Shown here: positions 1 through 64,000 of the stretch, in pieces
How the letters are laid out: each line of letters begins with the position of its first letter
How positions within the stretch are numbered: position 1 is the stretch's first letter
Assembly: GCF_900182635.1 (NCBI RefSeq)
Contig: NZ_FXTD01000004.1
Coordinates: 124,001 to 188,000, forward strand
Length of the DNA: 64,000 bases
Source of the DNA: Halorubrum cibi
GTDB taxonomy: Archaea > Halobacteriota > Halobacteria > Halobacteriales > Haloferacaceae
Reading direction: 5' to 3'
Program-made: the position numbers and the translations under genes
The notes under the pieces: generated by a model
Databases searched by the model: none
The model's input: only the letters and a program-made list of their open reading frames with translations
What the model was told of the DNA's origin: nothing

Positions 1-907
1 GGCTCTTGGGGAGTCCGCGCGGGGTGACCTCGCGGTCGTCCTCGCCGCGGGCGCGCCGGACTAACTCTCGACCGCGGTCGCCGAACTCATCGGCCAGCGC
101 GTCCGGGTCGGCGTCCGCCACGTCGCCCGCGGTCTCGATCCCGCGCTCCGCGAGCGCCCGCTCGGTCACCGGCCCGACCCCGTGGAGCGCCGCCGTCGGC
201 AGCGGCGCGAGGAACTCCGCGACGGAGCCGGGCGGCACGACGACGAGCCCGTCCGGCTTGTCCGCGTCGCTCGCGACCTTCGCCGCCGACATGTTCGGCG
301 CGACGCCGACACTCGCCGGCACGCCGGCCTCCCGCTCGATGCGCTGTTTGACGTGTCTCGCGTACCCTTCCGCGAGCGTCCGGACCTCGCTTGGGCCCGC
401 CGCGGCGCTGGGTGCCGGCCCGTCGCCGCCCGCGCCCCCGGCCGCGTCCCACGCGGTACGGTCGGTGACGTCGAGGTACGCCTCGTCGACGCTCACCTCG
501 CGCAGCACGTCGGCGCAGTCTCTGAGGACCGCCTTCACGTCGGCGGCGACCTCCTCGTAGTACGCCATGTCGACGGGGAGGTAGCGGCCGGTCTCCTCGG
601 GGTCGGGCGCGGCCGGATCGTCGGGATCCGCGTCGACGCGTCGCGGCAGGCGGTCGAGCGCCTCGGAGACGGGCGTCGCGCTCTCGACGCCGAACGCGCG
701 AGCCTCGTAGCTCGCGGTCGCGACCGCGCCGACCGTCTCGCCGGGCTCGTACCCCATCCCCACCACGACGGGCTCGCCGCGGAGGTCGGGGTGACGCAGG
801 CGCTCACAGGAGGCGTAAAAACAGTCCATGTCGACGTGAAAGACGACGCGACTCCGCTCGCTCGCGTCGTCGTCCGCGTCGGATCCGGGGAGCGTCCCGC
901 CGTCCAT
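1..907 (-). CDS. dinB: DNA polymerase IV (Y-family), C-terminus cut by window edge
   Basis: Translesion DNA polymerase that copies damaged templates. The 302 visible residues begin at an ATG (complement of 905-907). They show the Y-family palm motif HVDMDCFYASCE with metal ligands D26 and D28, and the second catalytic motif SVDEAYLD with D141 and E142. A steric-gate-like aromatic pair (FY, residues 30-31) follows the first Asp motif. The helix-hairpin-helix part of the thumb is present (LHGVGPVTERAL). The little-finger domain and stop lie beyond position 1. A TATA-like element (near 931-940 on the complement) sits about 27 bases before the ATG, so the gene is probably leaderless and divergent from the histidine kinase at 1052. 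An acidic insert rich in Asp/Pro (about residues 92-106) is typical of haloarchaeal proteins. Confidence 0.93.
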   Translation of the reverse strand, partial: MDGGTLPGSDADDDASERSRVVFHVDMDCFYASCERLRHPDLRGEPVVVGMGYEPGETVGAVATASYEARAFGVESATPVSEALDRLPRRVDADPDDPAAPDPEETGRYLPVDMAYYEEVAADVKAVLRDCADVLREVSVDEAYLDVTDRTAWDAAGGAGGDGPAPSAAAGPSEVRTLAEGYARHVKQRIEREAGVPASVGVAPNMSAAKVASDADKPDGLVVVPPGSVAEFLAPLPTAALHGVGPVTERALAERGIETAGDVADADPDALADEFGDRGRELVRRARGEDDREVTPRGLPKS

Positions 908-1021
908 CGTCCGTGCGTCGGCCCCGCGTCGACTTAAGCGCCGGCCACGCGCAGCGGAGGTGAAACCCGGCGTTCGCGACCGACCCGACTCCGCCCCCGT
1001 TCTCGATACCGGAGCCGATAC

Positions 1022-1031
1022 GCGTTTATCC
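1022..1031 (+). promoter_or_regulatory. TATA box for the LOV histidine kinase
   Basis: GTTTATCC-type element about 27 bases upstream of the ATG at 1052, the spacing expected for a leaderless haloarchaeal transcript. Confidence 0.55.
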
Positions 1032-1051
1032 CCGGATCCGCTTGATCGACC

Positions 1052-2845
1052 ATGACGGAACGGATCGACGTGTTACACGTCGACGACGATCCCTCGGTGC
1101 TCGACCTCACCGAGGCGTATCTCGACCGCGAGCTGGCGTCGGCGTCGGTGACGAGCGTGACGGGGCCGGAGGCCGGTCTCGAGCGGCTCGACGAGGAGTC
1201 GTTCGACTGCGTCGTCAGCGACTACGACATGCCCGGGATGGACGGATTGGCGTTCTTCGAGACGCTGCGGGAGGACGACCCGCACGTCCCGTTCGTGTTG
1301 TACACGGGCAAGGGATCCGAGGAGATCGCGAGTCGGGCGCTCAACGCGGGCGTCACGGGCTACTTCCAGAAGGGCGGACCCGAACAGCTCCAGCGGCTCG
1401 CGAACCGGGTCGACCAGGCGGTCGAGGAGCATCGGACCAGGGCGGTCGCGGACCGCTACTCGACGGTCATCGACGCGCTCGGCTACCCGGTGTACGTCGT
1501 CGACGAGACGGGAGCGTTCACCTTCGTCAACGAGCCCTTCGCCGAGTTGACCGGGTACGACCGCGAGGAGATCCTCGGCAGTACGCCCGACCTGATCAAG
1601 GGCGACGAGGCGGTCGCCGAGGCGGAAGACCGGCTCGGGTCGATCCTCTCGAGCGACGGTCCGGGCATCCAGCGGTTCCGCGTCGACATCGATCCCAAGG
1701 AGGGCGATCCCATTCCCTGTCGCGACCACATGGCGGTCCTCCCCTACGAGGGCGAGGAGTTCGACGGCAGCGTGGGGATCCTCCGGGACGTCTCCGAGGA
1801 GGCGGCTCGCCGCGAGGAGCTGGAGACGAAACGCCGGGCGCTCGATGAGGCCCCCGTCGGGATCACCATCACCGACCCGAGCCTGCCGGACAACCCGATG
1901 GTGTACGTCAACGACGAGTTCGTCGAGATGACCGGCTACGACCGCGAGGACGCGGTCGGGGTCAACTGCCGGTTCCTACAGGGCGAGGAGACCGACGAGG
2001 CCGCGGTCACCGAACTCCGGGAGGCGATAGACGCCGAGGAGCCCGCGAGCGTCGAGCTGTTGAACTACCGGAAGGACGGCACGCCGTTCTGGAACCGCGT
2101 CAGCGTCGCGCCGATCCGCGAACACGACGAGGACCGCGTCACGGGCTGGGTCGGCTTCCAGGAGGACATCACGGCGTTCAAGGAACGCGAAGGGGCGCTC
2201 CGCCGGCAGAACGAACGGCTCGACGAGTTCGCCGGGATCGTCAGCCACGACCTCCGGAACCCGCTCAACGTCGCCCGCGGGCGCGTTGATCTGGCTCAAG
2301 AGGAGACGGGGAACGACCACCTCGCCGCTGCGGCCGACGCGCTCGACCGGATCGAGTCGATAGTCGAGCACACGCTGACGCTGGCCCGCGAGGGGGAGAC
2401 CGTCGGCGACCCGGAGCCGGTCGACCTCGCAACGCTGGTCGACGACAGCTGGGGCACCGTCGACACCGACGAGGCGGACCTCGAGATCGACCTCGAGGGA
2501 CACGTCCTCGCCGATCCGGATCGGCTCAGAAACCTCTTCGAGAACCTCATCAGGAACTCGATCGAACACAGAGGGGCCGACGACCCCGTCACGATCCGCG
2601 TCGGCGATCTCGGAGACAGGTTTTACGTCGCGGACGATGGACCCGGGATCCCCGAGGAGGTTCGAGACGACCTGTTCGAGCCGGGCGAGAGCGGAGCCGA
2701 GGGGAACACCGGATTCGGGTTGGCCATCGTCAAGGAGATCGCCACCGCACACGGCTGGGAGATCGCGGCCACGACCCCCGAGACGGGGGGCGCACGCTTC
2801 GAGATCCGCGGCGTCGTCCGCCCCGAGAAGGAGCCCGCGGAGTAG
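1052..2845 (+). CDS. Receiver-PAS-LOV sensor histidine kinase
   Basis: Soluble 597-residue signalling kinase with no membrane segment. Domains in order: CheY-like receiver (about 1-115, phosphoacceptor D57 in VVSDYDMPGMDG); a PAS domain (about 140-250); a second PAS domain (about 260-375) with LOV hallmarks; HisKA (H399 in VSHDLRNPLN); HATPase (N box NLFENLIRNSIEH, G1 VADDGPGIP, G2 TGFGLAIVKE). The LOV part contains GVNCRFLQG with C306, NYRKDG, FWN and a late Gln in GFQEDIT. These are the residues that bind FMN and form the cysteinyl adduct in blue-light LOV sensors. The likely role is light-dependent autophosphorylation, with the N-terminal receiver as an input or phosphorelay site. No partner regulator gene is adjacent. 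Flavin binding is inferred from the motif. Confidence 0.9.
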   Translation: MTERIDVLHVDDDPSVLDLTEAYLDRELASASVTSVTGPEAGLERLDEESFDCVVSDYDMPGMDGLAFFETLREDDPHVPFVLYTGKGSEEIASRALNAGVTGYFQKGGPEQLQRLANRVDQAVEEHRTRAVADRYSTVIDALGYPVYVVDETGAFTFVNEPFAELTGYDREEILGSTPDLIKGDEAVAEAEDRLGSILSSDGPGIQRFRVDIDPKEGDPIPCRDHMAVLPYEGEEFDGSVGILRDVSEEAARREELETKRRALDEAPVGITITDPSLPDNPMVYVNDEFVEMTGYDREDAVGVNCRFLQGEETDEAAVTELREAIDAEEPASVELLNYRKDGTPFWNRVSVAPIREHDEDRVTGWVGFQEDITAFKEREGALRRQNERLDEFAGIVSHDLRNPLNVARGRVDLAQEETGNDHLAAAADALDRIESIVEHTLTLAREGETVGDPEPVDLATLVDDSWGTVDTDEADLEIDLEGHVLADPDRLRNLFENLIRNSIEHRGADDPVTIRVGDLGDRFYVADDGPGIPEEVRDDLFEPGESGAEGNTGFGLAIVKEIATAHGWEIAATTPETGGARFEIRGVVRPEKEPAE

Positions 2846-2862
2846 ACGAGACGCTCTGAACC

Positions 2863-2908
2863 GGACCGACAGGAATCGGACTGACAGGAACGGGACCGAC
2901 GAGGAACC
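2863..2908 (+). repeat. Three imperfect 15-bp tandem repeats
   Basis: Units beginning GGACCGACAGGAATC, GGACTGACAGGAACG and GGACCGACGAGGAACC follow each other just after the kinase stop codon. Non-coding; possible slippage product. Confidence 0.6.
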
Positions 2909-2980
2909 GAAGCGGCGAGAAACCGGATCCCCTCCCGCCGTCCGCAAGGGCCTTGACCGGCCGGATCGAACCCGGACCGA

Positions 2981-4297
2981 ATGGGATCGATCTCGGAGAT
3001 ACTCGGGACCGATCGCCGCGTGATCGTCCTCGCGCTCGCGCGGATGGTCGGCGCGGTCGGTAACTCGTTTCTCATCGTCGTCCTCCCGCTTTACGTCGCC
3101 AGCGACCTGATCGACATCGGCGCGCTCATCGGATCGAGCGTCGGGGTCGGGGCCGCGAGCGTGACGCTCACCGAGCCGCTCCTCATCGGGATCGTCCTCT
3201 CGCTTTTCGGCTTCCTCAACAGCTTCTCACAGCCGTTCACCGGGCGACTCTCCGACCGGTTGGGAACCCGGCGACCGTTCGTGCTCGCGGGAATCCTGCT
3301 TTTGGGGACCGCGAGCGCGCTCTACACGCTCGCGGACGCCTACTGGATCCTCGTCGTCCTCCGCGCGACCCAGGGCTTCGGAGCCGCGTTGACGATCCCG
3401 GCGACGGTCGCGCTCGTCAACGAGTACGCGGGCAGCGCGGACCAGCGCGGGGGGAACTTCGGCGTGTTCAACACCTTCCGGCTGATCGGGTTCGGCTTCG
3501 GCCCCGTCCTCGCCGGCGTCGTCGTCGACAACGGCCCCTACGACCTCTCTGCTGTCGGGCTCCCCGTGATAAACGGATTCGACGCGGCCTTCGCGGCCGC
3601 CTGTCTCGGCGCGTACCTCAGCTTCCTCCTCGTCTACCTCCTCGTTCACGACGCCGCCGACGCGGCCGAGGCGGGAGACGACCTCTCGATCCGTGTCCGC
3701 GGCGAGGACCGCCTGCTCGACCCCGTCTTCGTGCTCGGGATCGCGACGGTGGCGATGGGACTGTGTATCGCGCTGTACGCGACGCTCCAGAACCAGGTGA
3801 ACCTGCGGCTGGATCAGCCGCCCGTCTGGTTCGGCGTCCAGTTCGCGGCGGTCACCATCGCGAACGTGGCCCTCCAGGTCCCCGTCGGGCGTGCGAGCGA
3901 CCGGATCGGCCGCCGACCGTTTCTGGTGGCCGGATTCCTGCTCCTCGCGCCCACGACGCTGTTACAGGGGATCGTCCTCTCGCCGCTCCTGATGACTATC
4001 GTTCGCCTCGGCCAGGGGGTCGCCGTCGCGTTCGTCTTCGCGCCCTCGCTCGCACTCGCCGGCGACCTCGCGCGGGAGGGCGAGTCGGGGACGACGCTGT
4101 CGGTGCTCACCATGGGGTTCGGATTCGGCGTCGCGCTCGGGCCGCTGGCATCCGGCTGGCTCGTCGGCTTCGGCTTCGTCGTCCCATTCGCCGTCGGCGG
4201 GGTCCTCGCGCTCGTCGCGCTCGCGTTGGTGATGACGCAGGTCGAGGAGACGCTCGAGACGGCCGACCCCGCGGGCGGGACCGCCGCGGACGACTGA
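2981..4297 (+). CDS. MFS transporter
   Basis: Integral membrane protein of 438 residues with about 12 hydrophobic segments. It has the major-facilitator motif A after TM2 (GRLSDRLGTRRP) and its repeat in the second half (GRASDRIGRRPF), with an acidic central loop (about residues 225-245) between two six-helix bundles. It resembles the drug/sugar efflux branches of the superfamily. The substrate cannot be told from sequence. Proton-coupled transport is the family norm. The ATG at 2981 is chosen because the first helix starts about 15 residues later. The next gene starts 38 bases downstream in the same direction. Confidence 0.85.
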   Translation: MGSISEILGTDRRVIVLALARMVGAVGNSFLIVVLPLYVASDLIDIGALIGSSVGVGAASVTLTEPLLIGIVLSLFGFLNSFSQPFTGRLSDRLGTRRPFVLAGILLLGTASALYTLADAYWILVVLRATQGFGAALTIPATVALVNEYAGSADQRGGNFGVFNTFRLIGFGFGPVLAGVVVDNGPYDLSAVGLPVINGFDAAFAAACLGAYLSFLLVYLLVHDAADAAEAGDDLSIRVRGEDRLLDPVFVLGIATVAMGLCIALYATLQNQVNLRLDQPPVWFGVQFAAVTIANVALQVPVGRASDRIGRRPFLVAGFLLLAPTTLLQGIVLSPLLMTIVRLGQGVAVAFVFAPSLALAGDLAREGESGTTLSVLTMGFGFGVALGPLASGWLVGFGFVVPFAVGGVLALVALALVMTQVEETLETADPAGGTAADD

Positions 4298-4335
4298 ACC
4301 CGACTCGATAAGTCCCCGCCGCCCGAACGGGGGCC

Positions 4336-4614
4336 GTGCCTCGCGACCGCGTCCACTGCGTCGACTGCCGCGAGCCGATCCCCGGCGACGCGCGGGTCTG
4401 TCCGCACTGTCGGGCGCTCCAACCCTCGCCGCTCGTCGACGTCGGCATCGTCGTCTCCGGCGTCTTCGCGTTCGTCTTCGGCGCGATCCTCGCGTTGATG
4501 ACGATCGGGACGACCCGGCTCGCCGGTTTCCTGCTTCTCGTCGTCGGCTTCGGGCTCGCGGTCGGCGGCTACACGCGCCACGTCGACCGGACGGCGGAGC
4601 GCCGGGCGCGGTGA
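4336..4614 (+). CDS. Zinc-ribbon two-helix membrane protein
   Basis: Small protein of 92 residues with a GTG start. The N-terminus has a zinc-ribbon (CVDC at residues 8-11 and CPHC near residue 22) followed by two hydrophobic helices (about residues 34-58 and 62-80) and a basic tail. The predicted topology is a cytosolic zinc knuckle anchored in the membrane. Function unknown; such proteins are common in haloarchaea. It lies close behind the MFS gene and may share its transcript. The last codons and stop are part of a 16-bp tandem duplication. Confidence 0.75.
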   Translation: MPRDRVHCVDCREPIPGDARVCPHCRALQPSPLVDVGIVVSGVFAFVFGAILALMTIGTTRLAGFLLLVVGFGLAVGGYTRHVDRTAERRAR

Positions 4615-4634
4615 GCGTCGGGCGCGGTGAGAGT
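4603..4634 (+). repeat. 16-bp tandem duplication across a stop codon
   Basis: CGGGCGCGGTGAGCGT is followed at once by CGGGCGCGGTGAGAGT, with a decayed third unit after it. The TGA of the zinc-ribbon gene lies in the first unit. Confidence 0.75.
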
Positions 4635-4700
4635 CGGGTGTGGCGGGGCGACCCTTCTACGTCGCGACCTTTTAAGACGGACGGCGGCACACGTGACGGT

Positions 4701-5372
4701 ATGTTCACGCCACTCAACGCGGGGGTCGTCGTCGCGGGCCTCCTGCTCACGTTCGTCGGCGCGGCGGTCTCCGTGTACGCCGTGTCGCTGACCGGGTTCC
4801 TTATCGGGGCCGGCGCGGGTTACCTCGTCGCGCCGAACCTCGCCGGACTGATCGCGGTCGACGGGCTGGTGCTCTCCGCGGGCGGCGTCCTGCTCGGCGG
4901 CGCGGTCGGCGGCTTCCTCGCGTACGCCGGGCTCTCCTTCGCCGTCCTCGCGATCGGCGGGGTCGTCGGCGGCTTCGCGGGCCGGTTCGCCGTCGGCCCG
5001 CTCTACGCGGCCGACGCGGCCGGGATCGAGGGCACGGCACTGCTCGTCGGGGCGACGCTCGCCGGCGTCGCCGTCGGCGCGCTGTTCGGCTTCGTCCTCA
5101 CGCGGACGACGCTCGTGGTCTCGACGGCCTTCATCGGCGCGGCGCTCGCGTCCCGCTCGCTGACGCCGGCGTCGTTCGCGACCGCCGCCGAGGAGCTGAC
5201 CGTCCAGTCGCTGCTGTTCGACCCCACCGCGCTCCCGTTCCTCGCGCTGTTCGTCCTCGGCGGGCTCTCCCAGCTCGGGCTGTTCAAGTTCGGCTACGTG
5301 ACGAAGCTGGTCGGGATACTGCCCGGCGCACGCCGCTGGACCGCCGGCGACGACGAGGGAGCCTCCTCGTGA
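4701..5372 (+). CDS. Polytopic membrane protein, DUF4203-like
   Basis: The 223-residue protein is almost entirely hydrophobic and Gly/Ala-rich, with about seven membrane segments, and ends in a short charged tail (DDEGAS). Glycine-rich repeated helices (for example GFLIGAGAGY and VVGGFAGRF) resemble DUF4203/TM198-type proteins. No catalytic motif is visible. The ATG at 4701 is preferred over the in-frame start at 4611, because the upstream stretch is unlike a protein and contains a TATA-like CTTTTAAG about 30 bases before the ATG. Its stop overlaps the GTG of the next gene by four bases (GTGA), so the two are probably translationally coupled. Confidence 0.72.
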   Translation: MFTPLNAGVVVAGLLLTFVGAAVSVYAVSLTGFLIGAGAGYLVAPNLAGLIAVDGLVLSAGGVLLGGAVGGFLAYAGLSFAVLAIGGVVGGFAGRFAVGPLYAADAAGIEGTALLVGATLAGVAVGALFGFVLTRTTLVVSTAFIGAALASRSLTPASFATAAEELTVQSLLFDPTALPFLALFVLGGLSQLGLFKFGYVTKLVGILPGARRWTAGDDEGASS

Positions 5373-6367
5373 GCGACGACGCTCCCGCGGACGACGAATC
5401 TTCCGCGGGCGACGCCTCTCCCGCGAGCGGCGACCCCCTCGCGGCCGCCACGGTGCTTCTCACCGGCGCACACGGCACCGTCGGCACCGCGGTGACGGCG
5501 CACTCCGCGGCCGACTACCTCCTCCACGACCGCCGGGAGCCGCCGGCGGAACTCGGCGACGGCACGCCGCACCCGCATCGGGACCGCGACGGAGCGGAGA
5601 CGGTCGTCCTCGACCTCGGCGAGGCCGACGCCCCCGCATCGCTGGCGGCGGTCATGGACGATCGCGGGGTCGACGCCGTCGTTCACCTCGCGGGCGCTCC
5701 GGCGGTCTCGACCCCCTACGAGTCCGTCGAGCGCAACAACGTCCGCGGGACGCGGAACGTCCTCGAGGCCGCCTCGCGGGCGGGAGTCGGAACGGTCGTC
5801 TTCGCCTCCTCGAACCACGCGGTCGGCATGTACGAGGAACAGCACGCGCCGTCGCTGTACGACCCCGACTACGAGTTGACGGTCGACGCCGAGAGCCCGC
5901 TTCGGCCCGACTCCGACTACGGCGCGTCGAAGGCCGCCGGCGAGGCGTGGTGCCGACTGTACGCCGAGCGCGAGGGGATCGACTGTTACGCGCTCCGGAT
6001 CGGCTCGGTGCGAGACCCGACTCACGACCACCCGTTCGGCGACGCGGAGCGTGCCGTCGCCCGCGGCGACTGCGAGCGCGGCGACGAGACGTACGGGGAG
6101 GCCGTCGCGCGGATGCGGTGTACGTGGCTCTCCCGGCGCGACTGTGCGGGACTGGTGGACGCGTGCCTGCGGGACGGCCTGGATGGCGACGGTGGCGATG
6201 AGAGAGAAGACGACCAGAGTCCGAACACCCTCGCCGGCGGGGCCTTCGAGGTGTTCTACGGGATCAGCGACAATCCGAACTCGTGGTTCGACATCGAACA
6301 CGCCCGCGATCGGGTGGGGTACGAGCCGTTAGACTCGGGGAACGCGATGTCCGAACCGCCGGAGTAG
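5369..6367 (+). CDS. azf: NAD-dependent epimerase/dehydrogenase, probably glucose-6-phosphate dehydrogenase (Azf type)
   Basis: Extended short-chain dehydrogenase of 332 residues. It has the nucleotide motif TGAHGTVG (about residues 32-39), a catalytic SSN segment (FASSNHAVGMYE) and YGASK with the Tyr/Lys pair. The layout, including the DHPFGDAE stretch and a WLSRRDCA segment late in the protein, matches what I recall of haloarchaeal Azf, which oxidises glucose-6-phosphate with NAD+ in the oxidative pentose-phosphate route. A related uronate dehydrogenase or UDP-sugar epimerase cannot be excluded. The GTG start overlaps the previous stop. The first about 25 residues are an acidic, low-complexity extension, so the true start could be slightly further in. 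Confidence 0.72.
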   Translation: MSDDAPADDESSAGDASPASGDPLAAATVLLTGAHGTVGTAVTAHSAADYLLHDRREPPAELGDGTPHPHRDRDGAETVVLDLGEADAPASLAAVMDDRGVDAVVHLAGAPAVSTPYESVERNNVRGTRNVLEAASRAGVGTVVFASSNHAVGMYEEQHAPSLYDPDYELTVDAESPLRPDSDYGASKAAGEAWCRLYAEREGIDCYALRIGSVRDPTHDHPFGDAERAVARGDCERGDETYGEAVARMRCTWLSRRDCAGLVDACLRDGLDGDGGDEREDDQSPNTLAGGAFEVFYGISDNPNSWFDIEHARDRVGYEPLDSGNAMSEPPE

Positions 6368-6537
6368 ATGGATGTGGATCGGTGTAGATCGGGCGTTCGT
6401 ACGCCGATATTCGGCTCTCTCGATGGCACCGCATTGAGATCACTGACTTGTTGAAAACGCGTTCCCTCCGGGACGTGCGAGTTCGAAAGATTACTTCGCT
6501 GACTACCTTTTTCTTCGGCGGACGTGACGGCCGCCAC

Positions 6538-6774
6538 ATGAGTACTGGCGTCGGCCCCGCTCGACACGTCCGAAACGGCATCCGGTACGCTGCGGTGGGA
6601 GTGGTACTGCTGGCGGCGTGGAACTTCCTCGCGCCACACGCGGGAGCACCCTCGTGGGCACCGTATCTGGACGTATTGCCAGTGATCGTGGGTCGGACCG
6701 AAACGAGTGGGCTGGTCAACGCCACACACATCGGCGTCCTCGCGGTCGCCGCCGTGGTAGTGATGAAGGTGTGA
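6538..6774 (+). CDS. Small two-helix membrane protein, unknown
   Basis: 78 residues with two hydrophobic stretches (about residues 15-32 and 58-76) separated by a Pro/Trp-rich loop. No family recognised. The ATG at 6538 is chosen over the in-frame start at 6448 because the upstream segment is basic and not protein-like, and an AT-rich stretch (about 6487-6512) gives a promoter. Codon use fits the neighbours. Confidence 0.55.
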   Translation: MSTGVGPARHVRNGIRYAAVGVVLLAAWNFLAPHAGAPSWAPYLDVLPVIVGRTETSGLVNATHIGVLAVAAVVVMKV

Positions 6775-6793
6775 TCCGATTCGATACGAAGGG

Positions 6794-6889
6794 ACGACTG
6801 TGGTGAACACCGCCAAAGCCCCAGCCGCTCGGCTGTACGAAGTGAAATGAACGACTGCGGTGACCACCTCCAAAGCCCCAGTCGCGAGG
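6794..6889 (+). repeat. 39-bp direct repeat, two copies
   Basis: 6794-6832 and 6851-6889 match at 33 of 39 positions, both with the CCAAAGCCCCAG core, offset by 57 bases. Part of the larger dispersed element. Confidence 0.8.
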
Positions 6890-6974
6890 CGGCCGTACGC
6901 TCGCTGCGCTCCTCACTCAGTCGCTATCGCTCCCTCGTTGCGGTACTTGTGTCGCCTACGGCCGCCTCGCGACT
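6880..6974. repeat. 18-bp perfect inverted repeat
   Basis: AGTCGCGAGGCGGCCGTA at 6880-6897 and its exact complement at 6957-6974, with 59 bases between. Could form a long stem between two gene ends. Confidence 0.85.
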
Positions 6975-7006
6975 GCCCCTTTGAGTCCCACCCGACCGCC
7001 ACGCAA

Positions 7007-7032
7007 CCGCACCTCACGCCTCCCCAGCCTCG
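7007..7032 (+). repeat. Core of dispersed repeat, copy 1
   Basis: The 26-base core CCGCACCTCACGCCTCCCCA plus GCCTCG recurs with one mismatch at 28069-28094. Both copies lie in convergent intergenic gaps and in the same orientation. Confidence 0.8.
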
Positions 7033-7114
7033 CGGGCTCCTCGCGGCCCGTCGGGACGCTCGGAGGCGCGCCACCGCGACCGAAAATTGCGAAAACGTCC
7101 GAGACCGCTCGGCC

Positions 7115-8041
7115 CTATCCGTCGAGCGCGCTCTCGAGCCGGTTGATCAGTTCCTCGTTACCGACGTGGAGTGGGACGCGGTCGTGGATCCCGTCGGGCT
7201 CGACGTCGAGGATCGAGCCGGAGCCGTCCGAGGAGGCCCCGCCCATCGACTCGACGACGTACGCGATCGGGTTCGCCTCGAAGGAGAGCCGGAGCTTCCC
7301 GTCGGGCGCGTCGACCAGCGCGGGGTACGCGAACACTCCGCCGTAGGTCACCACCTGGTTCACGTCCCCGACCATCGCCCCGCCGTACCGCAGTTTGAGT
7401 TCGTCCTCGATCTCGCGTGCGTACTCGCGGAACGCGTCGGGCCAGTCCGGCACCCGGCCGCCGAAGCCGTAGACGGTCGGCTCGTCGGGCAGCGTCAGGT
7501 CGTCCTCGACGACCGATCGGGTGACGCCGGGTTCGTCGTCGTCGTCACGCTCACTGCCGTCTCCCCGCTCGACCACCTCCTCGCGGACGCCCGATCCGTC
7601 GGCGACGACCATCGTCGTGATCGGGCCGTAGAGGACGTAGCCGGCGGCGACGAGGTCCCGGCCGGTGGCCGGAAGCGGCGCGTCGTATATCCCGACGACG
7701 GTCCCCATCGCGTTGTTGGACCGCAGGTTCGAGGAGCCGTCGAGGGGGTCGATCGCGACCGCGTACGCGCCCCCTCCGCCCTCGCCACCCTCGCCGACCG
7801 CGCCGCCCACGTCGATCGCCTCGGGGCGCTCCTCGCTGACGAACGAGCCGACGCCCTCGACCGCGGAGAGCGCCTCCAAGAGCAGCTCGTCGGCGTACAC
7901 GTCGCCCGCCAACACCGTCTCGCCGGAGGGGTTCTCCGTCCCGCTCTCGACGCGCCGGCCGGGCAGGGCGTCGCGGATCGTCGGGGCCGTCGCCGCGACC
8001 GCGTCGAAGACGGCCTCGACGACCGGGTCGGGGTCGGCCAT
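7115..8041 (-). CDS. fbp: Fructose-1,6-bisphosphatase
   Basis: Removes the 1-phosphate of fructose 1,6-bisphosphate in gluconeogenesis. The 308 residues show the class I FBPase/inositol-phosphatase core: an SEER acidic motif (metal ligand Glu), IDPLDGSSN (metal ligands and substrate loop) and a YGGA segment before the C-terminal sugar-binding region. The start at 8041 is chosen because its ATG overlaps the aldolase stop (TGATG); a longer reading upstream only reads the aldolase gene in the wrong frame. An acidic insert (about residues 160-178) sits between conserved strands. With the upstream aldolase gene it forms a two-gene operon catalysing consecutive gluconeogenic steps. Confidence 0.93.
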   Translation of the reverse strand: MADPDPVVEAVFDAVAATAPTIRDALPGRRVESGTENPSGETVLAGDVYADELLLEALSAVEGVGSFVSEERPEAIDVGGAVGEGGEGGGGAYAVAIDPLDGSSNLRSNNAMGTVVGIYDAPLPATGRDLVAAGYVLYGPITTMVVADGSGVREEVVERGDGSERDDDDEPGVTRSVVEDDLTLPDEPTVYGFGGRVPDWPDAFREYAREIEDELKLRYGGAMVGDVNQVVTYGGVFAYPALVDAPDGKLRLSFEANPIAYVVESMGGASSDGSGSILDVEPDGIHDRVPLHVGNEELINRLESALDG

Positions 8042-8844
8042 CAGTCGTCGCTCTCGGCGATGGCCAGCGCCTCCGCCGGGTCGACCTCCTGGAAGACCAC
8101 GGCCTCGAGCGCGTCGAGGATCCGTTCGGGATCGTCGCGCTGGAAGACGTTTCGGCCGACCGCGAGCCCCGTTGCGCCGGCGTCGATGGCGTCCGCGACG
8201 TTCCGGAGGAACGCCTTGTCGTCGCGCATCGTCCCGCCGGACATGACCACCTGCGTGGGACCGGCCATCCTGACGGCCTCGCCCATCGCCTCGGCGGAGC
8301 CGGGGTACTTCACCTTCACGAAGTCGGCACCGAGCTCGAGCCCGAGCCGGGCCGCGTACGAGATGGTGTCCGGACTCGTGTCGTTTTTCACCCCCTGGCC
8401 GCGCGGATACGACCACATCACGACGCCCATGTCGTGTTCGCGGGCGCCCTCCTGTGCCTCGCGGAACTCCTCGGCCATCTCGACCTCGTGGTTCGATCCG
8501 CCGTAGAGCGTGAAGCCGACGGCGTCCGCGCCGAGCCCGGCGGCGTACTCCGCCGAGCAGTTGACGGGGCTGTCCGGCTCGCCCATCCAGAGGTTCGAGG
8601 TCCCGTTGAGCTTCAAAAGCAGGTTCACGTCGTCCTCGTACTCCGGGTAGTACGCCTCGGCGATCCCCTTCTGGACGGCCAGCGCCGTCACCGCCTCGTG
8701 GGTCGCCAGCTCGAACAGCCGCTCGGGGTCGGCCGTCGCCGGGTTCGGCTCGAAGTCGACCGGCCCGTGTTCGAGCCCGTGGTCGTACGCGAGGATAAGC
8801 GACTTTCCGTCCCGTGAGATCTCGTCGGCGGCGTGAGGAAGCAT
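8041..8844 (-). CDS. fba: Class I fructose-bisphosphate aldolase (DhnA type)
   Basis: 267 residues, archaeal-type class I aldolase that joins dihydroxyacetone phosphate and glyceraldehyde 3-phosphate through a lysine Schiff base. Visible motifs: an N-terminal AYDHGLEHGP phosphate-site motif, MWSYPRGQG, FVKVKYPGS with the probable Schiff-base lysine, and a C-terminal GGTM and GLAVGRNVFQ phosphate-binding pair. The close paralogue ADH synthase (aromatic amino-acid pathway) shares the fold; placement directly before fbp, with a TGATG overlap, favours the glycolytic enzyme. The ATG at 8844 follows a T-rich promoter-like segment on the complement. Longer in-frame starts up to 9081 give basic, non-homologous sequence. 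Confidence 0.85.
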   Translation of the reverse strand: MLPHAADEISRDGKSLILAYDHGLEHGPVDFEPNPATADPERLFELATHEAVTALAVQKGIAEAYYPEYEDDVNLLLKLNGTSNLWMGEPDSPVNCSAEYAAGLGADAVGFTLYGGSNHEVEMAEEFREAQEGAREHDMGVVMWSYPRGQGVKNDTSPDTISYAARLGLELGADFVKVKYPGSAEAMGEAVRMAGPTQVVMSGGTMRDDKAFLRNVADAIDAGATGLAVGRNVFQRDDPERILDALEAVVFQEVDPAEALAIAESDD

Positions 8845-9113
8845 CGGGTCATCCTTCCAGTTACGAAACCAAAAAGGGCTATGGTCGTTCGGGCGGTTCC
8901 GCGGTCGGATCCGACCGTTCGTTTCGGTTCGACGGTCGTCGTTCTCGGATCGTACAATAATGACTACGAATATAGTAACTCCATGTGTCCGGTCCGGGTC
9001 GACGCGTGTCAGCGCCGTTCCGGTGCGGTTTCGTCCTCGTTTCGACCCGTCATTTGAGGAATTTGGGGCACGACGGTTCACCCGGCGACCGACGACCGGT
9101 CGCCGTCGAAACC

Positions 9114-10055
9114 ATGGCTAGCGAAACCAACGAACTCCCGGCGTCCACGGGCGATTTCGCCCCGTGGCGCGCCGCCGTACCCGCATCGATCGTCGATGTC
9201 GGGTACCGGATCAGAGACGTCCTGACGTATAGCTCGGCATACCTCGTGTTCATCGCGATGATCGAGGTACTGACGGTACATATCGTGTTGTCGTTGCCGC
9301 TGAATCCCGCCCCGGTCGTCGTCGGGTTGGTCACCTTCGCGGTGTACGCCGGCGATCGGATCGCCGACGCGGACGACGACGCAATATCGAGTCCGGAACG
9401 GAGCGCGTTCGTGACGCGCCACCGGACGCTGTTGTCGGTCCTCACGGCGATCACGTACGGTCTCGCGATCGCCCTCTCCTTGACCGGCGGCCCGTTCGCG
9501 CTCGCGATCACCCTCCTTCCCGGCGGCTTCTGGATCCTCTACGCGTCCGACTGGCTCCCGACGTTCGGGTCCTACTTCAAGCGGTTGAAGCGGGTTCTGG
9601 TCGTGAACTCCACGATCGTCGCCTCCGCGTGGGCGATCGCGGTCGTCGGCTTACCGATCGCGTTCGCCGAGGCGTCGGTGACGCCGCTCGCGACGGTGGT
9701 GTTCGTCTACTTCCTCGTCGACACGTTCGTCAACACGGAGATCCCCAACGTCCGGGACGTCAAGGCCGACGAGGCCGTCGGCGTCTCGACGCTCCCGGTC
9801 GTCTTCGGGATCCGGCGGACCCGGCGGATCCTGTACGGACTCGACCTGGCGCTGATCGCGTTCGTCGTGGCCGCCCTGTCGTCCGGGATCTTGACGACTG
9901 CGGTCGCGGCGGCGATACTCGTCGGCCTCGGCTACGCGTTGGTTCTCGCGTGGTTCGTCGGCCGGAACACGGCACCGGGTCGTCTCGCCATCGCCGGCGA
10001 GGCGAAACATCTCGTGGTGTTCGCGCTCCTCCTCGTGTTCACGACGGGGGTCTAA
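9114..10055 (+). CDS. UbiA-family prenyltransferase
   Basis: Integral membrane enzyme of 313 residues with about eight or nine helices. The family's two Asp-rich Mg-prenyl-diphosphate sites are seen as DRIADADDD (about residue 83) and VRDVKADEAVGVSTLPV (about residue 215). Candidate acceptors in haloarchaea include quinone, lipid and carotenoid precursors; nothing here decides between them. It lacks the typical bacterioruberin-elongase N-terminus. The ATG at 9114 is preferred to an in-frame upstream start because the upstream segment is arginine-rich and overlaps an AT-rich promoter area near 8940-8990. The next gene, a 7TM kinase, follows 85 bases later. Confidence 0.8.
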   Translation: MASETNELPASTGDFAPWRAAVPASIVDVGYRIRDVLTYSSAYLVFIAMIEVLTVHIVLSLPLNPAPVVVGLVTFAVYAGDRIADADDDAISSPERSAFVTRHRTLLSVLTAITYGLAIALSLTGGPFALAITLLPGGFWILYASDWLPTFGSYFKRLKRVLVVNSTIVASAWAIAVVGLPIAFAEASVTPLATVVFVYFLVDTFVNTEIPNVRDVKADEAVGVSTLPVVFGIRRTRRILYGLDLALIAFVVAALSSGILTTAVAAAILVGLGYALVLAWFVGRNTAPGRLAIAGEAKHLVVFALLLVFTTGV

Positions 10056-10140
10056 CGCGAACGGGTCGGCCACCGATCGTCCCTTGTTTTCTCGACAATT
10101 CCCGGATAATTCATATGCCGGGGTGCTCTTCACCCAACAC

Positions 10141-11793
10141 GTGATCTCCCCGACGTCGATCGCCGTCCCCCTCCTGTTCGGCTCGGTCGCCCTCGGGGCC
10201 AGCGCGGCGATCCTCGCGTGGCGGGCACGGCCGAACCCGGGCGCGGTCTCGTTGGTGTGGCTGTTGATCGGCCAGTCGTGGTGGTCGACGTGTATCGTCT
10301 TCAGTCTCTCGGCGGAGACCGCGGCCGAGGCGACGTTCTGGACGAAGGTCGGCTGGATCGGCGTCATGACCGTCCCCGTCGCGTGGATCCTGTTCGCCCT
10401 GGAGTACACCGGACGGGACGAGCACATCACCCGCCGGAACGTCGCGCTGTTGTCCGTGGTTCCGACGCTCACGGTTCTCCTCGCGTTGACCGAGGAGTAC
10501 CACGGTCTCCTGTACGTCCGAACGGTCGGCGTCACCGCCCACGGCTCCGTGCTCGTCGAGCAGGGCGGGGTCTGGTACTCGGTGGCCGCCGTCTACACCT
10601 ACCTGCTCGGCGTGCTCGGGATCGCGCCGATACTGGGGCTCCTCTCGAGCGGGGCGACCGCGTTCCGCGGACAGAGCGCGGCGCTGATCGTCGGAGTCGT
10701 TACGCCGTGGGCGACGAACGTCCTCTACAACCTGGGGGTGCTCCCGGAGGTGGGTATCGACCCGACGCCGATCGCGTTCGCGATCTCCGGCGTCGCGTAC
10801 CTGGGTGCCATCGATCGGTTCCGGATGTTCGGGGCCAATCCGGCCCCCGCGTGGCGTGCCAAGCAGTTCCTGTTCGACCACATCCACGACGGTGCCGTCG
10901 TGGTCGACGGACACGACACGATCGTCGACGTGAACCGGGCGGGTGCCGCGATCCTCGACGTCGACGTGGACCGGGTGCTCGGGAGGTCCGCGTCCGAGCT
11001 CCTCCCGCTGAGCGAGCCGTTCCGAGCCGAGGACGGGGCCGAGATCCTCACCGTCGGCACGGAGTCGACGTCGCGGTCGTACGACGTGAACGTGAGCGAA
11101 CTCACCGACCGGCACGGGGAGACGCTCGGGTACGTGTTCACCCTCCACGACGTCACGCAGTACCTCCAACAACAGCAGCGATTGAAGGTGCTCAACCGCG
11201 TATTGCGACACAACATCCGCACCGAGGTGAACGTCATCCAGGGCTACGCCGAACGCACCACCGGGGACACCGCCGAGACGATCAAGCAACGCACGATGCG
11301 CATCGTCGAGATCAGCGAGAAGGGGCGCGACGCGATCGACCTGTTCGAGGACGCGGTGAACGACCGCGAAGGAACGTCCCTCGCCGACCTGCTCGAACGG
11401 AGCCTCGAGGCCGCCCGCGATGCGTTCCCGGAGGTCGACTTCGAACTCGAGTCCCCCGCCGAGGACGCCGCCGTTTCCGAGGGGCTCTCCGTCGTGGTGG
11501 ACAACCTGATCGAGAACGCCGCGATACACAACGAGGGTGAGGACCGGCGGGTCACCGTGACCGCCGAGATCGACGACGACCGCGCCCGGATCCGCGTCGC
11601 CGACAACGGGCCGGGGATCGACGACTACGAACTGGACGTCCTGAACTCGGGCACCGAAACGCCGCTCCGACACGCGAGTGGTCTCGGGCTCTGGCTCGTG
11701 AAGTGGGGAACGGAGGTGATCGACGGCTCGGTCTCCTTCGAGCCGAACGAGCCGAGCGGGACGGTCGTCACGACGACCGTTCCCCTCCGGTGA
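10141..11793 (+). CDS. 7TM-PAS sensor histidine kinase
   Basis: Membrane sensor kinase, 550 residues from the GTG at 10141. N-terminal seven-helix HisKA_7TM region (about residues 10-225), then PAS (about 240-345), a haloarchaeal HisKA (LNRVLRHNIRTE with H357) and HATPase (DNLIENAAIHN, VADNGPGI, GLGLWLVKW). The LRHN motif rather than SHDL marks the archaeal subgroup. Signal unknown. Start is uncertain: GTG at 10123 and TTG at 10084 are also in frame, but an AT-rich element (about 10098-10115) fits a promoter for the later starts. No response regulator is adjacent. Confidence 0.88.
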   Translation: MISPTSIAVPLLFGSVALGASAAILAWRARPNPGAVSLVWLLIGQSWWSTCIVFSLSAETAAEATFWTKVGWIGVMTVPVAWILFALEYTGRDEHITRRNVALLSVVPTLTVLLALTEEYHGLLYVRTVGVTAHGSVLVEQGGVWYSVAAVYTYLLGVLGIAPILGLLSSGATAFRGQSAALIVGVVTPWATNVLYNLGVLPEVGIDPTPIAFAISGVAYLGAIDRFRMFGANPAPAWRAKQFLFDHIHDGAVVVDGHDTIVDVNRAGAAILDVDVDRVLGRSASELLPLSEPFRAEDGAEILTVGTESTSRSYDVNVSELTDRHGETLGYVFTLHDVTQYLQQQQRLKVLNRVLRHNIRTEVNVIQGYAERTTGDTAETIKQRTMRIVEISEKGRDAIDLFEDAVNDREGTSLADLLERSLEAARDAFPEVDFELESPAEDAAVSEGLSVVVDNLIENAAIHNEGEDRRVTVTAEIDDDRARIRVADNGPGIDDYELDVLNSGTETPLRHASGLGLWLVKWGTEVIDGSVSFEPNEPSGTVVTTTVPLR

Positions 11794-11837
11794 GCGGGAC
11801 CACAATACTTAGTCCCGTTCCCGCGCCAGCGACTCCC

Positions 11838-12695
11838 ATGCGCGAGCTATCGGCAGTGGAGACGGTGGGCGTGGTCGGGGCCGGCACGATGGGTCACGGC
11901 ATCGCACAGGTCGCGGCAACCGCCGGCTACGACGTGACCATGCGCGACGTCGAGTCCGAGTACGTCGACCGGGGCCTCGAGGGGATCGCCTCGAGTCTCG
12001 ATCGACTCGCCGCGAAGGACGCGCTCGCGGAGGACCCGGAGACGATCCGATCGCGGATCTCGGGCACCACGGATCTCGCGGTCCTCGCCGACGCCGACCT
12101 CGTCGTCGAGGCCGTGATCGAGGACCTGGAGGTGAAACGGGAGGTGTTCGCCGACCTCGCGTCGGTCACCGACGACGATATCGTCCTCGCGACCAACACG
12201 TCGACGCTCTCGGTCACGTCGATCGCGAGCGCCACGGACCGCGCGGATCGGGTCGTCGGCCTCCACTTCATGAACCCGGTTCCGGTGATGGAGGGCGTCG
12301 AGGTCGTCGTGGGCGAGCGGACCGCCGACGAGACCGTCGTGTTCGCCCACGCGTTCGCGACCGACCTCGGCAAGGAGACGTGGGAGTCGGACGACAAGCC
12401 GGGGTTCGTCACCAACCGGATCCTGATGCCGTGGATCAACGAGGGGATCCGCGCGTACGACGAGGGCGTGGCCACGCGGGACGACGTCGACCGCGGGATG
12501 CGACTCGGCACGAACGTCCCGATGGGCCCGCTCGAACTCGCCGACCACATCGGCCTCGACGTGGTGCTCGACGCCAGCGAGACGCTCCACGAGGAGCTCG
12601 GCGACCGGTACAAGCCGGCGTACCTCCTCAAGCGCAAGGTCGCCGCCGGCGACCTCGGAAAGAAGACGGGCGAGGGGTTTTACGCCTACGAGTGA
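11838..12695 (+). CDS. 3-hydroxyacyl-CoA dehydrogenase
   Basis: NAD-dependent oxidation of 3-hydroxyacyl-CoA (3-hydroxybutyryl-CoA type), 285 residues, the length of the stand-alone enzyme. The Rossmann motif GAGTMGHG lies at residues 14-21. ATNTSTLS precedes LHFMNPVPVM, which holds the catalytic His, with its Glu partner a little later (EGVEVVVG). The C-terminal domain has PGFVTNRILMPWINEG and a GPLELADHIGLDV segment, and ends KTGEGFY. It may serve fatty-acid or butyrate degradation or acetoacetyl-CoA use. No thiolase or acyl-CoA dehydrogenase is next to it. Confidence 0.92.
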   Translation: MRELSAVETVGVVGAGTMGHGIAQVAATAGYDVTMRDVESEYVDRGLEGIASSLDRLAAKDALAEDPETIRSRISGTTDLAVLADADLVVEAVIEDLEVKREVFADLASVTDDDIVLATNTSTLSVTSIASATDRADRVVGLHFMNPVPVMEGVEVVVGERTADETVVFAHAFATDLGKETWESDDKPGFVTNRILMPWINEGIRAYDEGVATRDDVDRGMRLGTNVPMGPLELADHIGLDVVLDASETLHEELGDRYKPAYLLKRKVAAGDLGKKTGEGFYAYE

Positions 12696-12739
12696 GCCGA
12701 CCGGGAAACGCCTAAGCCGCTCGCCGCCCGCGTTCGGGC

Positions 12740-13558
12740 ATGCAACCGATCTCGATACTCGGTCCCGGGGCGGGCGACCTCGCCGGGACCCTCGCGGAGC
12801 GGCTGGAGGGACGCGTCGCGGTCGTCCGTCGGGACGAGAGCCCGGACGAATCGAACGAACGGGGACACCACGACGGGGACGCCGTGGGCGACACGACCCT
12901 CTCGCTTTCGTCCGACGGTTCCTGGACCGGCCGCGGGACCGTCGACGGCTTCGACGCGATCCTCGATCGGCTCGCGCCGGACCACGACTACCTCGTCGCG
13001 GTCGGACTCGCTCGGCTCCGGGTTCCGGCGGTGCTGCTCGGTGACGACGCCGACCCCGACGAAACGCCGGGGAACGTGCTCGCTCGCGGGGCGGGTCCCG
13101 AGGACGTCGACGTCGACGCCCTCCTCACGGCGCTCGCGGGCGCCGAGCCGTGGATCACTCGCGAGCTGCTCGTGGACCGCGTCGAGCGGTCGGCCGACGC
13201 GGAGCGATCGGGCGCGATCGCGACGTTCACCGGGCGTGTCCGTGCCCGGGACGCTCCCGACGACGAGCGGACGACCCACCTCGCCTTCGAGAAGTACGAG
13301 GGTGTCGCTCGCGAGCGAATGGACGCGATCGCCGCGGAACTGACCGACCGGGAGGGCGTCTTCGAGGTGGCCTTCCACCACCGCACGGGCGTGATAGAGT
13401 CGGGTGAGGACATCGTCTTCGTGGTCGTCCTCGCGGGCCACCGGGCGGAGGCGTTTCGAGCCGTCGAGGACGGGATCGACCGGCTCAAGGACGAGGTCCC
13501 GATCTTCAAGAAGGAGACCACCGAATCCGAGGAGTTCTGGCTCCACCAGCGGTCGTGA
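12740..13558 (+). CDS. moaE: Molybdopterin synthase catalytic subunit fused to a MobB-like domain
   Basis: 272 residues. The C-terminal half (about 135-272) is MoaE, which adds the dithiolene sulfurs to precursor Z in molybdenum-cofactor synthesis: FTGRVR, LAFEKYEG, HRTGVIESGED, AGHRAEAF and PIFKKE, where the active-site lysine lies. The N-terminal half (1-about 120) looks like a degenerate MobB: the phosphate-loop position reads GPGAGDLAGT and lacks GKT, so nucleotide binding is doubtful. Such MobB-MoaE fusions occur in other haloarchaea as I recall. The partner MoaD is not in the window. Codon use matches neighbours. Confidence 0.87.
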   Translation: MQPISILGPGAGDLAGTLAERLEGRVAVVRRDESPDESNERGHHDGDAVGDTTLSLSSDGSWTGRGTVDGFDAILDRLAPDHDYLVAVGLARLRVPAVLLGDDADPDETPGNVLARGAGPEDVDVDALLTALAGAEPWITRELLVDRVERSADAERSGAIATFTGRVRARDAPDDERTTHLAFEKYEGVARERMDAIAAELTDREGVFEVAFHHRTGVIESGEDIVFVVVLAGHRAEAFRAVEDGIDRLKDEVPIFKKETTESEEFWLHQRS

Positions 13559-13785
13559 ACGTCGGAGGCGTCGGTCCTCCGGTTCCCTCGATTCGACCAC
13601 CTTCCGTGCTCCGCGATCCGCGACGGCCCCTCCCGTCCGGCGTCGTCTCCGCTCCGCGCTCGACCGTGATCGGGTCGTCCGGCCGGCATTGTAGAAGCAA
13701 ATACCACCGGTAAACTCGAATCCAACGACCGGTCGGTCCTCGGACGAGCCGGACCTCTCGAGATCGGATCGAACGATCCTATAAT

Positions 13786-13829
13786 GGTTATAAACCGTCT
13801 AACCGTCTATCGAACGGTTATAAAACGTC
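13786..13829 (+). repeat. Direct repeat of GGTTATAAA-CGTC
   Basis: GGTTATAAACCGTC at 13786 and GGTTATAAAACGTC at 13816, 30 bases apart, with ACCGTCT twice between them. Could be tandem operators or alternative promoters for the small gene at 13942. Confidence 0.6.
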
Positions 13830-13904
13830 GTTCGGTACGTTTTATTTTCCGTTCGTCGTTTGAAAGGTGCTGAAACCCCCTGAAGGCCACCCAACGGTCT
13901 CCCC

Positions 13905-13910
13905 TTTATA
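13905..13910 (+). promoter_or_regulatory. TATA box of the DUF7123-like gene
   Basis: TTTATA in CCCCTTTATAACATC, 32 bases before the ATG at 13942, giving a very short leader. Confidence 0.55.
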
Positions 13911-13941
13911 ACATCCCCCGTCGCCATGGACGGGATGTACC

Positions 13942-14202
13942 ATGAGCGCGACTGCGAACCCCTCCACGAACGCGAGCACGACCGACGACCTCTCCAAGGA
14001 GGAGCGGCTGAAGCGGTACCTGCTCGAACGCGCCGAAGACGGCGAGATGTACTTCAAAGGGAAGTTCATCTCGGACGACGTCGAACTCTCGCCGAAGGAG
14101 ATCGGCGCGCTGATGGTGAAACTCAGCGAGTCGGCCACCGAGCTCACCGTCGAGAAGTGGTCGTACACGGGCGCGACCACCTGGCGGGTCGAACCCGCCT
14201 GA
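13942..14202 (+). CDS. Small conserved haloarchaeal protein (DUF7123-like)
   Basis: 86 residues: a Thr/Asn/Ser-rich N-terminal tail, then a compact alpha/beta region (about 18-86) with a charged helix (EERLKRYLLERA), an FKGKFI strand and a Trp-containing C-terminal hairpin. The pattern resembles a small winged-helix fold, and I believe it belongs to the DUF7123 family; both are inference. Function unknown. Its upstream region holds three TATA-like boxes and a repeated 14-bp motif, so expression is probably strong or regulated. Confidence 0.72.
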   Translation: MSATANPSTNASTTDDLSKEERLKRYLLERAEDGEMYFKGKFISDDVELSPKEIGALMVKLSESATELTVEKWSYTGATTWRVEPA

Positions 14203-14414
14203 TCGAACCATCGTCAAACCGGACGCGCTCACGCGTCCCCGCCGATCGTTTTGAACCCTCGAACGGTAGTCCGTTCCGGACCCCGAACGGCACGTCCTCC
14301 CGTCCTTTCGATTCTTCCGTCGGTCGATCAGTCGGTTCTCCGCCTCGATCCGCCGTTCCCCGGCCCGACCCCCTCGCCCTCCGATCGGTTCGTTCCGCGT
14401 CCGGTGACGCGGGG

Positions 14415-14420
14415 TTTATA
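14415..14420 (+). promoter_or_regulatory. TATA box of the site-2 protease gene
   Basis: TTTATA in GGGGTTTATACTCGG, 30 bases before the ATG at 14445, and supports that start over longer readings. Confidence 0.55.
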
Positions 14421-14444
14421 CTCGGCGACGGCCAACGACCGACG

Positions 14445-15596
14445 ATGTCAGAACGCGAGGACGGGACGGCCTCGGCGGCCGCCGACGTCCCTCGTCCCGA
14501 CCCGCTCCGGACCTTCTTCCGCGTCGAGGAGGTCCGCCGTGAGGACGGTCGCGTCCGCTACGTCGGCGAGTCGTACATCCCCGAACGGACGCTCCTCCGG
14601 AAGATCGTTCCGGCGTTCCGCGAGGCGGGCTACGACGTCGACGTGGAGACGGTCGAGGACGGCCACGTCGTCGTCGCGACCCCCTTCGGCCACGGGCGCG
14701 AGGGGGTCCCGTGGGTGAACGTGGGACTGTTCCTCGCGACGGTGCTCTCCACCCTGTTCGTCGGCGCGTACGGCTGGTACTACGTCCCGCTCGCGGAGAT
14801 CCGCGCAAACCCTCTCACGATGCTTCAGGCGTGGCCGTTCACCGCCGCCGTCCTCGGCGTGTTGATGACCCACGAGCTGGGCCACTACGTCGCCGGCCGG
14901 TACCACGGCGTCGACGTGTCGCTGCCGTACGTCATCCCGTTCGTCTTCCCGTTCGGGACGCTCGGCGCGGTCATCCGGATGCGCGGTCGGATGCCCTCAC
15001 GGAAGGCGCTCTTCGACGTCGGCGTCGCCGGCCCGATCGCCGGCCTCGTCGCCACCGTTGTCGTCACGGTCGTCGGGCTCTCGCTCGATCCGATCCGCGT
15101 TCCCCCGGAGCTCGTGACGGGTTCCGGGACGATGATCCGCTTCAACAATCCGCCGCTTTTGGACCTCATCGCCGAGGCGATCGGGCAGCCGACCTCCTAC
15201 GCGGACCCGACGCGGGCGGTCCACCCGGTGATCATCGGCGGCTGGGTCGGGATGTTCTTCACGCTCCTGAACCTGCTGCCCGTCGGCCAGCTCGACGGGG
15301 GCCACATGGTCCGCGCGATGGTCGGGCCGCGCCAGGAGACGATCGCGTCGCTCGTGCCCGGCGCGCTGTTCGCGATCGCCGCGTACCTCCACTACGGTCG
15401 CGGACTCGGCCTCGACGAGTCGGTCGGTCTCTGGGCGTTCTGGGGCGTCTTCTCGCTTCTCATCGCCTTCAACGGTCCGGCGAACCCCGCCGATGAGGCG
15501 CGGCTCGACTGGCCTCGCGTCGCCGTCGGCGTGTTGACGTTCGGGGCGGGCGCGCTCTGTTTCCTCCTCGTCCCGATACAGATCGTGTCGGCCTGA
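14445..15596 (+). CDS. Site-2 protease family zinc metalloprotease (M50)
   Basis: Intramembrane protease of 383 residues. An N-terminal soluble domain (about 1-85) is followed by several helices. The zinc motif HELGH lies in MTHELGHYVAGRYHG, and the third ligand in NLLPVGQLDGGH. Between them are the FPFGTLGAVIRM and GVAGPIAG segments usual in the family. Members cleave membrane-bound regulators or anti-sigma-like factors, but the archaeal substrate is unknown. The ATG at 14445 follows a TATA box at 14415. The downstream FkbM gene begins 8 bases after the stop, so both are probably on one mRNA. Confidence 0.92.
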   Translation: MSEREDGTASAAADVPRPDPLRTFFRVEEVRREDGRVRYVGESYIPERTLLRKIVPAFREAGYDVDVETVEDGHVVVATPFGHGREGVPWVNVGLFLATVLSTLFVGAYGWYYVPLAEIRANPLTMLQAWPFTAAVLGVLMTHELGHYVAGRYHGVDVSLPYVIPFVFPFGTLGAVIRMRGRMPSRKALFDVGVAGPIAGLVATVVVTVVGLSLDPIRVPPELVTGSGTMIRFNNPPLLDLIAEAIGQPTSYADPTRAVHPVIIGGWVGMFFTLLNLLPVGQLDGGHMVRAMVGPRQETIASLVPGALFAIAAYLHYGRGLGLDESVGLWAFWGVFSLLIAFNGPANPADEARLDWPRVAVGVLTFGAGALCFLLVPIQIVSA

Positions 15597-15604
15597 GCCC
15601 GAGG

Positions 15605-16405
15605 ATGTCCGTGCTCGACACCCCCGCGTGGCTCGAACGGGTCGGGTTCCGGACGCTCTACCGGCTCGCGGACCTGACGTACGCCCTCGGGGTCGCCACG
15701 CCCAAGCGAACCGTCGCCGGCACCTACTGGAGCTACGAGCCGACGAACCCCCACGGCGACGACCCCGGGCTGGCCGCGCTCGACCGGATCCCGAACGACG
15801 CGACCGTCCTCGACGTCGGCGCGCACGTCGGCGAGCACGCGATCCCGCTTGCCGCCGACACTGACCGCCGCGTCGTCGCCTTTGAGCCCAACGGCGAGAG
15901 CGCGGACCGACTGGTCCGGAACGCGGCCCGAAACGGGCTCGCCGCCGGGACCGACCGCCGGCTCGACCTCCGGCGGGCCGGCCTCGGAGACGAGCGGGGG
16001 TCGCTGCCGTTCTACCGCTCGACGTTCTCGAAGTGCTCCGCGTTCGACCGCGACCGCGCGACGCGCTGGGGAGCGCGGGTCGACGCGGTGGAGGAGGTGC
16101 CTGTCTTCCGGCTCGACGACCTGGTCGAGGGGGTCGTCGCGGCCGGCGTGGATGTCGCCGCCGACGCGACCCCCGCCGGCGACCCGGTCACCCCGCCCGA
16201 CGCGATCAAGGTCGACGTCGAGGGCCGCGAACTGGCGGTGCTTCGGGGGGCGGAGGCGACGATACGAGCCCACCGGCCGCTGCTCGTCGTCGAGGTCCAC
16301 GACGGAACCGCCGGCGACGACCGCGCCGACGCGCTCCGGTCGTGGATCGCGGAGCGCGACTACGACGTCGACGAGCGGGGCGACGTCTGGGTCTGTCGGG
16401 GGTGA
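15605..16405 (+). CDS. FkbM-family SAM methyltransferase
   Basis: 266 residues. The SAM motif I is VLDVGAHVGEH, followed by an acidic strand end (VVAFEPNGES). The FkbM signature IKVDVEGRELAVLRGAE lies near residue 200, followed by PLLVVEVHD. These enzymes O-methylate hydroxyls of sugars or polyketides; in archaea they are often tied to cell-surface glycan synthesis, though nothing here proves that. It follows the site-2 protease with an 8-base gap. It converges on the UbiB gene, whose stop lies 14 bases away. Confidence 0.85.
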   Translation: MSVLDTPAWLERVGFRTLYRLADLTYALGVATPKRTVAGTYWSYEPTNPHGDDPGLAALDRIPNDATVLDVGAHVGEHAIPLAADTDRRVVAFEPNGESADRLVRNAARNGLAAGTDRRLDLRRAGLGDERGSLPFYRSTFSKCSAFDRDRATRWGARVDAVEEVPVFRLDDLVEGVVAAGVDVAADATPAGDPVTPPDAIKVDVEGRELAVLRGAEATIRAHRPLLVVEVHDGTAGDDRADALRSWIAERDYDVDERGDVWVCRG

Positions 16406-16418
16406 CTCGCCGACTCAG

Positions 16419-18095
16419 TCAGTCGTCCCGTCGCTCGCGCATCCCCTGTCTGGTGAACTGCGGGTTCCCCGGTATCGTCCGCCGTTTCTTGCGGAACGAC
16501 CGGTACAATGCGACCGCGAGCGGAGCCGCGAGCAGGAGGACGATCGCCGCGAGCCGCCACTCCTCGGCGAACGAGTAGAGGATCGTCGCCGAGAGGACGC
16601 CGACCGCGAGCAGCACGGAGTAGGCGATCCGCATCGCCAGCTTGTCGAGCACCCGCGACTCGTCCTCGATGGTGACGTCGACGTGGAGGTCGCCGCGGTT
16701 CGCCCGGTCGAGGAACGACTCGGCCTTCGGGGGGACGGTGAAGAGCGACTCCGTCGTCCGCTGGAACTGCCTGCCGGCGTCCTCGGCGAGCTCGCGAGCG
16801 GTCTGCTCGTAGTACCCCTCCGCCTCCAGGTAGTTCGTCGCGGTCGCGATGAAGTCGAACTCGGGGTCGAGCGTGACGCAGACTCCCTCGACGACGGTGG
16901 CGACCCGGAGGACCAACGCGAGGTTGCGGGGGAGCCGGAGCGGGAACTCGTAGATGGTCGACTCCACCTGCTCGATGATCTGATTGACGCGGTACTGCTC
17001 GATCTGCTCGCCGCGGGCGTCGGCGATGGCCAGGTCCATCACCTCGCCCATCACGTCGCGGTCGACCTCCGGCGAGAGCGTCCCCATCGAGATCAGGGTG
17101 TCGAGGATCGCGTCGGTGTCCTGTCTCGCGACCGCGACGTAGAACTCCACGATCTTCTCCTGGACGAACGGGTCGACCCGCCCGGACATCCCGAAGTCGT
17201 AGAAGACCACCGCGCCGTCCGCGTCGACGGCGAGGTTCCCCGGATGGGGGTCGGCGTGGAAGACGCCGTCGTCGACGATCATCTGGAGGTACACCTCCTG
17301 GAGCGTCTCGGCGATCGCGGTCCGGTCGAGCCCCGCCGCGTCGAGCTCGTCGGTCCGGCTGATCTTCGTCCCGCCGATGTACTCCATCGTGAGCACCCGA
17401 GGACCCGAGGCGGCCTCGTAGACCTCCGGGATCCGGATCCGGTCGTCGCCCGCGAAGTTCGCCTTGATCTCCTCGAGCATCTCCCGCTCGCGGCGGTAGT
17501 CCATCTCCTCGCGGATCGTCTTCGCGAACTCCTCGGAGAGGTTCTCGATCGAGAACGCCCGGCCGCCGCCGATGAACCGGCGGACGATCGGGAGCGACCA
17601 GCGGATCGCCCGCAGGTCGGCCTCGACGAGCGACTCGATCCCGGGGCGACGAACCTTCACGGCCACGTCCTCACCCTCGAACCGCGCAGTGTACACCTGC
17701 CCGAGGCTGGCCCCGCTTATCGACTCCGTGTCGAAGTCGTCGAACGTCTCTTCGACGGGACCGAGCTCGTCTTCGAGAACCACCTTCGAGTCCGTCCAGT
17801 CGGCGGGCGGAACGTCGTCCTGGAGTCCCTCGAGCACCTCGATGTAGGCGGGCGGGAGGACGTCCGGCCGTGTCGACAGCAGCTGGCCGAGCTTGATGAA
17901 CGTCGGGCCGAGCGTGAGCAGGATGTCGAGGAGGACGTCGGCGCGCTCGCGCTGGGTCGCCGCGTCAACCTCGCGGCCCCGCCCGAACAGCAGGAACCGC
18001 TTCCGGTCCCGCCAGTAGGCGACGATCAGCGGGGAGAACCGCCGGATCACGACGAAGAAGCGCCAGTAGGCGCGGAGGTTGACCAGCGTGATCAC
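16419..18095 (-). CDS. ABC1/UbiB-family atypical kinase
   Basis: 558 residues. Signature KxGQ motif FIKLGQ (K68, G70, Q71) with STRPDVLP, an Ala-rich nucleotide loop (SGASLGQVY), VAVKVRRPG with the ATP lysine, the catalytic-loop equivalent FHADPHPGN, and DFG as YDFGMSG. Two hydrophobic helices lie at the C-terminus (about 495-540). Family members support ubiquinone or other isoprenoid-lipid metabolism; the haloarchaeal role (quinone or lipid) is open. The GTG start at 18095 lies three bases past the Hsp20 stop, so the two genes are probably co-transcribed. Confidence 0.9.
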   Translation of the reverse strand: MITLVNLRAYWRFFVVIRRFSPLIVAYWRDRKRFLLFGRGREVDAATQRERADVLLDILLTLGPTFIKLGQLLSTRPDVLPPAYIEVLEGLQDDVPPADWTDSKVVLEDELGPVEETFDDFDTESISGASLGQVYTARFEGEDVAVKVRRPGIESLVEADLRAIRWSLPIVRRFIGGGRAFSIENLSEEFAKTIREEMDYRREREMLEEIKANFAGDDRIRIPEVYEAASGPRVLTMEYIGGTKISRTDELDAAGLDRTAIAETLQEVYLQMIVDDGVFHADPHPGNLAVDADGAVVFYDFGMSGRVDPFVQEKIVEFYVAVARQDTDAILDTLISMGTLSPEVDRDVMGEVMDLAIADARGEQIEQYRVNQIIEQVESTIYEFPLRLPRNLALVLRVATVVEGVCVTLDPEFDFIATATNYLEAEGYYEQTARELAEDAGRQFQRTTESLFTVPPKAESFLDRANRGDLHVDVTIEDESRVLDKLAMRIAYSVLLAVGVLSATILYSFAEEWRLAAIVLLLAAPLAVALYRSFRKKRRTIPGNPQFTRQGMRERRDD

Positions 18096-18098
18096 CCG

Positions 18099-18527
18099 TC
18101 AGGCGCCGGCCTCGTCTCCGTCGCCGGCCTCGTCGTGGTCGCCTCCGGTCTCCTCGGCACTCCCGCCGTCGTCGCTCCCCTCGACCGGGATCCGGTGGGA
18201 GTCGGCGTCGGCGCGCTTCGGGAGCGTCACCTCGAGGACGCCACGGTCCATCTCGGCGTCGGCGTCGTCGCCGTCGGCGTCCGGCGGCAGCGGGAGTTCG
18301 GCGTCGAGGAACAGCGGCCGGTCTTCCCGGACGTAGCGGAATCCCTCCGGCGTCGACTTCTCGCGGCGGGCCTCGATGACGATCCGGCCGTCCTCGAAGA
18401 GGACCTCCGTGGTCCCCGCCGTCGCGCCGGGGAGGTCGACGAGCAGGACGTACCCGTCGTCGGACTCGAGCAGGTCCGCAAACACCGCGTCCGGGAGGTC
18501 CCGAAGCGCGTCGCGTAGCGCTGACAT
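18099..18527 (-). CDS. Hsp20/alpha-crystallin-type chaperone
   Basis: 142 residues. The N-terminal helix (residues 1-20) is followed by an alpha-crystallin core: VLLVDLPGA, a DGRIVIEARRE strand pair, a DRPLFLDAELPLPP segment and GVLEVTLPKR, the usual GVL motif. The C-terminal tail is acidic and Gly-rich. It holds partially unfolded proteins for refolding. The ATG at 18527 is chosen because the longer reading frame upstream is arginine-rich and overlaps the next gene. It lies directly upstream of the UbiB-type gene. Confidence 0.85.
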   Translation of the reverse strand: MSALRDALRDLPDAVFADLLESDDGYVLLVDLPGATAGTTEVLFEDGRIVIEARREKSTPEGFRYVREDRPLFLDAELPLPPDADGDDADAEMDRGVLEVTLPKRADADSHRIPVEGSDDGGSAEETGGDHDEAGDGDEAGA

Positions 18528-18574
18528 GGAAGTTGGTACGGTCGCCGCGGCGAAAAACCTGTGGTACCCGTCTC

Positions 18575-19267
18575 TCAGTCGTCGTCGAAGACGTCGCCGA
18601 GGTCCTCGAGATGCTCGCTGACGTCCCGCCCGGTCGACTCCCCGGGAAGGATGTCGCCGAGCGCGCCGCCGAACGCCGCCCCGCCCCAGACGACGGTCAC
18701 CCTGGCGAACGCCTCCAGCGTCGTCGGGTCCTCCGCGAAGAGCCGGCCCCACAGCGCCATCAGCCCCGCGGAGACGATGAACGCGACGGTCAGGACGCCG
18801 ACGAGTCGGCGGGGGACGAGCCCGAAGATCGGCCGGTACACCCGAACGTCCCGGAAGTCGGCGTAGTACAGCAGCCCGGTGGTCACGCCGACGACGAAAC
18901 AGACGTGTCCGGCAAGGTAGACGGGGAGCCCGGCGATCCGCGCCGTCGCGAACCACGCGGCGATCTCGAAGACGCCGCCCTCGACGAGAAGCGGGAGCGC
19001 GAAGACGATCCCCCCGACGAACGACTGGGCGATGTCCCGACCCGTGTACTTGCTGATCCGCGTCGTGAACGCGTCGCTTCCCGGCATCCGTTCCACCAGC
19101 GAGATGGTCTGTCTGACCCTCTCGCGTTCGTGGTCGTCGTCGACTTCCTCCTCCAGCGCGTCCAACTGCGCCAGGAGGTCGTCGATGTCGGGGTTCGTAC
19201 GTCTCCCGTCGCCCGGGGATTCGACCGCCGAATCCGCGGCGTCCCGACCGCCGTCCTCGGTGCTCAT
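18575..19267 (-). CDS. DUF2391 integral membrane protein
   Basis: 230 residues. An acidic N-terminal tail (1-35) with a short coiled-coil-like segment (LLAQLDALEEEVDDD) precedes SKYTGRDIAQSFVGGIVFALPLL, typical of the DUF2391/TIGR02587 family. About five membrane helices follow, then an acidic C-terminal tail. Function unknown. It is 47 bases upstream of the Hsp20 gene in the same direction. A weak prediction is a membrane channel or stress protein; the sequence does not decide. Confidence 0.8.
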   Translation of the reverse strand: MSTEDGGRDAADSAVESPGDGRRTNPDIDDLLAQLDALEEEVDDDHERERVRQTISLVERMPGSDAFTTRISKYTGRDIAQSFVGGIVFALPLLVEGGVFEIAAWFATARIAGLPVYLAGHVCFVVGVTTGLLYYADFRDVRVYRPIFGLVPRRLVGVLTVAFIVSAGLMALWGRLFAEDPTTLEAFARVTVVWGGAAFGGALGDILPGESTGRDVSEHLEDLGDVFDDD

Positions 19268-19333
19268 GGATTCCGCGTCGCCGGCGGCGGGGAAAAAGGT
19301 GCGCGACCGGCGCGGTCGGCGCCCGGGCGGCTC

Positions 19334-20143
19334 TCAGAGTCGCGATAGAAATCCCGCGAGCGCTGAGTTGAACGCGGCCGGCTCCTCCAGCATCGCGAGG
19401 TGGGCGGCGTCGTCGATCTCCGCGTACTCACAGTCCGGGATCCGGTCCGCCAGGAACTCGTGATATCGTGGCGGCGTGAGCGCGTCGTGCTCGCCGGCGA
19501 GCGCGAGCGTCGGTACGGCCACCTCCTCCAGGCGGTCGCGCACGTCGAACCGGAGACAGGTCCGGAAGTCGCGCTCGGTCACCGCCCGGCCGCACTCTCG
19601 CATCGCCGCTCGCGAGCGATCGAGGAGGTCGGCAGGCGCGTCGTGAAACAGCCGGTCCGGTTCGTGTAACAGCGACACCGCCCGGTCGAAGTCAGTCGCG
19701 AGCGCCTCCGACAGCCCCTCGCTCACCGCCAGCTTCGCGCCCGTGCCAGCGAGGACGAGTCCGTCGAGTTCGAGGGCACGTTCGAGCGCGATCCGCAGCG
19801 CGACGGCCCCGCCGAGCGAGCTGCCACAGAGCACGTCGGCGTCGGTCGCCGACGCGACGGCGACCACGTCGGCGGCGTACGCCTCGAGGGTCGCCTCTCC
19901 GGCGGGCGTCTCCACGTCGTCGCTCCCGCCGTGTCCGGAGAGGTCGAGCGCGACGACCGGGAACCGGTCGCTCAGCCGGGCTTGTGCCTTCCAGACGCCG
20001 GCGTTCCCACCGCTCCCGTGGACGAAACAGACCGTCGGCCCGTCGCCGCCGCGATCGAAGCGGCGGTAGGCCGTCCGGCGGTCGTGATGGGTGACCCGAT
20101 CCACACCCGGCGTCGCGTCCGGAGCCATGTCCGGTTGACCCAT
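19334..20143 (-). CDS. Alpha/beta-hydrolase
   Basis: 269 residues. The oxyanion motif HGSGGNAGVW is near residue 41. The nucleophile elbow is GSSLGG. Late acidic and histidine residues sit in GEHDALTPP and DDAAHLAMLEEP, completing the catalytic triad. A cap region lies between about 150 and 200. The closest general types are carboxylesterases, lactonases and 3-oxoadipate enol-lactonase-like enzymes, and the substrate is not predictable. A second in-frame ATG at 20128 is equally possible. Confidence 0.85.
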   Translation of the reverse strand: MGQPDMAPDATPGVDRVTHHDRRTAYRRFDRGGDGPTVCFVHGSGGNAGVWKAQARLSDRFPVVALDLSGHGGSDDVETPAGEATLEAYAADVVAVASATDADVLCGSSLGGAVALRIALERALELDGLVLAGTGAKLAVSEGLSEALATDFDRAVSLLHEPDRLFHDAPADLLDRSRAAMRECGRAVTERDFRTCLRFDVRDRLEEVAVPTLALAGEHDALTPPRYHEFLADRIPDCEYAEIDDAAHLAMLEEPAAFNSALAGFLSRL

Positions 20144-20289
20144 GCACGCGGGAGAGATTAAACGGGGGGCTTCTCCAAAACGGAGGCCCGCTCCACGATC
20201 TGTCCGTCGAACGCGGCGACTCGGACCCGAACCGCAATACTACCGTTCAAGCGTCGATATTCTCACGTCATGCGATTTTATCCGGTTAG

Positions 20290-20297
20290 TTTAAATA
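20290..20297 (+). promoter_or_regulatory. TATA box of the Hsp20-like/cdc48 operon
   Basis: TTTAAATA in GGTTAGTTTAAATACTTTCG, 33 bases before the ATG at 20323. One of the best TATA boxes in the window, consistent with high expression. Confidence 0.7.
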
Positions 20298-20305
20298 CTT
20301 TCGCG

Positions 20306-20322
20306 CCTAACTTGTGGTTAGG
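20306..20322. promoter_or_regulatory. Inverted repeat before the operon start
   Basis: CCTAAC-TTGTG-GTTAGG is a perfect 6-bp dyad ending one base before the ATG. A further GGTTAG lies just before the TATA box. It could be an operator that blocks the start site. Confidence 0.5.
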
Positions 20323-20574
20323 ATGACTACCAGACAGACCCGATCGGTCGGCGACGGTTCGCTCCTTCGCCGGTACGAGTACGATGACGGGTGGGTCGTC
20401 GCCGCCGACGTCGGCGTCGACGACGAATCGATCAGCGTCGACACCGTCGGCGACACGGCGATCGTCGTGATCGAGCGCGACGAGGAGTCGGTCGAGTCGG
20501 AGTTCGAACTGCCCGGCGAGGCCCGGGACGTCTCGGTGACGAACGGCGTGTTGACGATCGAGGGAGACCGATGA
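20323..20574 (+). CDS. Hsp20-like small protein coupled to Cdc48 (DUF7127-like)
   Basis: 83 residues with the outline of a shortened alpha-crystallin domain: [13 protein letters not shown], a [10 protein letters not shown] strand pair and a C-terminal GVLTIEGDR, the GVL-type motif of small heat-shock proteins. No long N- or C-terminal tails, so it may not build the usual oligomers. The ATG at 20323 is preceded by a strong TATA box and a dyad. Its stop overlaps the cdc48 start (ATGA), so it is translated with the unfoldase. A role as an adaptor or co-chaperone of Cdc48 is inference. Confidence 0.72.
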
Positions 20575-22844
20575 AACTCACCGTCAAACCGCTGAAACAG
20601 AAGGACGCCGGCCGCCGGCTCGCGGCGATAGACCGCGTCGCGGCCGAGGAGCTCGGGCTCTCCGGCGGCGACTTCATTCGCGTCCAGGGCTCCGAGGGAG
20701 CCGCGATCGCGCGCGTCTGGCCCGGATACCCCGAGGACGACGGGACCGGCGTGGTCCGGATCGACGGGAAGCTCCGCCAGGAGGCGAGCGTCGGCATCGA
20801 CGACCGCGTGACGCTCGAGCAGGTCGACGTCGAGCCCGCCGACCGGATCACGATCGCTTTACCCCAGCGCCTCGGGATCCGGGGCAACATCGACGCGCTG
20901 ATCCGTCGCGAGCTCGGCGGCCAGCCCGTCACCGAGGGCCAGAACGTCAAGCTCCCGCTCGGCTTCGGCTTCATGGGCGGGCAGTCGCAGGCGGTTCCGC
21001 TGAAGGTCGCGGGAACGTCGCCATCGGGGACCGTCGTGGTCACCGATTCGACGGATATCGAGATCTCCGAGAAGCCCGCGGAGGAGATCGTCGGCGGCAC
21101 GGGCGCGCCGGAGGGCGCGGCCGCGGACGGCTCTCCCGACGTCACCTACGAGGACATCGGCGGGCTCGACGAGGAGCTCGAGCAGGTCCGCGAGATGATC
21201 GAGCTGCCGATGCGCCACCCCGAGCTGTTCAAGCGGCTCGGCATCGACCCGCCGAAGGGCGTCCTGCTCCACGGTCCGCCGGGGACGGGGAAGACCCTGA
21301 TCGCGAAGGCGGTCGCCAACGAGATCGACGCCAGCTTCCACACGATCTCCGGCCCGGAGATCATGTCGAAGTACTACGGCGAGAGCGAGGAGCAGCTCCG
21401 TGACGTCTTCGAGGAGGCCACCGAGGAGGCCCCCGCGATCGTGTTCATGGACGAACTCGACTCCATCGCCCCCAAACGCGAGGAGGCCGGCGGCGACGTG
21501 GAACGCCGCGTCGTGGCCCAGCTGCTCTCGCTGATGGACGGGCTCGAGGAGCGCGGCGAGGTGGTCGTGATCGGCGCGACCAACCGCGTCGACGCGATCG
21601 ACCCCGCGCTCCGGCGGGGCGGCCGGTTCGACCGCGAGATCGAGGTCGGCGTCCCCGACCGCGACGGCCGCAAGGAGATCCTGCAGGTCCACACGCGGAA
21701 CATGCCGCTCGTCGACGGGATCGACTTGGACGAGTACGCCGAGAACACCCACGGCTTCGTCGGCGCGGACCTCGAGTCGCTGGCGAAGGAGTCGGCGATG
21801 CACGCGCTCCGCCGGATCCGCCCGCAGCTCGACCTCGAGAGCGACGAGATCGACGCGGACGTGTTGAACTCGATCCAGGTCACCGAGAGCGACTTCAAGG
21901 AGGCGATGAAGGGCATCGAGCCCTCCGCGCTCCGGGAGGTGTTCGTCGAGGTGCCCGACGTCACCTGGAACGACGTCGGCGGGCTCGGCGACACCAAAGA
22001 GCGGCTGCGCGAGACGATCCAGTGGCCCCTCGAGTACCCCGAGGTGTTCGACCAGTTGGACATGGCCGCCGCGAAGGGCGTGTTGATGTACGGTCCGCCC
22101 GGAACCGGGAAGACCCTGCTCGCGAAGGCGGTCGCCAACGAGAGCGAGTCGAACTTCATCTCGATCAAGGGGCCGGAACTGCTGAACAAGTTCGTGGGCG
22201 AGTCCGAGAAGGGCGTCCGCGAGGTGTTCTCGAAGGCCCGCGAGAACGCGCCGACGATCGTGTTCTTCGACGAGATCGACTCGATCGCGACCGAGCGCGG
22301 TAAGAACTCCGGCGACTCCGGCGTCGGCGAGCGCGTCGTCTCCCAGCTGCTCACGGAGCTCGACGGGCTCGAGTCGCTGGAGGACGTCGTCGTGATCGCG
22401 ACGACGAACCGTCCGGACCTGATCGACTCGGCGCTGCTCCGGCCCGGCCGGCTCGACCGGCACGTCCATGTTCCCGTCCCGGACGAGGAGGGTCGCCGGA
22501 AGATCCTCGAGGTCCACACCCGCGAGAAGCCGCTCGCGGACGACGTCGACCTCGACGCGATCGCCCGCAAGACCGAGGGGTACGTCGGCGCGGACCTCGA
22601 GGCGGTGGCCCGCGAGGCGTCGATGAACGCCTCTCGGGAGTTCATCGCCAGCGTCTCGCGCGAGGAGGTCGGCGAGTCCGTCGGCAACGTCCGCGTGACG
22701 ATGGCCCACTTCGAGGACGCCCTCGACGAGGTGAACCCGAGCGTCACCCCGGAGACCCGCGAACGCTACGCGGAGATCGAAAAGCAGTTCCAGCGCTCCG
22801 AGGTCGACGATCCGGCCGAATCCGAGTTCGGCGCGTTCCAGTAG
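20571..22844 (+). CDS. cdc48: Cdc48/p97 (VAT-type) AAA+ unfoldase
   Basis: 757 residues, full length for archaeal Cdc48. N domain about 1-185 (double-psi barrel and four-stranded part). D1 ATPase has Walker A GPPGTGKT near residue 238, Walker B IVFMDELD and an [11 protein letters not shown] arginine-finger area. D2 has a second [16 protein letters not shown] and [10 protein letters not shown]. The hexamer extracts and unfolds proteins, often for the proteasome. It follows and overlaps the Hsp20-like gene. No C-terminal HbYX proteasome motif is evident; the end reads EFGAFQ. Confidence 0.97.
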
Positions 22845-22867
22845 GCCGTCACGCGGAGGCGGTCGAT

Positions 22868-22883
22868 CTTTCGGATTTTTAGA
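22868..22883. terminator. T-rich convergent terminator
   Basis: TTTCGGATTTTTAGAT between the ends of cdc48 (+) and the small membrane gene (-), flanked by GATCT/AGATC. T-tracts end archaeal transcription; it overlaps the stop of the minus-strand gene. Confidence 0.4.
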
Positions 22884-23091
22884 TCACTCCCGCCGTCGAC
22901 AGCAGGAAGAGCGCGGCGACGACGACGATCCCGATCGTGACGAGTCGCCACGCGAGCTTCAACACGAACTTCCCGAGCACGATCACGACCGCGATGGCCA
23001 CGAGCGCGACGAGCAGCTGGCCCATCGGGCTGGCGAGGATCCCGGCCTGAAGCGGTATCGACGTCGCGTGAGCGGCGAGCGGAGCGGTCAT
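22879..23091 (-). CDS. Small two-helix membrane protein, unknown
   Basis: 70 residues with two hydrophobic helices (about 22-42 and 47-66). Ala/Val/Ile-rich, with two lysines and an arginine between the helices. No family recognised. The ATG at 23091 is about 26 bases from a TATA-like ACTTATA (near 23113-23121 on the complement) and so fits a leaderless start better than the in-frame GTG at 23103. It converges with cdc48 and diverges from nrdJ. Confidence 0.65.
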   Translation of the reverse strand: MTAPLAAHATSIPLQAGILASPMGQLLVALVAIAVVIVLGKFVLKLAWRLVTIGIVVVAALFLLSTAGVI

Positions 23092-23547
23092 GTCCCCGAG
23101 CACGGCGAGCCTCGGTATAAGTTTGTGGGAGCGGCACCCGGTGCCCTCGCCGCTCTATTTTGACATGTTCGTGATATATCTCGCGGTGATCGTGGCCGTA
23201 TCCGTCCCGACAGATCGGATCCGAACCCGATGTCGCCCCGTATTCTCGATGGTAATCCCATCGACAATACCCCCTTCTGTTCGAATGCGAACTCGTCTCT
23301 GTCACACGGTTTCGGCGAGATCGGACCAGTTTCACTCCGGTCTGACTACCCTTATGTTCTCGGACCCCGTTCGTTTCCGACGTACTCGAATTCGGCGTCA
23401 GACGGACGGCACGAACGTTACATAACGAACCGCACATATCGATGCCTATCGGGTCCGGACATCCGAACGTACAAGGGCCCGCCTCGCCAGTACACCAACA
23501 CTACAGATGATCCATATCCCACGCCAACCGAGCGGGGTGACCGTCGA
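23092..23547. other. Long A+T-richer region upstream of nrdJ
   Basis: About 450 bases without a credible gene between divergent starts. It is visibly less G+C-rich than coding sequence. The nrdJ frame is open back to 23230 but that part looks random (many Ser/Asn/Tyr/Arg). No obvious NrdR box or known riboswitch was found. Confidence 0.55.
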
Positions 23548-26500
23548 ATGAGCAGCGACGGCGTCTCCGCGGACGAGCTCGAACTGCCGATCAAACGCAC
23601 CACGGGCGAGACGATGGAGGAGCGTCTCACGGACAACGCCTACCACAACATCCTCCCCGCGCGCTACCTCCGAAAGGACGCCGACGGGGAGCCGGTCGAG
23701 ACGCAGGAGGAGCTGTTCGACCGCGTCGCGCGCAACGTCGCGCTCGCGGAGGCTGTCTTCGAAGCCGAAACCCAGGGCACCGAGGTCACCGTCACGCCCG
23801 ACCAGCTCAAGCCCGACCACCCGCGCCGGGACGAGCTCGCCGAGGAGGTCTTCGGCGCGGGCGTCTCCGCCGACGACGACGCGGAGGCGGTGCTTTCGGC
23901 ACACAACGTGAACAAGTTCGCGTACGACACGGTCGTCCCCGAGCTTCCCGAGGGGGTCCGCGAGCACGTCGAGGAGACCGCGGCGACGTTCCGCGACGGG
24001 ATGGAGTCGCTCTCGTTCATGCCGAACTCGCCCACCCTGATGAACGCGGGCGACGAGCTCCAGCAGCTCTCGGCGTGTTTCGTCGACTCGCCCGGCGACG
24101 ACATCACCGACATCCACCAGACGGCCAAGGAGGCCGCGGAGGTCTTCCAGAGCGGCGGCGGCATGGGATACGCATTCTGGAAGCTGCGCCCGTACGGCGA
24201 CGCGGTCGGCTCCACCGGCGGCATCGCCTCCGGGCCGATCACGTTCATGCGCACCTTCGACCAGATGTGCGAGACGATCGCACAGGGCGGCGCGCGCCGC
24301 GGCGCGCAGATGGGCGTCATGCGCGTCTCCCATCCGGACGTCATCCAGTTCATCCACTCGAAGAACAAGGACGTCTCGTTGGCCCACTCGCTGCGGCTCA
24401 ACGACCCCGACGACTTCACGCACAACTCCTTCGCGGACGCTCTGGAGGAGGCCCGCGAACTCATCGACGACGAGGGGCGCGTCCCCGAGCACCTCCGGAA
24501 CGCGGTGGAGGGGCACCTCTCGAATTTCAACATCAGCGTCGGCGTCACCGACGACTTCATGGAGGCGTTATACAACGACGAGGAGTTCACCTTCACCAAC
24601 CCGCGCACGGAGGAGCCCCACGTCGCCACGCCGGAGACGAAGGAGATCTACGAGATGTTCGGTCTCGGCGAGCACGTCGAGGTCGGCGAGGTCCTCTCGA
24701 TCCCGGCTCAGGAGCTCTGGGACGACATGATCGAGGGCGCCCACGAGAACGGCGAGCCCGGCGTCATCTACCTCGAACGGGTGAACAAGGAACACTCCTT
24801 CGACGTGGAGGAGAACCCCGATCACCGCATCCTCGCGACCAACCCTTGTGTCACTGGCGACACGCTGATCAGTACCGAAAACGGGCTCGTCGAAGCCGAG
24901 GAACTCTACGAACAAGGAATCGCGCGCGACGTCGTCGTCGACGGACGCCTCAGCGAAGAGACGCTCAAGGAGGCGAGCAGCGTCTACAAAACCGGCGAGA
25001 AGGACGTTTATAAGCTCACCACTGAAGAGGGGTACGAACTCCGTCTGACCGCTGATCACCGCGTCATGACCGACGACGGATGGGCCGAAGCCGGCGATCT
25101 CGGCGCGGGCGACACGGTCCACATCCAGAACCGGAAAGGCTCGTTCGGTCAGCACGGAACCGCTGCGGAGGGCCGCGTACTCGGGTGGATGGTCGGTGAC
25201 GGTCACCTCAAAAACGACGAGGAGCGTGCCGTTCTCAACTTCTACGACGAGGACACCGAAGTCTCGGGATCGTTCGCCGCCGACGTGAACGAGGTCGTTC
25301 GCGAGCCCGTCGGTAACGCCGACTACGAAGTCGGAGTCAGCGATATCTCCAGGGGAGACGACTACCGCGGCCCACAGGCCGTCGAACAGCGGATCCGTTC
25401 CGCTCGGCTGTACGAGTACGCCGAGAAAGCCGGCTTAGTCGACGAGAAACACCAGGTTCCCGAAGCGGTAATGCGCGGCAGCGAGGAGATGGCACGTGGC
25501 TACCTCCGTGCGTTGTTCTCCGCGGACGGCGGCGTTCAGGGGAACGTCGAGAAGGGCGTTTCCGTCCGACTCACGAGCACCAGCACCGACCTGTTAAAAC
25601 AGGTCCAGCGACTCCTGCTCAACTTCGGGATCTTCAGCAAGATCTACGAGGAGCGCCACGAGGCGGGCATCCAGGAGATGCCCGACGGAAAGGGCGGAAC
25701 GGCGGAATACGATCGACAGGCGGATCACGATCTCGTCGTTTCTAAGGACAACCTCGTCCGGTTTACTGAGGAGATCGGGTTCCTCCTCGATTCGAAACAG
25801 GACGCACTTGATGAGCGTCTCGCGAACTACGATCGCGGGCCGTACAGCGAGGGGTTCGAAGCGACCGTTTCCGCAGTCGAGAGGGACGGCAACGAGGCGG
25901 TTTACGATCTGACGGAACCCGAAACGAGCTCGTTCATCGCGAACGGCCTCGTGGTTCACAATTGCGGAGAGCAGCCGCTTGAGGAGTACGAGGCCTGTAA
26001 CCTCGGTCACATCAACCTCTCGACGCTGGCGGCGGAGGGCGCGCCCGACTGGCGGGTCTGGAGCGAGGAGCACGCGGACGAGTACGACACCCACGAGGCG
26101 GCGGTCGACGCCTTCCTCGCGGAGGCGATCGACTTCGAGGAGTTCGACGACCGCATCGAGTACGGCACGCGCTTTTTGGAGAACGTCGTCACGATGTCGG
26201 ACTTCCCGGTCGAGAAGATCGAACAGAAGGTCCGGGACATGCGGAAGATCGGCCTCGGGATCATGGGGCTCGCCCAATTGTACATCCAGCTCGGCGTCAC
26301 GTACGGCTCCGAGGAGGGCAACGAGGTCGCCCGCCAGCTGATGACCCACATCAACCACGAGTCGAAGGCGACCTCCCACGAGCTCGCCGAACAGCGCGGC
26401 GTCTTCAACGACTGGGCGGACTCGAAGTACGCGAACCCGACCGAACACCGCGAGTGGTTCGAACACCACACCGGGCTCGACGCCGACGAGTGGGAAGACG

Positions 26501-27852
26501 GCTTCCCGATCCGCAACCACAACACGACGACCATCGCGCCGACGGGCACCACGTCGATGATCGGCAACACCACCGGCGGCTGTGAGCCCATCTACAACGT
26601 CGCGTTCTACAAGAACGTCTCCGACGACGTCCAAGGCGACGAGATGCTCGTCGAGTTCGACGACTACTTCCTGCGCACGCTGGAGGCGAACGACATCGAC
26701 GTCGACGCGGTGAAACTGGAGGCCCAAGAGCAGATGGCGGAAAACGAGTTCGACGGCGTCGAGGGGCTCTCGACGGTGCCGGACGCGATCGGCGAGCTGT
26801 TCGTCGTCACCGGGTCGCTGTCGGGGATCCAACACGCGGCGGTCCAGTGTGCCTGCCAGCAGGGCGTCGACTCCGCGATCTCGAAGACGTGTAACTTCCC
26901 GAACGACGCCACCGCCGCGGACATGGAGGAGGTGTACCGCTACATCTACGACCACGGCGGGAAGGGCGTCACCGTCTACCGCGACGGCACCCGCTCGAAG
27001 CAGGTGCTCACGACCCGTGCGAAGAACACGGAGTTCGCCGACGAGTCGGAGGCCGCGGAGACGATCGTCGAGCAGATCCGCGAGGTGTTCGGCGGCGTGG
27101 AGGCGTTCCTCGACAACGAGGACGTCAAGGCGGCCGTCGACACGGAGGTCTCGGCGCTGCTCGAGTCCGCCGACCGCCCGGAGGTCGCGTACACCGAGAC
27201 CCGGCCCCGTCCCGACTCGCTGTCGGGCGTGACTCAGCGCGTCGAGACGGGCTACGGAAAGCTGTACGTCACCATCAACGAGGAAGAGGACGGCCGCCCG
27301 TTCGAGCTGTTCGCGAACATCGGCCACTCCGGCGGGTACACCAACTCCTTCACGGAGGCGCTCGCGAAGGTCATCTCGACCGCGCTCCGCTCGGGCGTCG
27401 ACCCCGAGGAGATCGTCGACGAGCTACAGGGCACCCGGAGCCCGAAGGTCGCCTGGGACAAGGGCGAGCAGATCCAGTCCATCCCGGACGCGATCGGCAC
27501 CGCGCTCCGGCGTTACCTCGACGACGAGATCGACAAGGGGATCCCCCAACAGCAGAGCCTCGACGACGTCGAGGGCGACGCGGCGGGGAGAGCGGACGCG
27601 ACCGACTCGCAGAGCCAGACCGACGGTGGCGCGGTCGCCGGCGGGAGTTCGGCCGACGTGGCCGTCGACTCGTCGACTGACGCCGGGGCGTCGAAGCCGC
27701 CGGCTGGTCCCGGCGGCGACGCCGAGGACGACGTCACGCAGGACCTCATCGCCGCGGGCGAGTCGCCCGAGTGTCCCGAGTGCGGTGGGATGAACCTCTA
27801 CTTCTCGGAAGGGTGTAAGACGTGCGAGTCCTGTGGCTGGTCGGAGTGTTGA
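23548..27852 (+). CDS. nrdJ: Adenosylcobalamin-dependent ribonucleotide reductase (class II) with intein
   Basis: Makes deoxyribonucleotides with a cobalamin-generated thiyl radical. The reading frame has 1434 codons, of which 372 are an intein, leaving a 1062-residue enzyme. Seen: an N-terminal region starting LELPIKRTTGETMEERL, the FMPNSPTLMNAG motif, SACFVDSP with one redox Cys, the active site NPC/GEQPLEEYEACNLGHINLS split by the intein, and a PTGTTSMIGNTTGG phosphate loop. The C-terminal zinc-ribbon/redox tail has C-P-E-C, CKTCESC and a terminal SEC. An acidic Ser/Asp linker (about residues 1340-1405) joins core and tail. The ATG at 23548 gives the typical N-terminus. Without splicing the enzyme would be dead. 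Confidence 0.95.
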   Translation: MSSDGVSADELELPIKRTTGETMEERLTDNAYHNILPARYLRKDADGEPVETQEELFDRVARNVALAEAVFEAETQGTEVTVTPDQLKPDHPRRDELAEEVFGAGVSADDDAEAVLSAHNVNKFAYDTVVPELPEGVREHVEETAATFRDGMESLSFMPNSPTLMNAGDELQQLSACFVDSPGDDITDIHQTAKEAAEVFQSGGGMGYAFWKLRPYGDAVGSTGGIASGPITFMRTFDQMCETIAQGGARRGAQMGVMRVSHPDVIQFIHSKNKDVSLAHSLRLNDPDDFTHNSFADALEEARELIDDEGRVPEHLRNAVEGHLSNFNISVGVTDDFMEALYNDEEFTFTNPRTEEPHVATPETKEIYEMFGLGEHVEVGEVLSIPAQELWDDMIEGAHENGEPGVIYLERVNKEHSFDVEENPDHRILATNPCVTGDTLISTENGLVEAEELYEQGIARDVVVDGRLSEETLKEASSVYKTGEKDVYKLTTEEGYELRLTADHRVMTDDGWAEAGDLGAGDTVHIQNRKGSFGQHGTAAEGRVLGWMVGDGHLKNDEERAVLNFYDEDTEVSGSFAADVNEVVREPVGNADYEVGVSDISRGDDYRGPQAVEQRIRSARLYEYAEKAGLVDEKHQVPEAVMRGSEEMARGYLRALFSADGGVQGNVEKGVSVRLTSTSTDLLKQVQRLLLNFGIFSKIYEERHEAGIQEMPDGKGGTAEYDRQADHDLVVSKDNLVRFTEEIGFLLDSKQDALDERLANYDRGPYSEGFEATVSAVERDGNEAVYDLTEPETSSFIANGLVVHNCGEQPLEEYEACNLGHINLSTLAAEGAPDWRVWSEEHADEYDTHEAAVDAFLAEAIDFEEFDDRIEYGTRFLENVVTMSDFPVEKIEQKVRDMRKIGLGIMGLAQLYIQLGVTYGSEEGNEVARQLMTHINHESKATSHELAEQRGVFNDWADSKYANPTEHREWFEHHTGLDADEWEDGFPIRNHNTTTIAPTGTTSMIGNTTGGCEPIYNVAFYKNVSDDVQGDEMLVEFDDYFLRTLEANDIDVDAVKLEAQEQMAENEFDGVEGLSTVPDAIGELFVVTGSLSGIQHAAVQCACQQGVDSAISKTCNFPNDATAADMEEVYRYIYDHGGKGVTVYRDGTRSKQVLTTRAKNTEFADESEAAETIVEQIREVFGGVEAFLDNEDVKAAVDTEVSALLESADRPEVAYTETRPRPDSLSGVTQRVETGYGKLYVTINEEEDGRPFELFANIGHSGGYTNSFTEALAKVISTALRSGVDPEEIVDELQGTRSPKVAWDKGEQIQSIPDAIGTALRRYLDDEIDKGIPQQQSLDDVEGDAAGRADATDSQSQTDGGAVAGGSSADVAVDSSTDAGASKPPAGPGGDAEDDVTQDLIAAGESPECPECGGMNLYFSEGCKTCESCGWSEC
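24847..25962 (+). mobile_element. Intein in NrdJ with LAGLIDADG endonuclease
   Basis: 372 residues, inserted between Pro and Cys of NPCGEQ. The first residue is Cys (CVTGDTLIS, block A), block B is LTADHRVM, and the end is SFIANGLVVHN followed by extein Cys. Two dodecapeptides with acidic residues are LGWMVGDGHL and RALFSADGGV, so the homing endonuclease looks intact. Removing it restores an unbroken active-site motif. Codon use looks less G+C-biased than the exteins, which suggests transfer. Confidence 0.95.
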
Positions 27853-28068
27853 GCGAGACGGGGACGACCCGGTAGCGGTTCGAGAGCGGTTCTTTTGACG
27901 GCGCGGCTTTCCCGTGATGTCGCGGTCGGACCGCGTAGCGGTGGGTTCGGTTTCCGAAACCCCTGTGCTCGGTTCACGTCGTTGCTAGCGCGGGGATCCT
28001 CGCCAAATCCCGGCCGTCCGGCTCACGACCGTCCCTTCGAATCCCGGTCGATCCGCAGCCACACGGAC

Positions 28069-28094
28069 CCGCACCTCACACCTCCCCAGCCTCG
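28069..28094 (+). repeat. Core of dispersed repeat, copy 2
   Basis: Matches 7007-7032 in 25 of 26 bases; weaker likeness extends upstream (CCAAA, then CCCTTTGA/CCCTTCGA and GCCAC blocks in the same order). Confidence 0.8.
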
Positions 28095-28122
28095 TCGTGA
28101 GCGCTTTTCAAGCGCTCACGAC
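28094..28122. repeat. Perfect 13-bp hairpin
   Basis: GTCGTGAGCGCTT, loop TTC, AAGCGCTCACGAC. Directly attached to the repeat core. Confidence 0.85.
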
Positions 28123-28132
28123 TCCCTCGCGG

Positions 28133-28165
28133 GCCCGGTCGCGGGCCAGCGGCCCGCGACCGGGC
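28133..28165. repeat. Perfect 15-bp hairpin
   Basis: GCCCGGTCGCGGGCC, loop AGC, GGCCCGCGACCGGGC. Ten bases after the first hairpin; the pair may stall or end transcription. Confidence 0.85.
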
Positions 28166-28257
28166 GCGCCGAACGACTGTCCGGCGGACGCTCGGCTCGT
28201 GACGGATGCTCGGCTGATCGGTGAGAAAAACACGAAAACGACGGGGTTGCGGTCGTC

Positions 28258-28689
28258 TCAGTCGTCCTCGAGCGCCTGCGCGATGCGCTGGAGCTGACGG
28301 GTCGCGTCGCGGACCTCGTCGCGGAGCTGTCGCACCTCGCGGACGAGTTCCTCGTTGCCCGCTTCCTCGCCGCCGGCCTCGCCGCGACCGCCCGGACCGC
28401 CGCCCATGCCCGGCGGGCCGCCCGCGCCGCCGGGACCGCCGCCACCCATCATTCCGGACATCATCTGCGCGAAGGGGTTGCCGCCGCCACCGCCGCCCAT
28501 GCCCGGCGGGCCACCGCCGCCGCCCATCATCTCCTCGGGGTCGGGCCGGTCGCCCTCCTCGCGCTCCTGTTCGCGTCGCTCGCGGATCTCCTCGACGCGC
28601 TCGCGGAAGGACTTCTCCTCGTCGTCCGATCCGTCGGTCGCCTCGTCGGCTCCCGTCTCGTCCGTCTCGGGTGTCTCGTCGTCGCTCAT
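28258..28689 (-). CDS. Gly/Met-rich low-complexity protein with charged helical ends
   Basis: 143 residues in three parts: an acidic tail and a highly charged helix (about residues 27-52, RERVEEIRERREQ); a central Gly/Met/Pro tract (about 53-102) with repeated GGGG, PPGMGG and MMSGMMGG units around a lone NPFAQ; and a C-terminal amphipathic coiled coil (about 110-140, VREVRQLRDEVRDATRQLQ). No family recognised. The coding frame is supported by start context, codon use and a lack of alternative genes. The layout suggests an oligomer with a flexible, possibly phase-separating middle; this is inference. Confidence 0.7.
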   Translation of the reverse strand: MSDDETPETDETGADEATDGSDDEEKSFRERVEEIRERREQEREEGDRPDPEEMMGGGGGPPGMGGGGGGNPFAQMMSGMMGGGGPGGAGGPPGMGGGPGGRGEAGGEEAGNEELVREVRQLRDEVRDATRQLQRIAQALEDD

Positions 28690-28747
28690 ACCCGCGGGTT
28701 CGTGACGGGGTCCGAAAAGGGTTGTTTCTCGGATCGTCGAGGTGGGA

Positions 28748-29722
28748 TCAGTCGTGTCCGGAGACGCGGACCGGCTCGTAGGGCTCCTCGAGCCACTCGA
28801 CGTCGGAGTCGGACAGATCGATGTCGAGCGCCTCCACCGCGTCTTCGAGGTGTTCCACGCTCGTCGTGCCGACGATCGGCGCGTCGACCCACTCTTTGTG
28901 GAACTGCCAGGCGAGCGCGATCTGCGCCATCTTCACGCCCTTCTCGTCGGCGAGTTCCTCGACGCGGGCGTTGACCTCGGGGCCACCGCCCTCGCGGTAC
29001 GGATGTCGGTAGAGGTGCTCTTCCGTCTCGCCGCGTTCCGTCGCATCCACGTCGTCGTCGGGGCGCGTCAGGTAGCCGCGCGCGAGCGGGCTCCACGGGA
29101 TGGTGCCGACGTTCTCCTTCTCACACAGCGGGAGCATCTCCCGTTCCTCCTCGCGGTAGACGAGGTTGTAGTGGTTCTGCATCGTGGCGAACCGGTCGAG
29201 GCCGAGCCGGTCGCTCGCGTGAAGCGCCTCGGCGAACTCGTGAGCCCACATCGAGGAGGCCCCGAGGTATCGCACCTTCCCGCGCCGGACCGCGTCGTCG
29301 AGCGCGCGAAGCGTCTCCTCGATCGGGGTCGCCTGATCGAGCCGGTGGATCTGATAGAGGTCGACCGTCTCCATACCGAGTCGGTCGAGGCTGTTCTCGA
29401 GCTCCTGCTCTATCGCCTTCCGCGAGAGCCCGCCGGAGTTCGGGTTCGACTCGTCCATCCGGAAGTAGCCCTTCGTGGCGACGACCGCCTCCTCGCGGTG
29501 CCCCTCCAGCGCCTCCCCGAGGATCCGCTCGGACTCGCCGTTCGAGTACATGTTGGCGGTATCGAAGAAGTTCACACCGAGTTCGAGCGCGCGCTCGACG
29601 AGCTCCTTCCCCTCCTCCTCGTCGAGCACCCACTCCCGCCAGTCGGGGTCGCCGAAGCTCATACAGCCGAGACAGATCTTCGAGACGGTCAGGCCCGTGT
29701 TCCCGAGCGTCGTGTACTCCAT
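28748..29722 (-). CDS. Aldo/keto reductase
   Basis: 324 residues, (beta/alpha)8 NAD(P)H oxidoreductase. The catalytic tetrad is visible: D54 and Y59 in FFDTANMYS, K84 in VATKGYF, and H126 in YQIHRLD. The C-terminal IVGTTSVEHLEDAVEAL is the usual cofactor-binding end of the family. It most resembles the YajO/general stress AKR branch; the carbonyl substrate is unknown. The ATG at 29722 (MEYTTLGNTGL) is the canonical N-terminus, nine codons after a longer alternative. It is 58 bases upstream of the Gly/Met-rich gene on the same strand. Confidence 0.9.
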   Translation of the reverse strand: MEYTTLGNTGLTVSKICLGCMSFGDPDWREWVLDEEEGKELVERALELGVNFFDTANMYSNGESERILGEALEGHREEAVVATKGYFRMDESNPNSGGLSRKAIEQELENSLDRLGMETVDLYQIHRLDQATPIEETLRALDDAVRRGKVRYLGASSMWAHEFAEALHASDRLGLDRFATMQNHYNLVYREEEREMLPLCEKENVGTIPWSPLARGYLTRPDDDVDATERGETEEHLYRHPYREGGGPEVNARVEELADEKGVKMAQIALAWQFHKEWVDAPIVGTTSVEHLEDAVEALDIDLSDSDVEWLEEPYEPVRVSGHD

Positions 29723-29793
29723 GGAACGGCGGTCATCGGCCGCGAGCAAAAGTGTTCGTGGCGAGGCGACTCTCCGTCGGTGCGTCCGCGGAT

Positions 29794-29991
29794 TCAGTCG
29801 TTCCGGAACGACGCGGTGTACACGAGGAACGCGCCGGTGAGGATGACGAACGCGAGGAACGTCACGAGCGCGAGCACGTTCGCGACCGGGGAGAGCGGGT
29901 CGAGGAACGGCTGACCGGTCGAGTCGAGCACGAGGACGGCCAGGAGGGCGGCGATCAGCCCGAGGAGCCAGTTGGTGAGGATCTCGTCCAT
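29794..29991 (-). CDS. Small two-helix membrane protein, unknown
   Basis: 65 residues, MDEILTNWLLGLIAALLAVL at the N-terminus and a second helix near residues 36-58. No family recognised. A T-rich CCCTTTTTGTCC on the complement (about 30017-30030) lies about 26 bases upstream of this ATG, favouring it over the in-frame ATG at 30018. Confidence 0.6.
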   Translation of the reverse strand: MDEILTNWLLGLIAALLAVLVLDSTGQPFLDPLSPVANVLALVTFLAFVILTGAFLVYTASFRND

Positions 29992-30051
29992 GTCCCGCTC
30001 CTCGTCGACGGCGGACAAAAAGGGCGGGTGTTCATCCGGGAGGTTCCTCCC

Positions 30052-30297
30052 CTACGAGCTTCCGGCGAGCGCGCGGATCCGGGGGAGCACCTGCTCGTAG
30101 CCGAGCGCGACGACGCCGACGTACAGCGCGACGAGCCCCATCGCGAGCGCCCAGAGCCCGACCGCGAGGTCGCCGCCCGCGAGGCCGGCGACGCCGACGC
30201 GCTCGAGTTCGACGCCGATGACCGACGCCAGGCCCGACCCGACGACGAGCGCGAGGAGTTCCAACAGTTCGACCGCGAACTCGGGGATCCGTGCCAT
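30052..30297 (-). CDS. Small two-helix membrane protein, unknown
   Basis: 81 residues with two hydrophobic segments (about 10-35 and 42-66) and a short basic end (PRIRALAGSS). No family recognised. One of three small membrane-protein genes in a row on this strand; they do not look like copies of one another. Confidence 0.6.
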   Translation of the reverse strand: MARIPEFAVELLELLALVVGSGLASVIGVELERVGVAGLAGGDLAVGLWALAMGLVALYVGVVALGYEQVLPRIRALAGSS

Positions 30298-30390
30298 ATC
30301 GAAGCGGCGGCGACGGTCGGCTATAGCCCTTTCGGCCGCGCGATCGACTCGCGTCGCCCGTCGCCAATGCGGTCTCGGATTCCGACGTCG

Positions 30391-30570
30391 TCACTTCAGC
30401 CCGAACGCGCGCATCGTCGACGCCGCGACGCCCTTCGCGATCAGCGCGAGGCCGGCGACGAGAAGCATCAGCCCCCCGCCGATCACGGGATCTCGAAGCG
30501 TCACGACCGTGACCGCCAGAAACACGACGACGACTCCCGCGATCCCCTCCGGTCCGAGCGTGTCTCGCAT
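30391..30570 (-). CDS. Short hydrophobic protein, 59 residues (DUF7470-like)
   Basis: Starts [18 protein letters not shown] and ends MRAFGLK. Two hydrophobic helices with a GGGL turn. The size, the PEGIAG start and the helix pattern resemble small haloarchaeal DUF7470 proteins as I recall them. Function unknown. The frame uses the high-G+C codons of its neighbours. Confidence 0.6.
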
Positions 30571-30655
30571 GTGCGGTTCTCCGTCCGCCGCCGGTTAAAT
30601 GGGACGCCTCGCGACCGCCGCCGCGGACCGGGAGCACCGCGACGGAGAGTGGGGC

Positions 30656-30661
30656 TTTTAT
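30656..30661 (+). promoter_or_regulatory. TATA box of eif1A
   Basis: TTTTAT in GGGGCTTTTATCGGG, 34 bases before the ATG at 30690. Confidence 0.5.
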
Positions 30662-30689
30662 CGGGTGGGACACGTATCACCCGGCACGC

Positions 30690-30980
30690 ATGACCGACGG
30701 AGACGGCCAGGGGCGGCGCGATCTTCGAATGCCCGACGACGACGAGGTGTTCGCGGAGGTCGTCGAGATGCTCGGGGCCAACCGCGTGAAGGTCCGCTGT
30801 GCGGACGGGAAGGAACGGACGGCCCGGATCCCGGGACGGATGCAAAAACGCGTCTGGATCCGCGAGGACGACATCGTTCTCGTCGAGCCGTGGGACTGGC
30901 AGGACGAGAAGGCGGACATCTCCTGGCGTTACGAGAAGAGCGAGGCCGAACAGCTCCGCGAGGAGGGCCACCTCCAGTGA
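30690..30980 (+). CDS. eif1A: Translation initiation factor 1A
   Basis: 96 residues, the OB-fold factor that binds the ribosomal A site and stabilises initiator tRNA and mRNA scanning or loading. Hallmarks: [43 protein letters not shown] (OB strands with the RNA-binding basic residues) and [15 protein letters not shown]. The N-terminal tail is short and basic. Full length for the family. A TATA-like TTTTAT lies at about 30656. Confidence 0.97.
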
Positions 30981-31066
30981 GCGCGGTCGCGTCGCCGCGC
31001 CGGTCCCGTCCCCGGTCCCGCGCCCGGTTCCGCGCCGGTCCCGTCGGCGACCGGTAACCCGGACCC

Positions 31067-32008
31067 GTGACCGCTCCTATCCGGCTCGCGATGACCACCG
31101 CCGCGGAGACCTACGAGCGCGTCCGCGGGCCGCTCGGCGACCGCGGGATCGACGTCGATCACGTCCGAGCGAAGGAACGAGCGTTCCGGCTCGACGGCGC
31201 CGCGGACGACACGAAGGACGACGCGAGTACCGGCGCGGAGGCGGACGACGAGGTGGACTCGACGCCGGCTCCCGCGGAGTTCGACGTCGGGTTCGTCTAC
31301 CCCCCGCGACTCATGGAGGGCGCGGTCCTCGACCGGCGGCTGTCGGTCCCCTGGGTGAACGGTCGCGACGCGGTCGTGACCTCCCGGAACAAGGCGGGCG
31401 TGCTCGCGGCGCTCTCGGAGGCCGGACTCCCCGTTCCGCGGACGACGCTGATATCCAACTCGGTCGACGAGTCGGTCGTCGCCGAGGCGGCCGCGGACTT
31501 CGAGTTTCCGGTCGTGATCAAGCCGAACTCCGCGACCCGGGGGGTCGGCGTCGCGAAGGCGACGGACCTCGACTCGCTTTTTGGCGTCGTCGACTACCTG
31601 AACCTCGCGCACGACTACCGCGCCACGGGAGATAAGTCGTACCTGATACAGGAGTTCCTCCCCGACGCGCGCGATTACCGGGTGATGGTCGTCGACGGCG
31701 CGTACGTCGGCGCGGTCCGTCGCGAGCTTCCGGCGGACGCGCTCGCGAACGGCCGGTGGAAACACAACGTCCACCGCGGCGCGGAAGCTCGGGGGGTCGA
31801 CCTCGACGCGGCAGGCCGCGAACTGGCCGAGCGGACGGCGACGACGCTCGGGATCGACTACCTCGGCGTGGACCTGCTCGAAACCCGCGACGGGTACCTG
31901 ATCAACGAAACGAACGCCCGGCCGACGGTCGACGCGGCGACGAAGTACGAACCGGAGTTCTACGACCGGCTCGCGGGACTGATCCGGCGGGTCGCGGAGA
32001 ACGGGTAG
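31067..32008 (+). CDS. ATP-grasp ligase of the RimK/LysX type
   Basis: 313 residues. N-terminal Rossmann-like part (IRLAMTTAAETYERV), an acidic loop (about 45-70), then the ATP-grasp fold: RNKAGVLAALSEAGLPVPRT, FPVVIKPNSATRGVGV (phosphate loop), IQEFLPDARDYRVMVVDG, and the Mg-binding C-terminal LIETNA-like INETNARPTV. These enzymes add glutamate or other amino acids to a carboxyl group (ribosomal protein, LysW carrier or coenzyme). The acceptor is unknown here. The GTG at 31067 is chosen over the internal ATG at 31091 because it preserves the first strand. Confidence 0.82.
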   Translation: MTAPIRLAMTTAAETYERVRGPLGDRGIDVDHVRAKERAFRLDGAADDTKDDASTGAEADDEVDSTPAPAEFDVGFVYPPRLMEGAVLDRRLSVPWVNGRDAVVTSRNKAGVLAALSEAGLPVPRTTLISNSVDESVVAEAAADFEFPVVIKPNSATRGVGVAKATDLDSLFGVVDYLNLAHDYRATGDKSYLIQEFLPDARDYRVMVVDGAYVGAVRRELPADALANGRWKHNVHRGAEARGVDLDAAGRELAERTATTLGIDYLGVDLLETRDGYLINETNARPTVDAATKYEPEFYDRLAGLIRRVAENG

Positions 32009-32023
32009 CGGGGGAGGGCGAAG

Positions 32024-32401
32024 TCAGACGACGTCGATGGAGGCGGAGTCGTCGTCGCGCTCGAACTCGACCTCGAGCACGCCGTTGTTGAACGTCGCCT
32101 CGCCGGACCGCTCGTCGACGGTGGCGGGGAGTTCAACGGTCTCGTCGTACTCGCGCCGGTCTGAGGCCGCCGAGATGGTGAGCGCCTCCCCGTCACACTG
32201 CAAGGAGAGCTGCTCTTTCGAGACGGCCGGGAGATCGGCGACGAGTCGGACGGACTCCTCGGTCGCGTACGCGTCGACGTGTGTCTCCGAGCCGAAGCCG
32301 GCGTCGTCGGCCCCGCGCTGGCTCCCGGCCATCTCGTTCATCATCCGTTCGATCTCCTCGAAGAAGTCGCCGAACGGGTCGTCTCGGTCGTCTCTGTCCA
32401 T
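32024..32401 (-). CDS. Hsp20-type small heat-shock protein
   Basis: 125 residues: an N-terminal charged helix (FGDFFEEIERMMNEM), then a crystallin core with VRLVADLPAVSKEQLSL, ALTISAASDRREYDE, VELPATVDERSGEATFNNGVLEVEFER. The GVLEV motif is canonical. No C-terminal IXI extension beyond SIDVV. It is transcribed toward the ATP-grasp gene and diverges from gapA. Confidence 0.9.
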   Translation of the reverse strand: MDRDDRDDPFGDFFEEIERMMNEMAGSQRGADDAGFGSETHVDAYATEESVRLVADLPAVSKEQLSLQCDGEALTISAASDRREYDETVELPATVDERSGEATFNNGVLEVEFERDDDSASIDVV

Positions 32402-32508
32402 GCTCCGTGTGAGGGCGGTCTCCCCGATAAGCCTTCTGTCGGTCGACGGATACCCGAGGATCTACCGTGAGAGACCCGCTGGGCGCCCGGTTCACGCGAC
32501 TCGGGCGG

Positions 32509-32517
32509 ATTTAAGTG
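32509..32517 (+). promoter_or_regulatory. TATA box of gapA
   Basis: ATTTAAGTG, 31 bases before the ATG at 32540. Confidence 0.55.
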
Positions 32518-32539
32518 GCTGCGCACCCCTTTTTCGTAT

Positions 32540-33592
32540 ATGAGTAAATCGTATCTGTCCGCTGGCGACGAAGTACCCGACGAGGAGGTCGTGCGGGTCG
32601 GGCTCAACGGGTTCGGTCGGATCGGCCGCAACGTCTTCCGCGCGGTGCTGGAGGACCCCCGCGTCGAGCTCGCCGGGATCAACGACGTGATGGAGTTCGA
32701 GGACATGGGCTACCTCGCGAAGTACGACACCGTCATGGGGCGGCTCGACGGCGTCGAGCTCGTCGACGACGAGCTGACGATCGGCGGCACGTCGGTCCCG
32801 CTCTTCAACGTCCAGGACCCCGCGGACCTCCCGTGGGACGACCTCGACGTCGACGTCGCCCTGGAGTGTACCGGCATCTTCCGGACGAAGGAGGACGCGA
32901 GCGCACACCTCGCGGGCGGGGCCGACACCGTCGTCATCTCCGCGCCGCCGAAGGGCGAGGAGCCGGTCAAACAGCTCGTCTACGGCGTCAATCACGACGA
33001 GTACGACGGCGAGGACGTGGTCTCGAACGCCTCGTGTACCACCAACTCCATCACGCCGGTCGCGAAGGTGCTCGACGAGGAGTTCGGCATCGAGGCCGGC
33101 ACCCTCACCACCGTCCACGCTTACACGGGCTCGCAGGCACTCATCGACGGCCCGAAGGCGAAGACCCGCCGCGGGCGCGCGGCCGCCGAGAACATCGTCC
33201 CGACCTCGACGGGCGCGGCCGGCGCGGCACAGCAGGTCCTCCCGCAGCTCGACGGCAAGATAGACGGGATGGCCATCCGCGTCCCCGTCCCGACGGGCTC
33301 GATCACGGAGTTCGTGGTCGACCTCGCGGTGGACGTGACCGAGTCGCAGGTCAACGACGCGTTCCGCACCGCCGCCGACGACGGACCGCTCGCGGGCGTG
33401 CTCGGCTACACCGACGACGAGATCGTCTCCAGCGACGTCACCGGCCTCCCGTTCTCGAGTTACGTCGACCTCCAGTCCACCAACGTCATCGCCGACGGCG
33501 GCCTGCTCAAGGTCCTCACGTGGTACGACAACGAGTACGGCTTCTCCTGCCGGATGCTCGACATGGCCGCCTACGTCCACGCGGAGTCGTAG
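32540..33592 (+). CDS. gapA: Glyceraldehyde-3-phosphate dehydrogenase, bacterial type (GapI)
   Basis: 350 residues. NAD-binding GLNGFGRIGRNVFRA at the N-terminus, the active-site motif SNASCTTNS with C166, a catalytic His region (TVHAYTGSQ), and the phosphate-binding RRGRAAAENIVPTSTGAA. This is the bacterial-type enzyme, acquired by haloarchaea, and in Haloferax it serves glycolysis, while a separate archaeal type serves gluconeogenesis. The 3' neighbour is pgk, the next enzyme in the pathway. The 94-base gap does not require a shared mRNA. Confidence 0.97.
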   Translation: MSKSYLSAGDEVPDEEVVRVGLNGFGRIGRNVFRAVLEDPRVELAGINDVMEFEDMGYLAKYDTVMGRLDGVELVDDELTIGGTSVPLFNVQDPADLPWDDLDVDVALECTGIFRTKEDASAHLAGGADTVVISAPPKGEEPVKQLVYGVNHDEYDGEDVVSNASCTTNSITPVAKVLDEEFGIEAGTLTTVHAYTGSQALIDGPKAKTRRGRAAAENIVPTSTGAAGAAQQVLPQLDGKIDGMAIRVPVPTGSITEFVVDLAVDVTESQVNDAFRTAADDGPLAGVLGYTDDEIVSSDVTGLPFSSYVDLQSTNVIADGGLLKVLTWYDNEYGFSCRMLDMAAYVHAES

Positions 33593-33686
33593 CGTCGCGA
33601 TCCGCCGCCGAACCCGGCGGGTCGGCGTCACGCTCGACCCCCAGTATTGACAACCGCCGCCGACGCACGTCCACCCACTCTCACCC

Positions 33687-34913
33687 ATGTCCACGTTCCA
33701 GACCATCGACGACCTGCCCGCCGACTCGCGCGTACTCGTCCGCCTCGATCTGAACTCCCCGATCGAGGACGGCGAGCCGCAGGACAACCGCCGGTTCGAG
33801 CGACACGCGCGCACCGTGCGCGACCTCGCCGACGCCGGCCACCGCGTCGTCCTCATGGCCCACCAGGGCCGTCCCGGCCGCGACGACTTCACGTCGCTTT
33901 CGGGACACGCGGCGGTCCTCGCCGATCACGTCGGTCGCGAGGTCGACTTCGTCGCCGACACCTACGGCGAGGACGCGCTCGCGGCCATCGAGGCGCTCGA
34001 GGCGGGCGAGGTGCTCCTCCTCGAGAACACCCGGATGTGCGACGAGGAGCTTCCCGAGGCGTCGCCCGCGGAGAAGGCCGACACCGAGTTCGTCCGGACG
34101 CTCGCGCCGCTTTTCGACGTATACGTCAACGACGCCTACTCGGCGGCCCACCGAAAACACGCCTCGCTCGTCGGGTTCCCGCTTGCGCTGCCCGCCTACG
34201 CCGGCCGCGTGATGGAGTCGGAGTACGAGGCCAACACCGCCATCGCCCGCAAGGAGTTCGACGGCCCGGTCACGATGGTGGTCGGCGGGACGAAGGCCAC
34301 CGACGTGATCGGCGTGATGGACGCTCTCGGCGACCGCGTCGACCGGTTCCTGCTCGGCGGCGTCGCCGGCGAGCTCTTCTTGCGCGCGGCCGGTCACCCG
34401 GTCGGCCGCGACCTCGAGGGGATGGACCTGTTCGACGAGCAGTGGGACGTCAACCACGAGACGGTCGAGGCGATCCTCGAGGAGCGCGGCGACGCGATCC
34501 GCCTCGCGATCGACCTCGCCTACGAGGGCGCGGACGGCGACCGCGCCGAGGTCCGCGTCGCCGACCTCGACGAGAAGACCGACGCGTACCTCGACGTCGG
34601 CTCCGCGACCGTCGCCGACTACGCCCCCCTCATCCGCGAGTCCGACGCCGTCTTCGTGAAGGGCGCGCTCGGCGTCTTCGAGGACGAGCGGTTCGCGGAC
34701 GGCACCGTCGGCGTGCTCGAGGCGATCGCCGAGACCGACTGCTTCTCGGTCGTCGGCGGCGGCGACACCTCGAGAGCGATCGAGATGTACGGGCTGGACG
34801 AGGACGACTTCTCGCACGTCTCCATCGCCGGCGGCGCGTACATCCGCGCGCTCACCGGCGAGCCGTTGCCGGCGATCGAACTGCTCCGGCGCGCGGACGA
34901 CGGCGGGGCGTAG
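33687..34913 (+). CDS. pgk: Phosphoglycerate kinase
   Basis: 408 residues. RVLVRLDLNSPIEDG (substrate Asp/Asn), HQGRPG, VLLLENTRM, FDVYVNDAYSAAHR and, in the C-terminal lobe, VGGTKATDVI, FVKGALGVFE and VVGGGDTSRAIE give the two-lobed PGK pattern. It converts 1,3-bisphosphoglycerate and ADP to 3-phosphoglycerate and ATP. Follows gapA in the same direction, completing the triose-phosphate oxidation step. Confidence 0.96.
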   Translation: MSTFQTIDDLPADSRVLVRLDLNSPIEDGEPQDNRRFERHARTVRDLADAGHRVVLMAHQGRPGRDDFTSLSGHAAVLADHVGREVDFVADTYGEDALAAIEALEAGEVLLLENTRMCDEELPEASPAEKADTEFVRTLAPLFDVYVNDAYSAAHRKHASLVGFPLALPAYAGRVMESEYEANTAIARKEFDGPVTMVVGGTKATDVIGVMDALGDRVDRFLLGGVAGELFLRAAGHPVGRDLEGMDLFDEQWDVNHETVEAILEERGDAIRLAIDLAYEGADGDRAEVRVADLDEKTDAYLDVGSATVADYAPLIRESDAVFVKGALGVFEDERFADGTVGVLEAIAETDCFSVVGGGDTSRAIEMYGLDEDDFSHVSIAGGAYIRALTGEPLPAIELLRRADDGGA

Positions 34914-35047
34914 CGCGCTCGGCGTCGGCCGATCCGTCCGTCGTCGCTCCATCGAGATGTCCTGTGAGCGATGCGTTCGGGTCCGACTCCGGTCAACACG
35001 GGTGAAACGCATAGCGGGTACACCTCTCAAAGGATTCCGGTAGCTCG

Positions 35048-35443
35048 TCAGTCCTCGCCGTCGCGGATGACCATCACCTTGGCCCGGTTTACGCCGTCAA
35101 AATCACGGAGTCGGTAGGTGAGGGTACGTATCTGCTCGGCTTCCCCCCGACAAAACAGCGATTCGAGACACCACTCTCCTTGGTGCGTATGGCTCGTGTT
35201 GAGGATCACCTCTTGATACTCGTGTTGGACTGCGTGGAGTTCCTGAATCACCTCGTGGTGGCGATAATCGAACGCAATGAGCGCGACGATTTCTCCGCTC
35301 GTCGATTCGAGGCGGGAGTGAGACTCGATGTACTCCAGCATCGCTTCCCGGACCGCCCGCGATCGATTCTCGAGATCCTGCTCTTGCCAGACTTCGTCGA
35401 ACTCTTCGACGACTTCGTCTGGAATATTGAAACTCGTTCGCAT
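35048..35443 (-). CDS. nikR: NikR-type nickel-responsive regulator
   Basis: 131 residues: a ribbon-helix-helix DNA-binding end (MRTSFNIPDEVVEEFDEV...RSRAVREAM) and an ACT-like C-terminal domain. The nickel ligands of the family are seen as H74, H85 and H87 and C92 in VILNTSHTHQGEWCLE. The His-to-Cys spacing (5) is one residue shorter than the 6 in E. coli NikR. It would repress nickel import, or respond to nickel, at the divergent transporter gene 103 bases away. Codon use is less G+C-biased than the flanking genes. Confidence 0.9.
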   Translation of the reverse strand: MRTSFNIPDEVVEEFDEVWQEQDLENRSRAVREAMLEYIESHSRLESTSGEIVALIAFDYRHHEVIQELHAVQHEYQEVILNTSHTHQGEWCLESLFCRGEAEQIRTLTYRLRDFDGVNRAKVMVIRDGED

Positions 35444-35479
35444 AGGTGCCGACTCGGCGGGATGCTACAAGAGGGTCTC

Positions 35480-35523
35480 GTATGACGATCCGCCCGTTCC
35501 GGTATTAACAATCGTTATTCACC
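35480..35523. promoter_or_regulatory. Candidate NikR operator and promoter region
   Basis: Holds GTATGA (35480), the half-site known from E. coli NikR, and a near-dyad GGTATTAAC-AATC-GTTATTCACC at 35501-35523, ahead of the transporter start at 35547. The E. coli site GTATGA-N16-TCATAC is not matched as a pair, so the assignment is weak. Confidence 0.35.
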
Positions 35524-35546
35524 TCGGGAGCGGACTCTCGCCCGGG

Positions 35547-36398
35547 ATGTTACACGGTGAAGCACTCGGCCTTTTCGTCGGTGCTGTCGCTCTCGGTGCC
35601 GTTCACGGCATCGAACCGGGTCATGGGTGGCCCGTTGCCGCCTCATATGCGCTCGACCAGACGAACAAGTGGGTGTACGGGTTTGCGGCGAGTCTCATCA
35701 TCGGCGTCGGCCACCTCATCAGCAGCGTTTCGATGGTCGGGGTGTTCTTCTACGCGAAAGACTACTTCAACCTCACGCAGGTTAACGAGCCGATGACGAT
35801 ACTTGGTGGGATCCAAATCGGCGGGCCAGTCAGTCTCGTTGCCGGGGTCCTGCTCATCGCGCTTGGGATTCGTGAATACTTCTACGGACACTCTCACGGC
35901 AATGGTGATGGCGGCCACTCTGACCATCACAGTCACGACCACCACCACGATATGGACGTGCATTCAAGCCATTCTCGCCAACAGGACCATTCATCCGATC
36001 GGGCTCACAGCCGTTCACACGACCACACCGCTGGACCGATCACCCGTTTGAAGGGCTCCGTTCCCTTCATCGGTGGGGGGTATCACTCACACGATTCCCC
36101 CGAGGAGACTGCTGACCGTGGCCTCTTCGGGATCGCGTGGTTCGCGTTCGTTCTCGGCTTCGCCCACGAAGAAGAGTTCGAGATCATTGCGCTCTGTGCC
36201 GGGTCAAACCACTGCCTCGAACTGATGAGTGCGTACGCCCTCACCGTCATCGTGGGTATCGTCGGACTGACGATGCTATTGATTACAGGCTACCAGCATT
36301 CCGAGGAGAAAGTCAAGCAGTACACGCCGTACCTACCGGCGTTTTCCGCATTCGTCCTCATCATCATGGGAGTCGGTTTCATCACCGGAATCTTCTGA
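35547..36398 (+). CDS. NicO/RcnA-like nickel/cobalt transporter with His-rich loop
   Basis: 283 residues with about six helices. TM1 carries GAVHGIEPGHGWP, resembling the NicO/HoxN His-motif; a loop between TM helices (about residues 113-175) is loaded with His and Asp (HSHGNGDGGHSDHHSHDHHHD), as in RcnA. A second conserved segment is FAHEEEFEIIALCAG. It most likely moves Ni2+ or Co2+; the His loop favours export, but the direction cannot be told. The NikR gene diverges from it. Confidence 0.8.
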   Translation: MLHGEALGLFVGAVALGAVHGIEPGHGWPVAASYALDQTNKWVYGFAASLIIGVGHLISSVSMVGVFFYAKDYFNLTQVNEPMTILGGIQIGGPVSLVAGVLLIALGIREYFYGHSHGNGDGGHSDHHSHDHHHDMDVHSSHSRQQDHSSDRAHSRSHDHTAGPITRLKGSVPFIGGGYHSHDSPEETADRGLFGIAWFAFVLGFAHEEEFEIIALCAGSNHCLELMSAYALTVIVGIVGLTMLLITGYQHSEEKVKQYTPYLPAFSAFVLIIMGVGFITGIF

Positions 36399-36510
36399 CT
36401 CGTCCGTTCAATACGCACTCGAAATATACCGGCCGTTTCATGCGATCTCGTCATGAACGACGGACGTTCATCGGAGACTCCGCGATCGACCGTCCCGCCG
36501 TTCCCGGCGC

Positions 36511-36921
36511 TCAGTCGTCGCCGGGCGCGAAACTCGCGGAACCGCCGCCCGCGGCGTCGCCTGCCCCCGTCGCGGAGTAGTAGAGCATGATCAGCATCGA
36601 GACGATCAGCGCGCCGCCCCAGAGGAACCCGGTCGGCATGAGGAACGTCAGCCCGAACCCCTCGCCGAGCCAGACGATCCCGGGGATCCCCCACTGTCCG
36701 GCGACGAACAGACCGGTCACGGCGGTCCTGACGGTACCCGTCACGCCGAGCGCGGGGACGGCGAACCCCATCACGATGGCGAGGATGGAGAGCACGCCGA
36801 GGTGGGCGTGCCCGCCGATCATCCACGGCGGGACGACGCCGCCGCCCGCGAGCAGTACGAACTGGTGTAACCCGACCGCCATCATGACCGCCAATCCGAG
36901 AAATCCGGACGACTTCAGCAC
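36511..36921 (-). CDS. Four-helix membrane protein, unknown
   Basis: 136 residues with about four helices and a Gly/Asp-rich tail. Two histidines of interest: LHQF in helix 1 and GGHAHLGVL before helix 2, a spacing seen in some haem or metal membrane proteins; that is suggestive only. No family recognised with confidence. GTG start at 36921. Convergent with the nickel transporter. Confidence 0.65.
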   Translation of the reverse strand: MLKSSGFLGLAVMMAVGLHQFVLLAGGGVVPPWMIGGHAHLGVLSILAIVMGFAVPALGVTGTVRTAVTGLFVAGQWGIPGIVWLGEGFGLTFLMPTGFLWGGALIVSMLIMLYYSATGAGDAAGGGSASFAPGDD

Positions 36922-37086
36922 ACGTGTCAGGGATTCGTTAGTGTCGATCCGATGAACGTTTCATAAACGTTCCCCTACGAGAACCGATTTCCGCGAGCGG
37001 GTCGGTCGACGCGATTCGCCCCGTCCCGCCGAGGCGCGTTTCTCCGTTTACTCAACGCTTTTTTCGCTCGGCTCGGAGGGACGCGT

Positions 37087-38361
37087 ATGGAGCCACTGAC
37101 GACGTTCGCCGACAGCTCGCTTTCCGAGATCCGCCGCGACCTCCACCGACACGCGGAGGCCGGCTGGAAGGAGTTCCGGACCTCGGCGCTGCTCGCCGCC
37201 GAACTCGAGGACCTCGGCTACGAGGTTTTCCTCGGTGAGGACACCGTCGACCCCGACTCGCGCATGGGCGTCCCCCCGGCCGACGAGGTCGCCGCGGCCC
37301 GCGAGCGCGCACGCGAGGAAGGCGCGCCCGAGGAGTACCTCGATCGGATGGGCGACATCACCGGCGTGATCGCGACCCGGACGTTCGGCGACGGGCCGAC
37401 GATCGGGCTTCGCACCGACATCGACGCCCTGGAACGTCAGGAGGCGATGGACGACGACCACCGACCGGCCGCCGAGGGGTTCGCGAGCGTTCACCCCGGC
37501 GAGATGCACGCCTGCGGTCACGACGCCCACGCCGCCACCGGGCTCGGCGTGGCCCGCACGTTCGCGGAGGGCGGCTTCGACGGCACCCTCAAGCTGTTCT
37601 TCCAGTCCGCCGAGGAGGGCGGTCGCGGCGGAAAACCCATGTCCGAGTCGGGCCACCTCGACGACGTCGACCACCTGCTCGCGGTCCACGTCGGGCTCGA
37701 CGAGCCCGTCGGCACGGTCGTCTCGAGTTACGACGGCCCCCTCTCGAACGCCAAGCTCGACGTGACCTTCTCGGGCGCGCCTGCTCACGCCGGCGGTCAG
37801 CCGCACGCCGGCCGCAACGCGCTCCAGGCGGCCACGGCGGCGATCGGGAACCTCTACGGGATCGCCAGACATGGCGAGGGCGCGACCCGGATCAACGTCG
37901 GACGGGTCAACGCCGACAACGCCCAGAACGTCATCTGTGAGGAGGCGACGATGCGCGTCGAGGTCCGCGGCGAGACGCACGACCTCAACGAGTACATGCT
38001 CGGGCGGGCACGCGAGGTCGTCGACGGCGCGGCGACGATGCACGACGTGAGCTACGAGACGAGCCTCTACGGGAAGACGACGACCTTCGAGAACGACGCG
38101 TCGGTCGTGTCGGTCGTCGAGGCGGCCGCGAACGCGACCGACTCGGTCGGGGAAGTGATCACGAAGGAGTTCGGCGGCAGCGAGGACGCCTCCTACCTGA
38201 TCCGGCGCGTCCAGGAGCGCGGCGGGACCGCGACGTACCTCGGCGTCGGCGGGAGCAACCCCGACGGCCACCACACGGCGTACTTCGACGTCGACGAGGC
38301 GTGTATCGACATCGGCGTCGACGTGATCACGGACGCGATCGGTCGCCTCGCGGAGAACTGA
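37087..38361 (+). CDS. M20-family amidohydrolase/peptidase
   Basis: 424 residues. The metal-binding motif HACGHDAH begins near residue 141, [11 protein letters not shown] follows and a late EFGGSEDAS gives the remaining ligand region; the inserted dimer domain has [17 protein letters not shown]. The [18 protein letters not shown]-terminus is that of the AbgB/aminoacylase branch, which splits N-acyl or p-aminobenzoyl amino acids. A loop insert (about residues 58-90) is charged. The substrate is not known. Confidence 0.9.
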
Positions 38362-38401
38362 TCGGTCGTCTCGTCGCGACGGACGCGTCCGCCGCGGCCG
38401 T

Positions 38402-38863
38402 TCACTCCTCGTTGAGGTCGAGTTCGAACTGCTTGTTCTCGACCACCGCGTTGAGCACGACGCTGGTGTTCGACTCGCGGATATCGGCGTCGGTGAGGAT
38501 CTCCTTGATCTGGTCGTTCATGCCGTCGGTGTCGGTGAACTTCCCGATCGCGATCACGTCGTAATCGCCGGTGACCTCGTAGACGCTGATCATCTGTTTC
38601 TGCTGGCGGAGCTTCTCGGTCACGTCCGGCAGCGCGCTCCCCTCGACTTTCAACTGGAGGATGGCGGTCACGTCGAACCCGAGCTTGTCGTAGTCCACGA
38701 TCGGGCTGTACCCGCGGATGACTTCCTCGTCCTCGAGGTCGCGGAGGTGATTCGAGACGGTCGTCACGGAGACGTCGAGTTCGTCACCGAGACTGCGGAG
38801 ACTGGCGCGACCGTTTCCGAGAAGCGAATTCACGAGTTTGGCGTCGAGGTTTTCGTACGTCAT
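38402..38863 (-). CDS. lrp: Lrp/AsnC-family regulator
   Basis: 153 residues. Winged helix-turn-helix ([35 protein letters not shown]) followed by an RAM ligand domain with [13 protein letters not shown]. In Halobacterium an Lrp regulator sits next to glnA and controls it, and the present gene is divergent from glnA with 126 bases between. Amino-acid or glutamine sensing is likely. Confidence 0.93.
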
Positions 38864-38953
38864 TGGATTCGATCACGGTTTGGGGGGTTTAGAATTTTAC
38901 GAACGTCCACTACTCACGGGGACTTGGCGGTTCATGCGTCAAGCGACAAGGCC

Positions 38954-38959
38954 TTTATA
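38954..38959 (+). promoter_or_regulatory. TATA box of glnA
   Basis: TTTATA in GGCCTTTATACTGG, 36 bases before the ATG at 38990, in the divergent region shared with the lrp regulator. Confidence 0.6.
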
Positions 38960-38989
38960 CTGGCAGATAAGTACGTAACCGTCCAAAAC

Positions 38990-40360
38990 ATGACCGGCGA
39001 CCACGCCAAACCGGACGGCGGCCTCACGGCCGAAGAACAGGCGGTACTCGACGAGATCGACGAGGAGGACGTCGACTTCCTGCGGTTACAGTTCACCGAC
39101 ATCCTCGGCGTCGTCAAGAACGTCTCCGTGCCGGCCCACCAGGCCGAGAAGGCGTTCACGGACGGGATCTACTTCGACGGCTCCTCGATCGAGGGGTACG
39201 TTCGCATCCAGGAGTCCGACATGCGGCTCGTCCCGGACCCCGAGACGTTCACGGTGCTCCCGTGGCGCAGCGACGGCGACGACGACTCCGCCGCCGCCCG
39301 CCTGATCTGTGACATCGTCACCACGGAGGGTGAACCGTTCGAGGGCGGTCCACGCCAGGTTCTCAAGAGCGTCCTCTCGAAGGCCGACGACATGGGGTAC
39401 ACGGTCTCGATCGGCCCGGAGCCGGAGTTCTTCCTGTTCAAGACGGACGACGACGGCAACGCGACGACGATCCCCCACGACAACGGGGGCTACTTCGACC
39501 TCGCGCCGAAGGACCTCGCGAGCGACGTCCGCAAGGAGATCATCTTCACCTTGGAGGAGATGGGCTTCGAGATCGAGGCGTCCCACCACGAGGTCGCGGA
39601 GGGTCAACACGAGATCAACTTCAAGTACGACGACGCGCTCACGGCCGCGGACAACATCGCGACGTTCCGCGCCGTCGTCCGCGCGGTCGCCGCCCAACAC
39701 GATCTCCACGCGACGTTCATGCCCAAGCCGATAGCCGAGATCAACGGCTCGGGGATGCACAGCCACATCTCGCTTTTCGACGAGGACGGCAACGCCTTCG
39801 CCGCCGACGACGACGAGTTCAACCTGAGCGAGACGGCCTACCAGTTCATGGGCGGCATCCTGAACCACGCGCAGGCGTTCACGGCCGTGACGAACCCGAC
39901 CGTGAACTCCTACAAGCGGCTGGTGCCCGGCTACGAGGCCCCGATCTACGTCGCGTGGTCCGACACGAACCGCTCGGCGCTGGTTCGCGTCCCCGACGCC
40001 GCGGGCGTCTCCGCGCGCTTCGAGGTCCGTAGCCCCGACCCGTCGTGTAACCCCTACCTCGGACTGGCGTCGATGATCGCGGCCGGCCTCGACGGGATCG
40101 AGACCGACGCCGACCCCGGCGACCCGGTCCGCGAGGACATCTACGAATTCGACGACGCCAAACGCGAGGAGTACGGCATCGACACGCTCCCGCCGAACCT
40201 CGGCGCGGCCGTCGAGGCGCTCGAGGACGACGCGGTCGTCAAGGACGCGCTCGGACCCCACGTCTCCGAGAAGTTCGCGGAGGCGAAAAGCCAGGAGTTC
40301 AGCGAGTACCTCACCCAGGTCTCCGAGTGGGAGGAGGACCGCTACCTCGAGACGTTCTGA
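38990..40360 (+). CDS. glnA: Glutamine synthetase type I
   Basis: 456 residues. N-terminal [23 protein letters not shown], catalytic metal motif [17 protein letters not shown], the ammonia-site motif [24 protein letters not shown] and the [15 protein letters not shown] end. The last shows no adenylylation-site motif of the type seen in enterobacteria, and GS here is more likely regulated by PII proteins or transcription. It fixes ammonia onto glutamate. Divergent from the Lrp regulator. The ATG at 38990 follows a clear TATA box. Confidence 0.97.
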
Positions 40361-40409
40361 GCCGGCTCCGGCCCCCGAGTTCGAGCGACCCGACTCGCCT
40401 TCCCGTTTT

Positions 40410-41408
40410 TCACGCGCCGACGCGATCGATCAGCGGCGGCACCGCCGGCATCGCGACGACGCCGACCACGGCGGCGGTCGTCGCGACGAGCGTGACGACG
40501 AGTGAATCGACAAGTGCGTACGCACCGACCCACAGGGCACCCGTGACGGCGAGCGCGGGGAGCGCGATCCGGACCGGAACGGCGGGTTCGTCGCCGTCGA
40601 CGAGCAGCCAGCCGACCGCGCCGCCGACTCCGGTGGCGATGCCGATGCCCGCCTCGACGACCTCGCTCGTTTGGCCGTTGGCGACCGCGACGCCGGCCGC
40701 GGCGACGGAGACGACCGCCGCGAGCAGAAACGCCGGCGTGGGATCGAGATCGGCCGTCGGATCGGTGCGATCGGTCCCGTTCGTGGACTCCGCGAGGTCG
40801 GGTTCGGAGTCCCGGAACCGCGGGTCGCCGGCGAGTCGTAGCGCGACGACGACGACCACACCGCCGAGGAGGACGCCGGTGAGCACGTCGACGGCGTAGT
40901 GTACCTCGATGACCACTCGGGAGATCGCCACGGCGACGGCGACGACGCCGGCTCCGAGGAGTCTCCGCCGGCCCGTCATCGCGCGGTCGTACAGCAACGC
41001 GAGCGCGCCGTAGGCGGCCGCGCCGCCGGTGGCGTGCCCGCTCGGGAAGCCGAAGCCGTCGGAGAGCACCTGTGTCTCGTACCACGCCGAGAACAGGCCG
41101 GGAAGCCACGTCGGCACGTCCGCGGGACCCACCGCGCCCGGCGGGCGGGGAACCGCGAACCACGCCTTCCCGAGCGCGACGGCGGCGTACGCACACGTGA
41201 CGGCGGCGATCGCGGTCGCACCGGCGCGGCGCGGCGAGGCCGCGAGCCGGTCGCCGGCGAACCAGTAGCCGACCGCCAGCAGACCGAACAGGAACCATGG
41301 GTCCGCGAGGTGGGTGACGGCCGCGAAGACGACGACGACGAACTCGGGGAGCGCGTCGACGACGGCGGTCTCGCCGACTCCGCGCTCCGCGGAGACGAGT
41401 CCGGTCAC
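40410..41408 (-). CDS. PAP2-family membrane phosphatase
   Basis: 332 residues. The three acid-phosphatase motifs are present: KAWFAVPRP, PSGHA and SRVVIEVHYAVD. The protein has about eight hydrophobic segments, with the C-terminal three beyond the core domain, and an acidic loop (about 210-225). It may dephosphorylate lipid phosphates or isoprenyl diphosphates. GTG start, six bases after the stop of the YihY-type gene; the two are probably one operon. Confidence 0.88.
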   Translation of the reverse strand: MTGLVSAERGVGETAVVDALPEFVVVVFAAVTHLADPWFLFGLLAVGYWFAGDRLAASPRRAGATAIAAVTCAYAAVALGKAWFAVPRPPGAVGPADVPTWLPGLFSAWYETQVLSDGFGFPSGHATGGAAAYGALALLYDRAMTGRRRLLGAGVVAVAVAISRVVIEVHYAVDVLTGVLLGGVVVVVALRLAGDPRFRDSEPDLAESTNGTDRTDPTADLDPTPAFLLAAVVSVAAAGVAVANGQTSEVVEAGIGIATGVGGAVGWLLVDGDEPAVPVRIALPALAVTGALWVGAYALVDSLVVTLVATTAAVVGVVAMPAVPPLIDRVGA

Positions 41409-41414
41409 GGTCCG

Positions 41415-42719
41415 TCAGTCGTCACCCCGGTTACGGGCGTACTCGAGCGCCTTTCCGGGGGTCTCGATCAGGTTGAGGCCGACGCCGACGAGTATGAAGA
41501 GCGTGTACAGCCCCAGCGTCGACAGCCCGAGAACGATCATCGCGGCGATCGCGTAGATCCCGTTGAGGAACGTGAACGCCCCGAGCGTCAGCACCGTCCC
41601 GTACAGCAGGACGAGGTACGGCCCCCAGCCGCGGGCGTGCCCGCGCCGCATTCGCGAGCGGACGTACCGTTTCAGCTCCGACTCCAGCTCGGGTTTGTCG
41701 ACCGTGCGATCCTCGACGTCCGTCTCGAACTCGTCGAACTCCGCGCGCAACTCGTCGAGTTCCTCCTCGAGCGCCGCGACGTCCGGCGCTCCGCGGGGGC
41801 GTTCCGCGTCGCCGTCGTCCCCGGAACCGTCCGACTCGCCGTTCATACCCGTGGGTCGGTCGCGGCCGTGTTGTAACTGCCGGTCCGGGTCACGGTCGGT
41901 GCGCTCGGCGTCGTCGACGATCCCGGCGTCGCCGACGTCACGATCCGCGGCCACGACGTTGATCACGCCCCCGACGACGACGACGACCGCCGCGAGGTAG
42001 AGCCAGGTCACGAGCAGCAGAACGCCGCCAATGACTCCGTACACCTGGTACTGCCCGGCGCTCGCGGCGTACAGTTGAAACCCGGCCTGGAGCAGCGTCC
42101 AACCGGTCGCGGCGAACGCGGCTCCTGGCAGCGCCTCGCGGACGCCGATCGCCGGTTCCGGGAGCAGGTAGTAGATCGGGAGGAACACGACCGTAAGCAC
42201 GACGGGTAACGCGAGGATGCTCGCCGCCTCGATCGCCGGGATCGCGTCCGCGGCCGCGAGGAACGCGCCGAGACCGACCATCACGCCGAGTCCGACCCCG
42301 ATCCCGAGTACGACCGCGACCGCGTCCGTGACCTGTTCGCGGAAGCCGGGCGGCGACTCGCCGCCGTAGAGCACGCCGAAGGCCGTATCGAGTCCGCGAA
42401 ACACCTTCAGCGTCGACCACAACAGGAGGCCGAGCCCCAGAACGCCCGCCCCCGTCCGCCCGCTCGCGGAGAAGACGGCCGCGGCGACGGCCTCCTCGCC
42501 CGCGGGCGTGAGGAAGTCGCCCGCGGCCGCGACAACCCCGGCGGCGATCGTCTCGCCGAACGCCGCGCTCGCGACGGCGACGAGCAGGAGCAACGCGGGC
42601 ACGAGCGAGACGAACGCGTAGTAGGCGATCGCAGCCGCGAGGAACGTCACCTGTCGGTCCAGCGCGAGGTCGGCGACGCGGCGGACGGCGTCGAACGTGG
42701 CTGTCTGACGGCGGGACAC
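41415..42719 (-). CDS. YihY/BrkB membrane protein fused to a coiled-coil two-helix domain
   Basis: 434 residues. N-terminal YihY region (about 1-265): FLAAAIAYYAFVSLVPALL, LLLWSTLKVFRGLDTAF, and YGVIGGVLLLVTWLYL. A disordered acidic linker (about 270-305) leads to a charged coiled coil (LEEELDELRAEFDEFETDVED) and two more helices (about 370-420). The second part has its own plausible ATG (MNGES, near residue 295) but no upstream stop, so the frame is fused. In many relatives the YihY part stands alone. Function of either part unknown; a transporter or envelope role is assumed for YihY. Confidence 0.82.
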   Translation of the reverse strand: MSRRQTATFDAVRRVADLALDRQVTFLAAAIAYYAFVSLVPALLLLVAVASAAFGETIAAGVVAAAGDFLTPAGEEAVAAAVFSASGRTGAGVLGLGLLLWSTLKVFRGLDTAFGVLYGGESPPGFREQVTDAVAVVLGIGVGLGVMVGLGAFLAAADAIPAIEAASILALPVVLTVVFLPIYYLLPEPAIGVREALPGAAFAATGWTLLQAGFQLYAASAGQYQVYGVIGGVLLLVTWLYLAAVVVVVGGVINVVAADRDVGDAGIVDDAERTDRDPDRQLQHGRDRPTGMNGESDGSGDDGDAERPRGAPDVAALEEELDELRAEFDEFETDVEDRTVDKPELESELKRYVRSRMRRGHARGWGPYLVLLYGTVLTLGAFTFLNGIYAIAAMIVLGLSTLGLYTLFILVGVGLNLIETPGKALEYARNRGDD

Positions 42720-42798
42720 GTCCGGAGTTCGGCCGACGGAACCAAAAACGCGCCGGGCCGGTCGTCGGCCCCGTCACCGGTTCCGGGGCGTGTCGCCC

Positions 42799-42834
42799 GT
42801 CGCCCGGCTACGCCCTGTCGCCCGGCTACGCCCC
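42799..42834. repeat. 18-bp tandem duplication across the trm1 stop
   Basis: GTCGCCCGGCTACGCCCT then GTCGCCCGGCTACGCCCC, with partial extra units either side. The complement of CTA at 42826 is the trm1 stop codon; because 18 is a multiple of three, the copied stop stays in frame. Confidence 0.75.
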
Positions 42835-43953
42835 GTCGCCCAGGACCGCCTCGCGCATCTCGGGGATCGACGCCGTGGTCTTGACCGCCGTCCCGCGGTA
42901 GTGCGCCCGTGTCGCCTCGTGGCCGGCTCCCCGAAGTCGTTCGACGAACTCGTCCATGCCGATCGCCGGCTCGCCCCACTGCTTGTACAGCCGGTGTTGG
43001 TCGTAGTGGGTCGGCACGTCCAGTTCGCGCGAGACGGTCCCGAGCAGCTTCCGCGCGCGCTTCGCCTCGCCCATGTCGTCGGTGACGCGTTCGCGGACCG
43101 CGCGGGCGAAGTCGCTCTCCGCGACGGGGCCGAGCCAGAGCGGCCCGGCGGTCAACACGCGATCTCCCCCGCAGACGGGACACGCCTCGGCCGGATTCGC
43201 GATGAGCCCGCGAGTCGGCTCTCGCCAGAGACAGTCCTCGCAGTTGTCGACGTATCCGAGCTCGTCGACGGCGTCGTCGGCCGCCCGCGCGCCCGACTCG
43301 AGTTCGAGGTACGTCCGCGCGTAGTGTCGGGAGACGTGCGAGAGGATCGGTCGCGCGGCCTTGTCGTACCGCGCGGCGGTCCGAACCAGCGCGGAGATCA
43401 GCGTCCGGAGCCCCATTTCCGGGTGATAGTCGGTGTTTCGCGGCACCGCGCCGTACTTGCGGATCCCGCTGTTGAGATGCGCGCCACAAAGCGGCGCGGT
43501 GTCGGTGGCCGTGACGCAGATCAGGTTCCGGCCGTTCGCGAACGCGGCGTCGGCGAAGGGGATCGGCGTCCCGTACGGGTCCAGATCCACCACGTCGAAC
43601 GGCCCCTCGTCGTACAACAGCGCATTGACGTCGCGGTGGACGGCCTCGCCCTCGAGGTCGTTGCCGGCGAGGTTCCGCTCGGCGAGGTCGACCGCGTCGG
43701 CGTCGACGTCGGCGCAGGTCACGTCGTACCCCTCGGCGGCCGCCCGGACGCCCCGGATCCCCGAGGCGGCCATCGCGTCGAGGTACGACGCCGCGCGCGG
43801 CTCGCGCTCGCGGTAGGCGCGCAACACCGCGACGGTGACGTCCCGGTTCAGCTCCTGTGTGGGGTTGAAGAAGACGCCGCCGCCGGTCCCCTCGCTGGCG
43901 CCGTCGCGGGCCTCGGGGACCTCGATCGCCACTCCTCCCTCCTCGATGTTCAT
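42826..43953 (-). CDS. trm1: tRNA (guanine-26-N2)-dimethyltransferase
   Basis: 375 residues. N-terminal [20 protein letters not shown] motif [15 protein letters not shown], catalytic [22 protein letters not shown] and a C-terminal Cys cluster (CLWREPTRG..., CPVCGG), as in archaeal Trm1. It methylates G26 in tRNA with SAM. The C-terminal domain ends [11 protein letters not shown]. No partner gene is adjacent on the strand. Confidence 0.95.
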
Positions 43954-44088
43954 GCCCCGAGTTCGTCGATACGGGACAAAAGGGCCGCGCTCCGGGTGCG
44001 TCGAGCGCGTCGGGGCGACGAAGGCCTAGCGGCGAACGACGCGGTCGAACCGAAACGGTAAGACGCCCCGCCGACTCGGCGTGGACGT

Positions 44089-44898
44089 ATGCCACGGAGC
44101 CCCGAGCGACTCGGAAAGGCCCACGAGACGTGGACGCGCGACGAGCTCAACGGGGACGACCCGCAGCCGGACACCGAGGCCCAGCTCGAGTACCTCGACG
44201 AGGACGAGCGCGAGCGAGTGCGGATCGGGGCTCGCGAGGCCGCGCAGTTCGTCCGCGAACACACGCCCTTCGCGATCGAACGCGCGACCGAGGAGGGCGA
44301 CGCGCGGAAGACCGACCCGACCGACGACGTCGACGTCGTGGTCCACGGCGAGGGTCGGAGCAAGGGCTACTCGCTGAAGCTCACCTCGAGCACCGCCATC
44401 AACGTCCGGAACACCCTCGCATCGAAGGTCGCCGAGGACGTCTTCGGGAAGGACATCTCCGAGCTTCTGAGCCCCGAGGAGTTCGCGACCTACGAGCGGG
44501 TGACGCGGGAGTTCGTCGCCGAGGAGTGCGGCGGCTCCGACATGGCGGCCGCGATGACCCCCGTGTTCGCGGAGAAATTCCGGGCGTTTCGCGACGCCGA
44601 CGAGGCGACGCTCCGGGAGCGACTCCTCGAGCACGTACGCCTCGATGCGGACATGGTCGCGTGCAAGGTGACGGCCGCCGGCAACTTCCACGGGTTCGCC
44701 TCGATGGAGCGGGCCCCGCTCCGGAAGTTCCAGGACGGGACCGGCGACCTGTCGATCTACACCACCGAGTCGAACGACACCTCGATCTTCTTCGACGTGG
44801 ACGGCGAGGCGGCGTTCCGGATCGACATGTACGGCCAGTACAGCGGGAGCACCCGGAAACCCCGGATCAAGACGGTCTATCGAGTGACGTTCGGGTAG
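44089..44898 (+). CDS. Candidate Type II restriction endonuclease
   Basis: 269 residues of unknown family, adjacent and tail-to-tail to a C5 cytosine methyltransferase. The core has an acid-rich strand (PTDDVDVVVHGEG; D80 and D82) followed 13 residues later by YSLKLTSSTAINVRN (S95, K97). An Asp strand followed by SxK is the arrangement of PD-(D/E)XK nucleases that use Ser or Gln in place of Glu, as in HaeIII-like enzymes. A C-terminal part (ASMERAPLRKFQDG, YGQYSGSTRKPRIK) is rich in basic and aromatic residues suited to DNA. No similarity to a named enzyme is claimed. Confidence 0.6.
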   Translation: MPRSPERLGKAHETWTRDELNGDDPQPDTEAQLEYLDEDERERVRIGAREAAQFVREHTPFAIERATEEGDARKTDPTDDVDVVVHGEGRSKGYSLKLTSSTAINVRNTLASKVAEDVFGKDISELLSPEEFATYERVTREFVAEECGGSDMAAAMTPVFAEKFRAFRDADEATLRERLLEHVRLDADMVACKVTAAGNFHGFASMERAPLRKFQDGTGDLSIYTTESNDTSIFFDVDGEAAFRIDMYGQYSGSTRKPRIKTVYRVTFG

Positions 44899-44919
44899 GA
44901 CGGATCGCGGGCCGCCGAC

Positions 44920-46065
44920 TCACGCGATGTCGGTGAGCGACTGCTGCTCGTAGACGTCGGGGTCGACGCGATCCACCTCGCGGATCTCGGGGTAGTACTC
45001 GCGAAACCGCTCCGCCAGCCTCTCGGCCAGCCCGACCGGGACCGCGTTGCCGATCTGTTTCATCACGTCAGTCTTCGTCCCCTCGAACGCGAACTCGTCG
45101 GGGAACGTCTGGAGCCGCGCCATCTCGCGCGGCGTGAGGTACCGGTCCTCGGTCGGGTGGATGAAGACGTTGGTGCTCACCGTCAGCGACGGCTCCTCGG
45201 GATGGAGCCGCCGGAGGTACGTCCCGTACCGCTTGACGATCTCCGGTTCGTGCGGGCAGGCGTCGGTGTCATCACAATCACACCGGTACTTCTTCGTCTT
45301 CAGCCGGTCCGGGAGGTCCCGGTAGTAGCCCCCCGGCGGGACGTGGCGGATCCGCTCGAGCGTCTTCTCCTGCGTATTGGCGTAGGTCACGTTCGGGAGG
45401 GCGTCGGTCACGTCGGCGAGCGCTTCCCCCGCAGTCCGCCAGTTCGCCTCCGACGGCGTCGTCGGCTCCGGAAACCGGATCGGGACGTCCCGGTTCGTCC
45501 CGATGAAGAAGATCCGCCGGCGTTTCTGGGGGACGCCGTACCGCTCGGCCTCGAGCACCCGGTACTCGCAGTTGTATCCCTCCGTCTCGAACTGCCGGAC
45601 GATCAGGTCCTTCACGTACCGGTCGTCGCTCGTCTGCCGGTTTATCAGGTCGCGGACGTTCTCCATCAGGACCAGTTGCGGATCGAGCACGGTGACCATC
45701 CGGAGGAACTCCTCGAAGAGCGTGTTGCGTCGGTCCTTCTCCATCTCGTCGAGCTCGATCCGCTCGTTGTTGAGCCGGCTGAACCCCTGACACGGCGGGC
45801 CGCCGATCACGACGTCGACGTCGTCGGGATCGTGGCCCGTCTCCCGGACGGTCTCTCGAAGGTCGTCGTCGTCGAGTTCGCGGACGTCTTCCTCGAGGAA
45901 CCGGACGTCGGGACGGTTACTTCGGTACGTCTCCGCGGCCGATTCCCACTGGTCGCTCGCGAGGATCACGTCGAACCCGGCCCGCTCGAACCCGAGATCG
46001 AGCCCGCCGCAGCCGGAGAAGAAGCTGGCGACGACCGGCCCGCCCTCGGTTCCGTCAGCGCCCAT
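44920..46065 (-). CDS. DNA (cytosine-5) methyltransferase
   Basis: 381 residues from the ATG at 46065 (an in-frame GTG lies three codons earlier). Motif I FFSGCGGLDLGFERAG, motif IV GGPPCQGFS with C92, motif VI ENVRDL, motif VIII QKRRRIFFIG and motif IX-X RLQTFPDEF...KQIGNAVP. The target-recognition part contains a Cys cluster (YRCDCDDTDACPHEP), which may bind zinc. It methylates a specific cytosine, most simply to protect sites cut by the adjacent nuclease. The recognition sequence is not predictable. Confidence 0.93.
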   Translation of the reverse strand: MGADGTEGGPVVASFFSGCGGLDLGFERAGFDVILASDQWESAAETYRSNRPDVRFLEEDVRELDDDDLRETVRETGHDPDDVDVVIGGPPCQGFSRLNNERIELDEMEKDRRNTLFEEFLRMVTVLDPQLVLMENVRDLINRQTSDDRYVKDLIVRQFETEGYNCEYRVLEAERYGVPQKRRRIFFIGTNRDVPIRFPEPTTPSEANWRTAGEALADVTDALPNVTYANTQEKTLERIRHVPPGGYYRDLPDRLKTKKYRCDCDDTDACPHEPEIVKRYGTYLRRLHPEEPSLTVSTNVFIHPTEDRYLTPREMARLQTFPDEFAFEGTKTDVMKQIGNAVPVGLAERLAERFREYYPEIREVDRVDPDVYEQQSLTDIA

Positions 46066-46196
46066 CGCCGTCACCTCGGGGCGACGCGCGCTCGCTTCGT
46101 CGACTCATCTACCCGTGCTTCGTCGCGATCGCATAAAAACCACCCATCTTCGGCGATCGGCTGGCCGCGTTCCGTCCCCGACCCCGCCGCCGGCGG

Positions 46197-48452
46197 CTAC
46201 CGTCCGTCGAGCAGCCGCACCGGATGCGCGGGTCGTCGCGTGAGCAGCGCGTCGAGCTGTTCGAGACACGACGTGCCGCTGGCGACGACGGTTCGGTCCG
46301 CGGCGTCGTCCGTACTGAACTGGTCGACGAGCGTCTCGCCGACGTCCACGCTGAGCTCGTAGTACTCCGACTTGTAGCCGAAGCTCCCGGCCATGCCACA
46401 ACACTCCACGTCCGAGGTCACGACGTCGAACCCGGATTCCTCAAGCACCGCCAGCGTGTACGGCTCCAGATCGAGGGTGCGCTGTTGGCAGTGGCTGTGG
46501 TAGGCGACCCGCTCGCCGTCGCCCGCCGAGAGCGCGTCGACGTCCGCGCCGTTCTCCAGCAGGCCGTAGACGTACTCCATGACCTCGTAGCTGTGCCCTT
46601 TCAACGCGTCGTAGGCGTCCTCGGGGAGGAGTCGCTCGTACTCCCGATGGAACATCGCGAGGTCGGAGGGTTCGATGACGACGACGTCGTGGCCCGCGGC
46701 GACGGCCGGCGAGAGCGCCTCGTAGACGGCCTCGGCGTTGGACCGGGCGGTCGCCACCATGCCCTGTGAGAGCGGCGCCCGTCCGCTCTCGCCGGCGGCC
46801 GGCACCTCGACGCGGACGCCGAGGGATTCGAGGACGCGGACGGTCGCCTTCCCGCGCTCGGTGCGCACGTAGTTCGTGTACGCGTCGGGATACAGCGCGA
46901 CCGTCCGGCGCGCCTCGTCGGGACCCACTCGCGACCCGCGGTCCGCAAACCAGTCGACGAGTGACTCGCGCTCGAACGTCGGAAGGTCTCGGCGGCCGTC
47001 GACGCCGAGCGTCCGCTCCATCACCGATCGGGCGGGGCCGCTCCGTGCGATCCGGTTCGAGAGGGGTGCGAACGCCGAGCCGAGCCTCGCGAGCGCGTCG
47101 AAGTTCCCGAACAGGCGTTTCTGGAGGTCGATCCCGCCGGGTTCCTCGTCGGGGGTGAGTCCCTCGACGAGGAAGTCGAACTCGCCCTCGCTCCCGCGGT
47201 TGATGCGGTCGCGGACGACGGTGTTGATCCACGGGATGTCGATCTTCACCGGACACTGGTTCACACACCGGCTACACCCCGTACAGAGGTCGTTGAACTC
47301 GGCGGCACTGTTCTGCCCGTGGACGCCGGCCTCCCAGCCGGTGGCGATGCCGCCGGAGTACGTCTCGCCGCCGAAGGCGTGCCCGCCGACGTGCTGGAAG
47401 TTCGCACAGGAGTTCGCACACGCCGAACACCGGATACAGTACAGCGTCTCCCGCAGGTCGTCGTCCTCGCGCATCTCCATGCGGCCGTTGTCGATGAGCA
47501 CGAGGTGGAACTCGCGGTCGTCGCCCGACTCGAGTTCGCGGTCGTCGTCGGCACCGGGTCCGTCGGGACCCGATCCGCCGTCGGAACCCGATCCCTTCCC
47601 TCCCCCTCCCCCTCGGCCGAAGGTCGGCGAGTCGCCGGGTGGCGTGAAAAGCGAGACGTAGGAGGTGATGTCCTGTCCGGTCCCCGACCGACCGATGAGT
47701 TCGACGAACGGCTGGAGGTCCTCGACGCTCGGGACGATCTTCTCGACGCCCGCGACCGCGACGTGGGTATCCGTCGCCTGGACGCACTTGCGGGCGTTGC
47801 CCTCGCTCGTGACCAGCGCGAGCGTGCCGGTCTCGGCCGCGACGAAGTTCGCCCCCGTCATGCCGACCTCGGCGTCCAGTATCCGCTCGCCGAGGTACTC
47901 GCGAGCGAACCGCGTCAGCTCCTCGGCGGTCTCGAGCGGCTCGTCGGGCTCGAACACCTCGTTGAACAGGTCCGCGATCTCCTCTCGGGACTTGTGGACG
48001 GCCGGCGCGACGATGTGTGAGGGGGCCTCGTCGGCGACCTGGAGGACGAACTCGGCGAGGTCCGTCTCCCAGACGCCCGCGCCGTCGGCCTCGAGGGCGT
48101 CGTTCACGTCGATCTCCTCGGTCGTCATCGACTTCGATTTCACCACGTTCCGGCCGTCGACGACCTCCTCGATGTATCGGTTCGCGTCGTCCGCGTCGTC
48201 GGCGACGTAGACGGTGCCGCCGTTGGATTCGACCGATTCGGTAACCCGATCGAGGAGTTCGGGCAACCGCTCGATGGCGTCCTCCTTGATCGCGCGGGCC
48301 TCGTCTTTGAGTTCCTCGTAGTCCTCGAGGTCCGCCGTGGACTCGTACCGCCCGTCGTTGAACACCCGCGTGTTCTGCTGGACGCTGTCGCCCTCGGTGT
48401 CGAGCAGGTGGCGGATGCGCTCGGCCTTCGCTCGGCGGTCGTCGGCGCTCAT
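46197..48452 (-). CDS. LutB/LldF-like iron-sulfur protein fused to a LutA-like CCG domain
   Basis: 751 residues. The N-terminal LUD region (about 1-320) is followed by two 4Fe-4S motifs (CIRCSACANSC near residue 345 and CTGCSRCVNQCP near 395), then a CCG-type domain like LutA/GlcE-family proteins with HSHCQQRTL, VECCGMAG and GTSCLEQL. In bacteria LutA, LutB and LutC are separate subunits of L-lactate oxidation. Here two are one chain, and LutC is the gene immediately upstream. The start directly follows the LutC stop (TAGATG). An acidic Gly-rich stretch (about 285-325) is inserted. Confidence 0.88.
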   Translation of the reverse strand: MSADDRRAKAERIRHLLDTEGDSVQQNTRVFNDGRYESTADLEDYEELKDEARAIKEDAIERLPELLDRVTESVESNGGTVYVADDADDANRYIEEVVDGRNVVKSKSMTTEEIDVNDALEADGAGVWETDLAEFVLQVADEAPSHIVAPAVHKSREEIADLFNEVFEPDEPLETAEELTRFAREYLGERILDAEVGMTGANFVAAETGTLALVTSEGNARKCVQATDTHVAVAGVEKIVPSVEDLQPFVELIGRSGTGQDITSYVSLFTPPGDSPTFGRGGGGGKGSGSDGGSGPDGPGADDDRELESGDDREFHLVLIDNGRMEMREDDDLRETLYCIRCSACANSCANFQHVGGHAFGGETYSGGIATGWEAGVHGQNSAAEFNDLCTGCSRCVNQCPVKIDIPWINTVVRDRINRGSEGEFDFLVEGLTPDEEPGGIDLQKRLFGNFDALARLGSAFAPLSNRIARSGPARSVMERTLGVDGRRDLPTFERESLVDWFADRGSRVGPDEARRTVALYPDAYTNYVRTERGKATVRVLESLGVRVEVPAAGESGRAPLSQGMVATARSNAEAVYEALSPAVAAGHDVVVIEPSDLAMFHREYERLLPEDAYDALKGHSYEVMEYVYGLLENGADVDALSAGDGERVAYHSHCQQRTLDLEPYTLAVLEESGFDVVTSDVECCGMAGSFGYKSEYYELSVDVGETLVDQFSTDDAADRTVVASGTSCLEQLDALLTRRPAHPVRLLDGR

Positions 48453-48959
48453 CTACCGGTCCTCCAGGAGCACGACCGTGACCTCGATCGGTCCGTGAGC
48501 GCCCTTCACGAGCGAACCCATGTCCGCGGTCGCGCTCGGTCCGGTCGCGATGACGGCCTGTCCGACGCCCCTTCGGACGTCCTCTGCGAGTCGATCGAAC
48601 GTCGCGTCCATGTCCGGGAGGACGTCGCTCGCGGCGAGGACGGCGACGTGTTCGTCGGCGTAGAGGCTCACGGGTTCCTCGCCTGCTGACCCCCCCTGGA
48701 TCACCACGGAGCCGTAGTCGGCGATGCCGTATCCCGCGGCGGTGACGCCGGTCGCCGCGGCCTCGAGGTCAGCCACCGTCGGGTCGGTTTCCATGGCGTC
48801 CGGCAGGGAGACGCCCTCGAACGGGAGCGGCGCGCCGACCGCGGGCGCGTCGAGAAGCGGGGCGAGCGTCGACTCGAACTCCGCGGCCGTCGTCCGAACG
48901 AGGCCGACTCCGAGATCGGCGACCGACGACTCGAAGGTCGCGAGCGGTTCCGTTGGCAT
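48453..48959 (-). CDS. lutC: LUD-domain protein (LutC type)
   Basis: 168 residues, an LUD-fold subunit of the lactate-utilisation complex. Conserved parts include GIADYGSVVIQGG, VSLYADEHVAVL and VIATGPSATADMGSLVKGAHGP, the last being the signature of the family. It is the first gene of the two-gene unit, directly joined to the LutB-A fusion. No lactate permease or D-lactate gene is present. Confidence 0.9.
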   Translation of the reverse strand: MPTEPLATFESSVADLGVGLVRTTAAEFESTLAPLLDAPAVGAPLPFEGVSLPDAMETDPTVADLEAAATGVTAAGYGIADYGSVVIQGGSAGEEPVSLYADEHVAVLAASDVLPDMDATFDRLAEDVRRGVGQAVIATGPSATADMGSLVKGAHGPIEVTVVLLEDR

Positions 48960-49015
48960 GTGTTACCGTCCGAGAAACAGCCTAATGGGCGTTTCCCTCC
49001 CGTACCGATCCGGGC

Positions 49016-50752
49016 TCAGCGAAGCGCGTCGAGGTCGAACTCGAAGGCGGCGACGGGCACCTCCAAGTCGTGCTCGACGAGGACCTCCGGGTGGACCTCG
49101 CCGATCACGCCGACCGACTCACCGTCGACGACGACGCTCGCGGTCCGACCGTCGATGAACGTCGGGTGATCGGTCCGCGGCGTCTCCAGCTCGACGCCGA
49201 AGTCGTCACACACCGCCTGAAGTCGACCCTTCGCGGTCTCGTAGGAGGCGTCCCGGCGCGCGACCGCGCCGGCGACGTGGCGGGACTCGGCCACGTTCGT
49301 GTTCTCCGACTCGTCGCCTTCCGCGACGAAGCCGATCTCGGCGACGTCCTGCGGGTAGGCGTTGTGGGTGTTGCCCTCGAGTAAGAGCAGCAGCGACGGG
49401 AGCGCCCACGTCCGCAGCTGGGTGTACTCCTCGCTGTACGGCTCCGTTATCTCGACGGGCTCGCCGCCGCCGAGGAGGTCGGTCCCCGGCTCCAGCCTCA
49501 TGCGGTCGTAGTTCTCGACCCCGCTCGTCATGTGGAAGTTGAGCAGGTCCTCGAAGCCGAGCCCGACGAGGCTCGTCCGGACCGCGTCCTCGAGCCGGGT
49601 TCGCTCGTGACGCCCGCCCACGGTTCCCACGTCGGGGTAGCGCGGCTCCAGTTCGTCGAAGCCGTAGGCGCGTCCCACGTCGTCGACCAGATCGAGCGGG
49701 TGGAGCACGTCCACGCGGTACGGCGGGATCTCCACCTCGTAGGTCACCGTCTCGTCGAGCGTGTAGCTGGCGTCCAGTCCGGAGCGCTCGAAGCAGTCGA
49801 CGACCGCCTCCGGCTCGAAGTCGACGCCGAGCAGCGTCTCGATCCGGTCGTGGCTCACGGACTTCTCGTCGACCTCGAGGTTCGGGCGGACGAGTTCTGG
49901 ACCGTACTCCTCCGGGTGGGTCGCGCCGTCGGCGTACGCGACCTCGACCTCCTCGATCGTCGCGCCGCGCGCGGAGAGCGCGTAACAGACGATCGTACAC
50001 ATCTTGTCGATCGTCCACTGGTCCGTGCCGGTGAGTTCGACGAGCAGCTCGCGGGATTCGGTGTCGACCTCGGTCCGCCTCCCGTTGATCACGGGCGGGA
50101 ACGAGAACAGCCCGAGCTCGTCGTAGATCGCGGGGTAGCGGTCGTACTCGCTCACGAGGTCGGCGTACGTCCGGCCGGTGTCGTGCTCCTCGAGCACCTC
50201 GGCGGGCGTCAACTCGTCGTTGGAGTCCAGCGGGACGAACGTCTCGCCGTCCGGCTCGATCCCGCGGTAGGTGATCGAGCGCTCCGCGCCCTCCCGAAGC
50301 GGCGCGCCCTTGACCATCGCCAGGTCGTGGATCCCGATCGCGCCCTTCGCGCGGCCGCGACCCATCGTGGCGTGGAGCTTCTCTTGAAGCTGGATGAGCG
50401 ACTCGAGGGCGGACTCGTCGAGGTCGACGCCGCGGACCACCGCGCCCGTGACGTAGGGACGCTCGTCGGGCACCGACTCGTCGACCTCGATCGTCCACTC
50501 GGCGTCGTTGACCTCGGGGACGTAGACGCCGCGGTCGTCACCGTAGTGGTACCGCAGCGAGCGGGCGACGCCCTCGACGCTCAACCGGTCGAGCCGATCG
50601 GGCGCGAACTCGAACTGTAACTCGCCGTCGTCCGTCTCTCCCTCGAACTCCAGCCCGAGCCCGAACAGGTCGTCCTTGAACTCCTCGTCCGTCTTCTCGG
50701 TGTGGCCGGTGAGCCCGCGGAGCGCGTCGGGGTCGACGTCGACGACGGGCAT
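49016..50752 (-). CDS. pheT: Phenylalanyl-tRNA synthetase beta subunit
   Basis: 578 residues, archaeal-type PheT. MPVVDVDPDALRGLTGH at the N-terminus, B3/B4-type editing domain in the first half (VTGAVVRGVDLDE, RGRAKGAIGIHDLAMVKG), B5 domain (SRELLVELTGTDQWT...), and a C-terminal catalytic-like domain (NFHMTSG, LRTWALPSLLLLL). It charges tRNA-Phe together with PheS and hydrolyses Tyr-tRNA-Phe. Start at 50752 overlaps the pheS stop by one base (TGATG), so the subunits are translated together. The longer reading frame upstream only reads pheS out of frame. Confidence 0.96.
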   Translation of the reverse strand: MPVVDVDPDALRGLTGHTEKTDEEFKDDLFGLGLEFEGETDDGELQFEFAPDRLDRLSVEGVARSLRYHYGDDRGVYVPEVNDAEWTIEVDESVPDERPYVTGAVVRGVDLDESALESLIQLQEKLHATMGRGRAKGAIGIHDLAMVKGAPLREGAERSITYRGIEPDGETFVPLDSNDELTPAEVLEEHDTGRTYADLVSEYDRYPAIYDELGLFSFPPVINGRRTEVDTESRELLVELTGTDQWTIDKMCTIVCYALSARGATIEEVEVAYADGATHPEEYGPELVRPNLEVDEKSVSHDRIETLLGVDFEPEAVVDCFERSGLDASYTLDETVTYEVEIPPYRVDVLHPLDLVDDVGRAYGFDELEPRYPDVGTVGGRHERTRLEDAVRTSLVGLGFEDLLNFHMTSGVENYDRMRLEPGTDLLGGGEPVEITEPYSEEYTQLRTWALPSLLLLLEGNTHNAYPQDVAEIGFVAEGDESENTNVAESRHVAGAVARRDASYETAKGRLQAVCDDFGVELETPRTDHPTFIDGRTASVVVDGESVGVIGEVHPEVLVEHDLEVPVAAFEFDLDALR

Positions 50753-52257
50753 CAGTAGCTCACCTCCGCGTTCCGCAGGAAGTCGATGTCCGCCAACGTC
50801 CCGTGGAGGTCGCGGATGTCCTCCGCGCCGGTGGTGAGCATCGCGAGCCGCTCCAGGGCGAGTCCCCACGCCATCACGTCGCAGTCGACGCCGAGCGGCC
50901 CGGTCACCTCCTCGCGGAAGATGCCGGAGTTGCCGATCTCGATCTCCTCGCCGGTCTCGGGGTGGTCGCCGAACAGCTCGAAGGAGGGCTCGGTGTAGGG
51001 GTTGTAGTGCGGTTTAAACCGGATGTCCGTGATCCCGAACTGGCGGTAGAACTCCTCGAAGGTGCCCATCAGGTCGCGCACCGAGAGGTCCTCGGCCATC
51101 ACCCACCCCTCGATCTGGAAGAACTCCAGGAGGTGCGTCGGGTCGAGCGTGTCGTTGCGGTACACCTTCTCGACGGAGAAGTACCGCTGGGGCGGCTCCA
51201 ACTCCGCGCCGGCGTACCCCGAGAGGTACCGCATCGACAGCGAGGTGGTGTGGCCGCGGAGGGCGACCTCGCGCGCGAACTCCTCGGACCACGGCGAGTG
51301 GTAGCCGTCGCCGTCCTCGCCCCACCCGTCGCGGTGGGCGGTCTCGACCCGGTCGATCAGGGCCTCGGGAATGTCTTCCATCGGCTCCACATCGAGCGCG
51401 AACCGGTCCCAGTGGGTCCGGGCCGGATGGTCCTGAGGCATGAACAGGCAGTCGTTGATCCAGAAGTCGCTGTCGGCGTGGGGTCCCTCCATCTCCTGAA
51501 AGCCCATCCCGACGAGGACGTCCTTCACGCGGTCGGCAGTCCGTCGGAGCACGTGTTTCCGGCCGCCCTCGACCGCGGGTGCATCCGCTTCGACGTTGTA
51601 CTCGGCGAACTCGACGTCCGCCCACTCGCCGCTCGCGAGCAGGTCCGGCGTGACCTGTCCGACCGTCTCGGCCGCCTCGACGCCCTCCATCAGCGCGTCG
51701 ACGCCGGCGTCGGTGAGCGTGACCGCGCGGGTGGTTCGCTCCGCGAGGTCGACGAGCCCGCGCGAGGCGAGCCGGTCGAGGACCGATTCGTCGTCGACGC
51801 TCCCGCCGTCGGAGAGCGTCGCCAGCGCGGCCGCCTCGGGATCGGCGTCGGGGTCGGCGTCCGGATCGACGGTCAGCTCGCCCGAGTCGATCGTCCCGAA
51901 CCCCTTCCGCGGGAGGTTCGCGAGGGCGATGTCGACCTCGGGACCCGCGAGGTCGGCGCGGCCGATGACCTCGCCCATGGAAACAGCCCCGTCGACTGCG
52001 CCGGCGTCGACCGCGGCTCGGTAGAGCCGCGTCTCGGGGAGCCCCTCGGCAACGTACTCGCGTCCCTCGTCCGTGAGTTCGGCGATCTCCGTCGTCGTCT
52101 CCGTCACGGCGAGCAGGCCCTCGTCGCGCAGGTCGAAGGCCGCGCCGGTGACCGTCTCGGGTTTCAGTCCCGTCTCGGTCGCGATCTCGTCCATCGTCAG
52201 TTCGTCCGTCGCGCTCGCGGCCTCGAGGACCGCGAGCTGTCGTTCCGGGAGTCGCAT
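50752..52257 (-). CDS. pheS: Phenylalanyl-tRNA synthetase alpha subunit
   Basis: 501 residues. The N-terminal winged-helix repeats (MDEIATETGLKPETVTGAAFDLRDEG and further copies to about residue 215) bind tRNA. The class II catalytic core has motif 1 (GMGFQEMEGPH), motif 2 (RYFSVEKVYRNDTLDPTHLLEF) and motif 3 (GLALERLAML). Asp-rich repeats (DPDADPDADPEA) interrupt the N-terminal domain. First gene of the pheST operon. Confidence 0.97.
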   Translation of the reverse strand: MRLPERQLAVLEAASATDELTMDEIATETGLKPETVTGAAFDLRDEGLLAVTETTTEIAELTDEGREYVAEGLPETRLYRAAVDAGAVDGAVSMGEVIGRADLAGPEVDIALANLPRKGFGTIDSGELTVDPDADPDADPEAAALATLSDGGSVDDESVLDRLASRGLVDLAERTTRAVTLTDAGVDALMEGVEAAETVGQVTPDLLASGEWADVEFAEYNVEADAPAVEGGRKHVLRRTADRVKDVLVGMGFQEMEGPHADSDFWINDCLFMPQDHPARTHWDRFALDVEPMEDIPEALIDRVETAHRDGWGEDGDGYHSPWSEEFAREVALRGHTTSLSMRYLSGYAGAELEPPQRYFSVEKVYRNDTLDPTHLLEFFQIEGWVMAEDLSVRDLMGTFEEFYRQFGITDIRFKPHYNPYTEPSFELFGDHPETGEEIEIGNSGIFREEVTGPLGVDCDVMAWGLALERLAMLTTGAEDIRDLHGTLADIDFLRNAEVSY

Positions 52258-52638
52258 TCGGTTGTGTGGATACGCGTGTGGCTGCGTGGTAACGGTTCCG
52301 GCACGTCGCCGGCGCGGTACGGGGCAGCGGGCACGAACGGGGTCCGGACCGACCGGACCGCACTACCCGTCGCCACCGGTCGAACCGCGCGGTTTCACCG
52401 TCCCGCCGCGGGGCGGCTCCGCCGCGCGCAGTTCACGCGAAAAACGGCCTGAACGCGTCGCGTCCGACTTCCTCGACGATACCCTCGCTGGCGCGTTCGG
52501 GTGCCATGTGCTCCCGTGGATCGTGTGTCCAATTATGCGTTTCGCTCGCCGCCCGGAGTCTCCCTCCGCCGAGATCGGTGTTATCAGACTGGATAATCGG
52601 TTGCGGACGTTTATACGCTGTCGCGCGTGTGAGGAGGT
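52258..52638. other. Divergent intergenic region, no gene seen
   Basis: Between pheS (-) and the HalOD1 gene (+). G+C-rich, no tRNA-like fold recognised. Holds a TTATC-agactg-GATAA dyad at 52583-52598 and a TATA box near 52612. No supported ORF in either strand. Confidence 0.6.
52583..52617 (+). promoter_or_regulatory. Dyad and TATA box for the HalOD1 gene
   Basis: TTATC-agactg-GATAA (52583-52598) followed by GTTTATACGC (52611-52620), 27 bases before the ATG at 52639. Confidence 0.5.
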
Positions 52639-52944
52639 ATGAGCAACGCCACGACGGACGTTTCCGACGCCGGATCGCGTTCCGAACCGGTCCGCGTCCC
52701 CCACGGTCGTGGCGACCGGTCCCCGGTCCTCGCCGTCGCCGACGCGGTCGCCGATCTCGCCGGCGTGGACCCCGATGCGCTCGGCGAGGAAGCGGGGATC
52801 GTCCTGTGTGACCACGTCGATCCGGACGCGCTCGCCGCGCTCGTCACTCACTGCCCCGACGGTGACGTCGCGCTCTCGTTCAGCGTGGGCGAGTACGACG
52901 TCCGGGTCGACTGCGACGAGGCCGTCGTCCGGCTCGCCGATTGA
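52639..52944 (+). CDS. HalOD1 output-domain protein
   Basis: 101 residues, nearly all a single HalOD1 domain, a small haloarchaeal domain often found as an output of signalling proteins: SPVLAVADAVADLAGVDPDALG, then HVDPDALAALVTH and VALSFSVGEYDVRVDCDEAVVRL. Stand-alone copies are frequent in haloarchaea; the partner is unknown. An adjacent SD-like GGAGG is too close to matter. The TATA box favours a leaderless mRNA. Confidence 0.85.
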   Translation: MSNATTDVSDAGSRSEPVRVPHGRGDRSPVLAVADAVADLAGVDPDALGEEAGIVLCDHVDPDALAALVTHCPDGDVALSFSVGEYDVRVDCDEAVVRLAD

Positions 52945-52967
52945 CGACCCGTCCGCGAAGCTGATTC

Positions 52968-53627
52968 TCAGGCGCTCTCTGCCGCGCGCTCCCGTAGCGC
53001 CGCGATCCGATCGCCGAGCGGGGGTTGGACCTCGAACCACGTCGACCAGTCGCCGGTCGCGGGTTCGACGCCGCGTCGTTCCGCGACTCGCTCGAAGGCG
53101 TCGGCGACCCGAGCGGCCCCCACCGCGTCGGCGGCGCGGTCGTCGGCCGCGTACTGGACGCGCCGCCCGACCCAGAAGGAGGCCATGCCGACCGCGAGAA
53201 GCGAGAGGAACCCGGCGTCGAACGCGGCGCTCGCCGTCACGATCGCGGCGAGGATCCCGACGACGACGGCGACCGCGAGCGCCCGGAACTCGCCGTAGTA
53301 CGTCCGGACGCGACCCGCTTCGGCGGCGAGCAAGCCGACGGCGACGTCCTCCTCGAGGTCCCCGAGGACGGTCTCGGTGAGAAAGAGCACCCGCCGGCGG
53401 GGCGGACCCTTCACCGAGACGTCGATCGAGTCCGGATCGGCGACCTCCACGACGGCGATTCGGTCGACGTCGAGCCCGGCCTCGCGACGGAGTTCGTCGA
53501 GCGCGGCGCGCTCCGGATCGGTCGGCTCGCGGAGGTCGCGAAGGCGGTCGGCCGCGTAGAGCGGACCGACCGCGACGGCGAGGAACGCGAGGACGACGAC
53601 GCCGAGGAGGAACGCGACCGTGAGCAT
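52968..53627 (-). CDS. M48-like membrane protein lacking the zinc motif
   Basis: 219 residues. Two membrane regions (about 3-23 and 106-140) surround a soluble part resembling M48/HtpX peptidases: EPTDPERAALDELRREAGLDVDRIAVVE and VLFLTETVLGDLEEDVAVGLLAAEAG. At the place where HExxH should stand, the sequence reads AAEAG, with no histidines, so catalysis is unlikely. QYAADDRAADAVGA sits where the third-ligand motif would be. It may be a pseudo-peptidase; it could also be an unrelated family. The ATG at 53627 is favoured by a TATA-like GGTTTTAGC upstream. Confidence 0.7.
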   Translation of the reverse strand: MLTVAFLLGVVVLAFLAVAVGPLYAADRLRDLREPTDPERAALDELRREAGLDVDRIAVVEVADPDSIDVSVKGPPRRRVLFLTETVLGDLEEDVAVGLLAAEAGRVRTYYGEFRALAVAVVVGILAAIVTASAAFDAGFLSLLAVGMASFWVGRRVQYAADDRAADAVGAARVADAFERVAERRGVEPATGDWSTWFEVQPPLGDRIAALRERAAESA

Positions 53628-53719
53628 CGGCCGATCGTCGAGCACGCGGCGGCTAAAACCACGCGATCCCGGTGGCTAACCCCACGCGCCACCGGCGACC
53701 GCCGACCCGCTCCGTCCCG

Positions 53720-54370
53720 TTACCGCGGCACGCGACGTGCCAGCTCGCGGACCGCGGCGGCGGCCGCGCTGTCGGGGGCGGCGTCGACGATCGGACGTTC
53801 CCGGACGACGGACCGACCGACGCGGGGATCGGCGGGGACGACCGCCGTCGGTGCGCCGAGCGCGTCGGCGATGGCCTCCGCCGGCGGCTCCTCGACGACC
53901 CGGTTGACCGCGCAGGCGACGAGTCCGGCGTCGAGCTCGCGAGCGAGCTCCCGGGTTCGGATCGCGTCGGCCAGCGCGAACGCCCGCGGGGAGACGACGA
54001 CGAGACAGGCGTCCGCGACCGCCAACGGAACGCCTGCGTCGGCACGCCGCCCCGCCGGGCAGTCGATCACGACCGTTCCGTGCGTCCGTTCGACGTCCTC
54101 GACGGCGTCGGCGAGACGAGTCAGATCGGACGCCCGCGCGCCGGCGAGGGTTCGGCCGCAAGGAATCACGTCCACCGGTCCGGGTCGGAGCGTCTCCGCG
54201 ACCGCCGCGCGGCCAGCGAGCACGTCGTGGAGATCGGGGCCGCGACCGGCCGGGAGGTCCGCCATGCCGAGGTCGGCGTCCACGACGACCGCGTCGAGCG
54301 CGGCCGCGACGTTGTACGCGAGCGTCGTCTTCCCGACGCCGCCCTTGCCGCCCGCCACGGCGAGGATCAC
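53720..54370 (-). CDS. MinD/ParA-family P-loop ATPase (MinD1-like)
   Basis: 216 residues, shorter than a classical MinD (about 260). Deviant Walker A GGKGGVGKTT at residues 7-16 with K9 and K14, Walker A' VVVDADLGMADL, and Walker B TVVIDCPAG. The C-terminus has a short amphipathic helix (VRELARRV) that could touch membrane. Position after mcm and four unknown genes matches what I recall for MinD1 near mcm in Haloferax volcanii. Its job there is unclear. Its start overlaps the stop of the upstream gene (ATGA). Confidence 0.85.
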   Translation of the reverse strand: MILAVAGGKGGVGKTTLAYNVAAALDAVVVDADLGMADLPAGRGPDLHDVLAGRAAVAETLRPGPVDVIPCGRTLAGARASDLTRLADAVEDVERTHGTVVIDCPAGRRADAGVPLAVADACLVVVSPRAFALADAIRTRELARELDAGLVACAVNRVVEEPPAEAIADALGAPTAVVPADPRVGRSVVRERPIVDAAPDSAAAAAVRELARRVPR

Positions 54371-55194
54371 GCAAGTCGCTCCAGCGCCTCGGTCGGCACG
54401 TCCGTCGCCTCCGCGCGCGCAGCCAACGACGACGCGCGCTCGCTCAGTCGCCGGAGCGCCGCCGCGTCGTCCGCGACACGTTCCGCGAGCGTCGCGACCC
54501 CAGTTACGCCGCCGAGGTGCTCGACCGCGTCGGTCGCCGTCGCGAGGTCGGCGTCCGTCAACCGCTCCGCCCGCTCGATGCGACGCTCCGCCCGATCGAG
54601 CCGGTCCTCGAGACCGCGCGATCCGATCGAAACGGCGCGCGAACTTCCGGGAGGCAACCGGGCGTCGCGATCCCCCGAGCCATCGTCCTCGATCGGAGGT
54701 GTCGTCCCGCCGTCCGGCGAGGACACTCCCGTGACCGCGCCGGCGACCTCGTCCGTCGCGTCGGCGGAGTCGCTTTCGAGGTCCACGTTGACTGCGGGCG
54801 GATCCGTCGGTTCGGAACCGACGAGAGCGTCCCGCGGTGGGCGGTGTTCACCGAGCGATCGAACCGCCGCAGCCGCCGTCACGGTGGGTTCCTCGTCGCC
54901 GTCGATCGGACGGGCGTCCGCGATCTCGACCGGTGGATCGGCGACCGACTCGTCCGCCGGACCGACGACCGCGAACCCGACGCCGCGGCGTTCGTCCGGC
55001 TCGAGACGGAGGGTCACGCCGGTCGCGTCCCACCCCTCCTCCGGAACGCCCGACCGTCGCGGCGGGAGGATCGGGCCGTCGATCCGATTCCGGACGCGAA
55101 CGCACCGGGAGACGGCGCCCGCGTTGTGGACGCGACAGGCGACGAACCGCACGCCAGATTCGCGTTCGACGGTCCACGAGAGGTCCACACTCAT
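54367..55194 (-). CDS. Unknown haloarchaeal protein of the mcm cluster (DUF7857-like)
   Basis: 275 residues. An N-terminal domain (about 1-85) has alternating strands (MSVDLSWTVERESGVRFVACRVHNAG) suggesting a beta-sandwich, with a Pro/Gly turn (PILPPRRSGVPEEGW) and VTLRLEPDERRGVGFAVVGP. The middle (about 105-195) is acidic and disordered. The C-terminal helical part (about 195-275) has RGLEDRLDRAERRIERAERL and ends in an Ala-rich coiled helix. No catalytic motif. Possibly an adaptor of the ATPase it overlaps (ATGA). The DUF number is from memory. Confidence 0.7.
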   Translation of the reverse strand: MSVDLSWTVERESGVRFVACRVHNAGAVSRCVRVRNRIDGPILPPRRSGVPEEGWDATGVTLRLEPDERRGVGFAVVGPADESVADPPVEIADARPIDGDEEPTVTAAAAVRSLGEHRPPRDALVGSEPTDPPAVNVDLESDSADATDEVAGAVTGVSSPDGGTTPPIEDDGSGDRDARLPPGSSRAVSIGSRGLEDRLDRAERRIERAERLTDADLATATDAVEHLGGVTGVATLAERVADDAAALRRLSERASSLAARAEATDVPTEALERLA

Positions 55195-55218
55195 GCGTCG
55201 GCTGGAGCGGCATCCTAT

Positions 55219-56028
55219 CTAAAGGTCGGGTCCGGTAACGGGGACGCCGAGGACCGATTCCAGGTCCGCCTCCTCCGACGCGTCCGAGACGGAGTCGATC
55301 GCCGGTCGGAGAGTCACCGGATCCTCGATCTCCGCGATCCGTATCGCCGCGAGCGAGGCGGCGACCGCGCAGCCGCCGTACTCGCTCGGGGCCGTTCCGG
55401 CGTCGACGGGATCGCCTCCCGGAACCGCCGAGAGCGCTTCCCGAAACTCGGGGTACATCGCGATCGAGAGCTCCTTCCGTGCGTCGCGCTTCCGGTTCCC
55501 CAGCCGATCGCGGAGGGCGAGACGGCGCTCGCGCTCGTCACGCGCCGCGGCCGCTCGTTCGCGCTCCCGCTCGAGCGCCTGTTCGGCGGCGATCCTGGCG
55601 GTCTGTGCCTCAGAGAGCTCCGCCGCGGCCGTCTCGAGATCGTCGAGCGCCTCCGCGGGATCGGCGTCGACGGCCCGGCGAGTCCGGACGTCACCGCGGA
55701 CCGCCGCGACGCGTTCCTTCAATCGGCCTTCCTCGCCGGTGGCATCGGCGACCCGCCGTCGTGCGCTCTCGAGGTCGACCTCCGGGATCTCGATCGTCGT
55801 CAGCTCCGCGTGGATCGCCTCGATCTCGATCGCGAACGACGAGGTTTGCCCTCGAGAACGAGCCGCAGCGGCGAGTTCACGCCGGAGACTCGTCCCGGTC
55901 GGAACTCGCCCGAGCACTTCCGCAGGATTCGGGAGTGGTCCCTCGGCTGGATCTGACGACTCGCCATCGAGACCGTCACGGTCCGAGTCATCACGACCGA
56001 GGGGACCGCGGTCGCGCCGAGCGGTCAC
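55219..56028 (-). CDS. Unknown coiled-coil protein of the mcm cluster (DUF7856-like)
   Basis: 269 residues from a GTG. The N-terminus is acidic and disordered; SFAIEIEAIHAELTTIEIPEVD begins the folded part. A long charged coiled coil (about residues 105-195; alternating Arg/Glu and Ala) follows, and the end (about 200-269) has YPEFREALSAVPGGDPVDAG and AASLAAIRIAEIEDPV. The GTG overlaps the upstream stop by four bases (GTGA), so it is coupled to the 112-residue gene. No enzyme motif. A structural or scaffolding role is likely. Confidence 0.7.
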   Translation of the reverse strand: MTARRDRGPLGRDDSDRDGLDGESSDPAEGPLPNPAEVLGRVPTGTSLRRELAAAARSRGQTSSFAIEIEAIHAELTTIEIPEVDLESARRRVADATGEEGRLKERVAAVRGDVRTRRAVDADPAEALDDLETAAAELSEAQTARIAAEQALERERERAAAARDERERRLALRDRLGNRKRDARKELSIAMYPEFREALSAVPGGDPVDAGTAPSEYGGCAVAASLAAIRIAEIEDPVTLRPAIDSVSDASEEADLESVLGVPVTGPDL

Positions 56029-56363
56029 AGCTCTCGGCGCTTCATCGCTTCCGGGTCGGGGTGGTCCGTTCCGGCGGCGAACGAGGCGTACGGCGTCGAT
56101 CTCGCGTCCCGGTCGGCGTAGGCGCTCGCGGCCTCCCTGACTGCGGTGTCGACGACTGCGAACTCGTTGAACGGCTCGGTCCGCTCGATCTGGACGGCGT
56201 CGCCGTGGGCCTCGCGCAGCCGCAACGCCAGGAACGCGCCGTACGCGGTCGCTTCGAGCAACGCCGCGCGGCCGAACCGCCGGACGACTTGGTCGTCGTG
56301 ACGGCGACACGCGTTGCGGAGCCCGGTCCGGGCCGCCTCCGAGTACGTTACGACCAGTAACAC
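56025..56363 (-). CDS. Unknown 112-residue protein of the mcm cluster (DUF7855-like)
   Basis: GTG start. Sequence begins MLLVVTYSEAARTGLRNACRRH and carries a VRRFGRAALLEATAYGAFLALRLREAHG segment, then IERTEPFNEFAVVDTAVREAASAYADRD. Highly conserved in haloarchaea as I recall (DUF7855). It has one likely helix-rich core and no catalytic signature. Coupled to the following coiled-coil gene (4-base overlap). A 13-bp tandem repeat lies 70 bases upstream. Confidence 0.75.
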   Translation of the reverse strand: MLLVVTYSEAARTGLRNACRRHDDQVVRRFGRAALLEATAYGAFLALRLREAHGDAVQIERTEPFNEFAVVDTAVREAASAYADRDARSTPYASFAAGTDHPDPEAMKRREL

Positions 56364-56432
56364 GAGCGTCGGTGCTCGGCTATCGGATAAATCGGTTCCG
56401 AACGCCAGCGGCGACCGCGCCGGTGACCGGTG

Positions 56433-56484
56433 TCGGTGAACGACATCGGCGAACGATGTCGGCGAACGATGTCGGCGACCGATC
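56433..56484. repeat. Four tandem 13-bp repeats in the mcm-MinD cluster
   Basis: Units TCGGTGAACGACA, TCGGCGAACGATG, TCGGCGAACGATG and TCGGCGACCGATC follow without spacers. The two middle units are identical. They lie between the stop of the 101-residue gene (56500) and the start of the 112-residue gene (56363). Confidence 0.85.
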
Positions 56485-56499
56485 GGATCCTCGACGATC

Positions 56500-56805
56500 T
56501 CAGACCCGCTCGAGGTCGAACTCCGGAACGTCGTCGCCCGCCGTCGACTCCGCATCCACGGGATCGATCCCGGCGGCCGCCAGCACCCGTTCGCGCGCCG
56601 CCGGCTCCGAGGGAGCGACGACGACGCGCCCGTCGACCGGCGGGTCGCCGACCGCGCGGAAGACGGCGTCCTCGCCGTCGAACTCCGTCGCGTACGTCCG
56701 GAGCACGGCAGCGACGCGCCGCTCCGTTCCCGAGAGGTCCTCCTCGCCGTTCTCGAACGCACGGAGGGCGTTCTCGACGTTCCGTAACGCGGAGATCCGG
56801 TCCAT
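56500..56805 (-). CDS. Unknown 101-residue protein joined to mcm (DUF7854-like)
   Basis: MDRISALRNVENALRAFENGEEDLSGTERRVAAVLRTYATEF begins a helical N-terminal region; a short AVFRAVGDPPVDGRVVVAPSEPAARERVLAAAG segment follows. Its ATG comes directly after the mcm stop (TAGATG), so it is probably translated with mcm. No membrane helix or catalytic motif. Perhaps a partner of MCM or of the downstream genes; this is inference. Confidence 0.72.
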   Translation of the reverse strand: MDRISALRNVENALRAFENGEEDLSGTERRVAAVLRTYATEFDGEDAVFRAVGDPPVDGRVVVAPSEPAARERVLAAAGIDPVDAESTAGDDVPEFDLERV

Positions 56806-59800
56806 CTACGTCGTCCGCAGGTGACCCTGCTGTGGCTCGTACACCTCGCCCTTCGTCCGGAGCTTCTCGATCTCCTGCTCCGCCTTCCCCGCGTCCATCC
56901 CGATCTCGCCGGCGCGGTCGAGCACCTCCTCGACGGGCGCGCCCTCCTGGTACTCCTCCTCGATGTCCGCGATGAGCGTCTTGATGTTCTTGATGCGGTC
57001 GCGCTGGCTCTTCGAGGTGCCCGTCTCGACGACGTCGGCGTCGAACTGGCCCGTCTCCGGGTCGACGCCGATGTCCTGGAGACACGATTCCACGATGTCG
57101 GTCGCGCGGTCGGCGTCTTCGCGTTCGACCGTATCGGAGAGTCGGACCCGCGCGCTCGCCTCCGAGAGCCGGACGAGCGCCTCCAGCTTCCGGGCGGTGA
57201 CCGGAACGGGCGCGTCCTCGTCGGCTCCCTTCGAGCGCAGGTCGACGTAGAACTCCTCGATGAGCCCTTTGGCCTCCTCCGTCATCGTCGGGTAACAGGA
57301 ACGCTTCGCGTGCGCGACGTACTTCCGCAGCAGCTCGGCGTCGATCGCCGGGGCGACCTCCTGTGTCACCTCCGCGACCTGATCCGAGGTGAACTCCGAG
57401 GTCGCCAGCTCCTCGCGCTGGGTGTTGAGCTCGCCGGCGTAGTTCGTCTTGATGATGTGTTTCGCCAGCCGCGAGTCGTGTTCGGGATCCGGCTGGTCGG
57501 TCACCGTGAAGATCAGGTCGAACCGCGAGATGAGCGCGGGCTCCAAGTCGATCTGCTCGCCGATCGGCTCGTACTGGTCGAACCGCCCGTACTTCGGGTT
57601 GGCCGCACCGAGCAGCGAACACCGCGCCTTGAGGGTGGCGTTGATTCCCGCCTTCGAGACGGAGATCTTCTGCTGTTCGAGCCCCTCGTGCATCGCGGAG
57701 CGGTCCGAAGAGTTGTGGACCACCAGCCCGTTCGCGACGAAGTTGTGCGTCCCCTCGACGGTCAGGTCGTACACCTTCGGCCGTCGCCCGTCGTCGATCC
57801 GGGACAGGATCGACCGCAGTTCCTCTCTGACGGCGGTCACCTCGCTAACGACCGCCTCACGCAACTCGTCGAGCCGATCCGTTTCGACGGCTCCGGAGAG
57901 CCACCGCGAGACGGTCGCCTGGCTCACGTCGAGCGACGACGAGACGTCGGCCTGACTGACGCCGTACGCGTCGAGTGCGGCCAGCAATTCCGTTCGCGTC
58001 CTCCCAGGGAGTTCGCGGTCGACGAGTTCTCGCGCGCGTCGCTCGACCGTCTCGATCGGTCCGCCGATGGCGTCGGCGAGTCGCTGTCGGAGGACCGTGC
58101 CACGGTGTTCGACTGATTCCGGAGGAACCGTCTCGACCGACCCAACCCGACGCCACTTCACGTCGCCGCGGACGAACTCACGAAGGTCGCCGAGATCGGT
58201 GTTCGCGACCTCGGTAACGACATCCCGAAGTCGGGCGGTCACCGTCCGGTTGACCTCGTCGCTTTCGTCCCAACCGCGGGATATCTGCTGTTGTGACAGC
58301 GTGGTTCCGTCAGCGAGTTCGGACTGAGAGACGTGGTACCGATGCCGCAGTTGGGCGAGCGTCTCCCACGTCGCCGTCCCGTCGAGCGCGTCGGCGTCTT
58401 CGGCGGCCCGCTCCCGCCGCTCCTCGAACGCAGTGAGGATCCGGTGAGCTCGGTGGAGCGACACGTTCGCGGTCCCGTTCTCGAAGTCGTGATACGTACC
58501 CGCATTGAGCCCGCATTCACGCTGGTGAAGCCGGAGGGAGTCTCGACACCGCGCGATCACCCCTTCGACTTCCGGGATCACGTCGAGGATCGTGCGGTCG
58601 CCGTCGGCGGATTCGACGACCCGATCGAGCGCCGCCGCCTTCCGAGTAGCGGTGAACCCGACGAGCCGCCGAAACGCCGCCAGCGAGTCCGCGTCGGTCA
58701 CCGTGAGGAGGTACACGTCTCGACCGTCGTCGCGTCCGCGGTGCTGTATCTGGCTCGACACGCCGAACCCTAAGAGGAGGTTCCGTGCGCCTTCCAGCAG
58801 GTTCCGGCTCGCGGACATCACGCGGACGTTCCCCGCCGACTCGTCGACGTGTCCCTCGCTGTCGGCCAGCGCACGAACGAACGCCGCCTTCGCCGCGCGA
58901 TTCCCCGTCGAAACGGCGGTCGGAAAGCACTTCTCGTCGTACCGACCGAGGTTCATGCCCGCGTTGAGGACGGCGTCGGCGTGTTCCTTTCCGGTGACGC
59001 GAACCGTTTCGACGCCGCCGCGCTTCTCGCTCGGCGGCCGCGTCGGCTCCGCGTCGAACGCCGACCGCGCCGCTCGCTCGAAGTCGGCCAGCAGTTCGTC
59101 GTCCGTGTTGGTGAACCGGACGCCGTACACGCCCTCGTCGCGGTCGTAGAAAACGTTCCCGTCCCCGGAGAGGTACCCGAGAACGCTGGCCATCGGAGCT
59201 GTGATTCCTTCGTTGGGGGCGGTGGATTCGCATCCGCCGATACCGTTCGTAGCCGCCGCTCCACCGTCCGTCGCCTTCCTCGGAACCTCGCGGGGAACGT
59301 AGACCCAGTCGCCGTCGTCGAGCGCGGCCGCCTCGCGCTCGACGCGTTCACCGTCTTCGAGGACGAAGAACGGGTGATCGGCCGTCGCCGTCAGCGACTC
59401 GCCGGTCTCCATCGTCACTCGGGTCAGTTCCGACGGCGCGTCGTACTCGTGGACGGCGGAGACGGGACGCTCGACCAACTGGCCGCTCTCGTCCATCGAC
59501 CAGACGGCGAGGTCGACGTCTCGGATGCGGCGACCGTTCGAGAGCGATTCTATATCACCGTCTTCGGCCGCTTCCCGCGCCAGTTCGTCGATTCGTTCCA
59601 CGCGTCCGTCGGCGAGTGAGATCAGCGTGTCGCCGGTCACGCAGTCCATCTTATCGAGTTCGTCGACTGCAGCGATCCCCTTGTCGGCTAAGACGAGCGC
59701 GCCGGCCTCGAGCGACCACTGCTGGCCGTCGCCGAAGTCGTCGCGTACCGCCGCCGCGGTGAGCCCCGCCGCCGAGGAGCCCTTCCCGGAGGTGTAGACC

Positions 59801-62253
59801 GATCGTGGCGCGATGTTTTCTACATACGAAATCATCTGGGAGTTGTGCGAGATGATCCCGTTCGAGACGTAGTTATGCGCCCCCGTTACCTCGAGATCGT
59901 ACACCCAGTCGTCCTCGGATTCGACCCGTTCGATCGACTCGATTCGATCCCAGCGAACGTCTCCCTCGACGAATTGACGCAGCGCGGCAACGTCACGCGC
60001 GGTAGAGCCGCCGTCCGCTTTAGCAAGCACCTCGGGCCCGTTCGAGGATCGACACGCATCCTCGAACGCATCGACGATCCGACGAAGCGCGGTCCGACTC
60101 GGGTTTCGATTTCCGGCTTCGTAGTGTCGGAACGTGCTCCGTGGGACGCCGCATTCGTACTGCGTCAGCCCGAGCGATTCACGTAACCGACGAAGGGTCG
60201 GACCGACGCCGGGGACCACGTCCACGTTCGTGTTCTGATCCGTCCGGAGGTGTTCCTCGGCTGCGGCCTGTTTCCGATCGGTGATGAACCCGATCTCGGT
60301 AACGTATCGATCGAACTGTGACCCGCTGATACGGAGACGGTGACTGCCGTTTTGCCGCTCGTGTATCTGGGTCGTTATCCCGTGCTGAAGCAGGAGAGAA
60401 CGAACGCCCGTGAGCAACTCCTCGCTCATCGACGCGACGGTTATTTCACGTTGTGAGGACGAGACGTGACCTTCTCCCTCGACGAAGCCTTTGACGAATG
60501 CTGCCGTGATAGCCTCGGAAGTGCCGAAGATACTCGGAGGAACTCGTCTTTCTGACGAGTTCTCGAGTATAGCCTCATCGATCCCTTCGAGGAAGCTGAC
60601 GAACTCTCCCGCGGAGCAGAGCAATTCGCGTGCGCTCTTCCCGTCGTGTGGTTTTCGGATGGTGAATTCGAGTCCGAGGTTCGCGAGCGTGTTGCCGGCG
60701 TCGTCGAGGACTGCCTCGTCGTTGTTCGTGATCGAGACGAAGCCGGAGTGGTCGTCACGTTTCGCCACGTATCCCTCCGCTACGACGTATCCGATGAGAC
60801 GAGCCAGCGCCGCAGTCCACTGCGTCGGAGGTTCGAGACGAACCGCGTTGTACGACCGTGCCCTACGGAAGTCGACGTCAAGCGTGTCATCGGCGTCGAC
60901 GTCGAGTCGTCGGGGAGCCGCCACGAACTCGCCCGCGTCCAGATCGTCGGCCACCACCGGAGTGAACCGTGCGTCGCGCTGGACGAACAAGGGGTGAGAC
61001 GGCGTCACTTCGATCCTCCGTCCCGACGCGGTTTCTATCCGATACATCGTTTCGGGGGCTTCTCGCTTCCAGACCTTCGTCGCTCGTGACCGTGCGATCG
61101 ATCCCTCCTGCTGGAGGGCAGGAACCTCGAAGTCGACGTCGTCCCAAACGCCGTCGTCTACTTCCTTCGGATCGTCCAGGTTCTCTTCGACGACTTCCCT
61201 TATTTGACGTTCTCGACCGTCTCCGAGCGTGATAAGCGTGTCTCCGTGAACACACTTTCCCGTTCCGGGGTCGCCGATAAGGAGCATGTGTAGGTCGCCG
61301 CGGATCCGCGAGCCGTCGGGGAGGTGTTTGGTGACGCCCGAGAACAGTTGGAGGATCATCGCGAGCTTCTCCTCCTCGTAGCCGTAGATGGCGGGCGCGA
61401 TGGAGTCGACCATCGCGTCGTAGATGTCGTCGCGGTTTGAGAGCTCGATGATCTCGCGACGGTCCGCGTCGGTGATGTCCATGTCCTCGAACTCCTCGTC
61501 CTCGATGGCGATGGAGACGCCGTCCATGTACAGATCGAAGATGGCGGACTTCTCGTTGCCCTGTTCGACCTGCTCGATGTGGAGGACGCCGACGCAGGTG
61601 ACGTGGTCGCCGGGGCTCACCTCGCCGGTGATGTCGTCGACGATGTCGACGTCGAGCGACTGAGGCGTCTCGCCGCCGCGGAGCCCCTCGGGCGACTCCT
61701 GGATCCGGAGCTTCTGGGAGTCGATGAACTCCGACTGGTCGAAGTTGACGCGGAAGGGTCCCTGTCGTTCACACCCCTGACACTCGTGGGGCTCCTGGAA
61801 GCCGCCGTCGCTCTGGGGAATGTACGTCATCGTCCCGCAGCGTTGACACTCGAAGGCCGCCTCGGTCACCTTCGGGCGGACGTCGGTCGCCTTGCGGACG
61901 ATCCCTTGGACCGAGACGAGCTTACCGATGTGGTCGTCGTGGACGCGGATCCCGCGGATGTCGATGTTCTCGGGCAGGTTCCGGAGTCGGACGTGCGCGC
62001 GCCCGAGGCTGACGTCGGCGGGGAGGTCGTACAGCCGCAGCGCCTCCTCGGCGTACTCGCGCATCTGGTCGGGCTTCGTGAGGAAGTCCTCGGCGAGGTC
62101 GCGGTCGAACTGGAAGAGGTCGTCGTACTCGACGTACAGCGAGCGCTGTTCGTTGGGGTACTTCTGTGCGAGGGTGCCTATCTCCTCGCGGTAGTAGTTC
62201 CGGTAGAACTGGATGAACCGTTCGGTGAGGTCCTGATTCCCGGCCTGAGCCAT
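56806..62253 (-). CDS. mcm: MCM replicative helicase with two inteins
   Basis: 1815 codons; without the inteins it is about 700 residues, normal for haloarchaeal MCM. N-terminal domain with a zinc-binding module (CQRCGT...CQGC), AAA+ domain, and winged-helix C-terminus (ending PQQGHLRTT). Walker A is GDPGTGK/SQ and Walker B is AAVDELDKMD/SSDRSAMHE, where the slashes mark inteins; an arginine-finger region has EPALISRFDLIF. It unwinds DNA at replication forks. It starts the co-directional run ending with a MinD/ParA gene. Splicing of both inteins is needed for an active protein. Confidence 0.97.
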   Translation of the reverse strand: MAQAGNQDLTERFIQFYRNYYREEIGTLAQKYPNEQRSLYVEYDDLFQFDRDLAEDFLTKPDQMREYAEEALRLYDLPADVSLGRAHVRLRNLPENIDIRGIRVHDDHIGKLVSVQGIVRKATDVRPKVTEAAFECQRCGTMTYIPQSDGGFQEPHECQGCERQGPFRVNFDQSEFIDSQKLRIQESPEGLRGGETPQSLDVDIVDDITGEVSPGDHVTCVGVLHIEQVEQGNEKSAIFDLYMDGVSIAIEDEEFEDMDITDADRREIIELSNRDDIYDAMVDSIAPAIYGYEEEKLAMILQLFSGVTKHLPDGSRIRGDLHMLLIGDPGTGKCVHGDTLITLGDGRERQIREVVEENLDDPKEVDDGVWDDVDFEVPALQQEGSIARSRATKVWKREAPETMYRIETASGRRIEVTPSHPLFVQRDARFTPVVADDLDAGEFVAAPRRLDVDADDTLDVDFRRARSYNAVRLEPPTQWTAALARLIGYVVAEGYVAKRDDHSGFVSITNNDEAVLDDAGNTLANLGLEFTIRKPHDGKSARELLCSAGEFVSFLEGIDEAILENSSERRVPPSIFGTSEAITAAFVKGFVEGEGHVSSSQREITVASMSEELLTGVRSLLLQHGITTQIHERQNGSHRLRISGSQFDRYVTEIGFITDRKQAAAEEHLRTDQNTNVDVVPGVGPTLRRLRESLGLTQYECGVPRSTFRHYEAGNRNPSRTALRRIVDAFEDACRSSNGPEVLAKADGGSTARDVAALRQFVEGDVRWDRIESIERVESEDDWVYDLEVTGAHNYVSNGIISHNSQMISYVENIAPRSVYTSGKGSSAAGLTAAAVRDDFGDGQQWSLEAGALVLADKGIAAVDELDKMDCVTGDTLISLADGRVERIDELAREAAEDGDIESLSNGRRIRDVDLAVWSMDESGQLVERPVSAVHEYDAPSELTRVTMETGESLTATADHPFFVLEDGERVEREAAALDDGDWVYVPREVPRKATDGGAAATNGIGGCESTAPNEGITAPMASVLGYLSGDGNVFYDRDEGVYGVRFTNTDDELLADFERAARSAFDAEPTRPPSEKRGGVETVRVTGKEHADAVLNAGMNLGRYDEKCFPTAVSTGNRAAKAAFVRALADSEGHVDESAGNVRVMSASRNLLEGARNLLLGFGVSSQIQHRGRDDGRDVYLLTVTDADSLAAFRRLVGFTATRKAAALDRVVESADGDRTILDVIPEVEGVIARCRDSLRLHQRECGLNAGTYHDFENGTANVSLHRAHRILTAFEERRERAAEDADALDGTATWETLAQLRHRYHVSQSELADGTTLSQQQISRGWDESDEVNRTVTARLRDVVTEVANTDLGDLREFVRGDVKWRRVGSVETVPPESVEHRGTVLRQRLADAIGGPIETVERRARELVDRELPGRTRTELLAALDAYGVSQADVSSSLDVSQATVSRWLSGAVETDRLDELREAVVSEVTAVREELRSILSRIDDGRRPKVYDLTVEGTHNFVANGLVVHNSSDRSAMHEGLEQQKISVSKAGINATLKARCSLLGAANPKYGRFDQYEPIGEQIDLEPALISRFDLIFTVTDQPDPEHDSRLAKHIIKTNYAGELNTQREELATSEFTSDQVAEVTQEVAPAIDAELLRKYVAHAKRSCYPTMTEEAKGLIEEFYVDLRSKGADEDAPVPVTARKLEALVRLSEASARVRLSDTVEREDADRATDIVESCLQDIGVDPETGQFDADVVETGTSKSQRDRIKNIKTLIADIEEEYQEGAPVEEVLDRAGEIGMDAGKAEQEIEKLRTKGEVYEPQQGHLRTT
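57712..59643 (-). mobile_element. Intein 2 of MCM (644 residues, Walker B site)
   Basis: Residues 871-1514 of the precursor. Starts CVTGDTLIS, block B LTATADHPFFV, ends HNFVANGLVVHN before extein Ser. LAGLIDADG motifs VLGYLSGDGNV and VRALADSEGHV are intact-looking. Between the endonuclease and the C-terminal splicing block lies a long stretch with three helix-turn-helix-like segments (LHQRECGLNAGTYHDFENG, YHVSQSELADGTTLSQQQI, YGVSQADVSSSLDVSQATV). This makes it unusually large. Confidence 0.93.
59842..61254 (-). mobile_element. Intein 1 of MCM (471 residues, Walker A site)
   Basis: Residues 334-804 of the precursor. Starts CVHGDTLIT after GDPGTGK, block B TPSHPLFV, ends NYVSNGIISHN before extein Ser. 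LAGLIDADG-type motifs RLIGYVVAEGYV and VKGFVEGEGHV have Glu at the acidic position. A helix-turn-helix-like segment (LRESLGLTQYECGVPRSTF) lies before the C-terminal block. It cuts the nucleotide-binding loop in two. Confidence 0.93.
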
Positions 62254-62340
62254 TACGCCACCCCTTCGTCGGCATCACGTATGAACCCCATGTTCGGGGC
62301 GGAGGTGGTCCGATCGTCGGCCTTCCGCTCCTGCTCACGG

Positions 62341-62385
62341 CGTCGTCCTCACGCCTCCGTCATCGTCGTCCTCACGCCTCCGTCA
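62341..62385. repeat. 22-bp tandem duplication across a stop codon
   Basis: CGTCGTCCTCACGCCTCCGT plus CA occurs at 62341-62362 and 62364-62385 (period 23). The stop of the TRAM gene (complement of 62372-62374) is in the second copy. Confidence 0.8.
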
Positions 62386-62734
62386 CGAACGTCGCGTCCG
62401 CGGAGGTCCGGCCCTCGTTGAACGAGAGCACCTTCGCGCGGATCACGTCGCCCTTCCCGATGCCGTTCGGTATGTCCTCGGTGAACACGACGAACCCTTC
62501 GACCTTGCCGACGGCGACCTCATTCCCGGAGTGGTGGTCGGTGAGCTCCGTCACGCCGAACTCGTACGTCTCGCCGATCTCGACGGGGGGTTCACGCTCC
62601 TGTGCGGCCTCGTGTGCTCGCTTGGACTCGCGTGCCTCGTTTGATGGGCCGCGTACGCGCCTGACGATCCCAATGAGGACGAGCAGAACGACCGCGGTTG
62701 CGGCGACGACGGTGACCGGTGAGCTGGGAATCAT
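62372..62734 (-). CDS. Membrane-anchored TRAM-domain protein
   Basis: 120 residues from MIPSSP. One N-terminal membrane helix (about residues 5-24), a charged linker (ESKRAHEAAQEREPP), and a TRAM domain (about 50-118: VEIGETYEFGVTELTDHHSGNEVAVGKVEGFVVFTED, then GDVIRAKVLSF). TRAM is a small RNA-binding beta-barrel. Haloarchaea have several such proteins, and a role in RNA chaperoning near the membrane is possible. The start at 62734 is chosen over the upstream one because the extra residues are basic. Confidence 0.85.
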   Translation of the reverse strand: MIPSSPVTVVAATAVVLLVLIGIVRRVRGPSNEARESKRAHEAAQEREPPVEIGETYEFGVTELTDHHSGNEVAVGKVEGFVVFTEDIPNGIGKGDVIRAKVLSFNEGRTSADATFVTEA

Positions 62735-62917
62735 ACCTCTCCGTCGACCCGCGACCACCTAAACGGCCGGGGTCCGGACCGGCCTTCGGGGGGTCCGGAT
62801 CGGCCTCTCGGAAGCGGCCCGGTCGCATGAGAAACGCCTTTGCCCTCGAGGCCCCCGTCTGGAAGTGATGCGAACCAGCCTCGGTCTCGGAGGGACTCCC
62901 CACGGGCGTGGTACCGA

Positions 62918-64000
62918 ATGAAGGTCGCGGACGCGGTGCCGGAGTTCGCCGACGCCTTCGGGTTCGAGGAGTTCAACCGGATGCAACGCGAGGCGCTCCC
63001 CGGGATCGTCGAGACTGACCACAACGTCGTCGCGTCCGCGCCGACGGCCTCGGGGAAGACGGCGCTCGCCGAGCTCGCGATCTGTAAGACTCTCTCGGAG
63101 GGAGGGACGGCGCTGTTCATCGCGCCGCTCCGCGCGCTCACGAACGAGAAGGAGAGCGAGTGGGAGCGGTTCGAGGAACTGGGCTACTCGGTGTACGTCG
63201 TCTCCGGCGAACGCGACCTCAACCCCCGGCGGGCCGAGCGCGCCGACGTGCTCGTGACGACGCCGGAGAAGGCGGACAGCGCGACCCGCAAACATGATTC
63301 CGCGCGCTACTCGTTCATCACCGACGTCGACTGCGTCGTGATCGACGAGGTCCACCTCCTGGATTCCGAAAAGCGCGGCGCGGTGCTCGAGGTCACCGTC
63401 TCGCGGCTCCGTCGGCTCCAGGACCCCCGCGTCGTCGCGCTCTCGGCGACGATGCCGAACGTCGAGGACGTGGCCGAGTGGCTCGACGCGCCGCCGGAGA
63501 CGACCTACTCCTTCGGCGACGAGTACCGCCCGGTCGACTTGGAGACCGGCGTTAAGACGTACAGCCACGGCTCGAACGCGTTCGCGGACAAGTACCGCCG
63601 GCTCTACCGCGCGATCGACCTGGCCGAGCCGCACGTCCGCGAGGACGGACAGGCGCTCGTGTTCGTCTCCTCGCGACAGGACACGGTCCAGGCCGCGAAG
63701 AAGGCGCGCGACGAGATCACGGAGCGTGACGTCCCGATCGACTCGCGGGGCGACTACGACTTCCACAACGCGGCGAAGGAGCTCTCGAACGACACGCTCC
63801 GGCAGTCCGTCCTCGACGGAGTCGGATTCCACCACGCCGGGCTCTCCAAAGGCGACCGCGACCGCGTCGAGGAGTGGTTCAAGGAGGGAAAGATCAAGCT
63901 GCTCTTCTCGACGTCCACGCTGGCGTGGGGCGTGAACCTCCCCGCGCGCTGCGTCGTCATCCGCGACACGAAGTACCACGACCCGCTGGAGGGCGAGACC
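62918..64000 (+). CDS. Ski2-type DEAD/H helicase, C-terminus cut by window edge
   Basis: 361 residues seen. Motif I APTASGKTALAE, motif Ia PLRALTNEK, motif II as DEVH (VVIDEVHLLDS), motif III SATMPN, then domain 2 with VFVSSRQDTV, FHHAGLSKGDRDRVE and the motif V/VI area (LLFSTSTLAWGVNLPAR). The order matches Ski2/Hel308-like superfamily 2 helicases; the C-terminal domains that would tell Hel308 from other Ski2 proteins are missing. It diverges from the TRAM gene. Confidence 0.88.
   Translation, partial: MKVADAVPEFADAFGFEEFNRMQREALPGIVETDHNVVASAPTASGKTALAELAICKTLSEGGTALFIAPLRALTNEKESEWERFEELGYSVYVVSGERDLNPRRAERADVLVTTPEKADSATRKHDSARYSFITDVDCVVIDEVHLLDSEKRGAVLEVTVSRLRRLQDPRVVALSATMPNVEDVAEWLDAPPETTYSFGDEYRPVDLETGVKTYSHGSNAFADKYRRLYRAIDLAEPHVREDGQALVFVSSRQDTVQAAKKARDEITERDVPIDSRGDYDFHNAAKELSNDTLRQSVLDGVGFHHAGLSKGDRDRVEEWFKEGKIKLLFSTSTLAWGVNLPARCVVIRDTKYHDPLEGET

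Follow-up and report, generated by a model that had tools for sequence, protein, structure and literature searches.

Two convergent genes were found to lie tail-to-tail in the window, by which the whole stretch of 64,000 nucleotides of Halorubrum cibi DNA that was analysed is meant. The open reading frame calls and translations were found to contain a 269-residue protein on the forward strand followed by a C5-cytosine DNA methyltransferase on the opposite strand, with 21 bp between the two stop codons (Table 1). Both genes and the 21-base spacing were located where the preliminary description had placed them; its outer coordinate, 46065, is an ATG lying three codons inward of the GTG at 46074, with which the methyltransferase can also start. 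A synteny break among relatives was observed at window positions 46150-46185, where the pair stays with Trm1 and the genes that flank the methyltransferase on its far side are found elsewhere in several genomes.

Table 1. Features of the convergent gene pair and its surroundings, in window coordinates
Feature	Position	Strand	Basis
Edge of the missing pair in three close relatives	44063..44127		Homology next to Trm1
Candidate restriction endonuclease of 269 aa, outside the named families	44089..44898	+	ORF, translation
E13, invariant Glu in N-terminal helix; possibly an extra catalytic acid	44125..44127	+	Alignment; helix 4-20 in AlphaFold2 model
D80-V-D82, proposed metal-binding acids before a strand	44326..44334	+	Both Asp invariant; strand 83-87; putative role
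S95-L-K97, proposed (D/E)XK position with Ser replacing the acid	44371..44379	+	Invariant; strand 90-97; putative role
Intergenic gap between convergent stop codons, 21 bp	44899..44919		Gene coordinates
C5-cytosine DNA methyltransferase, 384 aa, complete gene, predicted target TGCA	44920..46074	-	PF00145, TIGR00675; TGCA depletion
Approximate, putative target-recognition region of the methyltransferase	45145..45402	-	Between RYGVPQKRRRIF and RLQTFPDEF motifs
Catalytic Cys95, motif IV (GGPPCQGFS)	45790..45792	-	Translation

The methyltransferase was found to match PF00145 at 2e-69 (residues 16-356) and TIGR00675 at 5.8e-61, and its assignment as a C5 cytosine methyltransferase in the preliminary description is unambiguous. 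The C5 motifs I, IV (PCQ), VI (ENV), VIII (QxRxR), IX and X were readable in the translation, which places it in this class; the GGPPCQGFS stretch was taken to be motif IV from general knowledge of C5 methyltransferases. The best solved relative was found to be the HaeIII C5 methyltransferase (1dct, E 4.6e-35), which belongs to the same enzyme class but methylates GGCC, and the best-matching stretch (residues 16-204) lies outside the recognition region.

Searches of Pfam, NCBIfam, PADLOC, PHROGs and solved structures gave nothing meaningful for the 269-residue protein, and its sequence matched none of the named nucleases, in line with the preliminary description. The PADLOC Cas6-like scores (best 0.0032) were too weak and were ignored, as was a weak NCBIfam kinase score. 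No relative was found outside Halorubrum in the viral contigs, the phages and the phylum-wide draw that were searched, and the sole match to the family in a plasmid collection was the H. salinarum plasmid copy. Weak class-level matches (L010-L012, E 4e-5 to 0.009) were set aside because they lay inside longer, apparently unrelated open reading frames. The residues E13, D80, D82, S95 and K97 were found to be invariant in an alignment of nine homologues down to 42% identity, and the D80/D82, S95 and K97 pointed out earlier were thus both present and conserved. The protein was found to be under purifying selection (dN/dS 0.08-0.25), which indicates that it is in use.

Two AlphaFold2 models (pLDDT 82-83) were used for the fold, one of the window protein (pLDDT 82) and one of a 45% homologue. 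In the model of the window protein, D82 precedes the strand 83-87 and S95 and K97 are contained in the strand 90-97, so that D80/D82 and S95-x-K97 stand at successive strands, with no acid at the first (D/E)XK position. Neither model was found to have a PDB match at E <= 0.001 in Foldseek. The VIA list contained a weak match to HinP1I over near-whole length (Z 4.3, rmsd 8.3, 186 residues), which was not among the matches listed for the second model, as well as weak matches to MspI (Z 3.4, rmsd 8.0, 170 residues; for the second model, Z 2.9) and to the Cas4-like ACE1 (Z 4.6, rmsd 5.7, 113 residues). These three rows stand among unrelated VIA rows of similar Z, and the absence of other families from this list carries no information; the modelled likeness to HinP1I, MspI and ACE1 is therefore a lead only. 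HinP1I (GCGC) and MspI (CCGG) are small enzymes which recognise 4-bp palindromes, are paired with C5 methyltransferases, and contain Gln or Asn in the active site where the 269-residue protein contains Ser; no sequence similarity between them and this protein was detected.

The 269-residue protein may have the PD-(D/E)XK fold proposed in the preliminary description; the models gave weak near-whole-length matches to two such enzymes and no significant PDB match. A different fold, belonging either to another nuclease or to a DNA glycosylase with the half-pipe of R.PabI, is considered unlikely but is to be taken seriously, as R.PabI was found in the PDB search at E 1.6 and the beta-rich C-terminal half matched START-like and Integrator beta folds about equally well. 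It is opposed by the alignment of HinP1I and MspI over nearly the whole chain, by the invariance of D80, D82, S95 and K97, and by the viral matches to the nuclease model in a Foldseek search of BFVD. The latter were uncharacterised cyanophage and giant-virus proteins (E 1.5e-9 to 3.5e-3; cyanophage TM about 0.4), among them a protein of cyanophage S-RIM50 (L074:44671-45501, 276 aa; equated with the listed match by this length) containing D84 followed by S98xK100, a spacing similar to that of D..SxK in the 269-residue family. The alignment of the S-RIM50 protein with the 269-residue family by hhalign was not significant (probability 0.2%), and the cyanophage relationship is only a lead. Variants of PD-(D/E)XK enzymes with a displaced acid exist (PMC6344858, PMC1189080), and the CCGG family with a permuted active site (Cfr10I, NgoMIV, PfoI) has its (D/E)XK acid at such a displaced position. 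The D80xD82..K97 arrangement resembles the active site E113..E167xD169..K187 of PfoI (PMC6344858), whereas the predicted target differs from that of the CCGG family. The 269-residue protein is inferred to be a nuclease that depends on metal and is centred on D82 and K97, in which D80, D82 and K97, together with E13, would form the metal site of a PD-(D/E)XK-like core.

Seven Halorubrum genomes, including that of the window, were found to contain a 70-100% copy of the 269-residue protein, and the same convergent methyltransferase lay beside it in all seven (7/7); in H. alkaliphilum the intact pair was found at an unrelated genomic place. The recurrence of the convergent pair in all close relatives, together with the purifying selection, indicates that the pairing is more than chance. 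Of 52 Halorubrum genomes surveyed, 10 were found to contain the protein or a remnant of it and 25 to contain the methyltransferase, and all 10 were among the 25 (hypergeometric 2e-4, without correction for phylogeny), so that the nuclease candidate was never found without the methyltransferase (10/10). Such inclusion is expected of a restriction enzyme, which needs this protection, whereas a bystander does not.

The methyltransferase was unlinked in three of the ten genomes. Homologues of 42-45% with no adjoining methyltransferase were found in G102 and G147 (H. salinarum plasmid pHAR01). In G206 the homologue was broken and likewise had no adjoining methyltransferase. The 83% methyltransferase was present elsewhere in each of these three genomes. 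Homologues away from methyltransferases, which the preliminary description had named as a ground against the pair, were thus present in form only: two intact homologues and one remnant are unlinked, but all three genomes contain the methyltransferase at another place. The remnant of G206 (L022:7801-8994) was found to consist of two pieces with a stop-codon-bearing sequence between them. The solitary 45% homologue of pHAR01 is located at L222:8001-8810, in a region containing a transposase, an integrase, TnpB and a PD-(D/E)XK family gene, and the protecting methyltransferase is chromosomal.

In a second clade of carriers, the methyltransferase was found at one conserved chromosomal place and was mostly solitary, adjoining in most cases a 684-aa protein and a gene which, from reading its sequence, we take to be carbonic-anhydrase-like. 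Three genomes of this clade were found to contain a different nuclease-like gene convergent beside the methyltransferase, about 50-60 bp off, which matched PDDEXK_5 (PF11645, 2.7e-45 for the one copy scanned), as though the methyltransferase also served as partner to another kind of nuclease. This gene is intact in L051, L059 and L061 and shortened in L065, from a fourth genome, and its third-position GC is low.

The frequencies of 4-7 bp palindromes that were sufficiently frequent were compared between methyltransferase-positive and methyltransferase-negative genomes in samples of mostly 20-40 kb. TGCA was found to be the single outlier, with a mean log2 observed/expected ratio of -1.06 in the positive and +0.02 in the negative genomes (p 2.8e-6 among 134 motifs), and among all 136 tetramers only TGCA was strongly depleted in the positive genomes, the next tetramer reaching p 0.0018. 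In whole genomes, CTGCAG was counted 11-122 times in all 25 carriers (25/25) and 358-625 times in 24 of the 27 non-carriers, and GTGCAC 8-79 versus 121-294 times, whereas reversed control patterns were not split in this way. In a PheT tree, built from one gene and midpoint-rooted, the carriers were found in two separate clades, both depleted of TGCA, with undepleted non-carrier lineages between them. The association of TGCA with the methyltransferase therefore has about two independent gains behind it rather than 25, which is its chief weakness.

The three non-carriers with low CTGCAG counts (G170, 79; G009, 96; G335, 219) were all found to nest inside the clade of the pair in the PheT tree, and both genes were absent from the site of the pair in each. 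Next to Trm1, homology to the window stopped just before the start of the nuclease gene, at 44063/44064, in two of them (G009 and G170). In G335 it extended to 44127, so that some 13 codons from the beginning of the nuclease gene were retained. Loss of the pair is direct in G335, from this 13-codon remnant, whereas in G009 and G170 the tree and the footprint point to it. Persistence of avoidance after the loss of a system has been documented for bacteria, and site avoidance was found to be caused only by orthodox Type II systems (PMC4687349).

The depletion could also come from C-to-T mutation at 5-methylcytosine, in which case it would show the site of the methyltransferase and say nothing on the nuclease. 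The equally strong avoidance of TGCA in the clade that today mostly contains the methyltransferase without the 269-residue nuclease speaks for this; under restriction avoidance, a former or different nuclease must be assumed there. Deamination was nevertheless disfavoured by a coding-phase test, in which some counts were small, and is judged improbable. TGTA, the product of deamination, was not raised (119 and 141 versus 147 per 100 kb), and NNT-GCA, where a C-to-T change is non-synonymous, was also depleted, with observed/expected ratios of 0.27 in the clade of the pair and 0.62 in the solitary clade versus 1.75. The ATG-CAn codon pairs, from which no synonymous change can remove TGCA, were kept in carriers (0.84 and 1.15), whereas CTG-CA and GTG-CA were reduced to 0.06-0.14 versus 0.55 in non-carriers. 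This coding-phase pattern and the flat TGTA support a 4-bp target and selection against the site; the target is therefore predicted to be TGCA and the cause to be restriction avoidance. A 6-bp target, suggested by the most-depleted palindromic flanks, was rejected, as most of the flank effect disappeared in the coding-phase test; where T occupies the third codon position, depletion was similar for all four 5′ flanks (0.12-0.20).

We have high confidence in the explanation that the pair is an orthodox Type II system acting on TGCA, with a candidate nuclease family that is new by sequence. In the cell's own DNA, TGCA would be marked at its cytosine by the C5 methyltransferase, and the 269-residue protein, which is probably the nuclease, would cut unmarked TGCA in incoming DNA, for example of viruses and plasmids, both enzymes presumably reading the same 4-bp site. 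The Type II pair claimed in the preliminary description is in this respect well supported by the conserved convergent linkage, by the confinement of the nuclease candidate to methyltransferase genomes, by purifying selection, by the occurrence of the unit at an unrelated locus, and by a TGCA avoidance that follows the methyltransferase. The chance is small that TGCA is the target of some other restriction system, unrecognised and present in the same two clades, and that the pair has another site. With only two carrier clades, another gene of the same distribution would fit, and other nuclease or methyltransferase genes do adjoin the methyltransferase in some genomes; however, no other tetramer or tested palindrome was found to split comparably, and the three pair-less genomes inside the clade of the pair show partial or old footprints. 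Slighter still is the prospect that the methyltransferase is an orphan housekeeping enzyme and the 269-residue gene an unrelated neighbour. The mostly solitary, fixed methyltransferase of the other clade and the unlinked homologues and remnant would agree with it, but it is opposed by the linkage held in seven genomes, the relocated copy included, by the restriction of the 269-residue protein to methyltransferase genomes and the selection on it, by the joint absence of both genes from the site in three relatives, and by an avoidance of TGCA that suggests restriction and not methylation alone. A Type IV enzyme cutting the methylated site would likewise be found only in methyltransferase-bearing genomes, but such an enzyme would attack the marked DNA of its own host, and with both genes intact and jointly under purifying selection this is highly implausible.

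The Type II reading may be extended, rather doubtfully, to a long-lived TGCA C5 methyltransferase in Halorubrum that is resident in the genome and licenses interchangeable nucleases. Unrelated nuclease genes, namely the 269-residue family and the PDDEXK_5 proteins of three other genomes, would take up a convergent position next to it, and solitary homologues of the 269-residue protein, one of them plasmid-borne, would enter protected hosts only. As a conserved, mostly solitary gene kept at one chromosomal place in many Halorubrum genomes, the methyltransferase resembles the persistent orphan methyltransferases of Halobacteria (CTAG, GATC; PMC6471742, PMC10609329). These are m4C or m6A enzymes, whereas the Halorubrum enzyme is a C5-cytosine methyltransferase, and it was not found to be named in the passages of the two papers that were covered.

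The 4-bp palindrome predicted for the Halorubrum pair is also that of two Type II enzymes. CviRI of a chlorella virus has the site TGCA, and the partner methyltransferases of CviRI and of HpyCH4V from Helicobacter are adenine methyltransferases, whereas the Halorubrum partner is a C5-cytosine enzyme; the source organisms differ as well. The site of HpyCH4V is TGCA (PMC6449724), so the kind of system is known; what is new is the nuclease family, its C5 partner and the predicted target. If the Type II reading is true, the pair would represent a restriction enzyme family with no detectable sequence relatives outside Halorubrum, to which a specific, testable target was assigned from genomes alone. 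The natural losses would provide a before-and-after series for how long a footprint outlives its restriction system in archaea, and a salt-tolerant TGCA cutter together with a C5 TGCA methyltransferase could serve as tools for haloarchaeal genetics.

A further arrangement was observed in G037, a genome of the second carrier clade (L056, reverse-complement 1483-4593), where a second C5 methyltransferase of 611 aa, containing an extra C-terminal region, and a 407-aa gene with no Pfam family were found to be inserted next to the conserved methyltransferase. This insertion is possibly another restriction-modification system.
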